Of a stretch of 64,000 nucleotides of DNA, positions 1 to 64,000 are shown piece by piece. The translations under genes were made by a program, and so were the position numbers. The stretch spans positions 944,688-1,008,687 of the forward strand of contig NZ_CABWIB010000001.1 of NCBI RefSeq assembly GCF_902505095.1. Reading direction: 5' to 3'. Within the stretch, counting starts at the first letter, position 1, and the number at the start of each line of letters is the position of its first letter. This stretch comes from Oceanivirga miroungae. GTDB lineage: Bacteria; Fusobacteriota; Fusobacteriia; Fusobacteriales; Leptotrichiaceae. The notes under the pieces are model-generated. The model saw only the letters and a list, made by a program, of their open reading frames with translations. It searched no databases and was not told the origin of the DNA.

Positions 1-569
1 GTTATTAAAATAACTGTAGTTTTTGTTTCACTGCATATTTTTTCTAGTAGTTTTAATACTTGCTTCCCTGTATTGTAATCAAGTGCTCCTGTTGGTTCAT
101 CACATAAAAGAATTTTTGGATTTTTAGATATTGCTCTTGCTATACTTACTCTTTGTTGTTCACCTCCACTTAGTTCATATGGAAAATTGTTTTCTCTTTT
201 TTCTAAACCAACTAAGCTAAGGGCTTTTACAGGTTCAATTCCACCTTCTACTAAGTCATATGCTAACTTAACATTTTCTAATGCTGTTAAGTTAGGAATT
301 AAATTATAGAATTGAAAAACAAAACCAACTATGTTTCTTCTATACATAGTTAGTTTTTTATTATTATATTTAGTTATATCTTCACCATCTATTAAAACAG
401 AGCCACTTGTTGCTACTTCAATACCACCTAATATATTAAGTAAAGTTGATTTCCCCGCTCCAGAAGCTCCTAATATTACTACAAATTCACCATCATCTAT
501 TTTAAAGCTAATATCATTATTTGCAGTTATAAAGTTATATTTTTTATATAAATTTTTAACTTCTATCAA
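1..569 (-). CDS. ABC transporter ATP-binding protein, LolD/MacB-like (partial, C-terminus beyond left edge)
   Basis: The conceptual translation shows a complete ABC ATPase core: Walker [10 protein letters not shown] near residue 36, Q-loop VFQFYN, the signature LSGGEQQR, Walker [13 protein letters not shown], and the frame is still open at base 1. The CDEPTGALD form and the short N-terminus are typical of the LolD/MacB/FtsE class, which partners an FtsX-like permease in lipoprotein release or peptide and antibiotic efflux. No ATG is available. A TTG at 569 sits 8 bases after AAGAAGG, one base beyond the stop of the upstream lipoprotein gene, so it is probably translationally coupled. The permease, if present, should lie beyond the left edge. 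The exact substrate cannot be told. Confidence 0.85.
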
Positions 570-570
570 T

Positions 571-1089
571 TTAAATACCTTCTTTTAATTCATTAAGTCT
601 ATCTATTACTCTATTTACTCTTTCTTTAAAAATTTTAACTGCATCACGTTTTATTATTTCTTTTTTTATAGCGATTGCTACATATATATTTTCGCCTTCT
701 TTAAATTTACCTAATTCTCTACTTTCTCTTGTTCTTAAATCAGCAATTTCATTAGCAAATTTTTCCATTTGATATTTATCAAACCCAGGTCCGTTTAAGT
801 TAGAATCATTTAGCATAATCATCAACTCTTTATATGCATAATCACTAATTGCTTTGTGCATTCTAGATTCTGCATTTACTTTAGCTGACATTTCAGAATG
901 ACTTTCTTTTGATGCTACAGCTATATCTTTATCATAGTCATATCTTCCTTGCAAGTTAGCTTCAATCACTGATTTCCCTAAATGTGCTTCATGAAAAGAT
1001 CTATCGCTTGTTAATAAAACAGCATTACTACAACTTAGTATACTTATACTTAGTACAAAAATCCCAATATATTTTTTCATATTTTTCAT
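571..1089 (-). CDS. Putative lipoprotein, unknown function
   Basis: 172 residues, beginning with a charged MKNMKK segment, a hydrophobic core and the lipobox SILSC, so the mature protein should be lipid-anchored at Cys20. The remainder is a soluble, mostly helical, charged domain without a motif I recognise. The start at 1089 is supported by AAGGGGG five bases upstream. It lies between thymidine kinase and an ABC ATPase of the LolD/MacB type with very small gaps, so it is probably co-transcribed and could be the periplasmic partner of that ABC system; this is inference from position only. Confidence 0.75.
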   Translation of the reverse strand: MKNMKKYIGIFVLSISILSCSNAVLLTSDRSFHEAHLGKSVIEANLQGRYDYDKDIAVASKESHSEMSAKVNAESRMHKAISDYAYKELMIMLNDSNLNGPGFDKYQMEKFANEIADLRTRESRELGKFKEGENIYVAIAIKKEIIKRDAVKIFKERVNRVIDRLNELKEGI

Positions 1090-1098
1090 TTTTCCCCC

Positions 1099-2031
1099 TT
1101 ATATTAAGTACTCTTTTGCACTTAAATTACATTTATTTAATAAAAATAGAGTTGTCATCATTGAATTTTCTATATTAAACTCTTTTTTGGCATATACTAC
1201 TATATTGCATAATTTACTATACTCTTTCATAAGATCTATTATTGTATAATTACCTTCTATTTTTTTAGAAACACTTTCATTAGAAAAAATTATTATTTTT
1301 TTATGTACCTGTCTTAAATCATTTATTTTATCTCTAATTTCTGAAACTTTTAAACTTGTATCCAGCTTATATACATAATAATCTTTTTTAATATTTTCAT
1401 CTAATTCAGATGAATTTAAGCTTATTACAAATTTTAATTTTAGATTTGCATATTGTCTTTTTCTTACTATATGGTGCATTCTACAACGAGCTTCATAGTT
1501 CTCAACACTACCTATCGAAACTAAAGGGTCATCTTCAAATGCAGGTTCTCCATTTATTAGTCTTTGACTAGAATATGCATTTTTCCCACACACCATACAA
1601 ATAGCTTTTAATTTTGTAACATCATCTGCTAGTGCCATAAGTTCTGGTAATGGTTTAAATGGTTCTGCTCTAAAATCTTGGTCAAGACCTGCTACTATTA
1701 CTCTTTTACCTAAGTCAACATATTTTTTACAAAGTTCTACTATTCCCTCTGGTAAAAATTGTATTTCATCTATTCCTATTACTTCAACATCAATATTTTC
1801 TTGTAATATTTTTTCCATTTGTTCTAAACTACTTACAGAGTATGCTGGGACTGTATTTTTATTATGAGAGTATATTCCGTTTTCACCGTATCTATTATCT
1901 ATGCTAGGACTAAAAACTAAAATTTTTTGTTTTGCATAATTAGCTCTTCTTAATCTTCTTATAAGTTCTTCACTCTTACCTGAAAACATACTTCCTGTTA
2001 CTACTTCTAAACGTCCTATAAAATTCTCCAC
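1099..2031 (-). CDS. tdk: Thymidine kinase (type II) with a C-terminal extension
   Basis: Residues 1 to about 195 are a bacterial type II thymidine kinase: P-loop GSMFSGKS, the DEIQFL Walker B-like motif, the AGLDQDFR lasso motif with FKPLPELMALAD, and zinc ligands CMVC and CRMHH. It phosphorylates thymidine for salvage. Type II enzymes are usually 190-220 residues; this one has about 115 extra residues of unknown function after the zinc motif. The frame opens at 2040 (GTG), but that codon lies inside the ribosome site AAGGGAG; a second GTG at 2031 is 8 bases after it and is the better start. It has its own promoter and leads the unit that continues into the lipoprotein and ABC ATPase genes. 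Confidence 0.93.
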   Translation of the reverse strand: MENFIGRLEVVTGSMFSGKSEELIRRLRRANYAKQKILVFSPSIDNRYGENGIYSHNKNTVPAYSVSSLEQMEKILQENIDVEVIGIDEIQFLPEGIVELCKKYVDLGKRVIVAGLDQDFRAEPFKPLPELMALADDVTKLKAICMVCGKNAYSSQRLINGEPAFEDDPLVSIGSVENYEARCRMHHIVRKRQYANLKLKFVISLNSSELDENIKKDYYVYKLDTSLKVSEIRDKINDLRQVHKKIIIFSNESVSKKIEGNYTIIDLMKEYSKLCNIVVYAKKEFNIENSMMTTLFLLNKCNLSAKEYLI

Positions 2032-2051
2032 AAAACTCACTCCCTTATTAA

Positions 2052-2080
2052 ATTATATTATATATACTTTATTTATGCAA
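2052..2080 (-). promoter_or_regulatory. Sigma70-type promoter of the tdk unit
   Basis: On the minus strand TTGCAT (2075-2080) is followed after 17 bases by TATAAT (2052-2057), just upstream of the AAGGGAG ribosome site of tdk. Confidence 0.7.
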
Positions 2081-2081
2081 T

Positions 2082-2891
2082 TTATTTTTTTATGATATTT
2101 TTATTTAATTTTTTAACCATGAAAAACACACTATGACTATTTCTTTTTGTATCATAAATAACTAAATCCGCATTCTTTATTTTATCTCTATACCTTACTG
2201 CATCTTCCACACTAATGTATTCTACATTTTCATCTGTAACTGATTTGTATCCACCAACTCTTACTATCTTTTTACCTTTTTCTCTCGGCTTTATTTTATC
2301 ATCAAAGTCAATTTCAATATCTAAATCTATATCAGTTAGCTTTATATTATCTAATATTTCTTTTAATTCCTTATTTTCTTTTTTATACTCTTCCAGCTCT
2401 TTTTCAATTTTTTTTACGTATTCTATATACTCAAGATACATAGCTACTGTATTTGAAAATTCACTATCTTTTTTATTATGGTATCTTTTTATACTATCAT
2501 CTAATTTTTGCATACTTTTTATGTATTCTAAATAAATGTTATAGTAAAAAGTTTTGTTATACTCTTTAACTACGCTATATACATATGAACTTACTGGATT
2601 AATACCTACTTTTTGTAAATTTAGTTTAAATTCACTTTTAATATCTAGTATTCCTTTACTTTCACAAAAACTTATACAGTCATTAGCTAGTTTAAGTCTT
2701 AATTTATCAAATTTTAATTTTGGATTTACTAAATTTGAAATTAAATTATCTATAATCATTTCTTTTGTATAATAGGTGTCAATGTAAAAATTTTTTATTA
2801 AACTTTTATCATCATATATATTTAGTATTAAGGATTCTAAAACCTTGTCTTCATTTAATTTATTTATTATATCACTTATTATTTTTTTCAT
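2082..2891 (-). CDS. Coiled-coil protein with DUF2325-like C-terminal domain
   Basis: 269 residues. The first ~145 are helical and unrecognised; residues ~150-190 are a charged coiled coil (KKIEKELEEYKKENKELKE); the C-terminus has the layout of the DUF2325 family: a beta strand ending in GG (KKIVRVGG), a middle stretch, then KNADLVIYDTKRNSHSVFF and a basic end. DUF2325 is a small domain of unknown function in Firmicutes and Fusobacteria. The start codon overlaps the mutL stop as TAATG, so it is translationally coupled to mutL and is the last gene of the long rph operon. The family assignment is by eye and needs a profile search. Confidence 0.6.
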   Translation of the reverse strand: MKKIISDIINKLNEDKVLESLILNIYDDKSLIKNFYIDTYYTKEMIIDNLISNLVNPKLKFDKLRLKLANDCISFCESKGILDIKSEFKLNLQKVGINPVSSYVYSVVKEYNKTFYYNIYLEYIKSMQKLDDSIKRYHNKKDSEFSNTVAMYLEYIEYVKKIEKELEEYKKENKELKEILDNIKLTDIDLDIEIDFDDKIKPREKGKKIVRVGGYKSVTDENVEYISVEDAVRYRDKIKNADLVIYDTKRNSHSVFFMVKKLNKNIIKK

Positions 2892-4546
2892 TACAATATT
2901 CTCTTGTGCATTTTATCTAACATTTCTTTACTTACTTTTGCAATAACTGGCCTACCGTGTGGGCAGTTATACTTGTTTATTTCATGTAGTTTACTAACAA
3001 GTTTTTGCATCTGATTTGCATCTAGTTTTTGCCCTGCCATTATAGAAGATCTACAAGCTATTGATATTATTACATTTTCTCTAATATCAACAACTGAATC
3101 ACTTGTTTTAAGCGACTCTACCATTTTTTCTATAACACTTTTTATACTTACCCTTAATTCAAAGTCAGGAACTTGTCTTACAACTATTTCTTTTTCGCTA
3201 ATTAATTCTATATCAAATTTAAATTCGTTAAATATATCTATATTTGAAAAAATTACATCTTTTGTTATTTCATCAAGCTCTATAACTTCTGGAATTAGTA
3301 ACTGTTTTGCACCTAATATTTGATTAGCATATCTTTCTTTTAACTCTTCATATTTTATACGCTCATGCATTGCATGTTGATCATAAAAATCTATAGAGTC
3401 TTCTTTTTTTACTAATACGTAGGTATCAAAAGCTTGCCCTATTATATCATATATATCCTTTGAATTTTCACTAACAGAAAATATACTTTGTATATATCCT
3501 TTTGGACTATATGAAAAGCTATCAATTTTATCTACTTCTTCTTTCTTATTAGTTTCAGAAATTGTTTCATTCGTATAATCTTTTCTATCATCTAATCTAA
3601 AAAAATCTTCAATTTCTTTTTTTATTTGACCATACACAATTTTTTCATCTGAAAATTTAACTATTTTTTTTGATGGATGCACATTAACATCAACCTCACT
3701 TGGGTTTATGTCATAAAAGATTATAGCAAATGGGTATTTGTGCTTCATAAGTTTCATATAGTAAGCATCGATAACTGCTCTTTCTATTAAATTTGACTTA
3801 GTATATCTATTATTTACATAAGTAAATATATAGTTTTTAGAGGCCCTAAAAATTTCTGAATTCCCTAGATAACCGTACTTAAATTTCTTTAAATTTTTAA
3901 ATATACCCTTACCAAATACTTCATATACAGTATTATCAATTCCTCTACCTGATGTTTTTATTACACTTTTTCCATCAATAACAAGGTTTGTACTAACCTC
4001 TACTGCACTAAGTGCTAGCTTTAGTACTATATCTTTAATATTCATTATTTCTGTTGATTCTTTATTTAAAAATTTTTTTCTGGCAGGGGTATTGTAGAAT
4101 AAGTTTCTAATTTCTATTACAGTTCCTGTTTTCATGGCAACACTTTTATCAGCTATTATATTTCCTCCATATATTGTTACCATATGACCAATTTTCATAT
4201 CATTAGTCTTTGAAGATATATTCATTTTAGATACAGCTGCTATAGAAGCTAATGCTTCTCCACGAAACCCAAAACTAGATAAATTAAATATATCATCTTT
4301 TTTTGATATTTTAGATGTTGCATGTCTTTCAACTGATAAATATATATCGTCTTTTTGCATACCAGTTCCATCATCTGTTATTTTAATATAGTTTAATTTA
4401 TCAGAAATCTCTATTAAAATATTTTTAGCCTTCGCATCTAAGCTATTTTCATAAAGCTCTTTTATTAAAGAAGCATAGTTTTCGACTACTTCTCCAGCAG
4501 CTATTATATTTGATATATTCTCATCTAATATGTGAATTAGTCCCAT
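2891..4546 (-). CDS. mutL: DNA mismatch repair protein MutL
   Basis: 551 residues. The N-terminal GHKL ATPase is plain: AAGEVVENYASLIKELYENSLDA, DDGTGM, a FGFRGEALASIAAVS lid, and NTPARKKFL. The C-terminal dimerisation domain carries DQHAMHERIKYE, which fits the DQHA(X)2E(X)4E metal motif of endonuclease-type MutL, together with SCRSSIMAGQKL and the late CPHGRP motif. This predicts a nicking MutL of the kind found in bacteria that lack MutH. It couples MutS mismatch recognition to strand incision; mutS is not in this window. It is eight bases downstream of the SdpI-like pair and overlaps the next gene by one base. At 551 residues it is slightly short, with a compact linker. Confidence 0.97.
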   Translation of the reverse strand: MGLIHILDENISNIIAAGEVVENYASLIKELYENSLDAKAKNILIEISDKLNYIKITDDGTGMQKDDIYLSVERHATSKISKKDDIFNLSSFGFRGEALASIAAVSKMNISSKTNDMKIGHMVTIYGGNIIADKSVAMKTGTVIEIRNLFYNTPARKKFLNKESTEIMNIKDIVLKLALSAVEVSTNLVIDGKSVIKTSGRGIDNTVYEVFGKGIFKNLKKFKYGYLGNSEIFRASKNYIFTYVNNRYTKSNLIERAVIDAYYMKLMKHKYPFAIIFYDINPSEVDVNVHPSKKIVKFSDEKIVYGQIKKEIEDFFRLDDRKDYTNETISETNKKEEVDKIDSFSYSPKGYIQSIFSVSENSKDIYDIIGQAFDTYVLVKKEDSIDFYDQHAMHERIKYEELKERYANQILGAKQLLIPEVIELDEITKDVIFSNIDIFNEFKFDIELISEKEIVVRQVPDFELRVSIKSVIEKMVESLKTSDSVVDIRENVIISIACRSSIMAGQKLDANQMQKLVSKLHEINKYNCPHGRPVIAKVSKEMLDKMHKRIL

Positions 4547-4554
4547 ATCTCTCC

Positions 4555-4887
4555 CTATTTATCACTTTTATATATTATATACTTATTAAATATTATGTGT
4601 ATTACTATTAAGATGATTAGAATAAATAAGCTGTCTATATTTAATTTTATTGAAAATAAAATTAGTATTATAAAAGATTGCACTATAGCTTCTATCATAC
4701 TTACTTTATATGCTAAGTAATTTACTTTTCTCCAATTATATATATTTTTTATTGAATATTCTGTTCTAAAACCATCTTTTTGAGTTAGTTTATAGTCTTT
4801 TGAGGCTTTTTTGTATCTTAGCCCACAAAACACAACATACATTGGAATTATACTAACTAAAATAAGGTCTATTACTACTTTATTCAT
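4555..4887 (-). CDS. Small membrane protein, SdpI-like (second of a tandem pair)
   Basis: 110 residues with three predicted membrane segments: one at the N-terminus (VIDLILVSIIPMYVVFCGL) and two in the C-terminal half. Between them is GFRTEYSIKN followed by W and N at the expected spacing (YNWRKVNYLAYK), which resembles the G-[YF]-R-T...W..N signature of the SdpI family. SdpI of Bacillus subtilis gives immunity to the SDP cannibalism toxin; most family members have no known role. It overlaps its upstream neighbour by 8 bases and shares YKKAS and the following pattern with it, so the two look like a tandem duplication. The immunity role is not shown here. Confidence 0.65.
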   Translation of the reverse strand: MNKVVIDLILVSIIPMYVVFCGLRYKKASKDYKLTQKDGFRTEYSIKNIYNWRKVNYLAYKVSMIEAIVQSFIILILFSIKLNIDSLFILIILIVIHIIFNKYIIYKSDK

Positions 4888-5239
4888 ACTTTTTAGATAC
4901 CATTATGGTAATTCCATATGAAATTAATATTGATAATAAGTAGCTTATTATTATAAATGTTAATAAGTCTTCACCTAAAAAATGCTTAGAATAAAGCTTT
5001 AGTATATTTTCTGCAATAACTACAGCTACTTGAATTACATATATTACAAAATAAGTTATATATGTTTTTTTATTAACCTCATTGTATATTTCTAGGCTTT
5101 TTTTAGCTGTTTTAAATTGAACACCTACTTTATCTTCTATTTTATCAGCAATAGATGCTTTTTTATATGACATTAGTATAAAATATGATGGTACTAATAA
5201 AAACACTGGTACAAAATAATCAAGTATTATTTTAAACAT
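4880..5239 (-). CDS. Small membrane protein, degenerate SdpI-like (first of a tandem pair)
   Basis: 119 residues with an N-terminal membrane segment (FVPVFLLVPSYFILM) and two more in the C-terminal half. After YKKASIADKIEDKVG it has QFKTAKKSLEIYN, which aligns with the GFRTEYSIKNIYN part of the next protein, so it is a diverged paralogue; the W of the SdpI-type signature is lost. It starts 8 bases after the stop of the response regulator gene. Alone I would call it an uncharacterised membrane protein; the family link comes from its neighbour. Confidence 0.55.
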   Translation of the reverse strand: MFKIILDYFVPVFLLVPSYFILMSYKKASIADKIEDKVGVQFKTAKKSLEIYNEVNKKTYITYFVIYVIQVAVVIAENILKLYSKHFLGEDLLTFIIISYLLSILISYGITIMVSKKYE

Positions 5240-5247
5240 AAAATCTC

Positions 5248-5925
5248 CTATTCTCTTAAAATATATCCAGCTCCCCTTACTGTTTCAATAAGTTTAACTG
5301 GATTATCTTTATTTATTTTCTTTCTAATCCCTGTTATGTATACATCAACTAAGTTACTATTAAATGTAAAACTAACATCCCAAATTTTTTCAGCTATCAT
5401 ACTTCTTGTTAAAATTCTATTTTTATTTTTCAAAAAAAACTCTAATATCTTATATTCTTTATTAGTTAAATCTATTAGTTTATTATTTCTTAAAACTTCC
5501 CTATTTTCTATATTTAATTTTAAGTCACGACACTCTAATATATTTTCATTATTAGCTTGACTGTAACGGTTTATAATTCTCTCTATAGCTTTTAACTTAT
5601 ATGATAATTCAAATACACTTTTTTTTGCTGGATAATAGTCATCTACTCCTAAATAATAACCATCTATTTTAAGATCAACATTTATATCCTTGTAAATAGC
5701 TAATATATACATTTTTTTTGCTCTTATTCTAAGTTTTTCAACTAAATCTAAAAAGTCTAATATATCATCTATATATATTATAGCCATATCATAGTTATCT
5801 ATGTTTTTCAACATTTCTATGTCTAATTCATCTTCTATGTTGTTTATAAAATAGTTTAGCTCTGATAAAATATTTTTATACTTAGTTTTCATACTGTCTT
5901 GTTTACTAAAAAGTAATATTTTCAT
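5248..5925 (-). CDS. OmpR/PhoB-type response regulator with a degenerate receiver
   Basis: 225 residues. The C-terminal half (about 130-225) is a standard OmpR-type winged helix: LTNKEYKILEFFLKN, LTRSMIAEKIW, VDVYITGIRKKI and a final ETVRGAGYILRE. The N-terminal half keeps the receiver outline but not its chemistry: the acidic pair after strand 1 is replaced by S7-K8, the place of the phospho-acceptor Asp appears to be Tyr51 (YDMAIIY), the conserved Thr is not evident, and the conserved Lys is shifted (DDYYPAKKS). No histidine kinase is adjacent. It probably acts without phosphorylation. It sits 3 bases after the cyclophilin gene and immediately before the SdpI-like pair. Confidence 0.85.
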   Translation of the reverse strand: MKILLFSKQDSMKTKYKNILSELNYFINNIEDELDIEMLKNIDNYDMAIIYIDDILDFLDLVEKLRIRAKKMYILAIYKDINVDLKIDGYYLGVDDYYPAKKSVFELSYKLKAIERIINRYSQANNENILECRDLKLNIENREVLRNNKLIDLTNKEYKILEFFLKNKNRILTRSMIAEKIWDVSFTFNSNLVDVYITGIRKKINKDNPVKLIETVRGAGYILRE

Positions 5926-5928
5926 ATT

Positions 5929-6567
5929 TTACTTCTTTTCTAATAATTTTTTTTCTAATTCTTTTATCTTTTTTTCATTTTCTTTTCTTTCTGCATCCCA
6001 TTTTTCAATGTGTGATTTAAATCTATCTAAGTACTCTTCTTTACTTTCACCATTTATTATTACATCTTCAATAATATCTCCAACTTCAATTGATTTTGCT
6101 AAAATTAAATCATCACTTGATTTTAATGTTGCAAAAGCTGTGTAGTTATCATTTAATGAAGGCAATGCTTCTTTTGTTATGAAAAATTGTGAACTACTTG
6201 TATTTTTACCAGCATTAGCCATACCAACCATTCCTGAATAATTGAATTTTAAAAATCCATCAAATTCATCAGGAACTACATAACCTGCTCCACCTGTACC
6301 ATTTGCGTTAGGATCTCCTGATTGTATTACAGCAGCATCAACTCTATGGAATACTAAGTTATCATAAAAATTACTTTCAGCTAAGTATATAAAATTAGCT
6401 ACAGCAAGTGGTGCTGATGTTGGATATAGGAATAAATTTATATCCCCTTTATTTGTAACTATAGTTGCACTTAAATTGTAATTTTCATACATTTTTTCTC
6501 TATCTGTTAAACTTGAACATGCAAGTAGTGATATACCTAACATAACTGTCATTAAAAATTTTTTCAT
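5929..6567 (-). CDS. Cyclophilin-type peptidyl-prolyl isomerase lipoprotein
   Basis: 212 residues. A signal peptide ends in the lipobox SLLACSS, so the enzyme should be lipid-anchored outside the cytoplasm. The cyclophilin fold follows: VTNKGDINLFLYP, PLAVANFIYLAE, FHRV with the catalytic Arg, VIQSGDPNANGTGG, the QFFI motif and a tail of about 50 charged residues (coiled coil, Lys/Glu-rich). It isomerises Xaa-Pro bonds, probably for exported proteins. The FHRV and GDPNANGTGG motifs leave little doubt about the family. Confidence 0.93.
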   Translation of the reverse strand: MKKFLMTVMLGISLLACSSLTDREKMYENYNLSATIVTNKGDINLFLYPTSAPLAVANFIYLAESNFYDNLVFHRVDAAVIQSGDPNANGTGGAGYVVPDEFDGFLKFNYSGMVGMANAGKNTSSSQFFITKEALPSLNDNYTAFATLKSSDDLILAKSIEVGDIIEDVIINGESKEEYLDRFKSHIEKWDAERKENEKKIKELEKKLLEKK

Positions 6568-6574
6568 GTTTTTT

Positions 6575-6934
6575 TTACCTTCCTTCTTGTAATCTTATTT
6601 GTTCTTCTATATTTATTTCCATATTAAAATCATAGTTATATATTGGAAAATCAAATTCAACAACCTCTAATTTTAATTTATCTTTAAAAAATGTTCTACT
6701 ATCTCTAGCTATTTTATCATATATAACTAGTATTAATATTGACTTAGTATCTCCTTGAACTGCTTCAACAAGCTTTACCATTCTATTATTATCTATCCCG
6801 AGACTATTCTTTAATACTCTTTCATAGGCTTCTTCACTTAAAGCTATATCGTATAGGGCATATACAACTTCTGGTAAAACCATGCCAAATAATATTTTAG
6901 GGCTACTTATTTTTTTTATATTTATAACTCCCAT
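6575..6934 (-). CDS. Conserved hypothetical protein between era and the cyclophilin gene
   Basis: 119 residues, soluble, no signal peptide or membrane segment. Secondary structure looks alpha/beta, with a hydrophobic strand SILILVIYDKIARDSR in the middle and an acidic C-terminus. I do not recognise the family. It overlaps the era stop by one base and is followed after 7 bases by the cyclophilin gene, so it is certainly transcribed with them. Coding quality is supported by its length, base composition like the neighbours and tight packing in the operon. Confidence 0.7.
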   Translation of the reverse strand: MGVINIKKISSPKILFGMVLPEVVYALYDIALSEEAYERVLKNSLGIDNNRMVKLVEAVQGDTKSILILVIYDKIARDSRTFFKDKLKLEVVEFDFPIYNYDFNMEINIEEQIRLQEGR

Positions 6935-7815
6935 TATATCTTATACCCCATTTCTTCTATAAATTTCTTGTCTTTTCTCCAATTTTTCTTTATTTTAACC
7001 CACAATCTTAAATTTACTTTTTTAGAAATTAAATTTTCTATTTCTTTTCTTGATTCTATTCCTATTTTTTTTATAAGCTTACCATTTTCACCTATTATTA
7101 TCCCCTTTTGTGATGTTCTTTCAACATAAATAGTAACATCATAATGCCTAATATTAGGTAGAGTTTTAACATTTGTTATTTCAACAACCACACTATGAGG
7201 TATTTCATCTCTTGTATTTAGTAAGATTTTCTCTCTTATAACTTCTATTACGATTCTATTAACACTCATATCAGTGTAATAGTCTTCTGGATAAAACCAT
7301 ATATCATTTGTAAAATATTTTTTTGTAACATCATATATTTTATGAACTCCAATTAAATATTCGCTACTTAATGTTATTATTTCTGAATAACCTTTTAACT
7401 TTTCATCTATTTCTTTAATTTTTTCACTAATATCTTCATCAGTCATTTTATCAATCTTATTTATTACAATTACAAATGGTGTATTAACTTTTAATATATT
7501 TTCATATATAAATAGATCGCCTGTTGATATGACCTCTTCCCCATCTAGAATAAATAATATTACATCTGACTCTTCTAAGGTATTTAAAGATACAGTTGTC
7601 ATGTATTCTCCCATTAAATTTTTGGGCTTGTGAATACCTGGAGTGTCAAAAAATATATATTGAGTATCCGCTATATTTGTTATTCCTTTTATTTGTTCTC
7701 TTGTTGTTCCTGATTTGTCTGAAACTATTGCTAATTTTTCCTTTATCAACCTATTTAATAAAGTAGATTTACCTACATTTGGTCTTCCTATTAATGATAC
7801 ATATCCTGATTTCAT
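6934..7815 (-). CDS. era: GTPase Era
   Basis: 293 residues, the usual Era length. G1 GRPNVGKST (residues 10-18), G2 region SGTTREQIKG, G3 DTPGIHKP, G4 NKID, and a C-terminal KH domain with GIIIGENGKLIKKIG. Era binds the 3' end of 16S rRNA and helps mature the small ribosomal subunit. It begins at the base next to the PBP1A stop and ends overlapping the next gene by one base, so it belongs to the rph operon. Confidence 0.98.
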   Translation of the reverse strand: MKSGYVSLIGRPNVGKSTLLNRLIKEKLAIVSDKSGTTREQIKGITNIADTQYIFFDTPGIHKPKNLMGEYMTTVSLNTLEESDVILFILDGEEVISTGDLFIYENILKVNTPFVIVINKIDKMTDEDISEKIKEIDEKLKGYSEIITLSSEYLIGVHKIYDVTKKYFTNDIWFYPEDYYTDMSVNRIVIEVIREKILLNTRDEIPHSVVVEITNVKTLPNIRHYDVTIYVERTSQKGIIIGENGKLIKKIGIESRKEIENLISKKVNLRLWVKIKKNWRKDKKFIEEMGYKI

Positions 7816-9840
7816 TTAATTTGCCTCCTTTATATCAAACATACTTATGTAGTCTTTTTCATTTTCTATTGGTTCAGTCCCTTTTTTAAATAAGGCATCT
7901 TCAGCATTTATATTGTCATTATCTAAAAGTCCGTTTGTAATATCTATTCTTTTTTCAATATATTTACCTGATATTTGTCCATCTATAATTTCTGTAAAAT
8001 CTCCTACATTATAGATATTGCTATCTACAATAGATTGCATGTATCTTTTCCATATTGGAATTGCAGCAGCTGATCCTGTCATTTTTTTACCCATTGACAT
8101 ATTATCATCACGACCTACATAAACTACTGTTGTTAAATTTGGTGTGTATCCCGAAAACCAAGCAGTAACATTATCATTTGTAGTTCCAGTTTTTCCTGCC
8201 ATAGCTATTAACTTACCATTTTTGTAGACTTTTGACCTTACACTTGCACCGTGTTTTACTGTGTTAGCTAACATATATGTCATTAAATTTACTGAATCTT
8301 TATCATATATTCTTACTTTTTCTATATTTGCATCATATATTACTTCACCGTATCTATTTTCTATTTTATAAATAAATTTAGGTTCAACTTTGTATCCTCC
8401 ATTAGACAAGGCTACATAGAATTTAGCTAACTCATAGGGGCTTGTACTTATACTACCTAATGCTAGTGTTAGATTTTCAGGGAAATCTTTAGTCTTAATA
8501 CCGGCTTTATACCAGTTAGAACGAACTTTATCTATTCCAACTTTTTCTAATAGCTTAATACTTGCTATATTATTTGAAGTTTCTAATGCTTTTAACATTG
8601 TAATATTTGACTTATACATATTATTGTAGTTTGATGGTATCCACTCACCATATTCTACTAAACTATCTTCTAATACAATATTCATTGGATATTTTTCATC
8701 TAGTGCGGTTAAATATACAACAGGTTTAAAATTAGAACCTACTTGTCTATTAGCTTGAAGTGCTCTATTAAAATCACCTTTATTATTATTTTTACCACCA
8801 ACTATAGCTTTAATAAATCCGTTATTACTATCTATTGAAATTAATGATGCTTCCAACTCTTTAATTTTATTTAAGTTATCATCATCTCTAAATGCGTTAT
8901 ATGCTGCTTTTTGCATATCTATATCTATAGTTGAATATACCTTATATCCACTAAACAGTTCATTTTCTTCATCATCTTTAATTCCTAATATTCTTTTCAT
9001 TTCACTTAAAACAATACTTGTTATCTCTGGTGCTATATTAGAATTAGAAATCTCACTTGCTTCTTTAATTTCCTCTAGCTTTTTACTTGTAACAAAGTCT
9101 ATTTCCTCAAGTTTTGATTTATTGTAATCAGCCTCGCTTATGAACTTCCCATCATACATTAATTTTAATACAACTAAATGTCTAGCTCTTGCATTTTTTA
9201 ATTTTGAATACTTTGCAGGAGACTTAGGAATACTAGCTAGTGTTGCAGCTTGAGCTATAGTTAATTTATCTGGAAGTACTCCAAAATATTTTAAAGATGC
9301 ATTTTTTATTCCATATACTCCCTTACCAAAATTGATGGTATTTAAGTAATATTCTAGTATTTCATCTTTTGTATAAATTCTCTCCATTTCAGTTGCTAAT
9401 ACTGCTTCTTCTATCTTTCTTTTTATTGATCTTTCTCTTGTTAAAAAAGCATTTTTAACTAACTGCTGAGTAATTGTACTACCACCTTGTCTACTTTTAC
9501 TAAAAACATTTAAATAAACTGCTTTTGCTAATCTTAAATAGTCTAATCCATAGTGATTTTTAAATCTTTTATCTTCAACAGCTAAAAAAGCATTTTGAAC
9601 ATGAATAGGTATATCATTAATTTTAATTGGGTCTCTATTTTCAAGTGCTAGAACATCTATTTGTCTTCCTTTTATGTCATAAATTATTGAAGGTTTTATT
9701 GGTTCATAATTTTCTAGTATTTCAACTGGATATTTTTTTGATACTTTGTAATAAGTATAGCCCGCTAACGATAGTAAAAAAATCATTGAAAATATAGCTA
9801 AAATCAATATATACTTAAATATTTTCTTTATTACTTTCAA
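7816..9840 (-). CDS. Class A penicillin-binding protein (PBP1A-type)
   Basis: 674 residues. One N-terminal membrane anchor (residues 9-30), then a family-51 glycosyltransferase with catalytic EDKRF (Glu89) and GGSTITQQLVKN (119-130), and a transpeptidase with SNFK (Ser369 in the SxxK motif), SNN as the SxN motif and KTGTT near residue 550. It polymerises and cross-links peptidoglycan at the cytoplasmic membrane. The start overlaps the end of rlmN by 26 bases, a long overlap but the N-terminal anchor requires it. It is followed directly by era. Confidence 0.97.
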   Translation of the reverse strand: MKVIKKIFKYILILAIFSMIFLLSLAGYTYYKVSKKYPVEILENYEPIKPSIIYDIKGRQIDVLALENRDPIKINDIPIHVQNAFLAVEDKRFKNHYGLDYLRLAKAVYLNVFSKSRQGGSTITQQLVKNAFLTRERSIKRKIEEAVLATEMERIYTKDEILEYYLNTINFGKGVYGIKNASLKYFGVLPDKLTIAQAATLASIPKSPAKYSKLKNARARHLVVLKLMYDGKFISEADYNKSKLEEIDFVTSKKLEEIKEASEISNSNIAPEITSIVLSEMKRILGIKDDEENELFSGYKVYSTIDIDMQKAAYNAFRDDDNLNKIKELEASLISIDSNNGFIKAIVGGKNNNKGDFNRALQANRQVGSNFKPVVYLTALDEKYPMNIVLEDSLVEYGEWIPSNYNNMYKSNITMLKALETSNNIASIKLLEKVGIDKVRSNWYKAGIKTKDFPENLTLALGSISTSPYELAKFYVALSNGGYKVEPKFIYKIENRYGEVIYDANIEKVRIYDKDSVNLMTYMLANTVKHGASVRSKVYKNGKLIAMAGKTGTTNDNVTAWFSGYTPNLTTVVYVGRDDNMSMGKKMTGSAAAIPIWKRYMQSIVDSNIYNVGDFTEIIDGQISGKYIEKRIDITNGLLDNDNINAEDALFKKGTEPIENEKDYISMFDIKEAN

Positions 9841-10897
9841 TATCTTCTTTCTCCTTTTTAATTTTTAATTGTCCACATGCTGCAGCTATATCTTCACCTT
9901 TTGTTTCCCTTAGTGTTACATTTATTTTAGATCTTTTTAATGTATTATAAAATTCTGTTGCTTCTTTTTTACTTGGTGTCTCATAAGGTTTACCTTCAAC
10001 AATGTTATATGGTATTAAATTAACATGAGCATTAAATGATTTTAAAAACGCAACTAAACTACTTGCAGCGCTACCATCTATATTAAAATCTTTTATCAAT
10101 ATATATTCAAAACTTACTCTATTTTTTGTAAGTTCTTGATATTTTATTAAAGACTCTTTTAATCTTTCTAACGGATATCTTTTATTTATTGGCATAATAA
10201 TATTTCTTACCTCATCAGTTGCAGCGTGTAATGATATTGCAAGATGTACTTGTTTTTCATCCTCTGCCAATTTCTCTATTTGAGGAGCTAATCCTGATGT
10301 TGAAATTGTAAAATTTCTTTTAGATATATTTTGCCCTTTTTCATAATTTAGTATGTTAATTGATTTTATTACATTATCATAATTTAAAAATGGTTCTCCC
10401 ATACCCATATATACTAAGTTAGAAACTTTCTCGTTAGTTTTTCTTAACTCTTTTTGTACAAAATATAGCTGCATAACTATTTCGGCTGCTGTTAAATTTT
10501 TTTCAAACTTCATAGTTCCTGTAGCACAAAAATCACAAGCTAATGCACAACCTACTTGGCTACTTACACATAAAGTTTTTCTATTATCATGCATTAATAA
10601 GACTGTCTCAACTAAAAACTTATGATTTAGTGAGAACAAGAACTTTTTGGTTTCCTTATCTTTTGATTCAAGTATCTTTATACATTTAATACTTGGTATC
10701 TCAAAATACTCAGGTAGTTTTAATCTTATATCTTTTTTTATATTTGTAAAGTTATCAAAATCAAATTCTAGCTTATTATGTATAAAATCAAATATTTGAC
10801 TTGCTACATATTTTTTACAATCTAATTTATTTACAACTATATTTTCTATTTCTTCTAAACTAGCTTCTATTAAGTTTAGTTTTTTTATTTCACTCAT
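9815..10897 (-). CDS. rlmN: 23S rRNA (A2503-C2)/tRNA (A37-C2) methyltransferase RlmN
   Basis: 360 residues. Radical SAM motif CALACDFC (CX3CX2C), the GMGEPFLNYDNV motif, and the C-terminal catalytic Cys in AACGQL that forms the protein-RNA intermediate. It methylates C2 of A2503 in 23S rRNA and A37 in some tRNAs, using dual-specificity chemistry. It begins nine bases after rph and its 3' end overlaps the PBP1A start by 26 bases. The last residues (KKEKEDIESNKENI) are a charged tail beyond the catalytic domain. Confidence 0.97.
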   Translation of the reverse strand: MSEIKKLNLIEASLEEIENIVVNKLDCKKYVASQIFDFIHNKLEFDFDNFTNIKKDIRLKLPEYFEIPSIKCIKILESKDKETKKFLFSLNHKFLVETVLLMHDNRKTLCVSSQVGCALACDFCATGTMKFEKNLTAAEIVMQLYFVQKELRKTNEKVSNLVYMGMGEPFLNYDNVIKSINILNYEKGQNISKRNFTISTSGLAPQIEKLAEDEKQVHLAISLHAATDEVRNIIMPINKRYPLERLKESLIKYQELTKNRVSFEYILIKDFNIDGSAASSLVAFLKSFNAHVNLIPYNIVEGKPYETPSKKEATEFYNTLKRSKINVTLRETKGEDIAAACGQLKIKKEKEDIESNKENI

Positions 10898-10906
10898 TTT
10901 TATCCC

Positions 10907-11602
10907 CTATAAAAGAAAAAGTAAATCAAAGGCATTTTTTGATATTTCTATAAAATCTAATAAATCTTTATATACAAAAGTTTTACCTTCGCCTGTACCT
11001 TGTATTTCTATAAATTCATTTTTATTATTCATTATTATATTCATATCAACTTCAGCTATTGAATCTTCACTATAATCTAAATCTAGTAAGACTTCTCCAT
11101 TAACCTTACCTACACTAACTGCTGCAATTTTTGATTTTAATGGATTTTTTTCTAATTCTTTAGTTTCTAATAATTTTTCTATTGCTTTTTCTAAAGCTAA
11201 ATAACCTCCTGTAATAGAAGCTGTTCTAGTTCCACCATCAGCCTGTAACACATCGCAGTCTATAGTTATTGTTTTTTCACCTAGTAATTCAAAATCTAGT
11301 GCTGCTCTTAGACTTCTACCTATTAATCTTTGTATTTCAACCGTTCTACCACTTTGTTTTCCTTGTTGGCTTTCTCTTTTTGTTCTTTTTTCAGTTGCAG
11401 TAGGTAACATTTGATATTCTGCAGTTAACCAACCTCTATTTTGACCTTTCAAAAATAAAGGAACCTTATTTTCTATACTTGCTGTACATAGAACTTTAGT
11501 GTTCCCATACTCTATTAGAATTGAACTCATCGCATTGGTTGTAAAATTTTCAGTAATTTTTAATTCTCTTAATTCATTGTTTTTTCTATTATTCTTTCTC
11601 AT
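10907..11602 (-). CDS. rph: Ribonuclease PH
   Basis: 231 residues with the RNase PH/PNPase core: RPxGR-like N-terminus degenerate, then GWLTAEYQMLPTATEKR, GRTVEIQRLIGRSLRA, the phosphate-binding region and DVLQADGGTRTASITGG, and the IQGTGEGKTF motif. It trims tRNA 3' ends phosphorolytically. It is the first gene of a tightly packed eleven-gene run and has its own promoter at 11630-11658. The start ATG at 11602 follows GAGGGAA. The extreme N-terminus (MRKNNRKNNELRELKI) lacks the usual RPDGR but keeps basic residues. Confidence 0.94.
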   Translation of the reverse strand: MRKNNRKNNELRELKITENFTTNAMSSILIEYGNTKVLCTASIENKVPLFLKGQNRGWLTAEYQMLPTATEKRTKRESQQGKQSGRTVEIQRLIGRSLRAALDFELLGEKTITIDCDVLQADGGTRTASITGGYLALEKAIEKLLETKELEKNPLKSKIAAVSVGKVNGEVLLDLDYSEDSIAEVDMNIIMNNKNEFIEIQGTGEGKTFVYKDLLDFIEISKNAFDLLFLL

Positions 11603-11629
11603 ACTTCTTCCCTCATTATATATATATTC

Positions 11630-11658
11630 ATTATATCAATTTTAGGCACTTTTTTCAA
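11630..11658 (-). promoter_or_regulatory. Promoter of the rph-rlmN-pbp-era-mutL operon
   Basis: Minus strand TTGAAA (11653-11658), 17-base spacer, TATAAT (11630-11635), placed directly after the terminator of the tpiA-secG-HU unit and about 28 bases before the rph start. Confidence 0.75.
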
Positions 11659-11660
11659 AT

Positions 11661-11685
11661 AAAAAAAGCCGCCATAAGGCAGCTT
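11661..11685 (-). terminator. Rho-independent terminator after the HU gene
   Basis: Minus strand hairpin AAGCTGCC-TTAT-GGCGGCTT (8 pairs including one G-U) followed by seven T residues; it begins 7 bases after the HU stop. Confidence 0.88.
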
Positions 11686-11691
11686 AATAAC

Positions 11692-11970
11692 TTATTTAGA
11701 TGCTACTAAATCAGCTAATTTTTTACCAACTTTGAATTTAATAACTCTTTTTGAAGGTATTTCTATATCTTCACCAGTTCTAGGGTTTCTTCCTTTTCTA
11801 GCTTCTTTTTCTTTAGTTGTAAATGATCCCCATCCTACAAATTGAACATCTTTACCTTCTACTAAAGATTCTTCAACTAATTGTAAGAAAGCATTTACTA
11901 ATTCTTCTGATCTTTTTTTAGATTCACCTGATTTAAGTGCAAATCCTTCAACAAATTCTTTTTTTGACAT
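11692..11970 (-). CDS. HU-family DNA-binding protein
   Basis: 92 residues, the standard HU/IHF length. It shows MSKKEFVEGFA at the start of the dimerisation helices, VQFVGWGSFTTKEKEARKGRNPRTGEDIEIP (the DNA-binding arm with the invariant Pro, spread over positions 43-73) and RVIKFKVGKKL. It is a nucleoid protein that bends and compacts DNA. It ends the tpiA-secG-HU unit and is followed by a strong terminator. Confidence 0.96.
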   Translation of the reverse strand: MSKKEFVEGFALKSGESKKRSEELVNAFLQLVEESLVEGKDVQFVGWGSFTTKEKEARKGRNPRTGEDIEIPSKRVIKFKVGKKLADLVASK

Positions 11971-11985
11971 TGTTTTCCTCCCAAT

Positions 11986-12186
11986 TTATCTAAATATACT
12001 ATAAATAACTGCTAATACTAGAAATAGTATCGCTGTGTATTCCGTAAATTTTTCTATACCGTCTTTTTCTTGATCTAGTATAGCTTCTGTTTTTGCAACA
12101 GTTTGACTTTTATCTGGTTGCATAAGCACTACTGTAACTAATGTTATTGATACAAGAACCATTACGATAACAAGTAAATTTCTCAT
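11986..12186 (-). CDS. secG: Preprotein translocase subunit SecG
   Basis: 66 residues with two membrane segments (residues 3-22 and 48-65) joined by a polar loop that begins LMQPDKSQ, the counterpart of the LLQ...G motif of SecG. Length, topology and the position downstream of tpiA, which is a common secG neighbourhood, agree. It assists SecYE in protein export. Confidence 0.85.
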   Translation of the reverse strand: MRNLLVIVMVLVSITLVTVVLMQPDKSQTVAKTEAILDQEKDGIEKFTEYTAILFLVLAVIYSIFR

Positions 12187-12194
12187 TATCCCTC

Positions 12195-12950
12195 CTAATT
12201 TTTCCCTGCTTCAATTAACTTAGCAAATGATTTTGCTTCTAAACTTGCACCACCTATAAGTCCACCATCAATATCAGACTCATTTAATAATTCAACTACA
12301 TTTTCTGGTTTCATTGATCCACCATATAGTATAGATATTTCATCTGAAACTTCTTGACCATACATATCTGCTAGTAAGTCTCTTATATACTTATGTACAT
12401 CTTGTGCCATTTCAGGAGTAGCAGTTTTACCTGTTCCTATTGCCCAAACTGGTTCATAAGCTATTACTACATTTTTTGCATCTTCTTTGCTTACATCTTT
12501 TAAACCTTCAACTATTTGTGTTTTAACAACATTTTTAGTTTCGTTAGCTTCTCTTTCTTCTAATTTTTCACCAATACATAAAATTGGGATTAGTTTTGTT
12601 TCAAGAGCTAATTTAACTTTTTCATTTACATGAAAATCAGTATCTCCGTAGTATTCTCTTCTTTCAGAATGTCCTATTATTACATAGTTTACATCTATAT
12701 CTTTTAACATAAGTGGAGAAATTTCTCCAGTATATGCACCTTTTAAACGATTTCCCATGTTTTGTGCTGCAATTTTTACTATTGAATTTTTAGTTAGTTC
12801 ACTCGCTACTGTTAATGAAGTGAAAGGTGTTGCAATAATTACATTTGCATTTACATCTTTTATCATAGGTAGTAATTCGTTTAAAAATTCCTTTGTTTCA
12901 GAAACTGTTTTATTCATTTTCCAGTTTCCTGCAATTATAGTTTTTCTCAT
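12195..12950 (-). CDS. tpiA: Triose-phosphate isomerase
   Basis: 251 residues counted from ATG at 12950. The frame is open 13 codons further upstream, but GGAGG seven bases before 12950 fixes the start, and the protein then begins with MRKTIIAGNWKMN as expected. The catalytic residues are present: Lys in NWKMN, His in IIGHSERR, Glu in AYEPVWAIGTG, and the phosphate loop LYGGSMKPENV and GGLIGGASL. It interconverts DHAP and glyceraldehyde-3-phosphate in glycolysis. First gene of the tpiA-secG-HU unit. Confidence 0.98.
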   Translation of the reverse strand: MRKTIIAGNWKMNKTVSETKEFLNELLPMIKDVNANVIIATPFTSLTVASELTKNSIVKIAAQNMGNRLKGAYTGEISPLMLKDIDVNYVIIGHSERREYYGDTDFHVNEKVKLALETKLIPILCIGEKLEEREANETKNVVKTQIVEGLKDVSKEDAKNVVIAYEPVWAIGTGKTATPEMAQDVHKYIRDLLADMYGQEVSDEISILYGGSMKPENVVELLNESDIDGGLIGGASLEAKSFAKLIEAGKN

Positions 12951-12979
12951 TATTTGTCCTCCATGTCTATTATGGTATG

Positions 12980-13008
12980 ATTTTAACACATTTTTTTTAC
13001 TAATGCAA
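12980..13008 (-). promoter_or_regulatory. Promoter of tpiA-secG-HU
   Basis: Minus strand TTGCAT (13003-13008), 17-base spacer, TAAAAT (12980-12985), about 30 bases upstream of the tpiA start codon. Confidence 0.7.
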
Positions 13009-13024
13009 TAAAATAAGGCTTAAA

Positions 13025-13240
13025 TTAGAAATTTTCTAGTATTTCTTTTAATTTTTCTATTTCTTCTTCGCTAAGAGATAATCCCTTTGACATAGATTTA
13101 TGTTCTGGGTCCCATTCCCTTATATCTAGCTTAGCCTTTCTACCATTCCAACTAACCATATTAACTTCCTTTGTCCAACCGCTTTTGTTAGTTGATAATA
13201 TTCCTAAATGTTTTTCAATTTCAAATTTAATATCTGCCAT
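13025..13240 (-). CDS. PC4/YdbC-type single-stranded DNA-binding protein
   Basis: 71 residues in a PC4-like arrangement: four strands (IKFEIEKHLGILS, KEVNMVSWNG, AKLDIREWDP) and a C-terminal helix LSLSEEEIEKLKEILENF after KSMSKGLSL. Lactococcus YdbC of this family binds single-stranded nucleic acid. It is the last gene of the unit starting at 18040 and lies nine bases after gltX. Confidence 0.82.
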   Translation of the reverse strand: MADIKFEIEKHLGILSTNKSGWTKEVNMVSWNGRKAKLDIREWDPEHKSMSKGLSLSEEEIEKLKEILENF

Positions 13241-13248
13241 TTTTTCTC

Positions 13249-14730
13249 CTAAAATTGATTTATTCTGTTTAATGTTCTTGTTTTACCTATAACTGATATT
13301 ATTGTATATAAATCTGGTCCTTTACTTTGTCCTGTTAATAATGCTCTTATTGGCATCATAACAACACTAGGCCCTTCATTTAAAGTTTGCTTTATTTCAT
13401 CTAAGATTTCAATAGCACGAGCTTCACTAATTTCTTCATTTTCATTAGAAATTTTTTCTTTAAATAACTTAATAGCTTCTTTTCCTTTTTCATTTTCTAA
13501 TGCTTCTAGTAATCTTGTAACAGATTTTCTTTCTTTTTTATTCATATCTTCAGTTACAACTGGAAGTGAAAATTTATCTACAAAGTATACACTACTTAGA
13601 CTTGCAAGTTCTTTTAAGGTGTGTGCCCCTTCTCTTACTATTTCTACTACTCTTTTGAATTTTTCATCACTAATAGCGCTCATATCATATAGATTTTCAT
13701 AATAAGGTCTAGCTAGTTTCATTAACTCATCTAAATCTTTTAATCTCATATGTTGATTATTTACCCAAGCTAGTTTAACTAAATCAAATACAGGCCCACC
13801 TAAAGATATTCTATCAAAACTAAAATCTTTTATCATTTCGTCTAATGTGAATATTTCTCTACCATCAGGCATACTCCAACCCATTAGGGCTAAGAAATTT
13901 AACATTCCTTCTTTTAAGTAACCTTCTTCTTTATAGTAGTTTAATGATACTGGATTTTTTCTTTTAGATATCTTTGTCTTATCTGCATTTCTTAAAAGTG
14001 GCATGTGATACCAATTAGGTTCATCCCAACCAAATGCTTTATATAATTGAACATGTTTTGGTGTTGATGCTATCCATTCTTCTGCCCTTATAACATCAGT
14101 AACACCCATTAAATGATCATCAACTATATTAGCTAAATGATATGTAGGAAAACCATCTGATTTTAATAAGACTTGGTCATCTATTTTTGAGTTATCAAAA
14201 AATACATCTCCTCTTAATTTATCTTTTACAACAGTTTGTCCTTCATAAGGCATTTTTAATCTAATTATATGTTCAACTTTATCTTCTATTTTTTTATCTA
14301 TTTCTTCTTTTGTAAGCTTTCTGCATAGGCCATCATAACCAGGAGCAATTTTCATTGCTTTTTGTCTTTCTCTTAATTTTTCTAATCTTTCATTAGTACA
14401 AAAACAATAATATGCTTCACCTTTTTTTACTAAATCCTCTGCATATTTAGCATAAACATCTTGTTCCATTCTTTCTGATTGTCTATATGGTCCATATGGT
14501 CCTCCATTATCTGGACCTTCATCGTAATATAGCCCTAACCATTTCATAGCTTCAAATATTTGAGCTTCAGATGTTTCGCTATATCTAGTTCTATCTGTGT
14601 CTTCTATTCTTAATAAGAAATCTCCACCGTTATGTTTAGAATAAGCATAATTAAATAAACCAATGTATGCCGTTCCTACATGCGGATCTCCAGTTGGAGA
14701 TGGAGCAATTCTTGTTCTAATTTTTTTCAT
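13249..14730 (-). CDS. gltX: Glutamyl-tRNA synthetase
   Basis: 493 residues, class I aminoacyl-tRNA synthetase. The HIGH-type motif is PTGDPHVG near the N-terminus, preceded by RTRIAPS; the KMSKS-type motif is KISKRKNP near residue 251. DVIRAEEWIASTPKH is also characteristic. It charges tRNA-Glu, and possibly tRNA-Gln with later amidation if glnS is absent, which cannot be judged here. It follows the DUF3298-like lipoprotein gene after 11 bases. Confidence 0.97.
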   Translation of the reverse strand: MKKIRTRIAPSPTGDPHVGTAYIGLFNYAYSKHNGGDFLLRIEDTDRTRYSETSEAQIFEAMKWLGLYYDEGPDNGGPYGPYRQSERMEQDVYAKYAEDLVKKGEAYYCFCTNERLEKLRERQKAMKIAPGYDGLCRKLTKEEIDKKIEDKVEHIIRLKMPYEGQTVVKDKLRGDVFFDNSKIDDQVLLKSDGFPTYHLANIVDDHLMGVTDVIRAEEWIASTPKHVQLYKAFGWDEPNWYHMPLLRNADKTKISKRKNPVSLNYYKEEGYLKEGMLNFLALMGWSMPDGREIFTLDEMIKDFSFDRISLGGPVFDLVKLAWVNNQHMRLKDLDELMKLARPYYENLYDMSAISDEKFKRVVEIVREGAHTLKELASLSSVYFVDKFSLPVVTEDMNKKERKSVTRLLEALENEKGKEAIKLFKEKISNENEEISEARAIEILDEIKQTLNEGPSVVMMPIRALLTGQSKGPDLYTIISVIGKTRTLNRINQF

Positions 14731-14741
14731 TTTCCCTCCGA

Positions 14742-15248
14742 TTATTTAACTAATTGATAAGAAAATTCTAATAATCCAGAACTATGTGGTCCTAATACAT
14801 ATTGTGGGAAAACAAATATTAAATTTTTTCCATTTAAAATCATTACAGCATCATCTAAATTAACTTTCGCATCATTGAAGTATTTTCCTGTTTTATCTTG
14901 TTTAACAATTTTTTGAATATCCTCTGTAAAGAATTTTTTAGTTTCCTCATTTACAAAAGCTTTTCTAAGATCTACTAATTTACCATCTTGATTATATGAT
15001 TTTGCTTCAATTTTTACTTCAGGATTTGCCATACCTTCAGTTAATTTTTCTATAATCTTAAATTCTGTTGTTATTCCAAACACGCTTTCAAATTTTGCAA
15101 CTGATTCTTTTACTGGATTTTCTTTCACAGCCTTTGTTTGCACATTTTCATTTTTTACTTGTTCACCATTTGTTGCTGCTGAACATGAAGCAAATGATAA
15201 CACTAACCCCAATCCTAATAATGTTTTTTTAACTTTGTTTAATTTCAT
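14742..15248 (-). CDS. Lipoprotein with DUF3298-like C-terminus
   Basis: 168 residues from ATG at 15248, which is 7 bases after AAAGGAG; an in-frame ATG at 15272 lies before that site and overlaps the upstream gene. The signal peptide ends in LSFASC, so it should be a lipoprotein. The C-terminal part, VMILNGKNLIFVFPQYVLGPHSSG, has the pattern of the DUF3298/RsiV extracellular domain (strand, aromatic-P-Y, G-P-x-x-x-G). In RsiV this fold binds lysozyme; no such role is shown here and there is no anti-sigma segment. Confidence 0.75.
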   Translation of the reverse strand: MKLNKVKKTLLGLGLVLSFASCSAATNGEQVKNENVQTKAVKENPVKESVAKFESVFGITTEFKIIEKLTEGMANPEVKIEAKSYNQDGKLVDLRKAFVNEETKKFFTEDIQKIVKQDKTGKYFNDAKVNLDDAVMILNGKNLIFVFPQYVLGPHSSGLLEFSYQLVK

Positions 15249-15261
15249 TTCTATCTCTCCT

Positions 15262-16848
15262 TTATTTTTCATTTTCTATCATTTCAATAATTTTTTCAGC
15301 ACATCTTATTCCATCGACTGCTGCACTCATAATACCACCAGCATATCCTGCACCTTCTCCACAAGGTATGATTCCTACTACACTAGAATTAAATTGTTCA
15401 TCTCTATCTATTCTAATAGGGGAACTACTTCTACTTTCAACACCTGTTAGTATTGCTCCATTTTCACTAAAGCCTTTTAATTTATTATTAAGTAAACTAA
15501 GACCTTCTCTTAATGAGATATTTAAATATTCTGGTAAAATTTCATTTAAATTTGCCAGCTTATACCCTATACTATAACTAGGTACTACATCTAGAATTTT
15601 TGTAGACTTCCTATTATTTATATAGTCAGTAACTAACTGAACTGGAGCATGATAGTTAGATCCTCCTAATTTAAATGCTTTTTCTTCAATCTCTCTTTGA
15701 AATTCTACCCCTGATAAAACATCTTCACCTAAATCACTTGGATTAACATTTACTAATACTGCTGAATTTGCATTTTCTAAACTTCTAGCATTGTAGCTCA
15801 TACCATTTACAACAAGCCTATTTTCCTCACTACTAGATGGTACTACAACTCCTCCAGGGCACATACAAAATGTATATACTCCTCTATTATTTGCTCTAAC
15901 ATTTAGCTTATACTCAGCAGGTGGCAGCTTAAATCTAAAAGCCCTATATTGACTTTTATCAATAAAACTTTGTTTATGCTCTATTCTAAATCCTACAGCA
16001 AATATTTTTTTACTCATAGTCATATTTTTATCTCTTAGCATATAGAAAGTATCTCTTGCACTATGGCCCAGAGCTAAAATACAGTGATTCGTATCTATCT
16101 GGTATATATTACCACTTATTTGCTTAATTTTCAAACTTTTTAACTTATTTTTTTGAGTTTCATAATCTATGAACTGACTATTAAATCTATACTCCCCACC
16201 TAAGCTTTCTATAGTGTGTCTGATATTTTTAACAATATCAACTAAAACGTCCGTTCCTATGTGTGGTTTTGATATATATGCTATTTCTTTATCAGCTCCT
16301 GCTTTTATTAGCTCGTCTACTACAACTTTTATTCTATCATTATGAGTATTAGTTGTTAATTTACCATCAGAAAAAGTTCCAGCTCCACCTTCACCAAATT
16401 GTACATTAGACTCTGTTTTTAATTTACCCGTTTCAAAAAAGTTATATACATCTTTAACTCTATTTTCAACTTTTTCTCCTCTTTCAATAATTATTGGCTT
16501 TAAATTAGCTCTAGCTAATATTAAACCAGCAAATATACCGGCAGGTCCTGATCCTACAATTATTGGTCTTTTACCCTTATACCAAGATAAATCAGGAATT
16601 ATATATTCTGCTTCAATAATTTTTTTAATATTATTGTCATTTACATAGTAATCTTCATTATCAAATTCAATATCTACTGTATATATATATTTAGGAACTT
16701 TTAGCTTTGCTCTTGCATCTATTGCCTTATTTGAAATTCTAAATTTATCAATCTTAAGATTTCTATTTTTTAAAACTTCTCTTATTTTATCCTTTATATT
16801 CTCTTCATTATGATCAATGTCAACTGTTATACCTGTTATTCTAATCAT
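15262..16848 (-). CDS. FAD-dependent dehydrogenase of the COG2509 type
   Basis: 528 residues. An N-terminal ~90-residue domain precedes a dinucleotide fold: GKRPIIVGSGPAGIFAGLILA (FAD-binding GxGxxG, around residue 95) with the acidic end of strand 2 in IIIERG. Further motifs are NVQFGEGGAGTFSDGKL and a C-terminal PCGEGAGYAGGIMSAAVDG that closes the FAD site. The family is widespread in anaerobes and its substrate is unknown. Its start overlaps the end of the neighbouring COG2081 flavoprotein gene by 8 bases. Confidence 0.88.
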   Translation of the reverse strand: MIRITGITVDIDHNEENIKDKIREVLKNRNLKIDKFRISNKAIDARAKLKVPKYIYTVDIEFDNEDYYVNDNNIKKIIEAEYIIPDLSWYKGKRPIIVGSGPAGIFAGLILARANLKPIIIERGEKVENRVKDVYNFFETGKLKTESNVQFGEGGAGTFSDGKLTTNTHNDRIKVVVDELIKAGADKEIAYISKPHIGTDVLVDIVKNIRHTIESLGGEYRFNSQFIDYETQKNKLKSLKIKQISGNIYQIDTNHCILALGHSARDTFYMLRDKNMTMSKKIFAVGFRIEHKQSFIDKSQYRAFRFKLPPAEYKLNVRANNRGVYTFCMCPGGVVVPSSSEENRLVVNGMSYNARSLENANSAVLVNVNPSDLGEDVLSGVEFQREIEEKAFKLGGSNYHAPVQLVTDYINNRKSTKILDVVPSYSIGYKLANLNEILPEYLNISLREGLSLLNNKLKGFSENGAILTGVESRSSSPIRIDRDEQFNSSVVGIIPCGEGAGYAGGIMSAAVDGIRCAEKIIEMIENEK

Positions 16849-18040
16849 CTAATCCTCCAACTGTAAGGCTACTTGCAAAATTAAACTGCAGATTATATCC
16901 TCCACAATCTCCAAATATATCAACTATTTCACCAATGAAATACAAGTTTTCATGAATTTTTGACTCGAAATTTAATGTTAATTCATTAGAGTCTACTCCA
17001 CCTTTTGTAACTTGTGCGTTTTTAAAGCCTGTTGTATCATAAGCTTTTATTCTATAATCTTTAATATTTTTGACTAAGTTTTCCAATATCTTATCGCTAA
17101 TTTCACATACCAATACATTTAATTTTTCAAGTCCTGATTTTTTTAATAAAAACATTCCTAGTTTTTTATGTAAAATGCCATTTAAAAATTCTGTTGCTTC
17201 TAAAAAGTATAGTTTATTAACCCTATCTTTTAGAAATTCTAGTAATTTTGTATGAGTATATTCTTCTAAAAAGTCTATTGAAAATTCTATTGAAAATCCA
17301 TGTAAAGCCGTTAGATATGAACTATTAAATATTACAGGCCCTGATATTCCATAGCTAGTGAATAGAATTTCATCTTTTTCTACCCTTAGTAATTTATTAT
17401 TATCATATACCTTTAAAGTTACATCTTGTTTTATTCCTTCAAGACCTTTAATATATATAGGGTCTGTTTTTAATTGAACTAATACAGGTTCCAAACTTGT
17501 TATGCTATGTGAGAAACTTTTAGCTATTTCATAACCACTACCATCACTACCAAGCTCTTTATATGAATTACCACCTGTTGCAATTACTAATTTATATGCT
17601 TTATATTCATTTACATAAAAAATATCTTTTGACTTATAGCACGAATTAATTTCCGTATTATATACTATATCGCAAGCTAAGTAGCTTAGCATATTTCGTA
17701 TAGCATCAACTACAGAACTTGCTTGTAGTGAATTGGGATAAACTTTACCATTTTTTAGTTCTTTATGTAATATCCCTAAATTCGAAAAATATTCTATAAT
17801 CCTTTCTGGAGGATAGTTTTTCATTGTATTTTCTATAAGTAATTTATTATTTCCATAATAGTTATCTTTAGTAGCATTTATATTTGTAAAATTACATCTA
17901 CCATTTCCAGTAACTAACAACTTTTTTAAAATTCTATCCTTATGTTCAATTATCAAAACTTTTTTTCCTTTTTTTAGTAGCTCAATTGCTAGTATACAGC
18001 CACTAGCACCACCACCTATAATTATATAATCGTATACCAT
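16841..18040 (-). CDS. FAD-dependent oxidoreductase, HI0933/YhiN (COG2081) family
   Basis: 399 residues. It has YDYIIIGGGASGCILAIEL (GxGxxG, residues 7-13), VLIIEHKDRILKKLLVTGNGRCNFTN, which is diagnostic for the HI0933/YhiN family, and a C-terminal GGYNLQFNFASSLTVGG that closes the FAD site. Biochemical roles vary; one clostridial relative, BaiN, acts on bile acids, but no substrate can be assigned here. It opens a five-gene unit with the COG2509 flavoprotein, a lipoprotein, gltX and the PC4-type gene, and has a promoter directly upstream. Confidence 0.9.
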   Translation of the reverse strand: MVYDYIIIGGGASGCILAIELLKKGKKVLIIEHKDRILKKLLVTGNGRCNFTNINATKDNYYGNNKLLIENTMKNYPPERIIEYFSNLGILHKELKNGKVYPNSLQASSVVDAIRNMLSYLACDIVYNTEINSCYKSKDIFYVNEYKAYKLVIATGGNSYKELGSDGSGYEIAKSFSHSITSLEPVLVQLKTDPIYIKGLEGIKQDVTLKVYDNNKLLRVEKDEILFTSYGISGPVIFNSSYLTALHGFSIEFSIDFLEEYTHTKLLEFLKDRVNKLYFLEATEFLNGILHKKLGMFLLKKSGLEKLNVLVCEISDKILENLVKNIKDYRIKAYDTTGFKNAQVTKGGVDSNELTLNFESKIHENLYFIGEIVDIFGDCGGYNLQFNFASSLTVGGLDD

Positions 18041-18065
18041 ATTTACCTCACTTTTTACTAGTAAT

Positions 18066-18094
18066 ATTTTATCATACTTTTTTTATTTTATCAA
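18066..18094 (-). promoter_or_regulatory. Promoter of the flavoprotein-gltX unit
   Basis: Minus strand TTGATA (18089-18094), 17-base spacer, TAAAAT (18066-18071), 25 bases before the start codon at 18040. The -35 box lies at the T-run of the preceding terminator. Confidence 0.65.
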
Positions 18095-18120
18095 AAAAAG
18101 ATGGCATAAAGCCATCTTAA
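18093..18120 (-). terminator. Terminator of the agaS-PTS operon
   Basis: Minus strand hairpin AAGATGGC-5-base loop-GCCATCTT with 8 pairs, followed by a T-run (18093-18099 on the complement), 29 bases after the EIIA stop. Confidence 0.88.
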
Positions 18121-18148
18121 AAATATAAATATATGGAAATTGTTATTT

Positions 18149-18589
18149 CTATATACCGTCATCTAAATCGTCATCTTCTGCTGGTGCTTTTATTGCATCT
18201 AAAGAGAATGAGACTATATCAGACTTACCAGTTTCAAGTGCTATTTCTATAAGTTCATCTATGGCTTCATCTTCCATTTCTGAAGCTAAACTCATAAGCA
18301 TAGGAATGTTTGTTCCTGCTATAACTTTAACTTTTGAATTAGCTATAGATATTTGAGCACAAGTTTTAAATGGTGTTCCACCTTTTATATCAGTAAGACA
18401 TAAAACAGCTTCACTTGTCTTTAATAATTCATCTATCTCGTTTTTTATTTTAACTTCTAAGTTTTCTGCTGTATCTGATTCTAAAAAATCAATAAATTTA
18501 ATATTATCATTTACACCAAATAACATTTTTAAAGTTGCATACATTCCAGAAGATACTTTTCCGTGACCTGTTAGTAATAATGAAGTCAT
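18149..18589 (-). CDS. PTS EIIA component, mannose family
   Basis: 146 residues with the IIA-Man fold: TSLLLTGHGKVSSGMYATLKMLFG, where His9 in GHGK is the phosphorylation site, then LCLTDIKGGTPFKTC and GTNIPMLMSLASE. It takes phosphate from HPr and passes it to EIIB. It is the last gene of the operon, one base after EIID, and ends with a short acidic tail (EDDDLDDGI). Confidence 0.94.
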   Translation of the reverse strand: MTSLLLTGHGKVSSGMYATLKMLFGVNDNIKFIDFLESDTAENLEVKIKNEIDELLKTSEAVLCLTDIKGGTPFKTCAQISIANSKVKVIAGTNIPMLMSLASEMEDEAIDELIEIALETGKSDIVSFSLDAIKAPAEDDDLDDGI

Positions 18590-18590
18590 C

Positions 18591-19433
18591 TTATATTACT
18601 CCTGCAACGTGTCCTAATACACCTGCTATTAAAGTAATGAATACTAACCAAACTGGTGATACTTTTTTCTTAATTAAGTATAACATTAAGAATGTATATA
18701 ATACTGGTAATAATCTAGGCATAACTTTGTCTAATTGTGCACCGAAGTCCATGTATTTAGTAACTTCTTCAAATCCACCGTTTGCAGCTTCTTTAAATTC
18801 TTTATAAGAATATCCTAATTTTAATGATAATCCACCAAATGTAGCAATCATTGATCCTATTACAGTTAATCCTAAGATATTAATAGCTCTTGTAAATTTA
18901 GCTGTATTTTGTTGTAATGCTGCCATTGATTTAACACCTGTATTGTATCCATAGTACATGAATCCAAATTTTAATGCGAATTGCATAGCGTTAAATATTA
19001 CTAAGAATACGATTGGCCCTGCAACTGATCCTTGTAATGCTAATGAAGCTCCTAATGAAGATGCTATTGTTAAGAATGTTAACCAGAATAATGAATCTCC
19101 TATACCACCTAAAGGTCCCATAGTTGATACTCTTACTGATCTTATACTTTCAACATTTTCCTTATTTTCTTCCATAGCTACTACTAATCCAGCTATGAAT
19201 GTAATTAATAATGGGTGAGTATTGAAAAATTCCATATGCATTTTCATTGATTCTTTTAAATCTTCTTTATCTTGGTGAATTGCTTCTAATCCTGGTAATA
19301 TTGTATATAACCAACCTGCAGCTTGCATTCTTTCCATATTAAATGCTTCTTGACAGAAAAATGATCTTATAGTCATTTTATTTAATAACGAAGGTGTTAT
19401 TACTTTTCTAACTGTTTTATCTCTATATTCCAT
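18591..19433 (-). CDS. PTS EIID component, mannose family
   Basis: 280 residues from ATG at 19433, nine bases after AAGGAG; the frame is open upstream only through a TTG that overlaps this ribosome site. EIID hallmarks: SFFCQEAFNMERMQAAGW, MHMEFFNTHP, VRVSTMGPLGGIGDSLFW, and a C-terminal membrane segment. It forms the membrane part of the sugar transporter with EIIC, whose gene end it overlaps by 11 bases. Confidence 0.95.
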   Translation of the reverse strand: MEYRDKTVRKVITPSLLNKMTIRSFFCQEAFNMERMQAAGWLYTILPGLEAIHQDKEDLKESMKMHMEFFNTHPLLITFIAGLVVAMEENKENVESIRSVRVSTMGPLGGIGDSLFWLTFLTIASSLGASLALQGSVAGPIVFLVIFNAMQFALKFGFMYYGYNTGVKSMAALQQNTAKFTRAINILGLTVIGSMIATFGGLSLKLGYSYKEFKEAANGGFEEVTKYMDFGAQLDKVMPRLLPVLYTFLMLYLIKKKVSPVWLVFITLIAGVLGHVAGVI

Positions 19434-20184
19434 CTTCTTCAACTCCTTCTACTTTACTTACTTCAGCTGTTGGTCTAAAGAAATCATACATAGCTATTGA
19501 AACTCCTACTAATGTAATAGCAACCATATCTAAGTGTAGGTAAGCAGCTAATACAAATCCGAACATTAAGAATCCAGCATATTCTTTCTTTAACATAATG
19601 TTTAATAGTATAGCAAATCCTATAAATGGCATCATACCTCCTGCTACACCAAATCCATCAACAACTACTTTTGGTAATAAATTGATTAAATCTTTTAATG
19701 AGTTTGCACCATACATAACAAATAAGAAACCTATTGCTCCGAATAATACAAATCTTATTACAGCTTGGAACCATATTGTAAATGAAATTCCAGATGGTCT
19801 TGCTTCTTCAGCAGCTTTATCAGCATAACCCATCATTCCTGAATATAAAGCGAACATTAAGATAACTATTATTGTTCCTAATGAAGCTAATGGGAATACT
19901 GTACCAAGTGCTTCTTGTGGTGATACATTAGCAATAATTGCATAAGTTACCCCTAAAACTCCCCCAACTACTATGTTAGGTGGTTGTGCTCCTGCTAATG
20001 GTACTAAACCAGCCCATGCTAATTCAATAGTTCCTCCAACTACTAGACCTGTTTGCACATCTCCTAGTATTAAACCTATTACTAGACCCGCGATTACTGG
20101 TCTATGTAAAGATTGTAATCCATCAAATTGCTCTATACCAGCTATACCTGCATAAATAGCAATTAATAATGCTTTAATAAACAT
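19423..20184 (-). CDS. PTS EIIC component, mannose/sorbose family
   Basis: 253 residues, several membrane segments, with HRPVIAGLVIGLILGDVQTGLVVGGTIELAW and a GAQPPNIVVGGVLG motif typical of IIC of the mannose/sorbose/galactosamine group. It forms the sugar channel. The order EIIB-EIIC-EIID-EIIA with agaS and a class II aldolase upstream suggests galactosamine or N-acetylgalactosamine as substrate, but the sequence alone does not distinguish these. Confidence 0.94.
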   Translation of the reverse strand: MFIKALLIAIYAGIAGIEQFDGLQSLHRPVIAGLVIGLILGDVQTGLVVGGTIELAWAGLVPLAGAQPPNIVVGGVLGVTYAIIANVSPQEALGTVFPLASLGTIIVILMFALYSGMMGYADKAAEEARPSGISFTIWFQAVIRFVLFGAIGFLFVMYGANSLKDLINLLPKVVVDGFGVAGGMMPFIGFAILLNIMLKKEYAGFLMFGFVLAAYLHLDMVAITLVGVSIAMYDFFRPTAEVSKVEGVEEDGI

Positions 20185-20199
20185 AAAAATGTCTCCCTT

Positions 20200-20673
20200 C
20201 TAAATTAATTTCATTATATCTTCGCCTGAATCAGTAGGAACTCCTTTAATTGTAAGTTTAACTCCTAATTCATGCAATTTTTTTAGCGTATTTACATCAT
20301 CTTCATCAACAGAAACTGTAGGTCTTATTTGTTTTTTTCCTTCAGAAAAATGCATATTTCCTACTATCCATTCTGGTAATACTAATCCACCTTCTGTTAA
20401 TCTTAAAACATCTTGAGGTGTTTTACATACTAATAATATTTTTTGTCTATCTGCAGCTTTTCCTATTACTGATAAAGTTTTTTCTATTGAGAAAAATCTC
20501 ATTGCAACTCCTGCTGGAACAACCATGCTCATTAAGCTTTGTTGTACAGGATCATTTGAAACTGCATCATTTGCGACTAATATTAAATTAGCATTTAAAC
20601 TATTAACCCATGTCATACCAACTTGTCCATGAACTAATCTATTGTCTATTCTAGCTGCTAAAATATTTGCCAT
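20200..20673 (-). CDS. PTS EIIB component, mannose family
   Basis: 157 residues from ATG at 20673, eight bases after AAAGGAG; an upstream GTG in frame falls inside the ribosome site. The phosphorylated His is in ARIDNRLVHGQVGMTW, followed by VANDAVSNDPVQQSLM and a KILLVCKTPQDV strand. It phosphorylates the incoming sugar. Third gene of the agaS operon. Confidence 0.95.
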   Translation of the reverse strand: MANILAARIDNRLVHGQVGMTWVNSLNANLILVANDAVSNDPVQQSLMSMVVPAGVAMRFFSIEKTLSVIGKAADRQKILLVCKTPQDVLRLTEGGLVLPEWIVGNMHFSEGKKQIRPTVSVDEDDVNTLKKLHELGVKLTIKGVPTDSGEDIMKLI

Positions 20674-20717
20674 AACAATCACTCCTTTTATTTATATTAT
20701 ATATTATATATTAAATA

Positions 20718-21563
20718 TTAATATCTATTATTTGATCCACAAACTAATATCTTATTCTTACAATATTCTTTAACACTTTGTCTTCCTAGTGCTAAGTATT
20801 TCTTAGGATCTAAAGGATTTTTTTCTTCTAACATATATTTACTAACTTCTTTTGTAAATGCTTGTCTTAAGTCTGTTGCATAGTTAACTTTACATATTCC
20901 TAATGATATTGCTTTTTTAACATCTTCATCATCAACACCACTAGTTCCATGTAATACTAAAGGAACAGAAACCTTTTTTTGTATTTCTTCTAATATTTCG
21001 AAATTTAAATTTGGTTCTTCTTTATATACACCGTGAACAGTTCCAATAGCTACTGCTAATGAACTAACTCCTGTAACTTTAACAAATTCAACTGCTTCAT
21101 CAGGATCTGTATATTTTGCATGTTCAACTACTAAGTCATCTTCTTTTCCACCAACACGACCTAATTCTCCTTCAACATGAACATCAAAGAATTTTGCTAA
21201 ATCTACTACTTTTTTTGTAACAGCCGCATTTTCATCAAATTCATGTTTTGAACCATCATACATTGCTGATGAATATCCTGCTGCTAAACATTTAACAGCT
21301 AATTCATAAGAATCTCCATGATCTAAATGCATTGCTATTGGTACATCTGCTTTTTTAGAAGCAAATGTTGCCATACCACAGAAAAATTCTGGACTTGCAT
21401 ATCTTAATGTTGATGGAGTTGTTTGTAATATTACTGGACTTCTTAGTTCAGTTGCAGCTTCTATTACTGCTTGCATCATTTCCATATTTTCAACATTAAA
21501 TGCAGGAACTGCATATTTATTTTCTTTTGCATGTATTAAAATTTCTTTTGTATTTACTAACAT
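20718..21563 (-). CDS. Class II fructose/tagatose-bisphosphate aldolase (GatY/KbaY type)
   Basis: 281 residues from ATG at 21563, nine bases after AAAAGGAG; the longer frame beginning at 21605 would overlap agaS. Zinc ligands are in HLDHGDSYELAVKC and VEGELGRVGG, and the active site continues in LHGTSGVDDEDVKKAI and KVNYATDLR. Beside agaS and a mannose-type PTS, tagatose-1,6-bisphosphate is the likeliest substrate (KbaY/GatY role), split into DHAP and glyceraldehyde-3-phosphate. A tagatose-6-phosphate kinase is not in the window, and fructose-bisphosphate is also possible. Confidence 0.92.
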   Translation of the reverse strand: MLVNTKEILIHAKENKYAVPAFNVENMEMMQAVIEAATELRSPVILQTTPSTLRYASPEFFCGMATFASKKADVPIAMHLDHGDSYELAVKCLAAGYSSAMYDGSKHEFDENAAVTKKVVDLAKFFDVHVEGELGRVGGKEDDLVVEHAKYTDPDEAVEFVKVTGVSSLAVAIGTVHGVYKEEPNLNFEILEEIQKKVSVPLVLHGTSGVDDEDVKKAISLGICKVNYATDLRQAFTKEVSKYMLEEKNPLDPKKYLALGRQSVKEYCKNKILVCGSNNRY

Positions 21564-21579
21564 TTTATTAGTCTCCTTT

Positions 21580-22737
21580 TTATTTTGTATATTTATGTAT
21601 TTCAAACTTTTTAACTACTCTATTAACTTCTCCAGTTGGGAAAGGATTATCAGTAGTTAATCCAAAGTGTTGTGATTTAAAGAATGCATACATTTGTCCA
21701 TATACTAAATATGTTAATATAGCAGTTATATCATTTACTAACACTTTTCTAGAAGGACTAATAGTTAAATTAGATACCTTTGAAATCTTTTCAGGATTTA
21801 TGCTGTATGATACTATCATATTAGCCATTTCTTCCTCAAACATTTCTGAATATAGTCCTAAATCATATTTACTTGCATATTCATCTACTGAATTACATAA
21901 GAATACTATTGTCTTATTATTTACTATTGCTTTTGGTCCATGTCTAAATCCTAATGTAGAATCGTACTTAGCAACAACTTTACCTGCTGTTAACTCTAAT
22001 ACTTTTAAACATAATTCTTGGCTTAAACCTTTTAAAGGCCCTGAACCTAATACAATTATTCTTTCATGTTCCTTATTTGCTAAATCTTTTATTAATTCAT
22101 ATTTAGCTTCTAATTCTTCTTCAGATACTTTAATAGCTTCTAATAAAGTTTTTTCATCCTTTTCATAGAATAATAATATTCCAGCTAATACCATTGAGCT
22201 AAATGAGCTTGTCATTGCAAAACTTTTATCATTAGTTCCTTCTGGCATTAAGTATAGGAAAGTATTTTTTTCTACTTTACTTCTTTTTGCTAATTCTCCT
22301 TCTTCATTACAAGTAATAAATAAGTGATAAGCATCTTTTACTAATTGGTTTAATAATTCAACACTTGCTACAGACTCAGGTGAGTTTCCAGATCTAGCAA
22401 AAGATATTAGTAATGTTTTTTTATCTTTTTGTAAATACATTTCTGGATTATTTACAAGGTCTGTTGTTGCAACTGATCTAAATCTATATTCTCCCTTAGA
22501 ATTTAATAGAGGTTCTAGAATATTCCCAACATATTCACTTGTACCAGCTCCTGTAAAGATTATATCCCAATCTTTACTAAGACCAATTTCAGAAAAATAT
22601 GCTCTTATTTCTTTTTCTTTTCCATTGAATCCTTCTACTAATTTTCTCCATTTACCAGGTTGACTACAGATTTCATTAGCAGTATCATAAGAATTTGTTT
22701 CTTTTAATACGTTTTCATCAATCCCTAAAATTTTCAT
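21580..22737 (-). CDS. agaS: SIS-domain sugar isomerase/deaminase, AgaS family
   Basis: 385 residues with two SIS domains: FTGAGTSEYVGNILEPLL and LISFARSGNSPESVAS in the first, IVLGSGPLKGLSQELCLKVLELTAGKV and ESTLG-like DSTLGFRHGPKAIV in the second. AgaS is a galactosamine-6-phosphate deaminase/isomerase giving tagatose-6-phosphate. It is the first gene of a six-gene operon with a class II aldolase and a complete mannose-type EII. No N-acetylgalactosamine-6-phosphate deacetylase is present here. A GntR-type operator lies 17 bases before the start. Confidence 0.88.
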   Translation of the reverse strand: MKILGIDENVLKETNSYDTANEICSQPGKWRKLVEGFNGKEKEIRAYFSEIGLSKDWDIIFTGAGTSEYVGNILEPLLNSKGEYRFRSVATTDLVNNPEMYLQKDKKTLLISFARSGNSPESVASVELLNQLVKDAYHLFITCNEEGELAKRSKVEKNTFLYLMPEGTNDKSFAMTSSFSSMVLAGILLFYEKDEKTLLEAIKVSEEELEAKYELIKDLANKEHERIIVLGSGPLKGLSQELCLKVLELTAGKVVAKYDSTLGFRHGPKAIVNNKTIVFLCNSVDEYASKYDLGLYSEMFEEEMANMIVSYSINPEKISKVSNLTISPSRKVLVNDITAILTYLVYGQMYAFFKSQHFGLTTDNPFPTGEVNRVVKKFEIHKYTK

Positions 22738-22753
22738 TTTTCCTCCTACAAAG

Positions 22754-22765
22754 TGGTAGATACCA
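22754..22765. promoter_or_regulatory. Candidate GntR/HutC-type operator upstream of agaS
   Basis: The inverted repeat TGGTA-GA-TACCA, with further symmetric A/T flanks, lies between the promoter and the agaS start. TGGT...ACCA half-sites are known for NagR/DasR-like GntR regulators of amino-sugar genes. The regulator itself is not in the window. Confidence 0.6.
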
Positions 22766-22768
22766 TTT

Positions 22769-22802
22769 AGTATAATTTACCTCGATTTTTGTCATTTGTC
22801 AA
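22769..22802 (-). promoter_or_regulatory. Promoter of the agaS-PTS operon with shared spacer element
   Basis: Minus strand TTGACA (22797-22802) and, 17 bases on, TAAATT (22774-22779), with TATACT (22769-22774) as an alternative -10. The plus-strand segments TACCTCGATTTTT (22778-22790) and ATTTGTCAAAT (22794-22804) recur in the ula promoter. Confidence 0.65.
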
Positions 22803-22809
22803 ATTTTTT

Positions 22810-23730
22810 TTACCAAATTTCTGTGAACTCTATTAATTTCTTAGCTATTTCTGGTTCCATACTTGAATGCCCTGCAGCTTCTACTATATGTAGTTCACAA
22901 TTATTCATCTTTGATTTTAATTCATATGCTCCACTTGGTCTACAATCTACATCATATCTTCCATGGCATATTAAGGTTCTAATATCAGCGATTTTATCTA
23001 TATTATTCAAAATATAGTTATCTTGTGGTAAAAATGAATTGTTATAAAAATAATGGCATTCTAATCTAGCAATAGCTATATCATAGTCTGTAACTTCGGC
23101 TTCTAGTTTTCTAGGGTATAGTCTTACAATACTACTTTCCCAGTCATTCCAGTTTTTCGCATATTTCTTTACTATTTCTTTATCATCAGATGATAAATAC
23201 TTCATATATGATGCTATTATATTTTTCTTTTCATCATCAGTTAATATACTTATATATTTTTCAAACTCTTCTGGGTAAAAATATGCTGCTCCACCCTCAT
23301 AAAGCCACCACAAATCACTTTTTCTAGCTAAAAATATACCTCTTAGTATCATTCCTAATACTTTATTTGGGTGATTAATTGCATAAACTAAACTAAGAGT
23401 CGTTCCCCAACTTCCACCAAATAGTATCCATTTATCTATCCCTAATAGTTTTCTTAGCTTTTCCATATCTTCTACTAAATCAAAAGTTGTATTTTCTCTT
23501 AGTTCTACAAAAGGTTTACTTCTACCTGATCCTCTTTGGTCAAATATTATTACTCTATATTTATCTTTATTAAAAAATTTTCTGGGTAAACTCTCTATAA
23601 CCCCACCTGGTCCTCCATGTACAAATACTATTGGAATACCATCTTTATTCCCACATTCTTCATAATATATACTATGAATATCACTGACTTTTAAATAACC
23701 ACTATTATATGGTTTTAATTCATCAAACAT
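22810..23730 (-). CDS. pip: Prolyl iminopeptidase-like alpha/beta hydrolase
   Basis: 306 residues, the usual length. It has FVHGGPGG (oxyanion hole), FDQRGSGRS, the nucleophile elbow GGSWGTTLSL (Ser), a cap domain, the acid in HGRYDVDCR and the catalytic His in AAGHSSMEP. HGGPGG with DQRGxGRS is the signature of peptidase family S33 prolyl aminopeptidases, which release N-terminal proline from peptides, fitting a peptide-fed metabolism. It is 23 bases after the lysS terminator; no promoter of its own is clear. Confidence 0.92.
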   Translation of the reverse strand: MFDELKPYNSGYLKVSDIHSIYYEECGNKDGIPIVFVHGGPGGVIESLPRKFFNKDKYRVIIFDQRGSGRSKPFVELRENTTFDLVEDMEKLRKLLGIDKWILFGGSWGTTLSLVYAINHPNKVLGMILRGIFLARKSDLWWLYEGGAAYFYPEEFEKYISILTDDEKKNIIASYMKYLSSDDKEIVKKYAKNWNDWESSIVRLYPRKLEAEVTDYDIAIARLECHYFYNNSFLPQDNYILNNIDKIADIRTLICHGRYDVDCRPSGAYELKSKMNNCELHIVEAAGHSSMEPEIAKKLIEFTEIW

Positions 23731-23753
23731 CTTTTTTCTCCTTTTATTACTAC

Positions 23754-23777
23754 AAAAACTCCTATAAAGGAGTTTTT
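23754..23777 (-). terminator. Terminator after lysS
   Basis: Perfect nine-pair hairpin AAAAACTCC-6-base loop-GGAGTTTTT on the minus strand, three bases after the lysS stop. It is symmetrical in A and T runs and could also work in the other direction. Confidence 0.85.
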
Positions 23778-23779
23778 AC

Positions 23780-25258
23780 TTAATCAAAATTCTTTTCTTT
23801 TTTTAGTGTAGGGAATAGTATAACATCTCTTATAGATGATGAGTTTGTAAGTAACATGCATAATCTATCTATACCTATTCCAAGTCCTCCTGCAGGTGGC
23901 ATACCATATTCAAGAGCTCTTATATAGTCTTGGTCCATATCAGTTGCTTCTTCATCTCCAGCTTCTTTTTTAGCTACTTGTTGTTCAAATCTTTCTTTTT
24001 GATCTACTGGATCATTTAATTCAGAGTAAGCATTACCGTATTCACGACCTGTTATAAATAATTCAAATCTATCTACCCAATCTTCACTATTTTGTGAATT
24101 TTTAGATAGTGGTGATATTTCTTTTGGATAAGTTGTTACAAAAGTTGGATTTATTAATGTATGCTCAACTTTTTCTTCAAATAATAAGTTTAAAATTCCA
24201 TATTTTGTATATGTAACTTTATTATCTAATTCAACACCTAAATTTTTAGCAAATAAAGTAGCTTCTTCATCACTTTTAATTGTTTCAATATCGTATGAAG
24301 TTACTTCTTTTACTATATCTTGCATTCTAACTCTTCTCCAAGGTTTAGCTAAGTTTACAGACTTATCTTCGTATTCTAACTCATATTTACCATATAAATG
24401 GAATGCTAAACTTGATATTAAATCTTCACTAATATCCATCATTGTATTATAGTCTGCATAAGCTTGATATAGTTCCATCATAGTAAATTCTGGATTGTGT
24501 TTTATAGATACTCCTTCATTTCTGAAGTTTCTATTTATTTCAAATACTTTTTCAAATCCACCAACTAATAATCTTTTTAAGTATAATTCTGGTGCTATTC
24601 TTAAATACATTTCTTGATCTAACGTATTATGATGCGTTATAAATGGTTTAGCAGCTGCACCTCCTACTACAGGATGTAGCATTGGTGTTTCAACTTCTAT
24701 AAATCCTTTTTTCTCTAAGTATGTTCTTATATATCTAACTATTTCAAATCTTTTTTTCATAGTTTCCATAACTTCATCATTCATTACTAAATCAACATAT
24801 CTTTGTCTGTATCTTATTTCTATGTCAGTTAATCCATGGAATTTTTCAGGTAGTGGACGAATATTTTTTGATAAAATAGTAAAGTCTTTTACTCTTATTG
24901 TTAATTCACCAGTTTTAGTATAGAATAAAGTTCCATTTAATCCAACAAAATCACCTATTGCAAGATTTTTAAATTCTTCGTACTTTTCTTCTCCAACTTC
25001 TTCTTTAGATACATAAAATTGAATTTTCCCTGTTTCATCTTTTATAGCAGCAAATCCATTTTTACCCATTCTTCTGTAAGCCATTACTCTTCCAGCTGTT
25101 ATAAATACTCTTTCTAAATCTTCTTTATTTTCTATAATATCTATAACATTATCTTTTTTATCAAAAAATCTACCATAAGGTTCTATTCCCATTTCCTTTA
25201 ATTGGGCTACTTTTTTTAATTTTTCACCTCTAATATATCCAGTGTTTTGTTCTGACAT
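23780..25258 (-). CDS. lysS: Lysyl-tRNA synthetase (class II)
   Basis: 492 residues. N-terminal OB fold (VFITAGRVMAYRRMGKNGFAAIKD), class II motif 1 near FIEVETPMLHPVVGGAAAKPF, motif 2 FEINRNFRNEGVSIKHNPEFTMME and motif 3 GGLGIGIDRLCMLL. It charges tRNA-Lys. The gene follows directly after the DUF1934-like gene (adjacent bases), as part of the rlmH unit, and ends at a strong terminator. Confidence 0.98.
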   Translation of the reverse strand: MSEQNTGYIRGEKLKKVAQLKEMGIEPYGRFFDKKDNVIDIIENKEDLERVFITAGRVMAYRRMGKNGFAAIKDETGKIQFYVSKEEVGEEKYEEFKNLAIGDFVGLNGTLFYTKTGELTIRVKDFTILSKNIRPLPEKFHGLTDIEIRYRQRYVDLVMNDEVMETMKKRFEIVRYIRTYLEKKGFIEVETPMLHPVVGGAAAKPFITHHNTLDQEMYLRIAPELYLKRLLVGGFEKVFEINRNFRNEGVSIKHNPEFTMMELYQAYADYNTMMDISEDLISSLAFHLYGKYELEYEDKSVNLAKPWRRVRMQDIVKEVTSYDIETIKSDEEATLFAKNLGVELDNKVTYTKYGILNLLFEEKVEHTLINPTFVTTYPKEISPLSKNSQNSEDWVDRFELFITGREYGNAYSELNDPVDQKERFEQQVAKKEAGDEEATDMDQDYIRALEYGMPPAGGLGIGIDRLCMLLTNSSSIRDVILFPTLKKEKNFD

Positions 25259-25621
25259 TTATATCTCCTTTATTTTTATATTAATTTTAACATCTAGTAT
25301 CTTATCATTATCAGTAGTATATTCACTTGCTAAAATCATATATACCCCATTATTTTCTTTAAATTTATTAGTCTTTATTTTAGTTTCTAATAAATTAGAA
25401 TTTACTTCAAGCCTAGCTCTTGTAATTTTATCTAATTCATATCTTTTAATATAGTAAGCATTTTTTTTACCAATAACTTCAATAAAGTTTTTACCAAATC
25501 TCAAGTCAATTTCATCTGATATATATGTATCATCTAATAAATTTGCTAGATAGTCTTTTTCAATTTTTTCAATCTCGTTATTTTCATATCTATATATACT
25601 ATTTATGCTTATTTTATACAT
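25259..25621 (-). CDS. Small conserved protein, possibly DUF1934 family
   Basis: 120 residues, mostly beta strands, with short hydrophobic strands separated by charged turns (FIEVIGKKNAYYIKRYEL, GVYMILASEYTT, KILDVKINIKIKEI). The strand pattern and size resemble the YwiB/DUF1934 beta-barrel family, but no diagnostic motif is visible, so this is tentative. It lies between the DUF1292-like gene (three bases) and lysS (none). Confidence 0.6.
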   Translation of the reverse strand: MYKISINSIYRYENNEIEKIEKDYLANLLDDTYISDEIDLRFGKNFIEVIGKKNAYYIKRYELDKITRARLEVNSNLLETKIKTNKFKENNGVYMILASEYTTDNDKILDVKINIKIKEI

Positions 25622-25624
25622 AGA

Positions 25625-26038
25625 CTAATCTTCTTCATCTTCATTAAATATTTCATCAAATATATCATCTAATTCCATATCTTCTATTTCTTCATCTTCT
25701 TCAAATTCCATGTCTTCATCTGTCATATATTCATCAAACTCATCGTTTTCATCGTTTAAATCCTCATATTTATTGAAGTCATCATCATCTGTTGTGTAAA
25801 AATCTCCATCTAGAATTTCTTGCCTATCGTAAATATCTAGTATCGTTTCTTCATCTTCTTCATCAACCATAGATATAATTTCTTCATCCTCATCTTCAAT
25901 TAAGAAAACCCTTTTTACACCCATTTCATTTTCAGCAACAATATATTCATTTTCATTTATGTTTAAAGTTGTAAGACAAGTATAATATTCTAAATCTCCG
26001 TCTACTTCATATGTAAAATCATCACCGTAAGAATACAT
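25625..26038 (-). CDS. Acidic protein with DUF1292-like N-terminus
   Basis: 137 residues. The first ~50 residues (FTYEVDGDLEYYTCLTTLNINENEYIVAE and a VKRVFLIEDEDE strand) look like the DUF1292/YrzB family of short beta proteins. The C-terminal ~85 residues are almost entirely Asp and Glu with a few aromatic residues, giving a very low isoelectric point. The function is unknown. It follows rlmH after 12 bases. The acidic tail might interact with basic proteins or nucleic-acid-binding partners; that is speculation. Confidence 0.68.
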   Translation of the reverse strand: MYSYGDDFTYEVDGDLEYYTCLTTLNINENEYIVAENEMGVKRVFLIEDEDEEIISMVDEEDEETILDIYDRQEILDGDFYTTDDDDFNKYEDLNDENDEFDEYMTDEDMEFEEDEEIEDMELDDIFDEIFNEDEED

Positions 26039-26050
26039 TTTTCCTCCTAA

Positions 26051-26509
26051 TTATTTATGATATTTAATATTATTATTTATACAGATCGCTCTATATATTT
26101 GTTCTGTTAACATCAATCTGAATAATTGATGTGGAAATGTCAATTTTGAAAAACTAATTCTTTTATCTACCAATTTTCTTACTTCATCAGTAACCCCACG
26201 AGATCCACCAATTATAAAGCTAATCTCGCTATTTGTAATAGATAAATTAGAAACCATATCAGCAAGTTCTTCTGAACTCATATAATCTGCAGATATATCC
26301 AAAAGTATTTTATACGACTTATTTTTTTCAAAGAATTTTAATATATTTTTACTATCTTGAACTACTGATAGATTACTATCCTTATTTTCATTTAATTCTA
26401 CTATATTAAAATTAACGTATGTACTAAGTCTTTTTTTAAACTCGGAAATACCATCTACAATATATTTTTCTTTAATTTTTCCAATAGCGACTATATTTAT
26501 TTTTAACAA
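26051..26509 (-). CDS. rlmH: 23S rRNA pseudouridine-1915 N3-methyltransferase RlmH
   Basis: 152 residues, a SPOUT methyltransferase. SAM-binding knot region with FIIGGSRGVTDEVRK and the C-terminus FPHQLFRLMLTEQIYRAICINNNIKYHK, typical of RlmH (YbeA). It methylates pseudouridine 1915 in helix 69 on assembled 70S ribosomes. The start is TTG at 26509, seven bases after AGGGGG; no ATG fits. It is the first gene of the rlmH-DUF1292-DUF1934-lysS unit and has a clear promoter. Confidence 0.96.
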   Translation of the reverse strand: MLKINIVAIGKIKEKYIVDGISEFKKRLSTYVNFNIVELNENKDSNLSVVQDSKNILKFFEKNKSYKILLDISADYMSSEELADMVSNLSITNSEISFIIGGSRGVTDEVRKLVDKRISFSKLTFPHQLFRLMLTEQIYRAICINNNIKYHK

Positions 26510-26533
26510 AATTTTCCCCCTGTATTATAGGTT

Positions 26534-26562
26534 ATTATACTAATTTATTCATTTAATTTCAA
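26534..26562 (-). promoter_or_regulatory. Promoter of rlmH-lysS
   Basis: Minus strand TTGAAA (26557-26562), 17-base spacer, TATAAT (26534-26539), 25 bases before the TTG start of rlmH. Confidence 0.75.
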
Positions 26563-26575
26563 TACTTTATTTAAT

Positions 26576-27910
26576 TTACTTAGTTTCAAAAAATTCTTTT
26601 GTTAAATTTTTCAAATCAAACAAGTCATATATTCCACATAATTCTTTTATAGAATGCATTGATAAAATAGGTATACCTATATCAACTGAATCAATATCTA
26701 AGTGTGTACTAGATAATGGCCCTATAGTAGAACCACCTATTTCATTTGATCTATTTACAAAATATTGTAAATTTAAACCAGCATTTTTAGCTATTTGTTT
26801 TATTACTGCCATAGAAAATCCATCAGATGTGTATCTTTGGTTAACACTTAATTTAAGTGATACTCCCTTATTCATTTCGCATTGATTTGTTGGATCTTTT
26901 TTATTTGGAAAACTTGGATGAGCTACATGCCCTGTATCACAAGATAGCATAAATGAATTAGCTAACATTTCTAAAAAGTTTTGACGGTTTAATGAAAGTG
27001 AATAACAAATTCTTTCTAAAATACGAGATAAGTATTCTGAGTCTGCACCTTGTTTTGTTGAACTTCCTATTTCTTCATTATCAAAAGCCGCATATACATT
27101 TATTTTGCCAGAATCATTTCCTGATTCTGCTAATGCTATAATACCTGCATACACTGATAATAAGTTATCCATTTTTGTAGATTGCATCATTTCATCATTC
27201 ATACCAACTAATATACCTTTTTCTAATGGATATAGTGCTAAATCAAAATCTAATATATCAGAGACTTCAATTTTCATTTGCTTTGCAATTAATTTTAATA
27301 AATAGTTATCTTTTTCAAAGTTAGAATTAACTAGGGCTATTATTGGTAATATATCATTTTGTTTATCTATTTTATAACCATTATTAACATCTCTATTTTG
27401 GTGTATACATAAGCTTGGTATAACAACAGCTTTATCTTCTATTTTTATTATTTCAGTTTTTGGTCTAAATACATCATCTGTTTTTAAAACAACTCTACCT
27501 GCAATACCTAGTGATCTATCAAACCATGTCGATAAATTTGGTCCACCATATACTTCAGTATTTAATCTTAACATATTATTAGTTATCATTTCCGGATTAG
27601 GTTTTATTCTAATACTTGGGCTATCTGTATGACATCCAAATATTTTAAATCCTTTTTCTAAATTTAATTTATTAGGAATTGTAAAAGCAACTACTGTTGT
27701 ATTAGTTTTTTTAACATAATATCTTCCGCCTTCTTTTAAACTCCAACTAACATATGGATTAAGTCTAACAAAACCATTTTCATCTAATATATCACTTAAA
27801 CCTTTTACTACATGATATGTAGTAGCACATTCATCTATAAATTCTAAAGTTTCTCTTGCAAAACCTTTTACTTCAAGACTATTTAACTGTTCTTTTAGTT
27901 CAATTTGCAT
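26576..27910 (-). CDS. apeB: M18 family aminopeptidase
   Basis: 444 residues. Metallopeptidase family M18 motifs: FKIFGCHTDSPSIRIKP (metal-binding His and Asp), VYGGPNLSTWFDRSLGIAGRV, FDNEEIGSSTKQGADS and a C-terminal GIPILSMHSIKELCG with the last metal ligand His. It removes N-terminal, usually acidic, residues from peptides in the cytosol. It has its own promoter just downstream of the rnpB terminator and is followed by the rlmH promoter. Confidence 0.96.
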   Translation of the reverse strand: MQIELKEQLNSLEVKGFARETLEFIDECATTYHVVKGLSDILDENGFVRLNPYVSWSLKEGGRYYVKKTNTTVVAFTIPNKLNLEKGFKIFGCHTDSPSIRIKPNPEMITNNMLRLNTEVYGGPNLSTWFDRSLGIAGRVVLKTDDVFRPKTEIIKIEDKAVVIPSLCIHQNRDVNNGYKIDKQNDILPIIALVNSNFEKDNYLLKLIAKQMKIEVSDILDFDLALYPLEKGILVGMNDEMMQSTKMDNLLSVYAGIIALAESGNDSGKINVYAAFDNEEIGSSTKQGADSEYLSRILERICYSLSLNRQNFLEMLANSFMLSCDTGHVAHPSFPNKKDPTNQCEMNKGVSLKLSVNQRYTSDGFSMAVIKQIAKNAGLNLQYFVNRSNEIGGSTIGPLSSTHLDIDSVDIGIPILSMHSIKELCGIYDLFDLKNLTKEFFETK

Positions 27911-27940
27911 CTTATATCTCCCCTTTTTTTTACTTTATAT

Positions 27941-27969
27941 ATTATATTACTTTAATTACATTTAGTCAA
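27941..27969 (-). promoter_or_regulatory. Promoter of apeB
   Basis: Minus strand TTGACT (27964-27969), 17-base spacer, TATAAT (27941-27946), about 30 bases before the apeB start; the ribosome site is AGGGGAG. Confidence 0.78.
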
Positions 27970-28014
27970 AAATCTATATTTATTATATATATTTTAGAAA
28001 AAAAAGTAAAACAC

Positions 28015-28037
28015 AAAAAAAGGTGGGCTAACCCACC
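28015..28037 (-). terminator. Terminator of the RNase P RNA gene
   Basis: Minus strand hairpin GGTGGG-TTAG-CCCACC followed by seven T, beginning two bases after the 3' end of the RNase P RNA. Confidence 0.9.
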
Positions 28038-28038
28038 C

Positions 28039-28359
28039 GGTATTTAATAAGCCGAATTTTGTTTATGTTAATCATTTATCTAGATATATATTTGCATATA
28101 TATTCAAGCGAATACCCAAAAGATATTGCGAGCAACAACTTTTTATCTTTAACTTTTCTTGCTTCAAAAGGGGTTTACCGATGAATTTAGTCCCCTAAAC
28201 TCATAGTGAGCTCTTACCTCACTGTTTCACCCTTACAGTTCCCTGCGGTTTGTTTTCTGTGGCACTTTCCTTAGGATTACTCCTAGCATCCGTTAGATGC
28301 CTTTTTGCTCTATGAAGTTCGGACTTTCCTCTATATTTCAAGCGATTAACTTAAATACC
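28039..28359 (-). ncRNA. rnpB: RNase P RNA (M1-type)
   Basis: About 321 nt. The minus strand carries the conserved 5' GAGGAAAGTCCGAACTTC, the central AACTGTAAGGGTGAAACAG and GGTAAGAGCTCAC, and the 3' ACAAAATTCGGCTTAT. The ends were placed by the P1 helix: GGTATTTAA at the 5' end (28351-28359) pairs perfectly with TTAAATACC at the 3' end (28039-28047). The RNA is the catalytic part of RNase P, which matures tRNA 5' ends. It has its own promoter and terminator. The length is at the short end for bacterial RNase P RNA. Confidence 0.96.
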
Positions 28360-28365
28360 TTTTTT

Positions 28366-28394
28366 ATTATATCTTATATATTTTTCATTTACAA
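28366..28394 (-). promoter_or_regulatory. Promoter of rnpB
   Basis: Minus strand TTGTAA (28389-28394), 17-base spacer, TATAAT (28366-28371), with the predicted RNA start 7 bases downstream. Confidence 0.8.
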
Positions 28395-28397
28395 GAC

Positions 28398-30005
28398 TTA
28401 TTTTTGTTTATCTGACTCATTAGCTCTTATAGTTGGTGAGAATGATGAAAATTCTATACCATTTACTTTACTATTTATTAAGTAGTAACTTACTTCTTGA
28501 TAAAGTGGCATTATTGGCATTTTATCAGCTAAGTACATTTCAGCTTCTTTTAAGTAATTAATTCTATCTTCTCTATTTACACTACGTGTTGCTTTTGATA
28601 ATATTTCATCATATTTTTTGTCATCAAATCCTGCAGAGTTATTACCATTAAATGATGCTAATAAGTCTAAGAACGTCATTGGATCTTGGTAGTCTGCTCC
28701 CCATGCTGTTAATAATACATCAAAGTTACCGTTTCTTGATCTTACTAATCTTTCTTTAAATGTTACTACATCTACTGCCACATCTATACCTAATACAATT
28801 CTTAAATCTTCTTGTAATGATTCAGCTATTTTTCTATTGTATACATATCTATCATCAATTAATAAAGTTACTTTTGGTAATTCTTTTAAATTCATATCTT
28901 TTAAAGCCTTATCTAAGTATTCTTTAGCTTTTTTCTCGTTATATTTTTCAAAAACAGCACCAATTTCTTTTGCATAATCTTTTTCTATACCTTTGAATCC
29001 TGAATTTGCAGGTGTAAATGTATAAACATCGTCTTTTAATCCACTAAATACAACATCTACTAATTTTTCTTTATCAAATGCTAAAGCGAATGCTTTTCTT
29101 AAATTTTCGTTTTTAAACATATTATTTTCTCTAACATTAAATGCTATATATGTAGTTCTTGCTTCATTATTTTTTATAGCTTTATCTTTGTATTTCATAC
29201 TTTCTTCTGGTGATAATCTTACAAAGTCTAACTCTTCATTATTAAATGCATTTAATGCTGCTACTTCATCTTTAATATATTTCACTAAAACTTTATCTAA
29301 TACAATTTTATCTTTATTGTAGTATTTATCGTTTTTTACTAACTCTATTCTATCACCATGTGTCCAACTATCAACTACAAATGGACCATTGTATAAAATA
29401 GAGTCTTTATCTAGTGCATATTCTTGCCCCATTTTTTCTACAAATTCTTTTTTAGCTGGCATATATGTAATAAATGAAGTTAATGAATCAAAGTAAGGAG
29501 TTACATTTTCTAAATTAACTACTAAAGTCTTATCGTCAACTGCTTTAACACCAATTTCATCTAAGCTAGCTTCACCTTTTGTATATTTTTCTGCATTTTT
29601 TATAGGGAATAATATGAAAGCATATTCAGACGCTAACATAGGATCAAGTCCTCTTTTCCATCCATATTCAAAATCAGCTGCTACTACATCTGAACCATCA
29701 GACCATTTTATATCATCTCTTAAATGGAATGTCCATGTAAGACCATCTTTAGATACTTCCCAAGATTTCGCTTGCATTGGTACAACACTTCCATCTGGCA
29801 TCGTTTTTGTTAATCCTTCTGTTATGAAGTTATGTACATTTGATGTAAATGCATCAGTTACTTGTTGTGGATCAAATGTAGGTCCTTCTGCTGTTGCGTT
29901 ATATAGTAATACCTTTTCGTCTTTTTTACTATTGTTAGTCCCACAAGCTACTATTGTCAGGCCTAATGCCATAAGTGCTATTACTTTTTTAAATTTTTTC
30001 ATCAT
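28398..30005 (-). CDS. Peptide ABC transporter substrate-binding lipoprotein (OppA-like, third in operon position after oppF)
   Basis: 535 residues, family 5 solute-binding protein. Signal peptide with lipobox TIVACG. Typical motifs: GLTWTFHLRDDIKWSDGSDVVAADFEYGWKR split over residues ~80-115, YNGPFVVDSW, KNENLRKAFALAFDKEKLV and the C-terminal WGADYQDPMTFLDLL. It captures oligopeptides for the oppBCDF transporter. It is the second of two binding proteins after oppBCDF and follows a large hairpin, so its level may differ from the first. The start at 30005 is nine bases after AAGGAG; a second ATG follows directly. Confidence 0.95.
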   Translation of the reverse strand: MMKKFKKVIALMALGLTIVACGTNNSKKDEKVLLYNATAEGPTFDPQQVTDAFTSNVHNFITEGLTKTMPDGSVVPMQAKSWEVSKDGLTWTFHLRDDIKWSDGSDVVAADFEYGWKRGLDPMLASEYAFILFPIKNAEKYTKGEASLDEIGVKAVDDKTLVVNLENVTPYFDSLTSFITYMPAKKEFVEKMGQEYALDKDSILYNGPFVVDSWTHGDRIELVKNDKYYNKDKIVLDKVLVKYIKDEVAALNAFNNEELDFVRLSPEESMKYKDKAIKNNEARTTYIAFNVRENNMFKNENLRKAFALAFDKEKLVDVVFSGLKDDVYTFTPANSGFKGIEKDYAKEIGAVFEKYNEKKAKEYLDKALKDMNLKELPKVTLLIDDRYVYNRKIAESLQEDLRIVLGIDVAVDVVTFKERLVRSRNGNFDVLLTAWGADYQDPMTFLDLLASFNGNNSAGFDDKKYDEILSKATRSVNREDRINYLKEAEMYLADKMPIMPLYQEVSYYLINSKVNGIEFSSFSPTIRANESDKQK

Positions 30006-30042
30006 AATTTTGTTCTCCTTTTTTTGTCTATTTTTGGGTATT

Positions 30043-30096
30043 AAAAAAGATATACATCCAAAAATGCTTTTTTTTTATTTGTAGTATATCTTTTTT
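30043..30096 (-). terminator. Hairpin with T-run between the two peptide-binding protein genes
   Basis: Minus strand AAAAAAGATATAC (30084-30096) pairs with GTATATCTTTTTT (30043-30055): 13 perfect pairs with a 28-base loop. It may end part of the transcripts, or protect the upstream mRNA, between the binding-protein genes. No separate promoter is clear behind it. Confidence 0.6.
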
Positions 30097-30109
30097 ACTT
30101 AATTATTTA

Positions 30110-31690
30110 CTATTTAGCGTCTTTATCTACTGTTACATAGTTAAATACTATATCTGCTCCAAATGCTGGTAATACAACATTTTTGAACTTAGGATTTATT
30201 AATCTATATGTAGATCTGTGGAATAATGTAGATACAGGCATTTCGTCTGCTAACATTTTTTCTGCTGCTAATAAAGCTTCATATCTTTCTTTATCACTAG
30301 GGCTTACTGTAGCTTTTTTAATTAAAGCGTCATATTCTTTATTTGCAAAGCTTGTGTGGTTATTTCCTCCACCACTTACCCATAAGTCTAAGAAGTTAAT
30401 TGGATCTAAGAAATCTGCTCCCCAACCTGCTGATACTATAGCAAAGTTCTTTTGGTTCATTCTATTTAATCTTTCTTTAAATTGCATTAACTCGATATTT
30501 AATTCTACTCCTAAATTTTTTCTTAATTGTTCTTGTATAAATTCAACGTGTTTTTTAGATATTGGCGTATCTCCTGCTATCATTGAAATTTCAACTTTAT
30601 CATTTGGGTTAAGTCCTAATTCAACTAAACCTTCAGTAAATAATTTTTTAGCTTTTACTGGATCAAATGAAGGTACTACTTTACCAAAATCCATACCTAA
30701 TCCTTGTGGAGTGAATGAATCTGCTACTCTATTTAAGTTTTTATATACTACGCTTACTAATTCTTCTCTATCAACTGCTAAGTGTAGTGCTTGTCTTATT
30801 TTTTTGTTTTTTAATAATGGGTGAGTTACATTAAATTCAGAATACCAAGCTGTTGCTTCAGTTGTTGCAACTAATCTAGGATCATTTTTATATTTTTCAT
30901 ATGATTCAGCTGGAATTGAAACTATATCTAATTCTTCATTATTAAATGCGTTTAGTGCAGCATTAGGATCTCCTATTTGTTTAGCTACAATTTTATCAAC
31001 TTGTATTGCATCTTTATTGTAGTAGTAAGGATTTTTTACAAATTCCATTTGTGAATTATGTACCCAATCTTTTAAGATATATGGACCAGATGAGATTAAT
31101 GTATCTGCTTCTAGTGCATATTCATCTCCTTTTTCTTTAACAAATTTTTCATTAGATGGTAAGTAAATTGCATGAGTTAATACAGCTTTAAAGAATTTAA
31201 TATCAGCTTTTAATGTAACTTCTATTGTCTTATCATCTATAACTTTTATACCAACTTTATCAGCAGTAGTTTTTCCTGAGTTATACGCTTCTGCTCCATC
31301 TATGTAGTATAGCATGTAAGCATATTCTGCAGCTGTTTCTGGATTTAATACTCTTAACCAAGAGAATTTAAAATCATTTGCTGTAATTTCATCTCCATTT
31401 GACCATTTTATATTGTCTTTTAAATGGAATGTCCAAGTTTTACCATCTTCTGATGTAGAATAATCTTTAACTAAACCATTTTGTATAGTTAAGTCTTTAC
31501 CAACTTTAAATAATCCTTCTTGTGTTAGTCCAAATATTTGTGTTGAACTTGAGCTTGTTGCTAAGTTTTGGTCTAAAGTTTTTCCTTCTTGACCTAAGTT
31601 ATATGTTAATTTAACTTCATTTGACGATTTAGCTCCACCACAACTTAGTATAGCAACTGCTAAAAATGCACTTGTTAAAAATTTCTTCAT
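30110..31690 (-). CDS. Peptide ABC transporter substrate-binding lipoprotein (OppA-like)
   Basis: 526 residues from ATG at 31690; the frame extends six codons further, but the ribosome site AAAAGGAG lies inside that extension. Signal peptide with lipobox AILSCGG. Family 5 motifs: KTWTFHLKDNIKWSNGDEITANDF, SSGPYILKDW, NKKIRQALHLAVDREELV and a C-terminal WGADFLDPINFLDLW. It binds oligopeptides for the adjacent oppBCDF. It is clearly paralogous to the next binding protein, sharing the WGAD..DP..FLDL end. Confidence 0.95.
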   Translation of the reverse strand: MKKFLTSAFLAVAILSCGGAKSSNEVKLTYNLGQEGKTLDQNLATSSSSTQIFGLTQEGLFKVGKDLTIQNGLVKDYSTSEDGKTWTFHLKDNIKWSNGDEITANDFKFSWLRVLNPETAAEYAYMLYYIDGAEAYNSGKTTADKVGIKVIDDKTIEVTLKADIKFFKAVLTHAIYLPSNEKFVKEKGDEYALEADTLISSGPYILKDWVHNSQMEFVKNPYYYNKDAIQVDKIVAKQIGDPNAALNAFNNEELDIVSIPAESYEKYKNDPRLVATTEATAWYSEFNVTHPLLKNKKIRQALHLAVDREELVSVVYKNLNRVADSFTPQGLGMDFGKVVPSFDPVKAKKLFTEGLVELGLNPNDKVEISMIAGDTPISKKHVEFIQEQLRKNLGVELNIELMQFKERLNRMNQKNFAIVSAGWGADFLDPINFLDLWVSGGGNNHTSFANKEYDALIKKATVSPSDKERYEALLAAEKMLADEMPVSTLFHRSTYRLINPKFKNVVLPAFGADIVFNYVTVDKDAK

Positions 31691-31709
31691 ATTTTTACTC
31701 CTTTTCATA

Positions 31710-32642
31710 TTATATATTTAATGTTTTCATAAACGCTTCTTCAACCCAGTGATTTGGTTCTACTTCTATTAAACCAGAATCCACTACTATGTTTGGTATT
31801 TCACTAGGAGTCCCTACTGGACTTCTTAAATAGTTTTCATCTAATTCTATTTTCTCTACTTTTTTATGTTCAGGATCTGGTATAGGAACTGCTGATATTA
31901 ATGACTTAGTATATGTATGTATTGGATTATTATATACTGCATCACTACTTCCAAGTTCTACTATCTTCCCTCTAAACATAACTGCAACTCTATCTGAAAT
32001 GTATTTAACCATTGATAAATCATGTGCTATAAATACTAAAGTTAAGTTTTTTTCTTTTTGTAATTTTTTAAGTAGATTTACTACTTGTGCTTGAATTGAA
32101 ACATCTAATGCTGATATAGGTTCATCACAAATTAAAACTTTTGGTTTAACTGCTAACGCTCTTGCTATACCTATTCTTTGTCTTTGTCCACCACTAAATT
32201 CGTGTGGGAATCTATTAGAATGTTCTCTACTAAGTCCAACTAACTCTAATAGTTCATAAATTTTTTCTTGTCTTTCTTTTCTATTGTTATATAGTCCGTG
32301 TATATCCATTCCTTCTGCTATTATATCAGCAACAGTCATTCTTGGATTTAAAGAAGCTTGTGGATCTTGAAATATCATTTGAACCATTCTTGTAAATTCT
32401 TTTCTACTGTATTCTTCAATTGGTTTTCCATCTAATGTGATGTCACCTAGTGTTTTATCATAAAGTCTACATAATGTACGACCAAATGTTGTTTTACCAC
32501 TTCCACTTTCTCCTACTAAACTTAATACTTCTCCACGATGTATATCAACACTAGCATCATCTACTGCTTTTAATACTTTATTTTTTCCAATCGGGAAGTA
32601 TTTTTTCATATTTCTGACTTTCATTATTATATCATCTTGCAT
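31710..32642 (-). CDS. oppF: Oligopeptide ABC transporter ATP-binding protein OppF
   Basis: 310 residues. Walker A GESGSGKTTFG, FQDPQASLNPRM, signature FSGGQRQRIGIARALA, Walker B VLICDEPISALDVSIQAQV, His-loop IAHDLSMVKYISDRVAVM. The C-terminal region (YTKSLISAVPIPDP) is typical of OppF/DppF. It powers uptake together with OppD. It lies three bases after oppD and is followed by two binding-protein genes. Confidence 0.96.
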   Translation of the reverse strand: MQDDIIMKVRNMKKYFPIGKNKVLKAVDDASVDIHRGEVLSLVGESGSGKTTFGRTLCRLYDKTLGDITLDGKPIEEYSRKEFTRMVQMIFQDPQASLNPRMTVADIIAEGMDIHGLYNNRKERQEKIYELLELVGLSREHSNRFPHEFSGGQRQRIGIARALAVKPKVLICDEPISALDVSIQAQVVNLLKKLQKEKNLTLVFIAHDLSMVKYISDRVAVMFRGKIVELGSSDAVYNNPIHTYTKSLISAVPIPDPEHKKVEKIELDENYLRSPVGTPSEIPNIVVDSGLIEVEPNHWVEEAFMKTLNI

Positions 32643-32645
32643 ATT

Positions 32646-33734
32646 TTACTCCTCGCTAACATTAATATCTGTAAAGCTTGTTTTTACTTTTTTTACAGTA
32701 CCATCTTTGTATTTATAATCAATAGTTCCATCTCTGTGGAATTTGATGTCTGGTGCTCCATCTACATACATCCATGATTTAACATAGTGTTCATTTTCTA
32801 ATTCAACCATAGGTGGTTTTTTCTCATATTCTATTTTCATTGCAAATTCTGATCTAGCTGCAAATGGATCTCCAACTGGTGGTTTTAATAAATCAGGTGG
32901 TGTACCATCTATAGAGAATAATGCAACATTTGAATCCATATCTAATCTTGGTAATGATTTTAATAATTCCCAAGTATATGCATGACAAGGATTTTTAAAT
33001 AGTTCTTTAACAGGTGCTTCTTCTAATTTTTCTCCTGCATACATAACCATTACTCTGTCTGCTGTTTCTGCAACAACTCCTAAGTCATGTGTTATTAGTA
33101 TTACTCCTATATTTAAACTTGCCTTTAATTCATTTATTAAATCTAATATTTGTGCTTGTATTGTAACGTCTAATGCTGTTGTTGGCTCATCACATATAAG
33201 TAGGTCTGGTTCACAAGCTAGTGCAATTGCTATAACTACTCTTTGTCTCATTCCTCCACTAAATTGATGTGGATATTGATTAAATCTTTTTTCAGCATCA
33301 GGTATTCCTACTTTATTTAACATTTCTAAAGCTAATCTTTTAGCTTCTTTTTTAGAAACATTTTTATGTATTCTTATACCTTCCATTATTTGTTTACCAA
33401 CTTTTATTACTGGATTTAATGAAGTCATTGGATCCTGGAATATCATTCCGATTTTCCCACCACGGTATTTTCTCATCTCTTTTTCAGATAAATCTAGTAA
33501 GTTAACACCATCAAATATTATTTCTCCACTTTTTATTTCACCAGGTGGCATTGGGATAAGTCTTGTTATAGTTTGAACAGTAACAGATTTTCCACTTCCA
33601 CTTTCCCCAACTATTGCTAATGTTTCTCCTCTTTTTACGTTAAAACTTATATCTCTTAATGCTTTTACTTCTCCTGCATAAGTATTAAATGATACACTTA
33701 AGTTTTTAACTTCTAATATGTTTTCGTTATTCAT
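32646..33734 (-). CDS. oppD: Oligopeptide ABC transporter ATP-binding protein OppD
   Basis: 362 residues. Walker A GESGSGKSVTVQ, FQDPMTSLNPV, signature FSGGMRQRVVIAIALA, Walker B LLICDEPTTALDVTIQAQI, ITHDLGVVAETADRV. In the C-terminal segment, where OppD/DppD often carries a GCxFxxRC...C cysteine cluster, this protein has GDPFAARSEFAM without cysteines, and about 50 extra residues rich in Asp, Lys and Tyr follow. This suggests it lacks the iron-sulfur cluster reported for some relatives. Confidence 0.95.
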   Translation of the reverse strand: MNNENILEVKNLSVSFNTYAGEVKALRDISFNVKRGETLAIVGESGSGKSVTVQTITRLIPMPPGEIKSGEIIFDGVNLLDLSEKEMRKYRGGKIGMIFQDPMTSLNPVIKVGKQIMEGIRIHKNVSKKEAKRLALEMLNKVGIPDAEKRFNQYPHQFSGGMRQRVVIAIALACEPDLLICDEPTTALDVTIQAQILDLINELKASLNIGVILITHDLGVVAETADRVMVMYAGEKLEEAPVKELFKNPCHAYTWELLKSLPRLDMDSNVALFSIDGTPPDLLKPPVGDPFAARSEFAMKIEYEKKPPMVELENEHYVKSWMYVDGAPDIKFHRDGTIDYKYKDGTVKKVKTSFTDINVSEE

Positions 33735-33743
33735 TTTATACTC

Positions 33744-34709
33744 CTAATCTCTAAGTTTTGGATTTAATGCATCACTTAGTGCATCTCCTAATACATTAAA
33801 TGCTAATGTAATCAATGATATAGCTAATGCTGGTATTATAAATAGGTATGCATGTGAACTAATTTCTCTAAATCCATCTGATACTAAATTCCCTAGTGAT
33901 GCTTGAGGAATTGGTACTCCTAAACCTATAAAGCTTAAGAAAGCTTCTGAGAATATTATTGATGGAATATCCATAGTAAGTTTTACTATTATTATACTTA
34001 ATGTATTTGGTATTAAGTGTTTTTTAATTATCCACCAGAAATTAGAACCTAGCGCTGTTGACGCCATAACATATTCGTTTTCTTTTAATTTTAATACTTC
34101 TCCCCTTATTAGTAGGGCATACCCTAACCAACGAGTAAGTGATAATGCTATTACTATAGTTTCAACACTATTTCCTAAAACTACCATAAGTAAAATTATG
34201 TATATCATTGAAGGAACAGCTATTAAAACTTCTATAAATCTAACCATTAATAAATCTATTATTCCACCAAAGTAAGCTGCCATAGCTCCGTATATAGTAC
34301 CTATTACCACACAAATAGCTGCTACTATTATTGATAGAATCATTGATATTCTTATACCTTGACTAATTCTTGCAAATATGTCACGTCCAAGTGAATCTGT
34401 TCCTAGGTAGTGTCCTAATTTGAATCCTTGTAATGGTGATAAGAATCTATCATCAGTTATTTGTTCAAAGTATTTAAATTTTGTTAAGTGTTGTCCAAAT
34501 ACAGCTATAAAGACTGCAAATGCTAAAAATCCTAAAAAGAACATTGCTACTTTATTTTTCTTTAATCTTCTCCAAGCATCTTGCCAATAAGTTAAACTTG
34601 GCTTATATATTTTTTCCCCTTCACTTCTATCAGGACCTACATATTCAAAATCAGATGGAACTGTAGTATATTTTTCTCTGTCGTATATTGGTTTAATTTT
34701 GTTATCCAT
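33744..34709 (-). CDS. oppC: Oligopeptide ABC transporter permease OppC
   Basis: 321 residues. An N-terminal cytosolic stretch and first membrane helix, then GTDSLGRDIFARISQGIRISM, a five-helix permease domain, the EAA-type loop EYVMASTALGSNFWWIIKKHLIPN and a C-terminal LGDALSDALNPKLRD, which is diagnostic for OppC/DppC. It forms the transmembrane channel with OppB, whose gene end overlaps the start by one base. Confidence 0.95.
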   Translation of the reverse strand: MDNKIKPIYDREKYTTVPSDFEYVGPDRSEGEKIYKPSLTYWQDAWRRLKKNKVAMFFLGFLAFAVFIAVFGQHLTKFKYFEQITDDRFLSPLQGFKLGHYLGTDSLGRDIFARISQGIRISMILSIIVAAICVVIGTIYGAMAAYFGGIIDLLMVRFIEVLIAVPSMIYIILLMVVLGNSVETIVIALSLTRWLGYALLIRGEVLKLKENEYVMASTALGSNFWWIIKKHLIPNTLSIIIVKLTMDIPSIIFSEAFLSFIGLGVPIPQASLGNLVSDGFREISSHAYLFIIPALAISLITLAFNVLGDALSDALNPKLRD

Positions 34710-35683
34710 TAATTACTACCTCCATTCAGTTTAATCTTAGGATCTACTAGTGCGTAAACTAAATCCATTATTATCATCATTATTATTAAGAATGCTGCAT
34801 AGAAAACTGTAACTCCTAAAACCATAGTATAATCTCTATCAACTATACTTGATATATAGTATTTACCTAAACCTGGAATTCCAAACATTGTTTCTATAAC
34901 GAATGAACCCGTTAGTACTCCAGCTATTGTTGGTGATATTACTGTAATAACTGGTAATATCGCATTTCTTAAAGCATGTTTTATTATAATATCAAATGGC
35001 TTAACTCCTTTAGCTACTGCTAATTTAATGTAGTCTTGTTCCATTATTTCTATCATCTTAGATCTCATAAGTCTTGCTATCATAGCAACTGTAAATAATC
35101 CTAATGCTATAACAGGTAATATTTTCTTAGATGGCGAATCCCATCCAGTTAATAGAATTCTTCCTAAAGGTAAATTCAATTTATCTATTAATATTCCTTT
35201 ATGTACATTTACTACGTATAGCTGCAATAGCCCTGCAATAACGAAACTTGGTACCGATATACCTACTATAGCGACTAACATCGCGACCCTATCTGCTATC
35301 TTATTTCTATATAGAGCACCTATTATACCTAATGGTATACCTACAATAAGACCAAATATAATTGATCTTGCTCCTAAATCAGCCGAAATTGGAAAACTTT
35401 GTTTTATAACTCTGTTTACTGTTCTTCCTTTTTCCTTCATACTCATACCTAATTCACCTTTTGTTAAATTTTTAAGGTAAATTACATATTGTTCTGATAA
35501 TGATTTATCTAACCCATATTTTGCCATCAAATTAGCTTTTACTTGTGGTGGTATTGCTTTTTCACCATCAAATGGATCTCCAGGTAATTGATGTAATAGT
35601 ACAAATGTTATAGTTATTACCAAGAATAAAGTTACAAACCCAGTTGCAATTCTTTTAGCTAAGAACTTTAATATGTTTTTCAT
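34709..35683 (-). CDS. oppB: Oligopeptide ABC transporter permease OppB
   Basis: 324 residues, six membrane helices. Motifs of the OppB/DppB family: LLHQLPGDPFDGEKAIPP, the EAA loop DYIKLAVAKGVKPFDIIIKHALRNAILPVIT, ETMFGIPGLGKYYISSI and a terminal DLVYALVDPKIKLNGGSN. First gene of the operon oppB-C-D-F followed by two binding lipoproteins. Confidence 0.95.
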   Translation of the reverse strand: MKNILKFLAKRIATGFVTLFLVITITFVLLHQLPGDPFDGEKAIPPQVKANLMAKYGLDKSLSEQYVIYLKNLTKGELGMSMKEKGRTVNRVIKQSFPISADLGARSIIFGLIVGIPLGIIGALYRNKIADRVAMLVAIVGISVPSFVIAGLLQLYVVNVHKGILIDKLNLPLGRILLTGWDSPSKKILPVIALGLFTVAMIARLMRSKMIEIMEQDYIKLAVAKGVKPFDIIIKHALRNAILPVITVISPTIAGVLTGSFVIETMFGIPGLGKYYISSIVDRDYTMVLGVTVFYAAFLIIMMIIMDLVYALVDPKIKLNGGSN

Positions 35684-35752
35684 ATATCCCCTTTTCTAAT
35701 CATTTTATAAATTAATGATTGTTTTTTTTGTTTTTTAAATTTTTATTGTCTT

Positions 35753-35781
35753 ATTTTAACACTTATTTAATGATTTGTAAA
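35753..35781 (-). promoter_or_regulatory. Promoter of the first opp operon
   Basis: Minus strand TTTACA (35776-35781), 17-base spacer, TAAAAT (35753-35758), about 70 bases upstream of oppB. A second TATAAT lies further upstream (35868-35873) without a good -35 box. Confidence 0.65.
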
Positions 35782-35959
35782 ATAAAAAATAAAATTTTTA
35801 AATCAAATAACATTAAATTTAGATTAAAATTTAATTAAGATTTGTTTTATATAATTTATTATATGCATTGTTTTTATTGTAAAAATGTTGGTTTTTATCT
35901 TAATGATAAAAATTTTAAGTTTTTCAAATGCTAATACATTCATTAATATTTTATATTTT
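35782..35959. other. AT-rich intergenic stretch between uraA terminator and opp promoter
   Basis: No reading frame or recognised RNA. It is nearly pure A and T with a small hairpin TTTTTATC/GATAAAAA (35892-35912) and an unpartnered -10-like TATAAT. It may hold regulatory sequence for oppB, but I see no defined operator. Confidence 0.4.
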
Positions 35960-35993
35960 AAAAAAAATAGATATATTTTTCACTATATATCTA
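35960..35993 (-). terminator. Terminator after the uracil/xanthine permease gene
   Basis: Minus strand nine-pair hairpin TAGATATAT/ATATATCTA (loop 8) followed by eight T, beginning 11 bases after the stop codon. Confidence 0.78.
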
Positions 35994-36003
35994 ATCATTT
36001 TTT

Positions 36004-37233
36004 CTATTCAAAAATCTTTTCTAATACATAAAATACTATCCCTAAGACGATAGCAACAAGACTTGCTAAAAGCATTCCAGTGTAACTTACACCAAATACA
36101 TTAAGTTTCAAATTACTTAAGCCTGTTACTAAAACTACTGATGATAAAATTAAATTTTTAGAGTTGCTATAATCTACTTTTCTATCAACTATTATTCTAA
36201 TTCCAGAAATTGCTATCATCCCATATAAAATAAAGGTAACTCCTCCAATAACAGCCCCAGGTATAGAAGATATTAAATCTTGCATAGGCTTAATAAAAGC
36301 AAACATTATAGAAAAAATACTAGCTCCTACTAAAACCCTATAATCGTATACCTTACTAATTGCCATAACACCTATATTTTCTGCGTAAGTAGTTGTTGCA
36401 GGTCCACCTATTAATGATGATAAAACAGTAGAGAAATTATCAGCAAATAAAGTTTTATGTAAGCCTGGATCTTTAAGTAAATCTCTTCCAATAACTGAAG
36501 ATGTTACAACCTGATGTGATATATGCTCTGATATACTTACAAATACTACTGGTAACATAATTAAAATTGCCTTAATTGAAAATTTGATATGGTAAAATTT
36601 TGGAATATATATTAAATTTGCGTAATCAAATTGATTAATACTAACTAATCCAAAATATACTGAACTTATATACCCAATAATTATACTTATTAATATAGCT
36701 ATTGTTTTATAAAAGCCTTTAAAAAATACAGTCCCTATTATTGCAACTACTAATGTAATTAAAAATACAATAACTTGTTTCGTATCATTTAAGTCAACTC
36801 CCAATTTACCTGGTGCTGTAGTATATTTTATTAAATCTAAACCAATTAAAGATACTATAATCCCCATGGATGCTGGTGGCAATACAATATCTAGTATATT
36901 TACATTCTCATAATACTTATTTTTGTAATAAATTATTACTGAAAATATAATAGCTAGAACTCCTACAAAGAAAAATCCAGAGATTGCATACTCAATACCA
37001 TATAACGAACTAATAAGAAGTGTTGGCGCTAAAAATGCACCACTACTTCCTAAAAATGCTGGAGATTTTCCTTGTGTAATTATTATGTAAATTATGGTAC
37101 CTATACCATTCATTAAAAACGCTGTAGATACATCTATTCCCATAATAAGTGGAATTAAAATAGAACCTCCAAACATAGCCAAAGCGTGCTGCATACTAAG
37201 TGGAATTAACTTGTTGTAACTTAATTTTTCCAT
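36004..37233 (-). CDS. NCS2 family permease, uracil permease-like
   Basis: 409 residues with 12 or more membrane segments. NCS2 hallmarks: QHALAMFGGSILIPLIMG at the N-terminus, SPAFLGSSGAFLAP (helix 3 motif, with the QGxS-like segment), VSISEHISHQVVTS in helix 8 and a GGPATTTYAENIG motif in helix 10, which is the UraA/PyrP uracil type rather than xanthine. It takes up a nucleobase, probably uracil, with protons. It is a single-gene unit with an extended -10 promoter and its own terminator. Confidence 0.92.
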   Translation of the reverse strand: MEKLSYNKLIPLSMQHALAMFGGSILIPLIMGIDVSTAFLMNGIGTIIYIIITQGKSPAFLGSSGAFLAPTLLISSLYGIEYAISGFFFVGVLAIIFSVIIYYKNKYYENVNILDIVLPPASMGIIVSLIGLDLIKYTTAPGKLGVDLNDTKQVIVFLITLVVAIIGTVFFKGFYKTIAILISIIIGYISSVYFGLVSINQFDYANLIYIPKFYHIKFSIKAILIMLPVVFVSISEHISHQVVTSSVIGRDLLKDPGLHKTLFADNFSTVLSSLIGGPATTTYAENIGVMAISKVYDYRVLVGASIFSIMFAFIKPMQDLISSIPGAVIGGVTFILYGMIAISGIRIIVDRKVDYSNSKNLILSSVVLVTGLSNLKLNVFGVSYTGMLLASLVAIVLGIVFYVLEKIFE

Positions 37234-37261
37234 CTAAACACTTCCTTTCTTTTTTCGTATC

Positions 37262-37270
37262 ATTATATCA
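37262..37270 (-). promoter_or_regulatory. Extended -10 promoter of the nucleobase permease gene
   Basis: Minus strand TGATATAAT (TG-N-TATAAT) 29 bases before the start codon at 37233; no convincing -35 box. No PyrR-type leader is seen. Confidence 0.55.
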
Positions 37271-37281
37271 TTTTTGTATAT

Positions 37282-37322
37282 AAAAAAACTAGAATTATTT
37301 ATATAAAAATATTTCTAGTTTT
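37282..37322 (-). terminator. Terminator after the ulaG-E-F-transaldolase unit
   Basis: Minus strand ten-pair hairpin AAAACTAGAA/TTCTAGTTTT with an 18-base loop and a T-run of seven, eight bases after the stop codon. Confidence 0.78.
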
Positions 37323-37329
37323 ATTTTAT

Positions 37330-38031
37330 CTATAATATTTTAAATCCTAATTTTTCAATATCTTCTGCAAAAGTTTTAACTGTTTGATAAGATAATTCTT
37401 CTAAACTTGTTCCTCTTTTACTATATTTATATATCATTTCATTTGGAACTGTTATAATATCTACACCTAGCTCATTCGCTTGATGAATATTATAAATTTC
37501 TCTCGTACTTGCCCATAAAAGTAAAGCATTTTTCTTTTCACTACATATTTTTACAGCTTCTTTCATTATAGGCATATGATCATAACCAGCATCTGATATT
37601 CTTCCTGCAAATACAGAAACATAAGCTTTTGTATTTGGATTTAATGCAGCAACTGTTTCTTTTATTTGCTCTATTGAATAAATAGCTGTTACATTAACCT
37701 TAATATTTTCATCACTTAGTTTTTTTATTAAATCTTTTGTGCTTTTTCTATCTATTGTCATTATTGGGATTTTAACATAAACATTATCACCCCAACTTGA
37801 AATTTCTTTTGCTTCTTTGTACATTTCTTCTAAATCATTAGAAAAAACTTCAAATGAAACTGGTACTTCACTAATTTTAGATAAAACTTCTTTTGAAAAT
37901 TTTTTATAATCAGTAACTCCACCTTTTTTCATAAGCGATGGATTTGTTGTAAAACCACTTACTAATCCACTTTCATACATTTTTAACATTTCTTCTATAT
38001 TTGCACCATCCGCAAAAATTTTTACTGACAT
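37330..38031 (-). CDS. Transaldolase-like aldolase (FSA/TalC subfamily)
   Basis: 233 residues, a class I aldolase barrel of the small transaldolase/FSA type: FADGANIEEM, GFTTNPSLMKKGG, the Schiff-base Lys in NVYVKIPI, NVTAIYS, YVSVFAGRISDAGYD and a LLWASTREIYN strand. FSA enzymes cleave fructose-6-phosphate or act as transaldolase on pentose phosphates. Here the gene ends the ulaG-E-F unit, two bases after ulaF, where it would process the xylulose-5-phosphate made by the ascorbate pathway. It is not a decarboxylase of the UlaD family, which has a different active site. Confidence 0.88.
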   Translation of the reverse strand: MSVKIFADGANIEEMLKMYESGLVSGFTTNPSLMKKGGVTDYKKFSKEVLSKISEVPVSFEVFSNDLEEMYKEAKEISSWGDNVYVKIPIMTIDRKSTKDLIKKLSDENIKVNVTAIYSIEQIKETVAALNPNTKAYVSVFAGRISDAGYDHMPIMKEAVKICSEKKNALLLWASTREIYNIHQANELGVDIITVPNEMIYKYSKRGTSLEELSYQTVKTFAEDIEKLGFKIL

Positions 38032-38033
38032 AT

Positions 38034-38732
38034 TTATACCTCTACCTTATTTCCATAATAAGCATTTTTTCCATGTTTTCTATTATAGTGTTTATCTTGA
38101 ATGCTCTTAGGCGCTTCTTCAACTTCATTATTTATTATCTTAGTTAAAACTGCCATTTTTGCAACTTCCTCTAAAACAACTGCATTATATACAGCTTTTT
38201 TAGCATTTTCTCCCCATGCAAAAGATCCATGGTTTTTGCATAATACAGCCGGAGTTGCTACATAATCTCTATCCTTAAATGTTTCAATAATAACTTTACC
38301 AGTATTTAATTCATACGCACTTTCAATTTCTTCTTTTGTTAAATTTCTACTACAAGGTATTGTTCCATATATGCTATCTGCATGTGTTGTACCATAGCAT
38401 ATAATATCTTTACCTGCTTGAGCAAATGATGTCGCCCATGTAGAATGTGTATGAACTATTCCTCCAATTTTTTCAAAAGCTTTATATAACTCTACGTGTG
38501 TCGGTGTATCAGATGATGGTTTGTATTTACCTTCAACAACATTACCTTCAAGATCTACTACAACCATATCTTCTGGTTTTAGTTTATCATAATCAACCCC
38601 ACTTGGTTTTATTACAAAAAGTCCTTTTTCTCTATCAATTTCAGATACATTTCCCCAAGTAAATTTAACTAAGTTATATCTAGGTAAGTCCATATTAGCC
38701 TCATAAACTCTTTTTTTCATTTCCTCTAACAT
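38034..38732 (-). CDS. ulaF: L-ribulose-5-phosphate 4-epimerase UlaF
   Basis: 232 residues, class II aldolase/epimerase: VKFTWGNVSEID, the substrate loop VIKPSGVDYDKL, the metal-binding VHTHSTWATSFAQAG and the late HGSFAWGENAKKAV. It converts L-ribulose-5-phosphate to D-xylulose-5-phosphate. It shares one base with ulaE (TAATG). AraD has the same fold, but the position beside ulaE and ulaG favours UlaF. Confidence 0.94.
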   Translation of the reverse strand: MLEEMKKRVYEANMDLPRYNLVKFTWGNVSEIDREKGLFVIKPSGVDYDKLKPEDMVVVDLEGNVVEGKYKPSSDTPTHVELYKAFEKIGGIVHTHSTWATSFAQAGKDIICYGTTHADSIYGTIPCSRNLTKEEIESAYELNTGKVIIETFKDRDYVATPAVLCKNHGSFAWGENAKKAVYNAVVLEEVAKMAVLTKIINNEVEEAPKSIQDKHYNRKHGKNAYYGNKVEV

Positions 38733-39586
38733 TAATATTCACCCTCTATTTTATCTAGCATTTCTCTAAATGTTTTAACTGCAAATCTTAAATCCACTTT
38801 AAAATCTTCTGCTCCTGTATACCAAAGTTCAGTTACATATCTTCTAACCCCTATTTTATATAGTTCAGTTAAACATTCATAAAAATTAACATGCCCAGTT
38901 AAAAATGGTATTTCTCTATAATGACCTGGTATAGATTCTTTTATATGAGCTGCAACAGTTTTCCCTTTTCCTAGTCTTATATCATCTAAAACATCATTAT
39001 TGTATATTACAGAAGCATTTTTAATATTACCTAAATCAGGGTATATCATTAAAAACGGTGAATTAATATACTCTACAACTTCTTTCGCTTTTTTTACAGT
39101 ATCCATAAAGTCTGTTTCCATAGTTTCAAAAGCTAGTAAAACTCCATATTTAGCTGCAATTTCAACCCCTTTTTGTAGGTTTTCTAAGAAATATTTACGA
39201 GTTATTTCATTTCCTTTTCCTTCATAATACACATCATAACCTGCTAATTGTATTACACGAATACCTAAATCATTAGCTAGTATTATTGCCTTTTCTAAAA
39301 TTTCTAAACTTTTTATTCTAGTAGCTTCGTCCATAGATCCTAGCGGAAATTTTCTTTGACCTGATAATGCCATAGATCTAAAATCAATTCCTACCTTTTT
39401 CATATCCATTACTAACTGATCTCTTTCTTCTTTTGACCAATCAAGTCTTGATAATTTTTCAGGTGTTTCATCAACACTTAGTTCTATAAAGTCATATCCA
39501 ACTTCTTTAGCTGCTACTAATTTTTCATAAAGAGTAAGGCTATTGGGCATAGCCTTTTCATATACTCCTAATACATATTTTTTCAT
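38732..39586 (-). CDS. ulaE: L-xylulose-5-phosphate 3-epimerase UlaE
   Basis: 284 residues, TIM-barrel sugar epimerase: YDFIELSVDETPEKLSRLDW, RSMALSGQRKFPLGS, QLAGYDVYYEGK, FETMETDFMDTV, YPDLGNIKNA, GHVNFYECL and VTELWYTGAEDF. These match the UlaE/SgbU family. It converts L-xylulose-5-phosphate to L-ribulose-5-phosphate. Second gene of the ulaG-E-F-transaldolase unit. Confidence 0.95.
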   Translation of the reverse strand: MKKYVLGVYEKAMPNSLTLYEKLVAAKEVGYDFIELSVDETPEKLSRLDWSKEERDQLVMDMKKVGIDFRSMALSGQRKFPLGSMDEATRIKSLEILEKAIILANDLGIRVIQLAGYDVYYEGKGNEITRKYFLENLQKGVEIAAKYGVLLAFETMETDFMDTVKKAKEVVEYINSPFLMIYPDLGNIKNASVIYNNDVLDDIRLGKGKTVAAHIKESIPGHYREIPFLTGHVNFYECLTELYKIGVRRYVTELWYTGAEDFKVDLRFAVKTFREMLDKIEGEY

Positions 39587-39597
39587 ACTTTTATTCC

Positions 39598-40662
39598 TTA
39601 TAATATTTGTAAGAATGGTAAATCTGGTTCTAATTCAAAAGCATCTTCAAATCCACGTGGATACATATATTCTCTGTCATCTTTGTTATCTGGGAAGATG
39701 AATTTTCCACCTGGTTGCCATATATATGGTTTGAATTTATATCTCATTCTATTTTTTCTCATTTCATATAGAACTTCAATTTCTTTAGGATCTGCCATAA
39801 AGTTTGTCCATATATCATAGTGAATCGGTATTATTACTTGTGTATCTAAGCTTTCTGCAACTTTTAATACATCAGAAGAAGTTAATTTATCAGTCATTCC
39901 TCTTGGATTTTCTCCGTATCCTACTAATGCAACATCAATCTTATGATCTCTTGCATGTTTAACATAGTAGTTTGAGTAATGTGAATCTCCTGCATGATAT
40001 ATATTTCCACCTTTAGTTTTAACTATATAGTTTACCGCTAAATCGTCCATGTTTGGTGGCATTTTCCCTTTTAATACATCATCATCATTTGCAACTGTTA
40101 ATAACATTGTTCTATCAAATGATTCAACCATACATATTTTCATATCTTTAATTTCTACTTCATCCCCTGGTCTTACTTCAACCATTCTATCTTCTGGTAC
40201 TCCCCATTTTCTCCATAAGTCTGTACAAGATTTAGGACCTATAAATTTAGCTTCAGGGCAATTTTGAACTATAGCTGCTGCTACATTTACATCTATATGG
40301 TCACTATGACTATGAGTTGCTAAAACAGCATCTATTTTTTTAATTTTAAATGGATCTATAATACAAGGTGTTTTTCTTAAGTTTGGTTGTAATCTAACAC
40401 ATCCTACTGCTCTTTGGTGTTGATGTTTAGGTTTCATAAATGGATTAGTTTTTGTTTTTTTACCAGTTGACACCCATAAGTCAATTACTATATTAGCATC
40501 TCCTTCTGTTTTTATCCATGTACCCATATTTCCAAGCCACCACATTGCAACTTTATTAGGTTCTACAATTTCACTTTCTATTTCTTCATTAATCCAAGTC
40601 CCCCATTCAGGAAAAGTACTTAGTATCCAATCTTCTCTTGATAATTCATTGATTTTTGACAT
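39598..40662 (-). CDS. ulaG: L-ascorbate-6-phosphate lactonase UlaG
   Basis: 354 residues from ATG at 40662, eight bases after AAGGAAG; an upstream GTG in frame lies within the ribosome site. It has the metallo-beta-lactamase motif [46 protein letters not shown] and [14 protein letters not shown], all typical of UlaG. It hydrolyses the lactone of L-ascorbate-6-phosphate to 3-keto-L-gulonate-6-phosphate in the cytosol. The expected next enzyme, UlaD, is missing from the cluster. Confidence 0.97.
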
Positions 40663-40696
40663 TTTTTTCACTTCCTTAATTTTTTTTAGATTTTTT

Positions 40697-40708
40697 TTTA
40701 GACAGTTT
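40697..40708 (-). promoter_or_regulatory. Candidate operator motif in the ulaG leader
   Basis: AAACTGTCTAAA on the minus strand, about 30 bases downstream of the predicted ulaG start of transcription. An almost identical AAACTGTCCTAAAA occurs in the opposite orientation upstream of ulaC (45740-45753). No other such match was noticed in intergenic DNA. Confidence 0.4.
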
Positions 40709-40733
40709 GATTATTTATTTTATTTACATTCCA

Positions 40734-40761
40734 TTTATACCCTGTTTTTTAGGATATGCAA
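40734..40761 (-). promoter_or_regulatory. Promoter of ulaG-ulaE-ulaF-transaldolase
   Basis: Minus strand TTGCAT (40756-40761), 16-base spacer, TATAAA (40734-40739), followed by a roughly 65-base leader before ulaG. Confidence 0.55.
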
Positions 40762-40827
40762 GGTCCAAATTAAAAACACAATGCTGTACAAAATTAAACC
40801 CAATGACATTAAATTCTTTATTTATAA

Positions 40828-40857
40828 AGAAAAAGTGAAACTTATATAAGTTTCACT
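40828..40857 (-). terminator. Terminator after the PRD regulator gene
   Basis: Minus strand perfect palindrome AGTGAAACTTAT/ATAAGTTTCACT followed by five T, 14 bases after the stop at 40871. It separates the ulaC-A-B-propeller-regulator unit from ulaG. Confidence 0.82.
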
Positions 40858-40870
40858 AACTGTTTAAAAT

Positions 40871-42334
40871 TTAACTGTTTTTTTCAGTTGTTTTTTCAAA
40901 AATCCTAATAATATCTATTTTATTCATTAAACTATCTACTATTATTGTATCAAAATTTGAATTTATATCTATTTCTGTGCTCACAATTAAATCAATATCT
41001 AATTTTTCATATACTTGCAAGGCATTTTTATCTATAACAGAAACTATTTCTACATTTGAAATATAGTCTTGTATTTTTTTCACTATATTTCTTTTTATAA
41101 TTTCTTCTTCATTACTTATAATTAAGATCTTTGTTTTTTTCTTTTCTATAAATAATAAAAACTGCATAACTATACTTGCTATATCATACTCATTAAATTT
41201 TAAATTCTCTTTTTTTACTATATTTTTTACTATATCATGTAAATATTTATATTCTTTACTTATCTTATCATAATCCAAATCAACAAAAATTATATTATAC
41301 TTATTTCTAAAATATTGTACTTTTAAATATGTAACTAAACTATCTATAGCTTTTTCTCTATCATTAATTCTGATATTTGACTCTAACTCAAAATCATCAA
41401 CAATTTTTTTAGCTAAATTATAGTGCTTTACATAATCTTTACTTGAATTATGTATATCTGTCATTTTTCTAGTACATAGTAATATTAAACTTGATAATAA
41501 CTTTATTTTCTCCTCTATTACTATATTATACTCGCTTTCAAATACACTACAAATTTCCCCAATCACCTTATACTCTAGTCTTTCTTTTAAAACATTTAAT
41601 TTTTTTTCAATAGTTTTACCCTTTGTTTTTTTTGAAAATAGGTATATATACGGTAGCGAGAATGCATAGTTTTCAACTGATTTATTAGACATTGTCTTAC
41701 CTAGTCTATTTTGCAAATATTGCATTTTTTCCATCAGATTTTGAAAAAATTCTTCACTAAATATCTTATCAATATCCTTGTACATTTTTTTTATAAACAT
41801 ATTAATATTGGTATTTTTTAGCCTAGTTATTTTTTTTATTAATCTGTATATATACTGTATCTGTATAAGCTCATCACCTTTTAAATAATATCCTAGTTTA
41901 GGACTGTATTCCATTTTAATATTTTTATTAAATTTTAAAATTTCCTCTTTTATGTACTGTATATCCGATAATATAGAATTTTTACTTGTCTTAAACATTT
42001 CAATAAAATCATTTATAGTTTGTCTTTTAGGGTATGTTGTTATAAATAAAGCTATAATTAATCTTCTTTCATTTTTATTAAATATGTATTCAAGATCACA
42101 TAATATAGTTTCTAAAATATCTTTTTGATTTTTATCTAATACTATTCCATTTTTATTATCATTAATAATTAATTTTATATTTTTCTTTTTTAGCTGATCA
42201 TTTATTTTTTCTATGTTATAGTATACTACACTTCTGCTTTTTGATAAATTTGATGCTATTTTGGATATACTTATACCATCTTTATTTGAGATTAAAATAT
42301 TTACTATCTCATAAAAACTCTTATCACTATACAT
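40871..42334 (-). CDS. PRD-domain transcriptional regulator of the PTS type (BglG/LicR-like)
   Basis: 487 residues. An N-terminal HTH (ISISKIASNLSKSRSVVYYNIEKIND) and a second HTH (SKNSILSDIQYIKEEI) are followed by two PRD-like helical regions and an EIIB-like C-terminal domain (KTKILIISNEEEIIKRNI). The usual EIIB Cys after this strand is Ser-Asn here, so the phosphorylation site is missing, and there is no EIIA domain. Such regulators sense PTS phosphorylation. It lies in the ulaC-A-B operon, so it is the obvious candidate to control both ula units. Confidence 0.85.
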   Translation of the reverse strand: MYSDKSFYEIVNILISNKDGISISKIASNLSKSRSVVYYNIEKINDQLKKKNIKLIINDNKNGIVLDKNQKDILETILCDLEYIFNKNERRLIIALFITTYPKRQTINDFIEMFKTSKNSILSDIQYIKEEILKFNKNIKMEYSPKLGYYLKGDELIQIQYIYRLIKKITRLKNTNINMFIKKMYKDIDKIFSEEFFQNLMEKMQYLQNRLGKTMSNKSVENYAFSLPYIYLFSKKTKGKTIEKKLNVLKERLEYKVIGEICSVFESEYNIVIEEKIKLLSSLILLCTRKMTDIHNSSKDYVKHYNLAKKIVDDFELESNIRINDREKAIDSLVTYLKVQYFRNKYNIIFVDLDYDKISKEYKYLHDIVKNIVKKENLKFNEYDIASIVMQFLLFIEKKKTKILIISNEEEIIKRNIVKKIQDYISNVEIVSVIDKNALQVYEKLDIDLIVSTEIDINSNFDTIIVDSLMNKIDIIRIFEKTTEKNS

Positions 42335-42337
42335 AAG

Positions 42338-43387
42338 CTATTTTTCTAATATGTATAAAGCAATTTCATCAGTTTCTCTATTTGCAGCTATTAAATATTC
42401 TTTGCCATCTTTAACAAAGTAGTTTATATTAGCAGCTCCAAATCCTTTATCAATTATTTCATATACATACTCACCATCAATATATCTTAGAACAAATGTT
42501 ATCATTTCGTCTCTTCTATTTCCTAGAACACAAACATTTTCACTATTTAATTTTCCAGACCATATTGCATGTAAAAAAGTTATATCTTCAGGAAATTCCT
42601 TTGCTAATTCAAATTTACCATCTTTTTTTCTGTAAACTCTTAATTTATGACCATGAAATGGTGATATAGCTACTAATTCATCTACACCATCATTATCTAA
42701 GTCAATTAATGTTGCATCACTAGCTGCATCAGATACTAATTTTTCTATATCCCAATTCTCACCTTTTTTCTTTGGTGGAGTATATAAATATACACCACTG
42801 TCACAAGATACAATTGCTTTTTCTAAACCATCTTCTATATGCTTATAGTACCCATGATTTTTTAGCATATCTTCTTGTATTACAGTAAAATCTTCTTCTT
42901 TTAAAACCTCACAATTATCTAAATCACTTGGTAATTCTATAAAATATGTTTTACCTGGTTTTGTCCAGTCATCTTTATACTCATGACCTGATTTTAATGC
43001 ACAAACTAGTATGTATTTAGTTCCATCTTCTGCTTTTAACACATCAAATCTATGTGCAAAAGGAACTTCTGCTATTATCCTTACTGAAAAGTTATAGTTA
43101 TTATCTAGTGGTTTTACATACACGATTCTTGCTTCTTTTGAATCATTTGGTGAATGGAATTTTTGAGTCGCTAAAAATGCTCCATTTGCGTTTTCCAGCG
43201 GTATTATACTCATTGTCCCACCTGGTTCTTGCCAAATAGTAGCTTTTTTTTCTAAATTATGATTGTATAAAAAACATTCATCTTGTTTTTCAGCAGCTAC
43301 CACTATATGGTGTTCCCCATTATATTCGATATTTGCCATTTGGTAGCATTTATTTAGTTTATCTAATACTTGTTTTCTAAATTTCAT
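42338..43387 (-). CDS. Cytosolic beta-propeller protein in the ascorbate operon, unknown function
   Basis: 349 residues without signal peptide or membrane segment. Repeating strand blocks of about 45-50 residues suggest a six- or seven-bladed beta-propeller. One blade holds an FG-GAP/VCBS-type calcium loop, DLDNDGVDELVAIS. His-bearing loops recur at similar blade positions (FAHRFDVL, NHGYYKH, ISPFHGHKLRVY, TFLHAIWSG), as expected for a metal site at the propeller axis, so it could be an enzyme. It lies between ulaB and the regulator, 3 bases before the latter and behind a hairpin from ulaB. No known ula gene corresponds. Confidence 0.75.
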   Translation of the reverse strand: MKFRKQVLDKLNKCYQMANIEYNGEHHIVVAAEKQDECFLYNHNLEKKATIWQEPGGTMSIIPLENANGAFLATQKFHSPNDSKEARIVYVKPLDNNYNFSVRIIAEVPFAHRFDVLKAEDGTKYILVCALKSGHEYKDDWTKPGKTYFIELPSDLDNCEVLKEEDFTVIQEDMLKNHGYYKHIEDGLEKAIVSCDSGVYLYTPPKKKGENWDIEKLVSDAASDATLIDLDNDGVDELVAISPFHGHKLRVYRKKDGKFELAKEFPEDITFLHAIWSGKLNSENVCVLGNRRDEMITFVLRYIDGEYVYEIIDKGFGAANINYFVKDGKEYLIAANRETDEIALYILEK

Positions 43388-43402
43388 AAATTTCTCCTTT
43401 TT

Positions 43403-43427
43403 AAAAGGGCAGAAATACTGCCCTTTA
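43403..43427 (-). terminator. Hairpin between ulaB and the beta-propeller gene
   Basis: Minus strand AAAGGGCAG-TATTT-CTGCCCTTT, nine perfect pairs, with a T-run of only four before AAAAAGGAG. It could end a part of the transcripts or protect the ulaC-A-B mRNA end; it is too weak in T to be a full terminator. Confidence 0.6.
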
Positions 43428-43434
43428 TTTTTAT

Positions 43435-43728
43435 TTATTCAGTAATTACTCCTGCTTCTTTTAATTTTTGTTCCATTTCTTGAGCACTCATAGGATTTTT
43501 TAATCCAATTACTATTTTACCAGCATCCACAGCTGATTTGAATTCATTTATAAAAGCTTGAGGACATAATGTTACATCAAAGCTTTTTGCTTGTCCTTTT
43601 CCTTCTGATAATGAGCAGTGATGAATTTTTGTGCATTTAATATTGTTTTTCTTTATAACCTTATCTGCTGTTAATTTCATCATTAAACTTGTTCCTGCTC
43701 CATTAGCACATGATACTAAAAATGTCAT
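43435..43728 (-). CDS. ulaB: PTS EIIB component, L-ascorbate type (UlaB)
   Basis: 97 residues. Phosphorylation Cys in FLVSCANGAGTSLMMK at residue 7, followed by KIHHCSLSEGKGQA and VIGLKNPMSAQEM. It passes phosphate from UlaC to ascorbate during transport. Two bases separate it from ulaA. Confidence 0.93.
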   Translation of the reverse strand: MTFLVSCANGAGTSLMMKLTADKVIKKNNIKCTKIHHCSLSEGKGQAKSFDVTLCPQAFINEFKSAVDAGKIVIGLKNPMSAQEMEQKLKEAGVITE

Positions 43729-43730
43729 AT

Positions 43731-45224
43731 TTATTCCCCTTTTTCTTCTTGTCTTCTCTTATATTCTTCAAAATCTTCTGTTATTAAGAAGTAATTTTCT
43801 TTGTCTTTTAAGTATTGTAATTGAGGTATTAAGATTAATACTATTACAATAAGTGCAACTCCTGCATAGCTTAAGTATTTCATTATAACTGTGAATACAG
43901 GCCATACTACTGCCCAGTCCCACATTCCTAAGTATCCACCATAAGCTGCCATTCCTACCCAGCTAGCTATGAATGCTGAACCGAATACTTGACATAATCC
44001 TGCTATGAATGGGAATATTAATGTTGCTTTTAATCCACCTTTATTATTTGCATAAACCCCAATTGTAGCGTTATCGAAGAATACTGGAACGAATCCTGCA
44101 ACAACTAAAACTGGTGATTTTAAAGCTATTAAAGTTGCTATTGCAATACCTTGTCCTATTGCACCTGCTAAGAATCCAATAGTTATAGCATTTGGTGATC
44201 CAAAGTTATATGATATAGCACAGTCAACTCCTGGAACAGCTCCTGGTAATAATTTATCAGATATTCCTTTAAAGCTTTGTGTTAATTCTGATATGAATGT
44301 TCTAACTCCTAATTGTAATATTGCTAAGTAAACAGCAAATTTTAATGAAGTTTCAACTATATAGAAGAATAAATTTTGTCCTGGTTTCATAAATCCAGCT
44401 TCTATTAAGAATGGTTTACCTAATGCTAATAAAATTCCTCCAAAGAACATTAACATTAATACTCCTGTTGCAACCATGTTATCGTTAAATATTGACATCC
44501 AACCTGGTAATTCTATATCTTCTATTCTCTTACTTGAAGTTTTACCTTTAGCTCTATCTCTTTTAGCCATTTTTTCAGCTAACCAAGTAAATAAAGCAAT
44601 ACCAAACATTTGTTGGTGAGCTATTGTAAATCCAGCACCATCTGTTAATTCTTGTGAGTATCTAACTAATAAGTTTGATCCAACTGCCCAGTATAGCCCT
44701 AAGATTACAGCCATAACTATTAATAATTTCACATCACTAGTTACTAATGCAGGTAATGCAAATAAGATTAACCAATAAGCAGTAGATGCTTGTTGTAATT
44801 GTACGTGACCTGTTGTAAATACTGATCTTAGTTTAGTAATTCTAGAAAATCTTACTAAAATTAAGTTTGTAATAAATGCTATTGCAAGTAATAAAACTAC
44901 ATTACTAAATGATTTACCAAAAACTTTTTCAACACCTGCTTGAACTGCGTTTTGTCCAAAATATGGATCTATTACCATAGCTGATAAATGGAATTTATCT
45001 CTTAATCCTACTAATATAGGTCTAAAACTTACTACTAATCCACCTGACCCAGCACTTAAAATCATAAATCCAACAATTGCTTTAATTGTACCACTTAAAG
45101 TTTCATACCAAGATTTTCTTAATAATAGATACCCTAATAGCACCATAAACCCAATGAAAAAATGTGGTTTAGTTAAAATATTTGCATAAAATATTTGCCA
45201 AATTCCACCTAATACTTCTAACAT
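43731..45224 (-). CDS. ulaA: PTS EIIC component, L-ascorbate type (UlaA)
   Basis: 497 residues with about 11 membrane segments, of the EIIC-GAT/SgaT family. It shows HFFIGFMVLLGYLLLRKSW, GFMILSAGSGGLVVSFRPI, IAHQQMFGIALFTWLAEKMA and GAVPGVDCAISYNFGSPNA, which are SgaT/UlaA motifs. It imports and phosphorylates L-ascorbate with UlaB and UlaC. The C-terminus is a charged tail (EDFEEYKRRQEEKGE). Confidence 0.95.
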   Translation of the reverse strand: MLEVLGGIWQIFYANILTKPHFFIGFMVLLGYLLLRKSWYETLSGTIKAIVGFMILSAGSGGLVVSFRPILVGLRDKFHLSAMVIDPYFGQNAVQAGVEKVFGKSFSNVVLLLAIAFITNLILVRFSRITKLRSVFTTGHVQLQQASTAYWLILFALPALVTSDVKLLIVMAVILGLYWAVGSNLLVRYSQELTDGAGFTIAHQQMFGIALFTWLAEKMAKRDRAKGKTSSKRIEDIELPGWMSIFNDNMVATGVLMLMFFGGILLALGKPFLIEAGFMKPGQNLFFYIVETSLKFAVYLAILQLGVRTFISELTQSFKGISDKLLPGAVPGVDCAISYNFGSPNAITIGFLAGAIGQGIAIATLIALKSPVLVVAGFVPVFFDNATIGVYANNKGGLKATLIFPFIAGLCQVFGSAFIASWVGMAAYGGYLGMWDWAVVWPVFTVIMKYLSYAGVALIVIVLILIPQLQYLKDKENYFLITEDFEEYKRRQEEKGE

Positions 45225-45235
45225 ACTAACTCCTC

Positions 45236-45682
45236 CTATATATCATATTTTTCTGATAATCTTTTTATATCATCTATATTTCTAACATTAAATAATTCTT
45301 CTTTTAAATCATCATTTCCTAATACTTCCATTAATTTTTGCATATTTTCTATATGTTTTTCTGGATTAACACTAGCTAGTGTAAAAAATAGCACTGATTT
45401 ATTTTCTTCATCAAATTCTACTTCTTTTTCAAACTTAGTGAATGCAATTTCTGTTTCAAAAACATTTACTCCTCCTTGTGTTGAGTGTGGCATTGCAATT
45501 CCTTCATCAATACATATATATGGACCATATTTATCAACAGATGCTACTAATTCATTTATATAATCTTTGCTTACTATTTTCTTTTCTATAAGTTTACTAC
45601 AACTTTTTGCAATTGCATCTTTCCAGTCACTAGCATCATCATAGAATGCACATAAATCTTTTTTTATTAGTTCTTTTAGCAT
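45236..45682 (-). CDS. ulaC: PTS EIIA component, L-ascorbate type (UlaC)
   Basis: 148 residues, EIIA of the mannitol/fructose fold used by ascorbate systems. The phosphorylated His is in YICIDEGIAMPHSTQGGV. SVLFFTLASVNPEKHIENMQ is a further typical region. It is the first gene of the ulaC-A-B unit, 11 bases from ulaA. Confidence 0.94.
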   Translation of the reverse strand: MLKELIKKDLCAFYDDASDWKDAIAKSCSKLIEKKIVSKDYINELVASVDKYGPYICIDEGIAMPHSTQGGVNVFETEIAFTKFEKEVEFDEENKSVLFFTLASVNPEKHIENMQKLMEVLGNDDLKEELFNVRNIDDIKRLSEKYDI

Positions 45683-45739
45683 AATTTCTCCTTATAATAA
45701 AAATTTATATTCCAAACCAAAAATAGGTTATATGAATAT

Positions 45740-45753
45740 AAACTGTCCTAAAA
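45740..45753 (+). promoter_or_regulatory. Candidate operator motif in the ulaC leader
   Basis: AAACTGTCCTAAAA, between promoter and ulaC; the counterpart of AAACTGTCTAAA in the ulaG leader, in the opposite orientation. Confidence 0.4.
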
Positions 45754-45805
45754 TATTCAATTGTAAATAAAATAATCTAAATCAAGAATTTTTCAACTCT
45801 AATAC

Positions 45806-45833
45806 TGTATACCTCGATTTTTTAATTTGTCAA
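45806..45833 (-). promoter_or_regulatory. Promoter of ulaC-A-B with shared spacer element
   Basis: Minus strand TTGACA (45828-45833), 16-base spacer, TATACA (45806-45811). On the plus strand it contains TACCTCGATTTTT (45810-45822) and ATTTGTCAAAT (45825-45835), both also present in the agaS promoter. It is followed by a roughly 120-base leader before ulaC. Confidence 0.65.
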
Positions 45834-45958
45834 ATAAATTTATAAAAAAAAAGCTGTAAAATTGTAAAACGTCAAAATTATTGACACCTTTTTGGATTAG
45901 TATTTTTTAAATTTTTATCATTGATATTTATTAAAAATTTCTCTAAAATTTGTTTTAT

Positions 45959-45986
45959 GAACCATAAATAAAATATGGTTCTTTTT
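45959..45986 (+). terminator. Hairpin with T-run on the plus strand
   Basis: GAACCATA/TATGGTTC, eight pairs, followed by five T on the plus strand. No plus-strand gene precedes it. It might be the end of an unrecognised small RNA or simply a structure near the opp terminator. Confidence 0.3.
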
Positions 45987-45995
45987 AATATACAA

Positions 45996-46022
45996 GGAGG
46001 CTATTCTTGTAAAATAGCCCCC
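45996..46022 (-). terminator. Probable terminator after the second opp operon
   Basis: Minus strand hairpin GGGGGCTATT/AATAGCCTCC (10 pairs with one G-U; the pairing is better on the minus than on the plus strand), 17 bases after the stop codon at 46039; the T-tract after it (TTGTATATT) is weak. Between this and the ula promoter (45834-45958) I see no gene. Confidence 0.6.
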
Positions 46023-46038
46023 ATATATTTAATATCTC

Positions 46039-47823
46039 TTATTTACTTGCTGGTAATAATTCTTTTTGTGTAACTGCTTCTTTTATTCTAGATAAATCTA
46101 CTGAAGCATCGCTTATACTAAATTGTTTAACTCTTTTATTTACTGGATATAAGTCATATGAATACCAAATAGGTAATAATCCTATCATATTTTCCATATA
46201 GTATTTATTCCATTCTTTAATTTTATTTAATCTATATTCTGGATCTCTTAAAGCCTCTAGTGAAACTGTTTCTTTCATTAATTGTTCATTTTTCTTATCT
46301 ACTAATCTTGCAAAATTAAATCTTGCACTTTCAGCAAAGAATCCTGCTAAATCAAGACTTGAACCTGTACCAAATCCTGCTAGGAATACTTCAAATCCTT
46401 CGTTTGATTGTATTACATCATAGAAGTTACTTCCTAATAATCTTCCAGTCGCTAATGTAATATTTAACCCTACAGCTTTCCAATCTTGTATGAATTTTTG
46501 AGATAATGCTTCTGCTATGTCAGATCCACCAGCCATAGCTAATCTTATTTCTAATGGTTTACCATCTTTATTTTCTCTTATTCCATCTCCGTCTACATCT
46601 TTATATCCAGCTTTATCTAAGATTTCATTAGCTTTTTCTACATTGTAATCATAGTAAGGTGTTTCTGGATGATATTTTTTAAATGCTGGCGGTATTGGTG
46701 AGTTAGCTTTTAATTTAAGATTGTTATAGAATTTTTCTACAACTTCTTGTATATTTAAAGCATATCCCATTGCTTTTCTTAATTCTAAGTCTGACATTAC
46801 CTTATCTTTATCTGTAACATTTATTCCTTTTTCATTATCCCAGTGTCCTAAGTTAAATCCTAAATATGAGAAATTAAGTCCTGGTTTCCCTAATGTTGCT
46901 ATGTTATCAAAATCTTTATATTCTTTATATGTTGAAGATCCAACATTAACATATGAATCAAATTCTCCAACTTTAATTGATGAAATTAAAGATGATGTTG
47001 GTAATATTTTAATTATTTTCTTATCAACCATAGGTCTTGAACTTTCTTCATACCAGTATTCATTAGGAACTAATTCAACACTTTCACCTGGTACTATTTG
47101 TGTTAATTTATATGGACCATATGATAATGGTTTAATTCTTACAAGATCACTTTGTTCTAATTTAGATATTTCTATACCTTCAAATAAATGTTTTGGTACA
47201 ACATATGAAATTAATCCACCTGCACCAGCATATACGTTCGGACTAGCTTCTTTTATATGTATTTTTAATACAGTATCACTTACTTTTTCTAAACCTTTTA
47301 TAGTATCTGCTTTTTTATCATGATAGTCTTGTAATCCAACAACATTCATTAAATCTTCATCATATCTAACTCCTGTATATTCAGAATCTGCTAATATTTT
47401 ATATGTATAGATTAAATCATCAACAGTTAATGCATGTCCATCTTCCCATTTTAGACCTTCTCTAAATTTAATTGTTATAACTTTATTATCAACATCAAAA
47501 TCAATATCTGACATTCCACCATTCGTTACATTGTAATCTTCATCACTCCAGAAAATTGATGGCGCTATATTTTCTATTATTCTCCAGTCAGTATTATCTG
47601 TATATAAAGCTGGTGATAATATTCCTTTAAATGGAGTATCTTCTACTAATGCAACATTATATACTCCACCTTTTATAGCTTCTTTTTCTGAAGTATAATT
47701 CATTTCAAATTTTGATTTACTTAAGTCTTGTGACTGTTCACTTCTTTTTTTACCTGGTCCACAAGCTATAACTGATACTACTAATAGAGCACTTAGCCCG
47801 AATTTTAACATTTTGTTTTTCAT
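46039..47823 (-). CDS. Peptide ABC transporter substrate-binding lipoprotein (third paralogue)
   Basis: 594 residues, family 5 solute-binding protein. Signal peptide with lipobox SVIACG. Motifs: ITIKFREGLKWEDGHALTVDDLIYTYK, YGPYKLTQI, DLELRKAMGYALNIQEVV and NEILDKAGYKDVDGDGIRE. The last, a D-x-D-G-D-G element, recalls AppA-type binding proteins. It is longer and more distant from the two binding proteins at 28-32 kb and serves the oppD-F-B-C genes upstream of it in the same operon. Confidence 0.94.
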   Translation of the reverse strand: MKNKMLKFGLSALLVVSVIACGPGKKRSEQSQDLSKSKFEMNYTSEKEAIKGGVYNVALVEDTPFKGILSPALYTDNTDWRIIENIAPSIFWSDEDYNVTNGGMSDIDFDVDNKVITIKFREGLKWEDGHALTVDDLIYTYKILADSEYTGVRYDEDLMNVVGLQDYHDKKADTIKGLEKVSDTVLKIHIKEASPNVYAGAGGLISYVVPKHLFEGIEISKLEQSDLVRIKPLSYGPYKLTQIVPGESVELVPNEYWYEESSRPMVDKKIIKILPTSSLISSIKVGEFDSYVNVGSSTYKEYKDFDNIATLGKPGLNFSYLGFNLGHWDNEKGINVTDKDKVMSDLELRKAMGYALNIQEVVEKFYNNLKLKANSPIPPAFKKYHPETPYYDYNVEKANEILDKAGYKDVDGDGIRENKDGKPLEIRLAMAGGSDIAEALSQKFIQDWKAVGLNITLATGRLLGSNFYDVIQSNEGFEVFLAGFGTGSSLDLAGFFAESARFNFARLVDKKNEQLMKETVSLEALRDPEYRLNKIKEWNKYYMENMIGLLPIWYSYDLYPVNKRVKQFSISDASVDLSRIKEAVTQKELLPASK

Positions 47824-47835
47824 ATATATTCACTC

Positions 47836-48729
47836 CTATCCTAATCTTTGTCTTGCATCACTTGCTCTTTTTAGTGCTTGTCCTATATAGTTTATACATA
47901 ACATTAAAACTAAAATTAGTATTGATGCAGGAACCCAAATCCAAATTTTACTCGTCATAATTTCTGGTTTTCTAGCATAACTTATAAGTGTTCCTAATGA
48001 AGGTGTGCTAGGTGGTAATCCATAACCTAAGAAGGTTAATCCAGTTTCTATTCCTATACTTCCAGCAAACATTAGTGTAAGATCTACTAAAATTATTGAA
48101 CTAATATTTGGTAATAATTCAAATAATATTATTTTAATATCACTTGTTCCTAATGTTTTTGATGCTTGTATATAGTCTTTTCTTGATTCTGATAACGCTT
48201 TTGATCTTATAAGTCTTGCTGTACCTATCCATATAAATGCTGATAATATTAATATGAATTTAGGTATTGTGTACTTAGGTATTATAGTAACAAATACTAT
48301 TATAACCATTGTAGATGGTAGTATCATTATAAAGTCAATTATACGCATTATTGCGTTATCTACCCAACCAGAATAATAACCAGATATAAGTCCTATTCCA
48401 ATTCCTATTATTTCTGTTATTATAGTAACAGAAAATCCTATTAATATTGAATTTCTAGCTCCAATTATAAGTTGTCCTAAAATACTACGACCACCCATAT
48501 CAGCACCTAACCAGAATCCTTCTAATGGTCTAGCATATTTATCGCTTAAATTTACTGTCATAACCTCATTTTGATCTAATATAAATGAAGCTATAAATAT
48601 TGTTCCCATTATTAAAACTAATAATATTAGCGAAAATAGGGCTATTTTATCTTTTTGAAACTCTCTTTTTATTACAGAAAATCCAACAGGAGATTCTATA
48701 TTTTTTTTATCTTTATTTTTCCCAAACAT
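47836..48729 (-). CDS. Peptide ABC transporter permease, OppC-like
   Basis: 297 residues, six membrane segments. Motifs: LGADMGGRSILGQLIIGARNSILIG, the EAA loop KDYIQASKTLGTSDIKIILFELLPN and GLTFLGYGLPPSTPSLGTLISYA. It forms the channel with the OppB-like protein encoded ten bases upstream. The long N-terminal cytosolic segment (KDKKNIESPVGFSVIKREF) is usual for OppC. Confidence 0.94.
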   Translation of the reverse strand: MFGKNKDKKNIESPVGFSVIKREFQKDKIALFSLILLVLIMGTIFIASFILDQNEVMTVNLSDKYARPLEGFWLGADMGGRSILGQLIIGARNSILIGFSVTIITEIIGIGIGLISGYYSGWVDNAIMRIIDFIMILPSTMVIIVFVTIIPKYTIPKFILILSAFIWIGTARLIRSKALSESRKDYIQASKTLGTSDIKIILFELLPNISSIILVDLTLMFAGSIGIETGLTFLGYGLPPSTPSLGTLISYARKPEIMTSKIWIWVPASILILVLMLCINYIGQALKRASDARQRLG

Positions 48730-48738
48730 ATTATTCTC

Positions 48739-49701
48739 CTACTCTATTCTAATTCTAGGATCTACTATACTTAATATTATATCTGATAATAAAGTACCAA
48801 ATAAAGCAAGTATTCCATATAATAAAACTAATGCTGTAATAATAGAATAGTCATAACTACCTATTGCTTCTATAAATAATTTACCCATACCTGGATATCC
48901 AAATATTGTTTCAATAAATACAGATCCACCTAATAGTCCTGTAATTGAATATCCTAAAAAGGCAGCTATTGGAAGTAATGAATTTCTAAATATATGCTTT
49001 CTATATATTACTTTTTCAGGTATTCCTTTACTTCTTGCAGTTTTTACATAATCCATATTTTTAGCATCTATTACTTCATTTCTTAGATACTGTATAGTTG
49101 CTGTTGTACTTAAAATTGCATATGTAACAGCTGGTAATACTAGGTGATATATCCTATTTATATGATATGCAAATGTACCTGGATTTAGTCCTAAATCAAC
49201 AGATCCTCCTGTTGGGAATAATTGTAATTTATATCCAAATAACCATAACATTACAAGTGATAATATAAATGATGGTATAGCATAACTTATATAGTTATAT
49301 ACAATTATAGTTTTATCTAATACGCTATCTTGGTATCTTCCTGCTAATATTCCTAAAGGAATTGATATTGAATATGATAATAAAACACTAAATAGTGATA
49401 ATATCATTGTATTATATGCTCTTTGTCCTATTATTGATGTAACTTTCATTTTGTATGTATAACTTAAACCTAAATCTCCATTAAATAAATTACCTATCCA
49501 TCTAAAGTATTGTACATACCATGGGTCATATAGTCCTAATTTTTGTCTTAACTCTTCTATACGTTCTGGTGATATATTAGGATCTATTAATCCTGAAAAA
49601 GGATCTCCTGGCATTAATTTAGCTAAAATGAAAACTAATACACTAAGTAAAATAATTTGAGGTATCATAATAACAATTCTTCTTAAAATAGTCTTCCACA
49701 T
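48739..49701 (-). CDS. Peptide ABC transporter permease, OppB-like
   Basis: 320 residues, six membrane segments. Motifs: LAKLMPGDPFSGLIDPN, the EAA loop MDYVKTARSKGIPEKVIYRKHIFRNSL, ETIFGYPGMGKLFIEAI and a terminal DIILSIVDPRIRIE. It partners the OppC-like permease encoded next. It starts two bases after the OppF-like ATPase gene. Confidence 0.94.
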   Translation of the reverse strand: MWKTILRRIVIMIPQIILLSVLVFILAKLMPGDPFSGLIDPNISPERIEELRQKLGLYDPWYVQYFRWIGNLFNGDLGLSYTYKMKVTSIIGQRAYNTMILSLFSVLLSYSISIPLGILAGRYQDSVLDKTIIVYNYISYAIPSFILSLVMLWLFGYKLQLFPTGGSVDLGLNPGTFAYHINRIYHLVLPAVTYAILSTTATIQYLRNEVIDAKNMDYVKTARSKGIPEKVIYRKHIFRNSLLPIAAFLGYSITGLLGGSVFIETIFGYPGMGKLFIEAIGSYDYSIITALVLLYGILALFGTLLSDIILSIVDPRIRIE

Positions 49702-49703
49702 AT

Positions 49704-50642
49704 TTATTCCACCTCATCCTTCATAGCAACATAGTGAGTATCAGAAATTTTTCTTAAGTCATATACTCTATTATTTTCATCATAGTAAGTTTTTTCATTC
49801 TCTTTATAATACTTTTCAATTTCTAATCTATTTTGCTTATTTTTTAGTTTTTCTTTTGGATTAACATCAGGTATAGCTGCTATTAATCTTTTTGTGTAAA
49901 TATGTTTAGGATTATCGTATATATCTTCTCTAGTACCAGATTCTACAAATCTTCCTTTATACATTATATACATATGATCACACATATGTTTTACAACTCC
50001 TAAATCATGTGATATGAAAATATAGCTTAAGCCCATTTTCTTTTGTATTTCTTTCATATAGTTTAGTACTTGTGCTTGAACTGATAAATCAAGTGCTGAA
50101 ACAGGCTCATCTGCTATTATTAATTTAGGGTTTGTTGCAATTGCTCTTGCTACCCCTATTCTTTGTCTTTGTCCACCACTAAATTGGAATGAATATTTAT
50201 ACATACTCTCTTCGTCTAGCCCAACTATATCTAGTAATTCTAAAACTTTTTTTCTTTCTTCTGTTACTGTTAAATTTTCAAAGTTTCTAATAGGTTCTGC
50301 TATTATATCAAGAACTCTTTTTTTAGGATTTAAGCTTGACATAGAATCTTGGAATATCATTTGAACATCTTTTCTAAATTTAGTTTTTCTTCCAACTCTT
50401 TTTAAATTTAATTCTTGGCCTTCGTATTCTACCATTCCACTTGTTACTTTTTCTAAGCCCATTATAGCCTTACCAATTGTTGATTTACCACTTCCACTTT
50501 CACCAACAAGTCCATATGTTTTTCCAACTTCAATTTCCATGTTTACACCATCAACTGCATAAACATTACTTATAACCTTATTGAAAAAACCTCCCCTTAT
50601 TGGATAGTGTACTTTTAAATCTTTTACTTTTAAAAAGCTCAT
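49704..50642 (-). CDS. Peptide ABC transporter ATP-binding protein, OppF-like
   Basis: 312 residues. Walker A GESGSGKSTIGKA, FQDSMSSLNPKKRV, signature FSGGQRQRIGVARAIA, Walker B LIIADEPVSALDLSVQAQV, His-loop ISHDLGVVKHMCDH. The C-terminus includes IYTKRLIAAIPDVNP. It is adjacent to the OppD-like gene with no gap and is a close functional copy of the oppF at 32 kb. Confidence 0.95.
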   Translation of the reverse strand: MSFLKVKDLKVHYPIRGGFFNKVISNVYAVDGVNMEIEVGKTYGLVGESGSGKSTIGKAIMGLEKVTSGMVEYEGQELNLKRVGRKTKFRKDVQMIFQDSMSSLNPKKRVLDIIAEPIRNFENLTVTEERKKVLELLDIVGLDEESMYKYSFQFSGGQRQRIGVARAIATNPKLIIADEPVSALDLSVQAQVLNYMKEIQKKMGLSYIFISHDLGVVKHMCDHMYIMYKGRFVESGTREDIYDNPKHIYTKRLIAAIPDVNPKEKLKNKQNRLEIEKYYKENEKTYYDENNRVYDLRKISDTHYVAMKDEVE

Positions 50643-51641
50643 CTATATCTCACCATCCTTAAAATAGAAATTTTTATAGCATGTACATTGTACAAAATGC
50701 TCCGTAGATACTTCATGCATAGTTGGATTTTCTTCATGTTCGTTTTTATCTATCCAATCTATACGAGATGCAAATCTACAACCATCTCTATTAAGATTTA
50801 TTATTGAAGGTACTGTACCTTGTATAACATGTAATTTTTCTTCGTTTTTATCTAATTGTGGTATTGAACTAAGTAGTGATCTTGTATATGGGTGAACTGG
50901 ATTTTCAAATAGTTCGTCAACTGATGCAAATTCAACTATTTGTCCTGCATACATAACAGCTACTCTATCAGCAAGTTCTGCTACTACACCTAAATCATGT
51001 GTAATTAAAATAACAGCTGATCCTGTTTCTTTTTGTAATTCTTTAATTAAATCTAGTATTTGTGCTTGAATTGTAACATCTAAGGCTGTTGTTGGTTCAT
51101 CACATATTAAAAGATCTGGTTTACATGATAATGCTATTGCAATAACTACTCTTTGTCTCATTCCTCCACTTAATTCGTGCGGGAATCTTCTTGCTATTCT
51201 TTCAGGATTTGGTATACCAACTTTTTTTATTAACTCTAAAATAATTTCTTTTCTTTCTTCTTTAGTATAATCTGTATGATATATTAAAGATTCTTCAATC
51301 TGATCACCTATTCTCATAAGTGGATTTAATGCTGATAATGGATCTTGGAATATCATCCCAATTTTTTTACCTCTTATCTTGTTCATTTCAGCTTCATTTA
51401 AATTTTCTATATTTTCCCCTTTAAAAAGTATTTCTCCTTCTACTTTTGTTTTTAACGGATTATGTAAACCCACTATTGAAGTTGCAAGTGTTGATTTTCC
51501 GCACCCACTTTCTCCAACTATAGCTAAGATTTCATTTTTCTTAACTTTAAGGCTAACATCATCTACAGCTGCATAGTATTTATCATTTATGCTAAATGAT
51601 GTTCTAAGGTTTTTTATCTCTATCATATCCTCGTTATTCAT
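50643..51641 (-). CDS. Peptide ABC transporter ATP-binding protein, OppD-like
   Basis: 332 residues. Walker A GESGCGKSTLATS, FQDPLSALNPLMRI, signature LSGGMRQRVVIAIALS, Walker B LLICDEPTTALDVTIQAQI, ITHDLGVVAELADRV. The C-terminal region contains DGCRFASR and, after about 30 residues, VQCTC, so here cysteines occur in the region where the other OppD has none. First gene of the second peptide transporter operon. Confidence 0.95.
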   Translation of the reverse strand: MNNEDMIEIKNLRTSFSINDKYYAAVDDVSLKVKKNEILAIVGESGCGKSTLATSIVGLHNPLKTKVEGEILFKGENIENLNEAEMNKIRGKKIGMIFQDPLSALNPLMRIGDQIEESLIYHTDYTKEERKEIILELIKKVGIPNPERIARRFPHELSGGMRQRVVIAIALSCKPDLLICDEPTTALDVTIQAQILDLIKELQKETGSAVILITHDLGVVAELADRVAVMYAGQIVEFASVDELFENPVHPYTRSLLSSIPQLDKNEEKLHVIQGTVPSIINLNRDGCRFASRIDWIDKNEHEENPTMHEVSTEHFVQCTCYKNFYFKDGEI

Positions 51642-51672
51642 ATCTACTCCTTAGTTAATTTTTTATTTTTAC

Positions 51673-51701
51673 ATTATACCATATATCTTATTAAATTTTA
51701 A
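51673..51701 (-). promoter_or_regulatory. Promoter of the second opp operon with flanking inverted repeat
   Basis: Minus strand TTAAAA (51696-51701), 17-base spacer, extended -10 TGGTATAAT (-10 box 51673-51678). The repeats TTAGTTAA (51651-51658) and TTAACTAA (51698-51705) flank it and could be regulatory. Confidence 0.65.
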
Positions 51702-51709
51702 CTAAAAAT

Positions 51710-53632
51710 TCATATTTTCACAATATTACTACTTGGCATTGAATTTAGTATAGATTTACCATAATTCTTACTATATATTCTACTATCTAAAATCACTATA
51801 TCTCCACTATCTTTTTTACTTCTTATAAGTCTTCCAATACCTTGTTTTAATTTAGTTATCATTAGTGGTAATTGATATTCAATAAATGGGTTTTTCTTAT
51901 CTTTGGCTATTTTTTCACTAATTGCTTCTATTATTGGGTCATCAGGAGCTACAAAAGGAAGTTTTACAATAATTACATTTTTTAATTTTTCTCCCTTTAC
52001 ATCAACACCTTCCCAGAAGCTATCTGTTCCTATTAAAATAGACTTTCCTTCATCTTTAAACCTATCAATTAAACTTGTTCTAGACATAGTACCTTGTTTT
52101 AAAATATTAAATCCATCTACAACTAAGTTACTGTATATATATTCAACCTGCTTATATGATGTACATAATATAAATGTTCCATTACTGTGATCTTTTAAAT
52201 ATTTATGTAAAAAGTCTATTGTAAAATCTAAATACTCATCACTATTTGGATTAAAATTATTTTTTGAAACTATTATTCTCATATTTTTATCATAATCAAA
52301 AGGAGATTCCACTGAATAAAATTCAAAATCACGAAGTCCTAATCTTTTTTTTAAGTAATCATAACTATCATCAACTTTTAATGTCGCTGAAGTTAAAACT
52401 GTTAGTTTATCAGAAAAGATTTCATCAAATTCTTCTGAAATATCTATTTTACTACTAACTATTTCTAAATTATATCCTATATTATCTAATTTAAACCAAT
52501 TAACTGACTCAAAACTATCTTTATTTTCATTTATTTCAAATAAGTTTTTTAGATCTAAACTGATTTTATCGTAAATCATAAAAAAGCTAGCTAATATATC
52601 TTCTGAAACCGAATACTTATTAGTAAGTTTTAATAAATTATTTTTAAATTCTTCTAGTAGTATGTATTTTTCTTTTATTATTTCTACATATTCATAATAT
52701 TTTGGAATTTTACTACTTATATTTACTTCTCTTATACTATACTTTTTAGTAGCATATATATTTTGAACTAAGTAATTTGTTAAATTTACAAAAAAATCAT
52801 ATATACTATTTAATACATCTGACATCTCGCTGAATATATCATCAATTTCTTTTTGTCCATCTGATAAATTACTAAGTTCTGTTATAAGTCTTCTTAGATA
52901 ACCCATTTTAGTATTTCTATTGTATAATATACCCATGTTAGTTAAGAAATTTTTAGAATTAATTTTCTTTTCTAAATAAGCTCTTGCTATATTTTCTATA
53001 TTATGTGCTTCATCAATAACTAAAATATCGTACTTAGGCAGTATTCCTTCAAATTTTAGTGATGAAAATAAAAGGGAATGATTTACTATTAAAACATTCT
53101 TATCTTGTGTTTTTTTTCTATTTTTATAAAAAAAACAATTATCTGTTTTAGAACACGCAAAATTTACACAATAATCTATATCACAGCATACATTATTCCA
53201 TTCTTCATTTGATAACTCAAAATCTATTTCTTGTCTATCTCCGGTTTTAGTATTTTGATACCACTCAATTAACTTATCATTAGTGCTATTTTTTAATAGT
53301 CTATTACCACAAATATAGTTTGATCTTCCTTTTATGATTTGATACTTAATTTTTTCTCCAATAATTTTTTCTAACATAGGCAAGTCTTTTTCTACTATCT
53401 GCTCTTGTAAATTTATCGTATTTGTAGAAACTACAACCTTTTTATTATTTTTACTGGCATACAATATAGATGGCAATAAATAAGCAAGTGTCTTACCTAC
53501 TCCAGTACCTGCTTCTATTACACATGATTTATTCTCATTTATACTTTGTCTTATAATATTTGCCATATTTATTTGACCTTCTCTTACTTCAAAGTTAAAG
53601 TCTTTTTGCATTTTATTAAAATATTCTAACAT
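51710..53632 (-). CDS. DinG-like ATP-dependent helicase (XPD type)
   Basis: 640 residues, helicase superfamily 2. Walker A EAGTGVGKTLAYLLP, DEAH box VIDEAHNIENIA, and late motifs TSATLKVDD, GTDSFWEGVDVKGEKLKNVIIVKLPF and GIGRLIRSKKDSGDIVILDSR. Cysteines between motifs I and II (ICGNRLL, then CCDIDYCVNFACSKTDNC) fit an iron-sulfur cluster as in DinG/XPD. There is no N-terminal exonuclease domain, unlike Bacillus DinG. It probably unwinds DNA or R-loops in repair. It is behind the relA terminator and before the opp promoter. Confidence 0.92.
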   Translation of the reverse strand: MLEYFNKMQKDFNFEVREGQINMANIIRQSINENKSCVIEAGTGVGKTLAYLLPSILYASKNNKKVVVSTNTINLQEQIVEKDLPMLEKIIGEKIKYQIIKGRSNYICGNRLLKNSTNDKLIEWYQNTKTGDRQEIDFELSNEEWNNVCCDIDYCVNFACSKTDNCFFYKNRKKTQDKNVLIVNHSLLFSSLKFEGILPKYDILVIDEAHNIENIARAYLEKKINSKNFLTNMGILYNRNTKMGYLRRLITELSNLSDGQKEIDDIFSEMSDVLNSIYDFFVNLTNYLVQNIYATKKYSIREVNISSKIPKYYEYVEIIKEKYILLEEFKNNLLKLTNKYSVSEDILASFFMIYDKISLDLKNLFEINENKDSFESVNWFKLDNIGYNLEIVSSKIDISEEFDEIFSDKLTVLTSATLKVDDSYDYLKKRLGLRDFEFYSVESPFDYDKNMRIIVSKNNFNPNSDEYLDFTIDFLHKYLKDHSNGTFILCTSYKQVEYIYSNLVVDGFNILKQGTMSRTSLIDRFKDEGKSILIGTDSFWEGVDVKGEKLKNVIIVKLPFVAPDDPIIEAISEKIAKDKKNPFIEYQLPLMITKLKQGIGRLIRSKKDSGDIVILDSRIYSKNYGKSILNSMPSSNIVKI

Positions 53633-53650
53633 TCTTTCTCCATTTTATTA

Positions 53651-53676
53651 AAAGAATAGAGAATTTGCATTCTCTA
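53651..53676 (-). terminator. Terminator after relA
   Basis: Minus strand eight-pair hairpin TAGAGAAT-GCAA-ATTCTCTA followed by TTCTTTT. The first stem arm includes the stop codon of relA. Confidence 0.72.
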
Positions 53677-55830
53677 ATCTTGTAATATTTCTATAGTGCC
53701 TTTTACATTTAATAATGATTTTTTTAATTTTTCAAAGGCTTCTTTATCTTTTATCATAATTCTTATATTAAACAATGATAATACCTGAGAATTTTTCTTT
53801 TTTAAAGTTGTATTCATAGATATTATATCTAGCTTATACTCGTTTATAATATTAACATAATCTAATAGTAATCTATCCCTATCAGTAGCTACAATTTTAA
53901 AACTATAAGGATATTTTGCATCTGATTTTTCTAATATCTTTTCGTCCCAGTATACATAAACTTCTCTTTCTTTTTCAGTATCTAATAAATTCTCTAGATT
54001 CTTACATGTATCTCTATGAATTACTATACCACGACCTCTTGTTACATAACCTTTAATATTTGACCCTGGTAATGGACTACAACATTTAGCAAAATGATAT
54101 AGTGTATTATCTGCTCCAGAAATTTTAACACCTGATTTATTATTATTATATGTTATTTGTTTATTACCTTTTTCAAGTGCGGTATCTAATATTTCTTCCT
54201 CATTAACAACTTTTTCTTCTTTAAATTTATCTAAAAAGGATTGTATATTTAAATCTTTTGTAGCAAATCTATAGTAAAGATTTTTTAAATCATTTATATT
54301 ATATTTTTTCATATATAAATGCACTTTATTGTCATCTTCTAATTCCTTAAATTTAAGACCTATTTTAGAAAATTCTTCCTCTACTAAAGTTTCTCCTAAT
54401 TTAACCTTATCTTCAAATTCTTTATCTTTAAACCATTTTCTTATCTTTATTTTAGAAGAGTTATTATTTACCATCTTAGACCAATCTTTACCTGGTCCAT
54501 TTGTTTTTTTAGATGTTAGTATCTCGACTTTGTCTGCATTTTTTAATACATAATCAAGAGGCACCATAACATCGTTTACCTTAGCACCTATAGTTCTATA
54601 ACCTATTTGAGTATGTACTTGGAAGGCAAAATCTAATGCTGTTGAATTTGTCTCTAACTCTACTACATCTCCTTTTGGAGTAAATACAAATATTGTGCTA
54701 TCAAATACAATATTTGTCATTTTTTTAGTAATATCTTCTTTTTGTTCGTATGTCTTTTTTACAGCTTTATAATACTCTTCATTTTTATCTTTTGATTTTT
54801 TTTCCTTATATTTCCAGTGAGCAGCAACTCCATCTTCTGCAATTTCATGCATTTTTTTTGTTCTTATTTGTATTTCTACTTTTTTCTCTTTATTATACTC
54901 TATTGTTGTATGTATAGACTGATATCCATTTGGTTTAGGAACTGCTATATAATCTTTAAATCTTCCTTGTACTGGTGTAAATAGGCTATGAACTAATCCT
55001 AAAACCATATAACACTCTTCTTCTTTTTCAACCAATACTCTTATTGCGATTAAATCCATTATGTCATTAAATTTTTTTTGCTTTTCCACGATTTTTCTGT
55101 AAATACTATATAAATGTTTTGGTCTTCCATTAACACTAGCTTTTATATTATACTTTAAAAGATCTTTTTCTATTTCTTCTATAATTTTTTTTGTTTCTCT
55201 ATCTCTTGTTTCTTTTTTTGTATTAACTAATTTTTTGATTTCTTGATACTCTTCTGGTTTTAAATATTTAAAGCTAATATCTTCTAATTCACTTTTAATT
55301 TTACTCATACCAATTCTATGTGCAATTGGTGCAAATATATCTAAGCACTCTCTTGATTTTTCTATTTGTTTTTCTCTACTTTGAAATTCAATAGTTCTCA
55401 TATTATGAAGTCTATCAGCTAGTTTAATTATTACTACCCTTATATCACGAGACATAGAAATAACCATTTTTCTTACATTTTCTATTTTTTTACCACTTGC
55501 TGATGGTAAATTTTTTAACTTTGTAACTCCGTCTACTAACTCAGCTACATCACGTCCAAATTCATATTCAATGTCTGCTAAACTAATTAAAGTATCTTCA
55601 ACTACATCATGAAGTAGTCCTGCTACTATTGTATCAGTATCCATTTTAAGATCCACTAATATACTAGAAACTTCAATAGGGTGAATAATGTATTCTTCAC
55701 CACTTTTTCTATATTGTCCTGTATGTGCTTCTCTTGCCAGTATAAAAGATTTTTCAATTTTTTCTAAATCATAATCACTATTTTTTTTAACCTTATCAAA
55801 TAGCTCATTATATGCTTTTATATAACTCAT
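53674..55830 (-). CDS. relA: Bifunctional (p)ppGpp synthetase/hydrolase (RelA/SpoT homologue)
   Basis: 718 residues. Hydrolase HD domain with HTGQYRKSGEEYIIHPIEV, LLHDVVEDT and KLADRLHNMRTIEF; synthetase with DIMDLIAIRVLV, VPKPNGYQSIHT and VEIQIRTKKMHEIAEDGVAAHWKYK; TGS domain (FVFTPKGDVVELETNSTALDFAF); a zinc-finger-like stretch with CCSPLPG and a final ACT/RRM domain. It makes and breaks the alarmone (p)ppGpp. Both the HD and synthetase residues are present, so both activities are expected. It starts two bases after the IclR-type gene. Confidence 0.96.
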   Translation of the reverse strand: MSYIKAYNELFDKVKKNSDYDLEKIEKSFILAREAHTGQYRKSGEEYIIHPIEVSSILVDLKMDTDTIVAGLLHDVVEDTLISLADIEYEFGRDVAELVDGVTKLKNLPSASGKKIENVRKMVISMSRDIRVVIIKLADRLHNMRTIEFQSREKQIEKSRECLDIFAPIAHRIGMSKIKSELEDISFKYLKPEEYQEIKKLVNTKKETRDRETKKIIEEIEKDLLKYNIKASVNGRPKHLYSIYRKIVEKQKKFNDIMDLIAIRVLVEKEEECYMVLGLVHSLFTPVQGRFKDYIAVPKPNGYQSIHTTIEYNKEKKVEIQIRTKKMHEIAEDGVAAHWKYKEKKSKDKNEEYYKAVKKTYEQKEDITKKMTNIVFDSTIFVFTPKGDVVELETNSTALDFAFQVHTQIGYRTIGAKVNDVMVPLDYVLKNADKVEILTSKKTNGPGKDWSKMVNNNSSKIKIRKWFKDKEFEDKVKLGETLVEEEFSKIGLKFKELEDDNKVHLYMKKYNINDLKNLYYRFATKDLNIQSFLDKFKEEKVVNEEEILDTALEKGNKQITYNNNKSGVKISGADNTLYHFAKCCSPLPGSNIKGYVTRGRGIVIHRDTCKNLENLLDTEKEREVYVYWDEKILEKSDAKYPYSFKIVATDRDRLLLDYVNIINEYKLDIISMNTTLKKKNSQVLSLFNIRIMIKDKEAFEKLKKSLLNVKGTIEILQD

Positions 55831-55832
55831 TT

Positions 55833-56579
55833 CTATCCTTCTATTATGTTACTCATTTTATCTATACTTTCTTTTAATTTATCAACATAAAACATTTTAC
55901 CTCTTGTATCATCTAGTGGTATAGATATGCTAATAGCTCCCACTATTTCCCCTTTTATGTTTTTTATTGGTGCTCCTATACAGTAAACACCTAACTGATA
56001 TTCTTCATATTCAGTAGAATATCCATTTTTTCTTATTCTTTTTAAATCTTGAAGTAATGTATCAAAACTTGTTATAGTTCTTGATGTATATTTAATTATT
56101 TCACTACTATCCCATATTTTTTTAACTTCTTCTTGATCTTTATAAGCTAAAATAGCTTTTCCTGAAGATGTACAATACATAGGTGCTTTTTTACCAATTT
56201 TCCCTTGTTTTATTATATTCTTATCTTTTTTAGGTACATATTTATCAATATATATTATTTCATTACCATCTTGTATAACGAAATTAATTTCTTGTTCTAC
56301 TTCATTTGCTAATTTTGTAATAATACGCTTGGAAACTGCAACATAATCAAAATTTTGAACAGCTCTATTCCCTAACCTAAACATTTTAAAAGTTAGGGCA
56401 TATTTTTTGTTTTTTAACTGCCTTATGTACATATTATCTTTTAATGATACTAATATACGATAAGTTGTAGTCTTATTTAATCCAACTTTTTTACTTATGC
56501 TAGTTAATCCAGCTTCTCCTTCTTCAGATATTATTTCTAATACTTTAAGTGCTCTATCTAAACTTTGTAGCGTCGGCAT
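55833..56579 (-). CDS. IclR family transcriptional regulator
   Basis: 248 residues. N-terminal winged helix-turn-helix (SLDRALKVLEIISEEGEAGLTSISKKVGLNKTTTYRIL) and C-terminal effector domain with YIDKYVPK, MYCTSSGKAILAY and YCIGAPIKNIKGEIVGAISIS. These are standard IclR features; the ligand is unknown. The start follows GAGGTGG. It lies directly downstream of the structured RNA and its T-run, upstream of relA, so it may be partly transcribed from the RNA promoter. Confidence 0.92.
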   Translation of the reverse strand: MPTLQSLDRALKVLEIISEEGEAGLTSISKKVGLNKTTTYRILVSLKDNMYIRQLKNKKYALTFKMFRLGNRAVQNFDYVAVSKRIITKLANEVEQEINFVIQDGNEIIYIDKYVPKKDKNIIKQGKIGKKAPMYCTSSGKAILAYKDQEEVKKIWDSSEIIKYTSRTITSFDTLLQDLKRIRKNGYSTEYEEYQLGVYCIGAPIKNIKGEIVGAISISIPLDDTRGKMFYVDKLKESIDKMSNIIEG

Positions 56580-56605
56580 ATTTCCACCTCAATTCTAATA
56601 TTATA

Positions 56606-56787
56606 TAAAAAAACTAGAGAATGCAATTTTTTTGGTTGCCTTTAAAAGCAAGTGGTAGCCATTTATCAAATATGTATAGTATCCGTAAAGCTCACTAGGT
56701 CTTTCGTGATTTGTCTAAGCCATAGGTGACAGAGACAGCCCCAATAATATTGAGTAAAGCCCAAAAAAATCTATTTTTTCTCTAGTT
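56606..56787 (-). ncRNA. Structured non-coding RNA of unknown class (6S-like candidate)
   Basis: About 180 nt on the minus strand. The ends pair: AACTAGAGAA at the 5' side (56778-56787) with TTCTCTAGTT (56612-56621), the latter followed by a run of T, giving a closing helix plus terminator. Inside that, TTTTTTTGG pairs with CCAAAAAAA. A promoter with perfect consensus boxes precedes it. The size, closing helix and strong promoter suit 6S RNA, but I do not recognise its sequence and it does not match tmRNA, SRP RNA, RNase P or the riboswitch classes I know. It could instead be a leader of the IclR-type gene. Confidence 0.7.
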
Positions 56788-56792
56788 AATTA

Positions 56793-56822
56793 ATTATATA
56801 TTTTTTTACTTATTATTGTCAA
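56793..56822 (-). promoter_or_regulatory. Consensus promoter of the structured RNA
   Basis: Minus strand TTGACA (56817-56822), 18-base spacer, TATAAT (56793-56798). Both boxes are perfect. The -35 box overlaps the end of aspS. The predicted start is about 56786, at the foot of the closing helix. Confidence 0.85.
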
Positions 56823-58551
56823 CAATTTTTTTCAGCTTTAAATCTTCCTCTAATTGTTTTAAATCAACCTCTCCTGGTGCATTTGTAAGTAAGTCTTGAC
56901 CTTTATTGTTTTTTGGAAATGGTATTACTTCTTTAATACTATCTTCATTTAACATAACCATAAGCCATCTATCTACACCAAATGCAAGTCCTCCATGTGG
57001 CGGAACTCCATATTTTAGAGCTTCTAGGAAGAAACCAAATTTATTTTCTTGCTCATCTTTATCAATTAGTAATCTATCAAATACCAGTGATTGTAAATTT
57101 GCGTCGTGTATTCTAATACTTCCTCCACCAATTTCAAATCCATTTAATACTAAGTCATAAGCATCTGTTTTTATATCTTCTAATTTATTTTCTTCTAATA
57201 ATTTAATATCTTCATCTTTAACTTTAGTAAATGGATGGTGCTGTGCTTTATATCTTTTTTCTTCTTCACTATATTCAAACATAGGGAAATCCACTACCCA
57301 TAAGAAGTTATATTTACTCTTATCAATTAAATTTAACTCATTTGCAAGTTTTAGTCTTAGTGCACCTAATGCATTTAATACAACATTTTTTTCTCCAGCT
57401 ATAGAAAAGAAAGTACTTTCATTTTCTAGAGCTATGTATGATTCTAATTCATTTTTTATTTCATCATTTAAGAACTTGTATATAGGAGAATTTACTTCAT
57501 CATTCTCTTTTTTTATAACAACAAGTCCTTTAGCACCATAGTAATTTTTTACAAAATCTTCTAAGTCTTTTACTTGTTTTCTACTAAATAAAGAGTTTAC
57601 TTTTATTCCCTTTATATATTTAGCTTCATTAAATACAGAAAATTCACTATTTTTTACTATATCTTTAATATCTATTAATTTCATTTCAAATCTTGTATCT
57701 GGTTTATCAGAACCGTAGTTTTCCATAGCATAATCATATGTTATTCTTGGGAATGTATAAGTAACTTCAGTTCCAACCACATCTTTAAATACTTTTTTAG
57801 CTAAACCTTCAACAAAAGTTATTATGTCTTCTTGATGAACAAAACTCATTTCTAAGTCTAATTGTGTAAATTCTGGTTGTCTATCAGCTCTTAAATCTTC
57901 ATCTCTAAAACATTTTGCTAATTGATAGTATTTATCTATACCAGCTATCATTAGTGTTTGTTTAAATAACTGAGGTGATTGTGGTAATGCATAAAAGTCA
58001 CCTTTTGAAGTTCTACTAGGTACAATAAAGTCACGAGCTCCTTCAGGTGTTGCTTTTCCAAGTATTGGAGTATCTACATCTAAAAACCCATTTTCTGTCA
58101 TATAGCTTCTAATTGAATAAAACATTTGATTTCTTTTCATAATATTATTTAACATTTTAGATCTTCTTAAATCTAAATATCTATGTTTTAATCTTATTGC
58201 TTCATTTTGTATATTATCATCACTTATTTCAAATGGTAATTGTTTTGAACTTGATAATATTTCTATATTTTCTGCAGTTACTTCAATATCACCTGTTTCT
58301 ATCTTACTATTAACACTTGATCTTTTAGTTACAGTACCTTCTACTTTTATTACGTATTCTTTAGAAATCTTTTTTATATCTTCTAATAAGTCTTTTTCTT
58401 TTATTAGAACTTGTGTAATCCCGTATCTATCTCTTAAATCTATAAAAGCAAAAGATCCTAAATCACGAATTTTACTTACCCAACCAGCTAATGTAACTTT
58501 TTTCCCTTCATCACTTAATCTTAGCTCATTTAATTTATGTGTTCTATACAT
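56806..58551 (-). CDS. aspS: Aspartyl-tRNA synthetase
   Basis: 581 residues, bacterial type with the GAD insertion domain. N-terminal OB fold (VTLAGWVSKIRDLGSFAFIDLRDRYGITQV), class II motif 1 near FLDVDTPILGKATPEGARDF, motif 2 FRDEDLRADRQPEFTQLDLEMSF and motif 3 GLAFGVDRWLMVMLNE. It charges tRNA-Asp. It overlaps hisS by one base (co-transcribed) and carries the promoter of the structured RNA at its 3' end. Confidence 0.98.
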   Translation of the reverse strand: MYRTHKLNELRLSDEGKKVTLAGWVSKIRDLGSFAFIDLRDRYGITQVLIKEKDLLEDIKKISKEYVIKVEGTVTKRSSVNSKIETGDIEVTAENIEILSSSKQLPFEISDDNIQNEAIRLKHRYLDLRRSKMLNNIMKRNQMFYSIRSYMTENGFLDVDTPILGKATPEGARDFIVPSRTSKGDFYALPQSPQLFKQTLMIAGIDKYYQLAKCFRDEDLRADRQPEFTQLDLEMSFVHQEDIITFVEGLAKKVFKDVVGTEVTYTFPRITYDYAMENYGSDKPDTRFEMKLIDIKDIVKNSEFSVFNEAKYIKGIKVNSLFSRKQVKDLEDFVKNYYGAKGLVVIKKENDEVNSPIYKFLNDEIKNELESYIALENESTFFSIAGEKNVVLNALGALRLKLANELNLIDKSKYNFLWVVDFPMFEYSEEEKRYKAQHHPFTKVKDEDIKLLEENKLEDIKTDAYDLVLNGFEIGGGSIRIHDANLQSLVFDRLLIDKDEQENKFGFFLEALKYGVPPHGGLAFGVDRWLMVMLNEDSIKEVIPFPKNNKGQDLLTNAPGEVDLKQLEEDLKLKKIVDNNK

Positions 58552-59774
58552 TACTTCACTTCCTTTATTTTATCAAAACTAATTTCTTCTTGAGTATTAT
58601 TATTAAAATCTTTTATTGAAACTACTCCTTTTTGTATTTCATCTACTCCTAGTATTATTACCTTATCTGCTCCCCATTTATTAGCTTTTTTCATTTGATT
58701 TGAGAAGTTTTTAGCTTCTAATTCATAGTTAATTTCAACTAAAGAATTTTCTAGTTCTTTTATTACTTTAAATAGATAATCTTTTGTTTCATCAAAATAT
58801 ACTATAAACACTTTTTCTAATTTAGCTTTGTATGACTTTTCTTCTAGTAATAACATAAGTCTTTCTATACCAGCCGCAAACCCTATTGCAGGGATTTTTT
58901 TACCAGAAAAGTTTTCAAGTAATCTATCATATCTTCCACCTGCTAATACTGTGCTTTGAGCTCCTAAATTACTTGACTTTATCTCAAAAACAGTATCAGA
59001 GTAATAATCTAGTCCACGAACCAATTTTTCATTTATTTCATATTTAACTTCCATCTTTTCTAAATATTCTAAAACTTCATTAAAGTATGCTAACGATTCT
59101 TCACTATAAAACTCTCTTATTTTTGGTGCATTTAGTATAATATCAGAATCTTCTTTAGAGTCTAACACTCTTAATGGATTTTTTTCTACTCTAATTTTAG
59201 AAGTAGGGCTTAGTTTATCATAGTTTTCTAATAAATATTCTTTTAATTTTTTTGTATAGTCTTTTAATGTTTTGCTATCACCTAGTGAGTTAATTTCAAC
59301 AACTAAATCTTTTAAGCCTAATTTTTCTAAAATTTCTATACCCATTTTAATTATGCTAGCATCTACTAAGGGGTGTCTTTGTCCAAAGTTTTCTATACCA
59401 ATTTGATTAAACTCTCTAAATCTTCCCTTTTGTGGAGCTTCATATCTATACATAGTACCATAGTAAAACCACTTCGTACTCGCTTCAACCTTATTTAACT
59501 TATTTTCTAAATAAGCACGCACAATTCCTGCTGTTCCCTCTGGTCTTAGAGCTATATGTCTATCACCCTTATCATTAAAATCATACATTTCTTTTGATAC
59601 TACATCACTTTCTTCACCACTACTCCTTTTAAATAGTTCATATTCTTCTAATATTGGTGTAGAAATTCTTGAGTATCCGTATTTTTTTAAAACACTACTC
59701 GAAACTTCAACTATATGTGTATATTTATCCATATCTTCATAAAAGACATCTTTCATACCTTTTAATATTTGCAT
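58551..59774 (-). CDS. hisS: Histidyl-tRNA synthetase
   Basis: 407 residues, class II. Motif 1 near YGYSRISTPILEEYELF, the RPEGTAGIVRAY segment, motif 2 YGTMYRYEAPQKGRFREFNQIGIE, the histidine loop LVRGLDYYSDTVFE and motif 3 IGFAAGIERLMLLL; an anticodon-binding domain at the C-terminus. It charges tRNA-His. It starts the hisS-aspS unit; its promoter overlaps the end of groEL. Confidence 0.97.
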   Translation of the reverse strand: MQILKGMKDVFYEDMDKYTHIVEVSSSVLKKYGYSRISTPILEEYELFKRSSGEESDVVSKEMYDFNDKGDRHIALRPEGTAGIVRAYLENKLNKVEASTKWFYYGTMYRYEAPQKGRFREFNQIGIENFGQRHPLVDASIIKMGIEILEKLGLKDLVVEINSLGDSKTLKDYTKKLKEYLLENYDKLSPTSKIRVEKNPLRVLDSKEDSDIILNAPKIREFYSEESLAYFNEVLEYLEKMEVKYEINEKLVRGLDYYSDTVFEIKSSNLGAQSTVLAGGRYDRLLENFSGKKIPAIGFAAGIERLMLLLEEKSYKAKLEKVFIVYFDETKDYLFKVIKELENSLVEINYELEAKNFSNQMKKANKWGADKVIILGVDEIQKGVVSIKDFNNNTQEEISFDKIKEVK

Positions 59775-59797
59775 TTTGTCCTCACTTTTTTATTTTG

Positions 59798-61667
<1,870 letters not shown>

Positions 61668-61671
<4 letters not shown>

Positions 61672-62618
61672 TTTACACTCCTATTTCTAAAATACCACTT
61701 ACCTTTTAATTCGGTTAAATTTTTTGAATTTGTTGATAAGATAAGTAACTTAATTTCATATATCATTTCATTTAAATCATTTATTATATCATCATCACTT
61801 TCATTATTATATATTTTCTTTAATATATATGCAGAAATTCCAACAGATTTTGCTCCCATAGCTAGCGCCTTTACAATTTCTAATGAATTTGATATTCCAC
61901 CACTTGCTAAAACTTCTATTTTATCTATATACTCACTAGCATTTATCATAGAATCTTCTAGCTTATACCCAAGATTATATAAATGCTCTCTATTTTTATT
62001 ATTTCTCATATCTTCTATACGACTAAAATTAGTTCCATCATTTGAACTTAAATCTATCGTTTTAACACCTAGTTTAACTAATTCATCTATAGTTGACTTA
62101 CTCATACCATAACCAGTTTCTTTTATTATTAAAGGTATATCAATATTAGCTACTAAGTCTTTTATTTTTTCTTTATAGTTAAAGCTCCTGTCACCTTCAT
62201 GCATAATAAGTTCTTGTATAGGGTTTATGTGAGCCTGTATTATTCTAGGTTCTAATTCTAAAATACATTTTTTAAAATCTTCTAATGACTTATCTAAGCC
62301 TAAATTTGCCCCCATTTTTTTAGGATAATAATAGCTATTTTCAGATAAATTTGGTGAATATGATCCAGAAAACATAAAAATGTCTATTTTTTTAGCTATG
62401 TTATATAGCCTTTTATTTATATTATCCGATTCATCTGAACCACCTGTCATAGCATTTATATATATTGGATATTTAAAATTAATATCACAAAAACTTGTAC
62501 TTAAATCAACATCCTCTATCCCAAAATCTATAAGAGAGTTATATTCTAAAAAAACATTTTCTAAAACTTCTTTTTTCTCACATAAAAGCGCGTACTTTAT
62601 ATGTTCTATTTTTCTCAT
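61668..62618 (-). CDS. fni: Isopentenyl-diphosphate delta-isomerase, type 2 (FMN)
   Basis: 316 residues, TIM-barrel FMN enzyme: YINAMTGGSDESDNINKRL, NLGLDKSLEDFKK, AHINPIQELIMHEGDRSF, VIKETGYGMSKSTIDEL, GVKTIDLSSNDGTNF and LASGGISNSLEIVKALAMGAKSVGIS. These match type 2 IDI (Fni). It interconverts isopentenyl and dimethylallyl diphosphate. It sits with mvaD and a phosphomevalonate kinase, confirming a mevalonate pathway, and overlaps groES by four bases. Confidence 0.95.
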
Positions 62619-62631
62619 CTATATCACCCTG

Positions 62632-63501
62632 TCATAGCCTTATTTTTACATTTACCTTATTTTCTCTTTTTTCACCAATATTAACCGAGATTATAAAGTC
62701 ACCATTCCCCGAGCCACTAATTTTTGTATTTTTATTAGCTCCTATCATTTTTTTAATATTATCATTATGAATTATTACATCTGCGTTTTTTTCAAGATAT
62801 TCTAAATTAGAACTTAAATTTTTAATACTTTTTTCTAACTTATCTGAATCGCTATTTTCAATAGCTTCTATATACTCATTTACATATTTATTTGAAGCTT
62901 TATAGAATATATCAAATTCTTTTTTTGTAATATCTATTTTTTCTATTTGTTTACTTGTACTTGATACTTTTCTTGTATGTATAAGTTCTACATTTAACTC
63001 ATTTTTTAATTTTATCTCTTTTACACTATATTCAAATGTATTTTTATCTATACTTTCATATGCTATTAGTTTTTCATAAACTATGCATGCAATATCTCCC
63101 ATACTACCCTTACTATTTGATTCTAACATAGCCTTTACCGATAACTTAAAAAGTGTATCTTTTGAAAAATTAATACCTAGTTCTGATAAAATTGCTTTAA
63201 TCGTTAATACAACTATACTAGCAGATGACCCTAAACCTAGTTTCATATTATTTTCATATAGCTCTGTTGTATACCTATATTTAAACTTTTCATACTTATT
63301 AGCATATGAAAAAGCAACTTTTCTTGCATGATATATTAAATTATCTTTATCTAATACATCACTTAAAACTTCTTCATAATCACTTTTTTGTATATCTAAA
63401 TAAGTATATTTTTCAACAGGTAAAATAACTGCAATACCACTTTTTTTTAATATTGCGTACTCTCCTGCTAAATATATTTTTGACATAGCTTTATATAACA
63501 T
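62632..63501 (-). CDS. mvaK2: Phosphomevalonate kinase (GHMP family)
   Basis: 289 residues. GHMP kinase motifs: KIYLAGEYAILKKSGIAVILPV (N-terminus), LGLGSSASIVVLTIKAI (ATP loop) and KISGSGNGDFIISV (motif 3). The AGEYAIL and GSGNGD forms fit bacterial phosphomevalonate kinase, which makes mevalonate diphosphate. At 289 residues it is shorter than the usual 330-360, mostly in the middle. The start at 63501 follows AAGGAA and overlaps mvaD by 11 bases; an ATG at 63486 is an alternative with no ribosome site. Confidence 0.87.
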   Translation of the reverse strand: MLYKAMSKIYLAGEYAILKKSGIAVILPVEKYTYLDIQKSDYEEVLSDVLDKDNLIYHARKVAFSYANKYEKFKYRYTTELYENNMKLGLGSSASIVVLTIKAILSELGINFSKDTLFKLSVKAMLESNSKGSMGDIACIVYEKLIAYESIDKNTFEYSVKEIKLKNELNVELIHTRKVSSTSKQIEKIDITKKEFDIFYKASNKYVNEYIEAIENSDSDKLEKSIKNLSSNLEYLEKNADVIIHNDNIKKMIGANKNTKISGSGNGDFIISVNIGEKRENKVNVKIRL

Positions 63502-64000
63502 CTATAATTTTTCCTTCATATTTTTCATTAAATATTTTCTTTATTTTTACTTCATCTTTTTTCTCAAATAAGACTTTAACATTAGCACCTGCGTCCATTG
63601 TGTAGTAAATATTTATTCCATCTAACCTTAGTTTTTTTACAAATTCTATTATCTCGTAAGATAAAGGCATAAAATAGTCAATAGACGGAGTCGAACTTTT
63701 CATAACTTCGTGCATTAGATTTGTGCTTTTTTCCATAATAATACCAACTTTATTAAAGTCATTTTCTTTTAACGCTCTTTTCATAATATCTGCATACTCT
63801 GTATTTTTTTCTATCCATACATCTAATAACTTAGATGTATCTTTTGAAATTTGCATAGCAGCTCTACTACTAATTTTTTTTCTATTTGCATTTACAATAA
63901 CAGCTATCATTGAAAACTGTATATTGGATTCTAATTTTTCTATTTCTCCATTTTTATCAAATAAGGCTATAGGATATAGGCTACGAGAAGCTGAACCTGA
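63491..64000 (-). CDS. mvaD: Diphosphomevalonate decarboxylase (partial, N-terminus beyond right edge)
   Basis: C-terminal 169 residues. The frame begins at the window edge with SGSASRSLYP, the conserved SGSASRS motif of MvaD, followed by FSMIAVIVNANRKKISSRAAM, and ends with IYYTMDAGANVKVLFEKKD, which matches the DAGPNVK motif. It decarboxylates mevalonate diphosphate to isopentenyl diphosphate. A methionine at 63910 begins a shorter frame, but the coding region clearly continues to the edge. Mevalonate kinase is expected beyond it. Confidence 0.95.
   Translation of the reverse strand, partial: SGSASRSLYPIALFDKNGEIEKLESNIQFSMIAVIVNANRKKISSRAAMQISKDTSKLLDVWIEKNTEYADIMKRALKENDFNKVGIIMEKSTNLMHEVMKSSTPSIDYFMPLSYEIIEFVKKLRLDGINIYYTMDAGANVKVLFEKKDEVKIKKIFNEKYEGKIIDVI

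Follow-up and report, generated by a model that had tools for sequence, protein, structure and literature searches.

A predicted seven-bladed beta-propeller protein, here termed PROP and assignable to no named enzyme family, very probably performs the decarboxylation carried out by UlaD in L-ascorbate breakdown, using an unrelated fold. We infer this activity from a comparison of genomes and from the predicted structure. PROP was found in ula operons exactly where UlaD was missing, and therefore most likely does UlaD's step. In the proposed pathway, the phosphotransferase system (PTS) would yield L-ascorbate-6-phosphate, and UlaG would open its lactone to give 3-keto-L-gulonate-6-phosphate. 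PROP would decarboxylate this compound to L-xylulose-5-phosphate and CO2, and UlaE and UlaF together would convert L-xylulose-5-phosphate to D-xylulose-5-phosphate. In a literature search, outside which most subscription papers and preprints lay, no paper turned up that describes a propeller decarboxylase or connects a propeller with UlaD, ascorbate breakdown, or ula operons. Pseudogenes of ulaD are described in two Erysipelothrix strains, and the excerpts of that paper report no replacement (PMC7873064).

In the window, which is the whole 64,000-nucleotide stretch of DNA analyzed here, PROP was encoded at 43387..42338 on the minus strand (349 aa), with an ATG start and a purine-rich ribosome-binding site upstream of it. 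The original prediction had placed an open reading frame of 349 residues after ulaC-A-B, which was confirmed and assigned to the minus strand. Its description of the operon was correct for the three PTS genes before PROP and left ulaG, ulaE, and ulaF, which come after PROP, unmentioned. The minus-strand genes were tightly packed in the following order:

45236..45682, minus strand: PTS EIIA (UlaC-like), from Pfam and NCBIfam scans
43731..45224, minus strand: PTS EIIC (UlaA-like), from Pfam and NCBIfam scans
43435..43728, minus strand: PTS EIIB (UlaB-like), from Pfam and NCBIfam scans
42338..43387, minus strand: PROP, predicted seven-bladed propeller protein with a proposed role at the UlaD step, from the open reading frame, predicted fold, and genome comparison
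40871..42334, minus strand: HTH/PRD transcriptional regulator that begins 3 bases beyond the stop codon of PROP, from domain matches
39598..40671, minus strand: UlaG, L-ascorbate-6-phosphate lactonase, from NF008688 (592.6 bits, cut-off 306)
38732..39586, minus strand: UlaE, 3-epimerase, from an epimerase model match
38034..38732, minus strand: UlaF, L-ribulose-5-phosphate 4-epimerase, from an epimerase model match
37330..38031, minus strand: transaldolase of the TIGR02134 family, the final enzyme of the run, from a model match

The UlaA-like protein scored 389.4 bits against the ascorbate EIIC model NF006919.1 (cut-off 380) and fell under the cut-offs of the other matched EIIC models, including PRK09548. 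A model scan of the operon genes detected no ulaD. The genome (1.36 Mb, three contigs, 92% complete) carried PROP as a single copy and contained four PF00215 matches, of which only PyrF, flanked by pyrC-like and pyrE-like genes, exceeded the cut-off. The absence of UlaD noted in the original prediction thus held for the operon and for the 92% complete genome. In the gap between ulaB and PROP, a perfect 9-bp hairpin was observed just 5' of the PROP ribosome-binding site (window positions 43404-43426, minus strand; 56 nt folded, minimum free energy -14 kcal/mol, z -2.9). This hairpin may tune the expression of the PTS relative to that of the enzyme. The PRD/HTH regulator (42334-40871) showed a weak likeness to the AcpB/EbpR/MafR family, and it was also found beside PROP in L015-L017.

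The occurrence of PROP, UlaG, and UlaD was compared in two groups of genomes. Among 200 Lachnospiraceae genomes, UlaG was present in 22 and PROP in 27, and all 22 genomes with UlaG also had PROP (Fisher p 7e-25). The remaining five of the 27 PROP genomes had no UlaG at the threshold used, so ascorbate breakdown is not the role of every PROP. A UlaD-like match (E<=1e-5) was obtained in 6 of the 22 UlaG genomes, and in five of these the matches were HPS-like relatives alone. The sixth, G131, had the only UlaD of the KGPDC type (47% identity, with the HxSRD motif), located on a contig other than that of PROP. Among 395 Bacilli genomes, 20 had UlaG; 14 of these had PROP and 8 had a UlaD-like protein (seven of the KGPDC type and one, in G506, HPS-like). 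All six Bacilli UlaG genomes without PROP had UlaD, and none lacked both (p 1.8e-4). G403 alone carried both: its PROP belonged to the ula operon (L153), and its UlaD lay on another contig (L162), where it adjoined a GatC-type EIIC.

When the UlaG genomes were pooled, PROP was present in 36 of 42, at least one of UlaD and PROP in 42 of 42, and both in 2 of 42 (Fisher p 5e-6). Two sample centres, G047 and G062, had been reached via PROP loci; without them the p values were 5e-24 for the association of UlaG with PROP and 2.6e-4 for that of UlaD against PROP. The co-occurrence with UlaG but not UlaD that the original prediction named as a check was observed, with PROP present in all Lachnospiraceae UlaG genomes and replacing UlaD. 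In the sampled genomes, PROP instead of UlaD serves most Lachnospiraceae UlaG operons and more than half of those in Bacilli, so a UlaD-based annotation would call such operons incomplete. If the assignment is correct, PROP fills a gap in the pathway, and the use of vitamin C could be read from the genomes of gut Firmicutes.

UlaD was also searched for in 49 PROP genomes, covering 49 of the 80 relatives' loci described below. Nothing was detected in 41 of them, and the other eight gave HPS-like matches only, at 27-35% identity. The motifs ELxGxW and HxSRD were seen in UlaD-type relatives, with HxSRD in 10 of 10 at >=45% identity (L114, L122-L130); both were absent from PROP (P0001). Because of this low identity, and because motifs of the H[TV]xxD type, as in hexulose-phosphate synthases (HPS), replaced HxSRD, the weak matches of the PROP genomes were not accepted as UlaD. 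A few of these matches showed HLPxD or HRE-type variants. A genome of the window's genus contained a UlaD relative at 33% identity with neither HxSRD nor HTxxD (L131, G019:C21:4304-4930).

To describe the neighborhoods, 176 relatives were confirmed in a scan of genome contigs, and the best 80 of the 176 by similarity were used. These were mainly from Lachnospiraceae and Selenomonadaceae, and also from Butyricicoccaceae, Clostridiaceae, Spirochaetota, and others. Together with eight loci from the window's own family they gave 88 neighborhoods, some on contigs that end early, in which UlaE was found in 79, UlaG in 69, UlaF in 66, UlaB in 61, UlaA in 60, and UlaD in none; because the 80 were chosen by similarity, these counts are not a random sample, and the Lachnospiraceae and Bacilli samples are fairer. 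In 13 Bacilli PROP neighborhoods, UlaE, UlaF, and UlaB were present in 13 each, UlaG, UlaA, and UlaC in 12 each, and UlaD in none. Overall, UlaD was found in 0 of 101 PROP neighborhoods and PROP in 0 of 8 UlaD neighborhoods.

In Bacilli the operon was often limited to UlaG-UlaC-UlaA-UlaB-PROP-UlaF-UlaE, its genes lying 2-91 bp apart (L148-L151, L153, L155, L158, L160). These compact operons thus leave a single gene, PROP, and a single step, the decarboxylation, unassigned. In operons of the UlaD type, UlaD followed EIIB (L163-L167) or EIIA (L168, L169, L174). The same slot was occupied by UlaD in UlaG-C-A-B-UlaD-E-F (L167) and by PROP in UlaG-C-A-B-PROP-F-E (L149-L151, L153, L155, L158). In the window's own family, the two arrangements were UlaG-A-B-C-UlaD-E-F-HTH (L168, L169) and UlaG-A-B-C-E-F-HTH-PROP (L012-L014). 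A transaldolase was considered as the UlaD replacement and rejected, being present in just 8 of the 88 PROP loci and 1 of the 13 Bacilli PROP loci.

UlaD/SgbH (KGPDC) resembles PROP in the proposed reaction, in its operon slot, and in its co-occurrence with UlaG, UlaE, and UlaF, and the two are mutually exclusive inside ula operons. UlaD is a TIM barrel. It has about 216 aa and belongs to PF00215, whereas PROP is a predicted propeller of 349 aa, and a Pfam scan gave no match to PF00215; the two are not homologous. On a UlaG tree of 93 rows, built from UlaG frames of 330-420 aa with those outside that range left out, the UlaD/PROP label changed five times, and at least four changes were forced by starred branches. 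For L156, L172, and L173, whose contigs break, the label on this tree was taken from the genome. The exchange of UlaD and PROP has thus recurred and does not reflect the history of a single lineage.

The structure of PROP was predicted with AlphaFold2 from an 88-row alignment (pLDDT 96.0, pTM 0.93). It comprised seven four-stranded blades with 28 strands, and the N-terminal strand closed the ring. The propeller fold proposed in the original prediction was thus recovered, as were its calcium-type DxDNDG loop (DLDNDG, 229-234) and its recurring His loops, FAHRFD (110-115), NHGYYKH (177-183), FHGHK (244-248), and FLHAIW (271-276). No variation was seen at the histidines H112, H178, H245, and H273, either among the aligned homologues (88 of 88) or across the more divergent A3 set of PROP and 34 homologues at 24-70% identity to it (35 of 35), which is more than chance. 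Residues invariant across the 35 sequences of A3 were H112, R113, D140, W141, N177, H178, F244, H245, G246, H273, and R291. The codons of the four His and the loop lie as follows, with the His placed from the A3 alignment and predicted strands and the loop from the sequence and predicted strands:

43052..43054, minus strand: codon of H112, HRF motif, start of blade 3 strand A
42854..42856, minus strand: codon of H178, NHG motif, entrance of blade 4 strand A
42653..42655, minus strand: codon of H245, FHG motif, blade 5 B-C loop
42569..42571, minus strand: codon of H273, start of blade 6 strand A
42686..42703, minus strand: DLDNDG, residues 229-234, VCBS-type metal loop, blade 5 A-B loop

Blades and loops were assigned by hand from the DSSP string of the predicted structure. 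Loops D-A and B-C, located on a common face, had a conservation of 2.63 bits compared to 1.85 for the A-B and C-D loops (Mann-Whitney p 6.7e-6), and polar residues conserved at >=90% were mostly at strand-A starts and in B-C loops. In propeller enzymes the active site is usually at this face. By the topology of the prediction, the conserved His would lie on one face, around the propeller axis, as had been expected. The DLDNDG loop sat between predicted strands 224-228 and 237-242, and D229 and D233 were kept in >=90% of A3; it is probably a structural metal site on the face opposite the His.

PROP could also be a non-catalytic partner or sensor that binds, for example, a PRD regulator or a sugar phosphate. 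It adjoins a PRD regulator in the window and an HTH protein in L012-L014, and many propellers are binding scaffolds. However, the neighboring regulators vary by lineage, and the commonest neighbors of PROP are UlaE and UlaF. Moreover, the invariant His, Arg, Asp, and Asn cluster on one face in the manner of an active site, and PROP is complementary to an enzyme, UlaD. A sensor role was rejected on these grounds and appears highly improbable. The original prediction of an intracellular enzyme or sensor at the UlaD step was supported in its enzyme part, as a proposed activity, and its sensor part is not favored.

PROP gave zero NCBIfam matches, and no match was obtained in PHROGs or in plasmids. 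Against the Pfam FG-GAP models it scored 25.1 bits (cut-off 26.9) and 16.1 bits (cut-off 22.1), both sub-threshold, and its match to FG-GAP_3 was weak (2.7e-5). VCBS/FG-GAP propellers share with PROP the seven blades and a DxDxDG in the A-B loop. Extracellular binding scaffolds make up the majority of the described members, whereas PROP appears cytosolic and has a conserved His face. Neither a signal peptide nor a lipobox was evident when the sequence was inspected by eye (MKFRKQVLDKLNKCY...), in agreement with the original prediction of no signal peptide. In the part of the source that defines it, the VCBS metal loop is given as DxDxDG in the A-B loop (PMC8023676).

Foldseek placed LGI1 and aldos-2-ulose dehydratase (AUDH) at the top ranks for the predicted structure. 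The N-terminal propeller of AUDH from Phanerochaete chrysosporium (PDB 4a7k/4a7y/4a7z) was the best structural match (VIA-align Z 35.9, rmsd 2.5, 336 residues, 12% identity), followed by LGI1 (Z 29.1) and integrins (about 27). When the A3 profile was searched against 177,635 PDB sequences, AUDH was the only return at E<=10, with an E of 2.5 that is not significant alone and served as a lead next to the structural result. In this non-significant alignment the HR and FHG motifs paired, with HRF (H112) over chain position 155 and FHG (H245) over 294-296. PDB sequence searches with P0001 and with the A1 and A2 profiles gave nothing convincing, and the A1 and A2 profiles missed AUDH. P0001 did not match the AUDH family PF22301, and 3 of the 88 PROP members matched it (best E 5.8e-4); one of these matches scored 13.7 bits, below the cut-off of 27. 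Neither 392 Bacillota genomes nor 14 controls gave a hit when searched with PF22301, so this search is uninformative. PROP ends with the propeller, whereas AUDH carries cupin and lectin domains after it. The substrate of AUDH is unphosphorylated anhydrofructose, which it dehydrates. PROP is outside the AUDH family, and its putative site would resemble that of AUDH.

As reportedly described by Claesson et al. 2012, the AUDH propeller holds a catalytic Zn that polarises the keto group, and His155 is said to be proposed there as the acid/base. A metal ion stabilising the enolate beside a ketone, as in this chemistry, is what a beta-keto-acid decarboxylase needs. In PROP, at least two of H112, H178, H245, and H273 would hold a metal ion, probably Zn2+. 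The His-held metal would polarise the 3-keto group and stabilise the enediolate left after loss of CO2, and protonation of the enediolate would give L-xylulose-5-phosphate. The invariant R113 and R291 and the conserved K5 are candidates for binding the carboxylate and the phosphate. Our confidence in this metal mechanism, for which conservation, fold similarity, and the reported AUDH chemistry argue, is lower than in the assignment of the step.

Human C11orf54 (DUF1907, PF08925) provides a non-homologous precedent for the type of His-metal decarboxylation proposed in PROP. Its reaction is the same as that proposed for PROP, but on an unphosphorylated substrate; its alpha-beta-beta-alpha fold is unrelated to the propeller, and PROP did not match PF08925 in a Pfam scan up to E 0.1. 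To our knowledge, no propeller-fold decarboxylase is known. If the proposal is correct, the propeller fold gains a decarboxylase, and beta-keto-gulonate decarboxylation would then be known in three unrelated folds, those of UlaD, C11orf54, and PROP. C11orf54 decarboxylates 3-dehydro-L-gulonate with a Zn bound on three His (PMC12435205).

It is unlikely that PROP does another step on an intermediate of ascorbate breakdown, as an isomerase, dehydratase, or lyase, with CO2 being lost spontaneously or through an enzyme encoded elsewhere, for example a DUF1907 protein. Beta-keto acids can slowly lose CO2 unaided, and AUDH, the nearest solved structure, is a dehydratase. DUF1907 proteins are also present in some bacteria (PMC12435205). 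However, this explanation accounts neither for the mutual exclusion of PROP and UlaD in ula operons nor for the retention of the epimerases that use L-xylulose-5-phosphate in compact operons that have no further unassigned gene.

PROP loci outside ula operons were also observed (L005/L010, L175-L177). The original prediction had regarded homologues unlinked to PTS or ula genes and lacking the His as evidence against it; unlinked homologues exist, and four of these loci, included in A3, keep all four His. In L010 and L011, PROP was found with a YiaL-like protein, a 2-hydroxyacid dehydrogenase, a GatC-type EIIC, an amidohydrolase-like protein, and an FGGY kinase (L010:6371-13227), and the same genomes carried UlaD in a ula operon (L168, L169). 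This operon possibly encodes an undescribed sugar-acid pathway. In G006 and G007, UlaD lay inside the ula operon and a divergent PROP belonged to a different operon. PROP was near a TctA/TctC carboxylate transporter, a xylose-isomerase-like protein, and a 2-hydroxyacid dehydrogenase in L176, near ThuA and Gfo/Idh/MocA proteins in L175, and near a sugar-type ABC transporter in L177. These non-ula members point to a broader family with keto sugar acids as substrates.

The operon in the window might likewise degrade a related sugar acid instead of ascorbate, with PROP doing a substrate-specific step. The divergent PROPs near a GatC-type PTS, FGGY kinase, and 2-hydroxyacid dehydrogenase (L010) or TctA/TctC (L176) are consistent with this, and the 2011 UlaG paper, in the part available, cautions that ula operons of distant relationship may be used for different metabolites (PMC3219644). 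However, UlaG of the window is far above the lactonase cut-off (592.6 against 306 bits), and UlaA passes NF006919.1, although it is under the cut-offs of the other models. We consider a different substrate quite improbable, and PROP would still be the decarboxylase if the substrate were another beta-keto acid. Taking PROP as the decarboxylase, we lean towards the view that it founds a family of beta-propeller decarboxylases built on an AUDH-type propeller, in which an axial His-metal site would stabilise the enediolate derived from a beta-keto sugar acid. Several swaps between PROP and the TIM-barrel UlaD would have taken place in bacteria of the gut and mouth, and the divergent members of the family would act on other keto sugar acids.

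Several further arrangements were observed at PROP loci. In L023, L084, and L095, an FGGY kinase occurred with UlaG and PROP and without a PTS. In L023 (3881-11758), L026, and L027, UlaG and PROP were near an 800-aa frame, with an FGGY kinase-like gene replacing the PTS. The 800-aa protein of L023 is a relative of alpha-glucosidase/xylosidase, presumably of GH31, and these loci perhaps serve the use of glycosylated ascorbate. In L152 (5887-7758, G400), PROP lay in a single 624-aa frame with an upstream HAD/Cof-like phosphatase, labelled HAD by eye, a possible fusion. Cof-like hydrolases inserted in ula operons are mentioned in the part of the 2011 UlaG paper available (PMC3219644). A dedicated PTS enzyme I was found near PROP and ula genes in L045 (7134-8816) and L049 (7440-9125), and an 89-aa frame before enzyme I in L045 may be HPr. 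Two UlaG matches (G343:C20:24472-25539 and G444:C12:142861-143928) each contained one in-frame TGA, reflecting either recoding or a pseudogene.

What the first reader, a model, noticed from the sequence alone, without database searches (positions are those of the whole stretch)
56606..56787. Strongly promoted structured RNA of unidentified class
A perfect TTGACA-18-TATAAT promoter drives about 180 nt with a ten-pair closing helix, an inner nine-pair helix and a terminal T-run. Such strength and structure are typical of abundant housekeeping RNAs. It may be the 6S RNA of this group, or a new RNA or riboswitch in front of the IclR-type gene. I could not match it to known conserved motifs.
Basis: partly seen in the sequence, partly recalled or inferred. 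Interest (0 to 1): 0.7.

Follow-up and report, generated by a model that had tools for sequence, protein, structure and literature searches.

The report
Diverged 6S RNA of Leptotrichiaceae bacteria
This stretch encodes this bacterium's 6S RNA, a well-known small RNA that parks the main RNA polymerase when growth stops; it is ordinary in kind, but it has drifted so far that the standard RNA database model does not recognise it here or in most of its bacterial order.

Summary
A perfect TTGACA-18-TATAAT promoter on the MINUS strand precedes a ~180-nt structured RNA (56787->56606).

RF00013 (6S) does not hit the window, even at E = 10. But the blastn orthologue of this RNA in Leptotrichia sits exactly where RF00013 hits above its gathering score (up to 54 bits), over the full model. 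A covariance model built from the family finds exactly one copy in 94 of 96 Fusobacteriales genomes (77 of 77 near-complete ones), where RF00013 passes its cut-off in only 20.

The terminal arm shows strong covariation, and the anatomy is that of 6S. The gene lies directly behind aspS across the order, while its downstream neighbour varies; iclR is downstream only here, which excludes a cis-regulator of iclR.

What is unusual is sequence drift: the window's branch has lost the UUCG...CGGYA closing-stem motif of its relatives. Function (binding of sigma70-RNAP holoenzyme, pRNA-driven release) is inferred from homology; no transcript data were available. Verdict: new member of a known kind, modest interest.

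The parts
56793..56822 (-). Sigma70-type promoter: -35 TTGACA (56822-56817), 18-bp spacer, -10 TATAAT (56798-56793)
   Evidence: Read directly; 12/12 consensus, 0 of 100 shuffles as good; TTGAMA-17-TATAAT-like promoters at the same place in most orthologues
56606..56787 (-). 6S RNA (ssrS) gene, predicted transcript ~180 nt from TSS ~56787-56785 to the U-run
   Evidence: Orthology to RF00013 hits; model R1 match 56772-56624, 132 bits
56778..56787 (-). Closing stem P1, 5' strand AACUAGAGAA
   Evidence: 10 Watson-Crick pairs with 56612-56621; arms of orthologues with other sequences also pair
56612..56621 (-). Closing stem P1, 3' strand UUCUCUAGUU, directly followed by the U-run
56756..56771 (-). 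Helix P2, 5' strand (...UUUUUUUGG-GCUUU)
   Evidence: 88.7% of cells paired, covariation modest because most positions hardly vary
56625..56643 (-). Helix P2, 3' strand (AAAGGC-AA-CCAAAAAAAUU)
56743..56755 (-). 5' side of the central bubble
   Evidence: Unpaired in the consensus; not conserved in sequence beyond its P2-proximal end
56753..56767 (-). Predicted pRNA template UUUUUGGGCUUUACU; pRNA ~5'-(AG)UAAAGCCCAAAAA, start uncertain by about 2 nt
   Evidence: 15 columns identical in 13 orthologues; position by alignment with RF00013 and the E. coli start (own knowledge); inferred, not shown
56644..56653 (-). 3' side of the central bubble, with a short hairpin that competes with the 3' strand of P2
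   Evidence: Helix 6 (86% and 78% of cells paired, some two-sided changes); weak (about 3 pairs) in the window itself
56654..56742 (-). Long terminal arm (upstream duplex plus apical loop, with conserved AUCACG...ACGGAU)
   Evidence: Strong covariation in helices 1-5
56607..56613 (-). U-run at the 3' end, terminator-like together with the closing stem
   Evidence: Read directly
56806..58551 (-). aspS (aspartyl-tRNA synthetase), conserved upstream neighbour
   Evidence: Pfam PF00152, PF01336, PF02938; upstream on the same strand in 27 of 46 loci

Best explanation
The locus is the 6S RNA gene (ssrS) of this Leptotrichiaceae genome. It is transcribed from its own strong sigma70 promoter behind aspS and makes a ~180-nt RNA. 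Shown by sequence: a rod closed by P1 and P2, an open central bubble, a short alternative hairpin on the 3' side of the bubble that shares nucleotides with P2, and a long terminal arm. Inferred from 6S biology: the bubble mimics an open promoter and captures the housekeeping sigma factor-RNA polymerase holoenzyme, mainly when growth slows. When nucleotides return, polymerase uses the 5' side of the bubble and P2 as template for a short product RNA, here predicted to begin near 5'-(AG)UAAAGCCC. This opens P2 and frees its 3' strand for the 3'-bubble hairpin, as in E. coli, and releases the enzyme.
For: Blastn orthologues in 13 Leptotrichiaceae genomes, window included. RF00013 above gathering score at the same coordinates in four of them (G003:C1:927604-927806, G012, G021, G008) and in 20 genomes in all, aligned over model positions 1-187. 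Model R1: one match in 94 of 96 genomes of the order, 77 of 77 near-complete ones; only chance matches in four unrelated genomes (best E 1.7). Sub-threshold RF00013 matches at the same loci in further families (L080 43.8, L085 35.5, L086 32.3 bits). Covariation: 245 two-sided cells vs 82 in shuffles, 93.7% paired vs at most 45% when slid. Closing-stem motif UUCG...CGGYA in most relatives. Synteny with aspS. No second copy in the genome.
Against: RF00013 itself does not report the window sequence. The UUCG...CGGYA motif is absent from the window and its nearest relatives. The lowest-energy fold of the window RNA alone (-46.2) differs from the 6S form, which reaches -41.6 kcal/mol. P2 is mostly invariant and the 3'-bubble hairpin weak, hence little tested. 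R1 does not hit E. coli ssrS. There is no RNA-seq, RNAP-binding or pRNA evidence.
Confidence: 0.95

Rival explanations
1. A cis-acting riboswitch or leader controlling the downstream IclR-type gene.
For: It lies between aspS and iclR, in the same orientation as iclR, about 27 nt before its start codon.
Against: The RNA is conserved across the order, but iclR is downstream in 1 of 46 loci; elsewhere the neighbour is mutL-like, argS-like, another gene or a gene on the opposite strand. The 3' end is a stem plus U-run, and the 5' and 3' ends pair with each other, as in a free-standing RNA.
Confidence: 0.01
2. A new RNA class, specific to Fusobacteria, that merely resembles 6S in outline.
For: RF00013 misses the window and most of the order (76 of 96 genomes not over the cut-off).
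Against: RF00013 scores above cut-off at the orthologous locus in 20 genomes over the whole model, with one match per genome. The closing-stem motif and bubble anatomy match 6S.
Confidence: 0.03
3. An Ms1-like RNA that binds the RNA polymerase core rather than the holoenzyme.
For: Ms1 is structurally related to 6S (PMC9130861), so outline structure alone cannot separate them.
Against: Ms1 is described from Actinobacteria (PMC9130861); here RF00013, not any other Rfam family, matches the orthologues.
Confidence: 0.01

Closest known systems
6S RNA / SsrS (Rfam RF00013), e.g. Leptotrichia loci found here and E. coli ssrS
   Same: Length, closing stem, P2, central bubble, 3'-bubble hairpin sharing P2 nucleotides, long terminal arm, own sigma70 promoter, one copy per genome, orthologous locus scored above the gathering threshold
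   Different: Window sequence scores below detection; A+U-rich; UUCG...CGGYA closing-stem motif lost and outer stem replaced by a plain helix; gene behind aspS rather than between zapA and fau as in E. coli
B. subtilis 6S-1 RNA
   Same: Short 3'-bubble hairpin and central-bubble architecture (PMC8876501)
   Different: Here the 3'-bubble hairpin shares nucleotides with the P2 3' strand, which is nearer the E. coli-type release switch described in PMC8876501; this is inferred, not shown
Ms1 RNA of Actinobacteria
   Same: 6S-like outline (PMC9130861)
   Different: Binds core polymerase; described from Actinobacteria in that paper

Membership tests
6S RNA (RF00013) | Homology to the curated family, tested at the orthologous locus in relatives | tested here: met
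   RF00013 over gathering score in 20 genomes, including the same coordinates as blastn orthologues of the window RNA
6S RNA (RF00013) | Score of the window sequence itself against RF00013 (a detection criterion, not a biological one) | tested here: not met
   No match at E <= 10, none in the genome; the same model also misses most orthologues in the order
6S RNA (RF00013) | Closing stem, P2, open central bubble, long terminal arm, ~180-200 nt | tested here: met
   Covariation and pairing; for P2 the support is conservation more than covariation
6S RNA (RF00013) | Closing-stem sequence motif (UUCG opposite CGGYA), common in the family but not taken here as defining | tested here: not met
   Absent in the window and in L002, L003, L004, L006; present in Leptotrichia and most Fusobacteriaceae loci
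6S RNA (RF00013) | Free-standing gene with its own promoter, present throughout the lineage | tested here: met
   Promoter, 94 of 96 genomes, one copy each, variable downstream gene
6S RNA (RF00013) | Binds sigma70/sigmaA-RNA polymerase holoenzyme and inhibits transcription | not testable with these tools
   Needs pull-down or in vitro transcription
6S RNA (RF00013) | Serves as template for product RNA (pRNA) that releases polymerase | not testable with these tools
   Predicted template 56753-56767 only by alignment
Riboswitch/leader of iclR | Conserved association with the regulated downstream gene | tested here: not met
   iclR downstream in 1 of 46 loci
Ms1 RNA | Binds core RNA polymerase | not testable with these tools
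   Needs pull-down

The most novel reading that the evidence does not exclude
In the small-genome Leptotrichiaceae, 6S RNA has been remodelled: the outer closing stem lost its conserved motif and became a plain helix that may double as the transcription terminator. If so, the contacts with polymerase or the release step may differ from those of model 6S RNAs.
Probability: 0.15. Interest if true: 0.45.

Novelty: new member of a known kind. Interest (0 to 1): 0.3.

Why it matters
It gives this lineage a 6S RNA that the standard Rfam search does not find, and shows that most of the order (RF00013 over cut-off in 20 genomes, homologue in 94 of 96) is under-annotated for a central regulator of transcription. 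A lineage-specific covariance model fixes this. It also gives a testable pRNA sequence and a set of naturally diverged 6S RNAs for studying which parts the polymerase needs.

Tried and rejected
Rfam at gathering threshold and at E = 10 on the window: no 6S hit, only a chance PreQ1 match on the other strand. The plus strand as the RNA: weaker fold. First alignment with unoriented loci discarded and redone. L014, L015 and L016 are short chance blastn matches, not orthologues (L015 does not align). R1 against E. coli ssrS gave nothing: the model is lineage-specific, so the link to 6S rests on RF00013 in Leptotrichia. The pattern scan of named genomes gave four non-fusobacterial matches, in genomes where R1 finds nothing significant: chance. 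Two papers I wanted, the 2021 F. nucleatum RNA map and the 2014 survey of 6S RNA, are not held, so I could not check whether a fusobacterial 6S RNA has been published; from memory it may have been.

Full report
Observation. TTGACA (56822-56817), 18 bp, TATAAT (56798-56793) is exact, and the -35 box lies in the last codons of aspS. From about 56787 the RNA runs to a U-run at 56613-56607. It folds with -46.2 kcal/mol, z = -4.1, 0 of 200 shuffles as good.

Known-family search. Rfam at gathering score finds only RNase P in the window. At E <= 10 on the element, nothing sensible appears. RF00013 finds nothing in the whole genome.

Conservation and identity. Blastn of 187 bases finds orthologues at 66-81% identity in twelve other Leptotrichiaceae genomes. 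Record lengths match named species: G021 is Leptotrichia hongkongensis and G022 is Streptobacillus notomytis. RF00013 run over the order scores above its cut-off in 20 of 96 genomes, and in G003, G012, G021 and G008 the RF00013 match contains the blastn orthologue of the window RNA. In L012 the match covers model positions 1-187 with 54.3 bits, E = 2e-10. So the element is the 6S RNA gene, in a branch where the sequence has drifted below the detection of the general model.

Order-wide model. A covariance model (R1) from 26 core sequences scores the window at 132 bits. It finds one and only one match in 94 of 96 Fusobacteriales genomes; the two without a match are incomplete assemblies (86% and 62%), and all 77 near-complete genomes have it. 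Four unrelated genomes give only chance matches (best E 1.7). In loci from other genera and families that were not in R1, RF00013 also gives weak matches at the same place (L080, L085, L086).

Covariation. On 46 aligned loci the terminal arm and the 3'-bubble hairpin have 93.7% of cells paired, against 77.5% in shuffles and at most 45% when partners are slid; 22 of 32 pairs have two-sided changes. This alignment was fitted to the model and leans towards it, but RNAalifold on the MAFFT alignments finds the same arm, as does the count on the MAFFT alignment A5. P2 is paired in 88.7% of cells, but most of its positions hardly vary, so it is supported by conservation more than by covariation. The closing arms pair better than shuffled arms in all 40 loci tested (z between -1.9 and -5.6). 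The minimum-energy fold of the window RNA alone replaces the 6S arm by other hairpins at -46.2, against -41.6 kcal/mol for the 6S form; covariation favours the 6S form.

What differs. Leptotrichia and most Fusobacteriaceae loci keep UUCG (or a near variant) opposite CGGYA in the closing stem, as in E. coli ssrS. The window and L002, L003, L004 and L006 have instead a plain helix with CUAGAG/CUCUAG-like ends. This loss probably explains the missing RF00013 hit (inference).

Context. aspS is upstream on the same strand in 27 of 46 loci across four families (26 of them close by), and the downstream gene differs: argS-like, mutL-like, others; iclR only here (the names argS and mutL are from recognising the sequences, not from a search). 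Promoters of the TTGAMA-17-TATAAT type stand before most copies. This is a free-standing gene, not an iclR leader.

Mechanism. From established 6S biology (PMC8876501 and references there), the RNA should bind the housekeeping holoenzyme through its open bubble, and be released when the enzyme copies the 5' bubble strand and P2 into pRNA. The 15-nt stretch UUUUUGGGCUUUACU (56767-56753), identical in all 13 Leptotrichiaceae, covers the expected template; the start is uncertain by about 2 nt. The short 3'-bubble hairpin uses the same bases as the 3' strand of P2, so opening of P2 would allow it to form, as in the E. coli scheme. None of these steps was shown here.

Verdict. A real, well-conserved, ordinary 6S RNA in a lineage where the standard model misses it. 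Whether a fusobacterial 6S RNA has already been published could not be checked, because the relevant papers are not held.

Noticed in passing
window 28035-28359, minus strand: Bacterial RNase P RNA class A (RF00010, 241 bits), the only Rfam gathering-level hit in the window.
   Followed up: no
Fusobacteriales genomes, e.g. L072-L091: RF00013 is over its cut-off in no Fusobacteriaceae (f4) genome although all but one of them carry the R1 homologue: a sensitivity gap in the public model.
   Followed up: partly
L083 (G071) 1501-1650: A second, apparently independent loss of the UUCG/CGGYA closing-stem motif, with a different strong closing helix.
   Followed up: no
L037, L038, L040, L041 (genus g9): P2 in this genus has UUUUUGUUCU instead of UUUUUGGGCU opposite an unchanged 3' strand, so P2 looks weaker and the compact CCUGA...UCAGG bubble hairpin stronger.
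   Followed up: no
window 55833-56579, minus strand: IclR-family regulator between 6S RNA and a RelA/SpoT-type gene; this gene was seen behind the 6S RNA in no other locus examined.
   Followed up: partly
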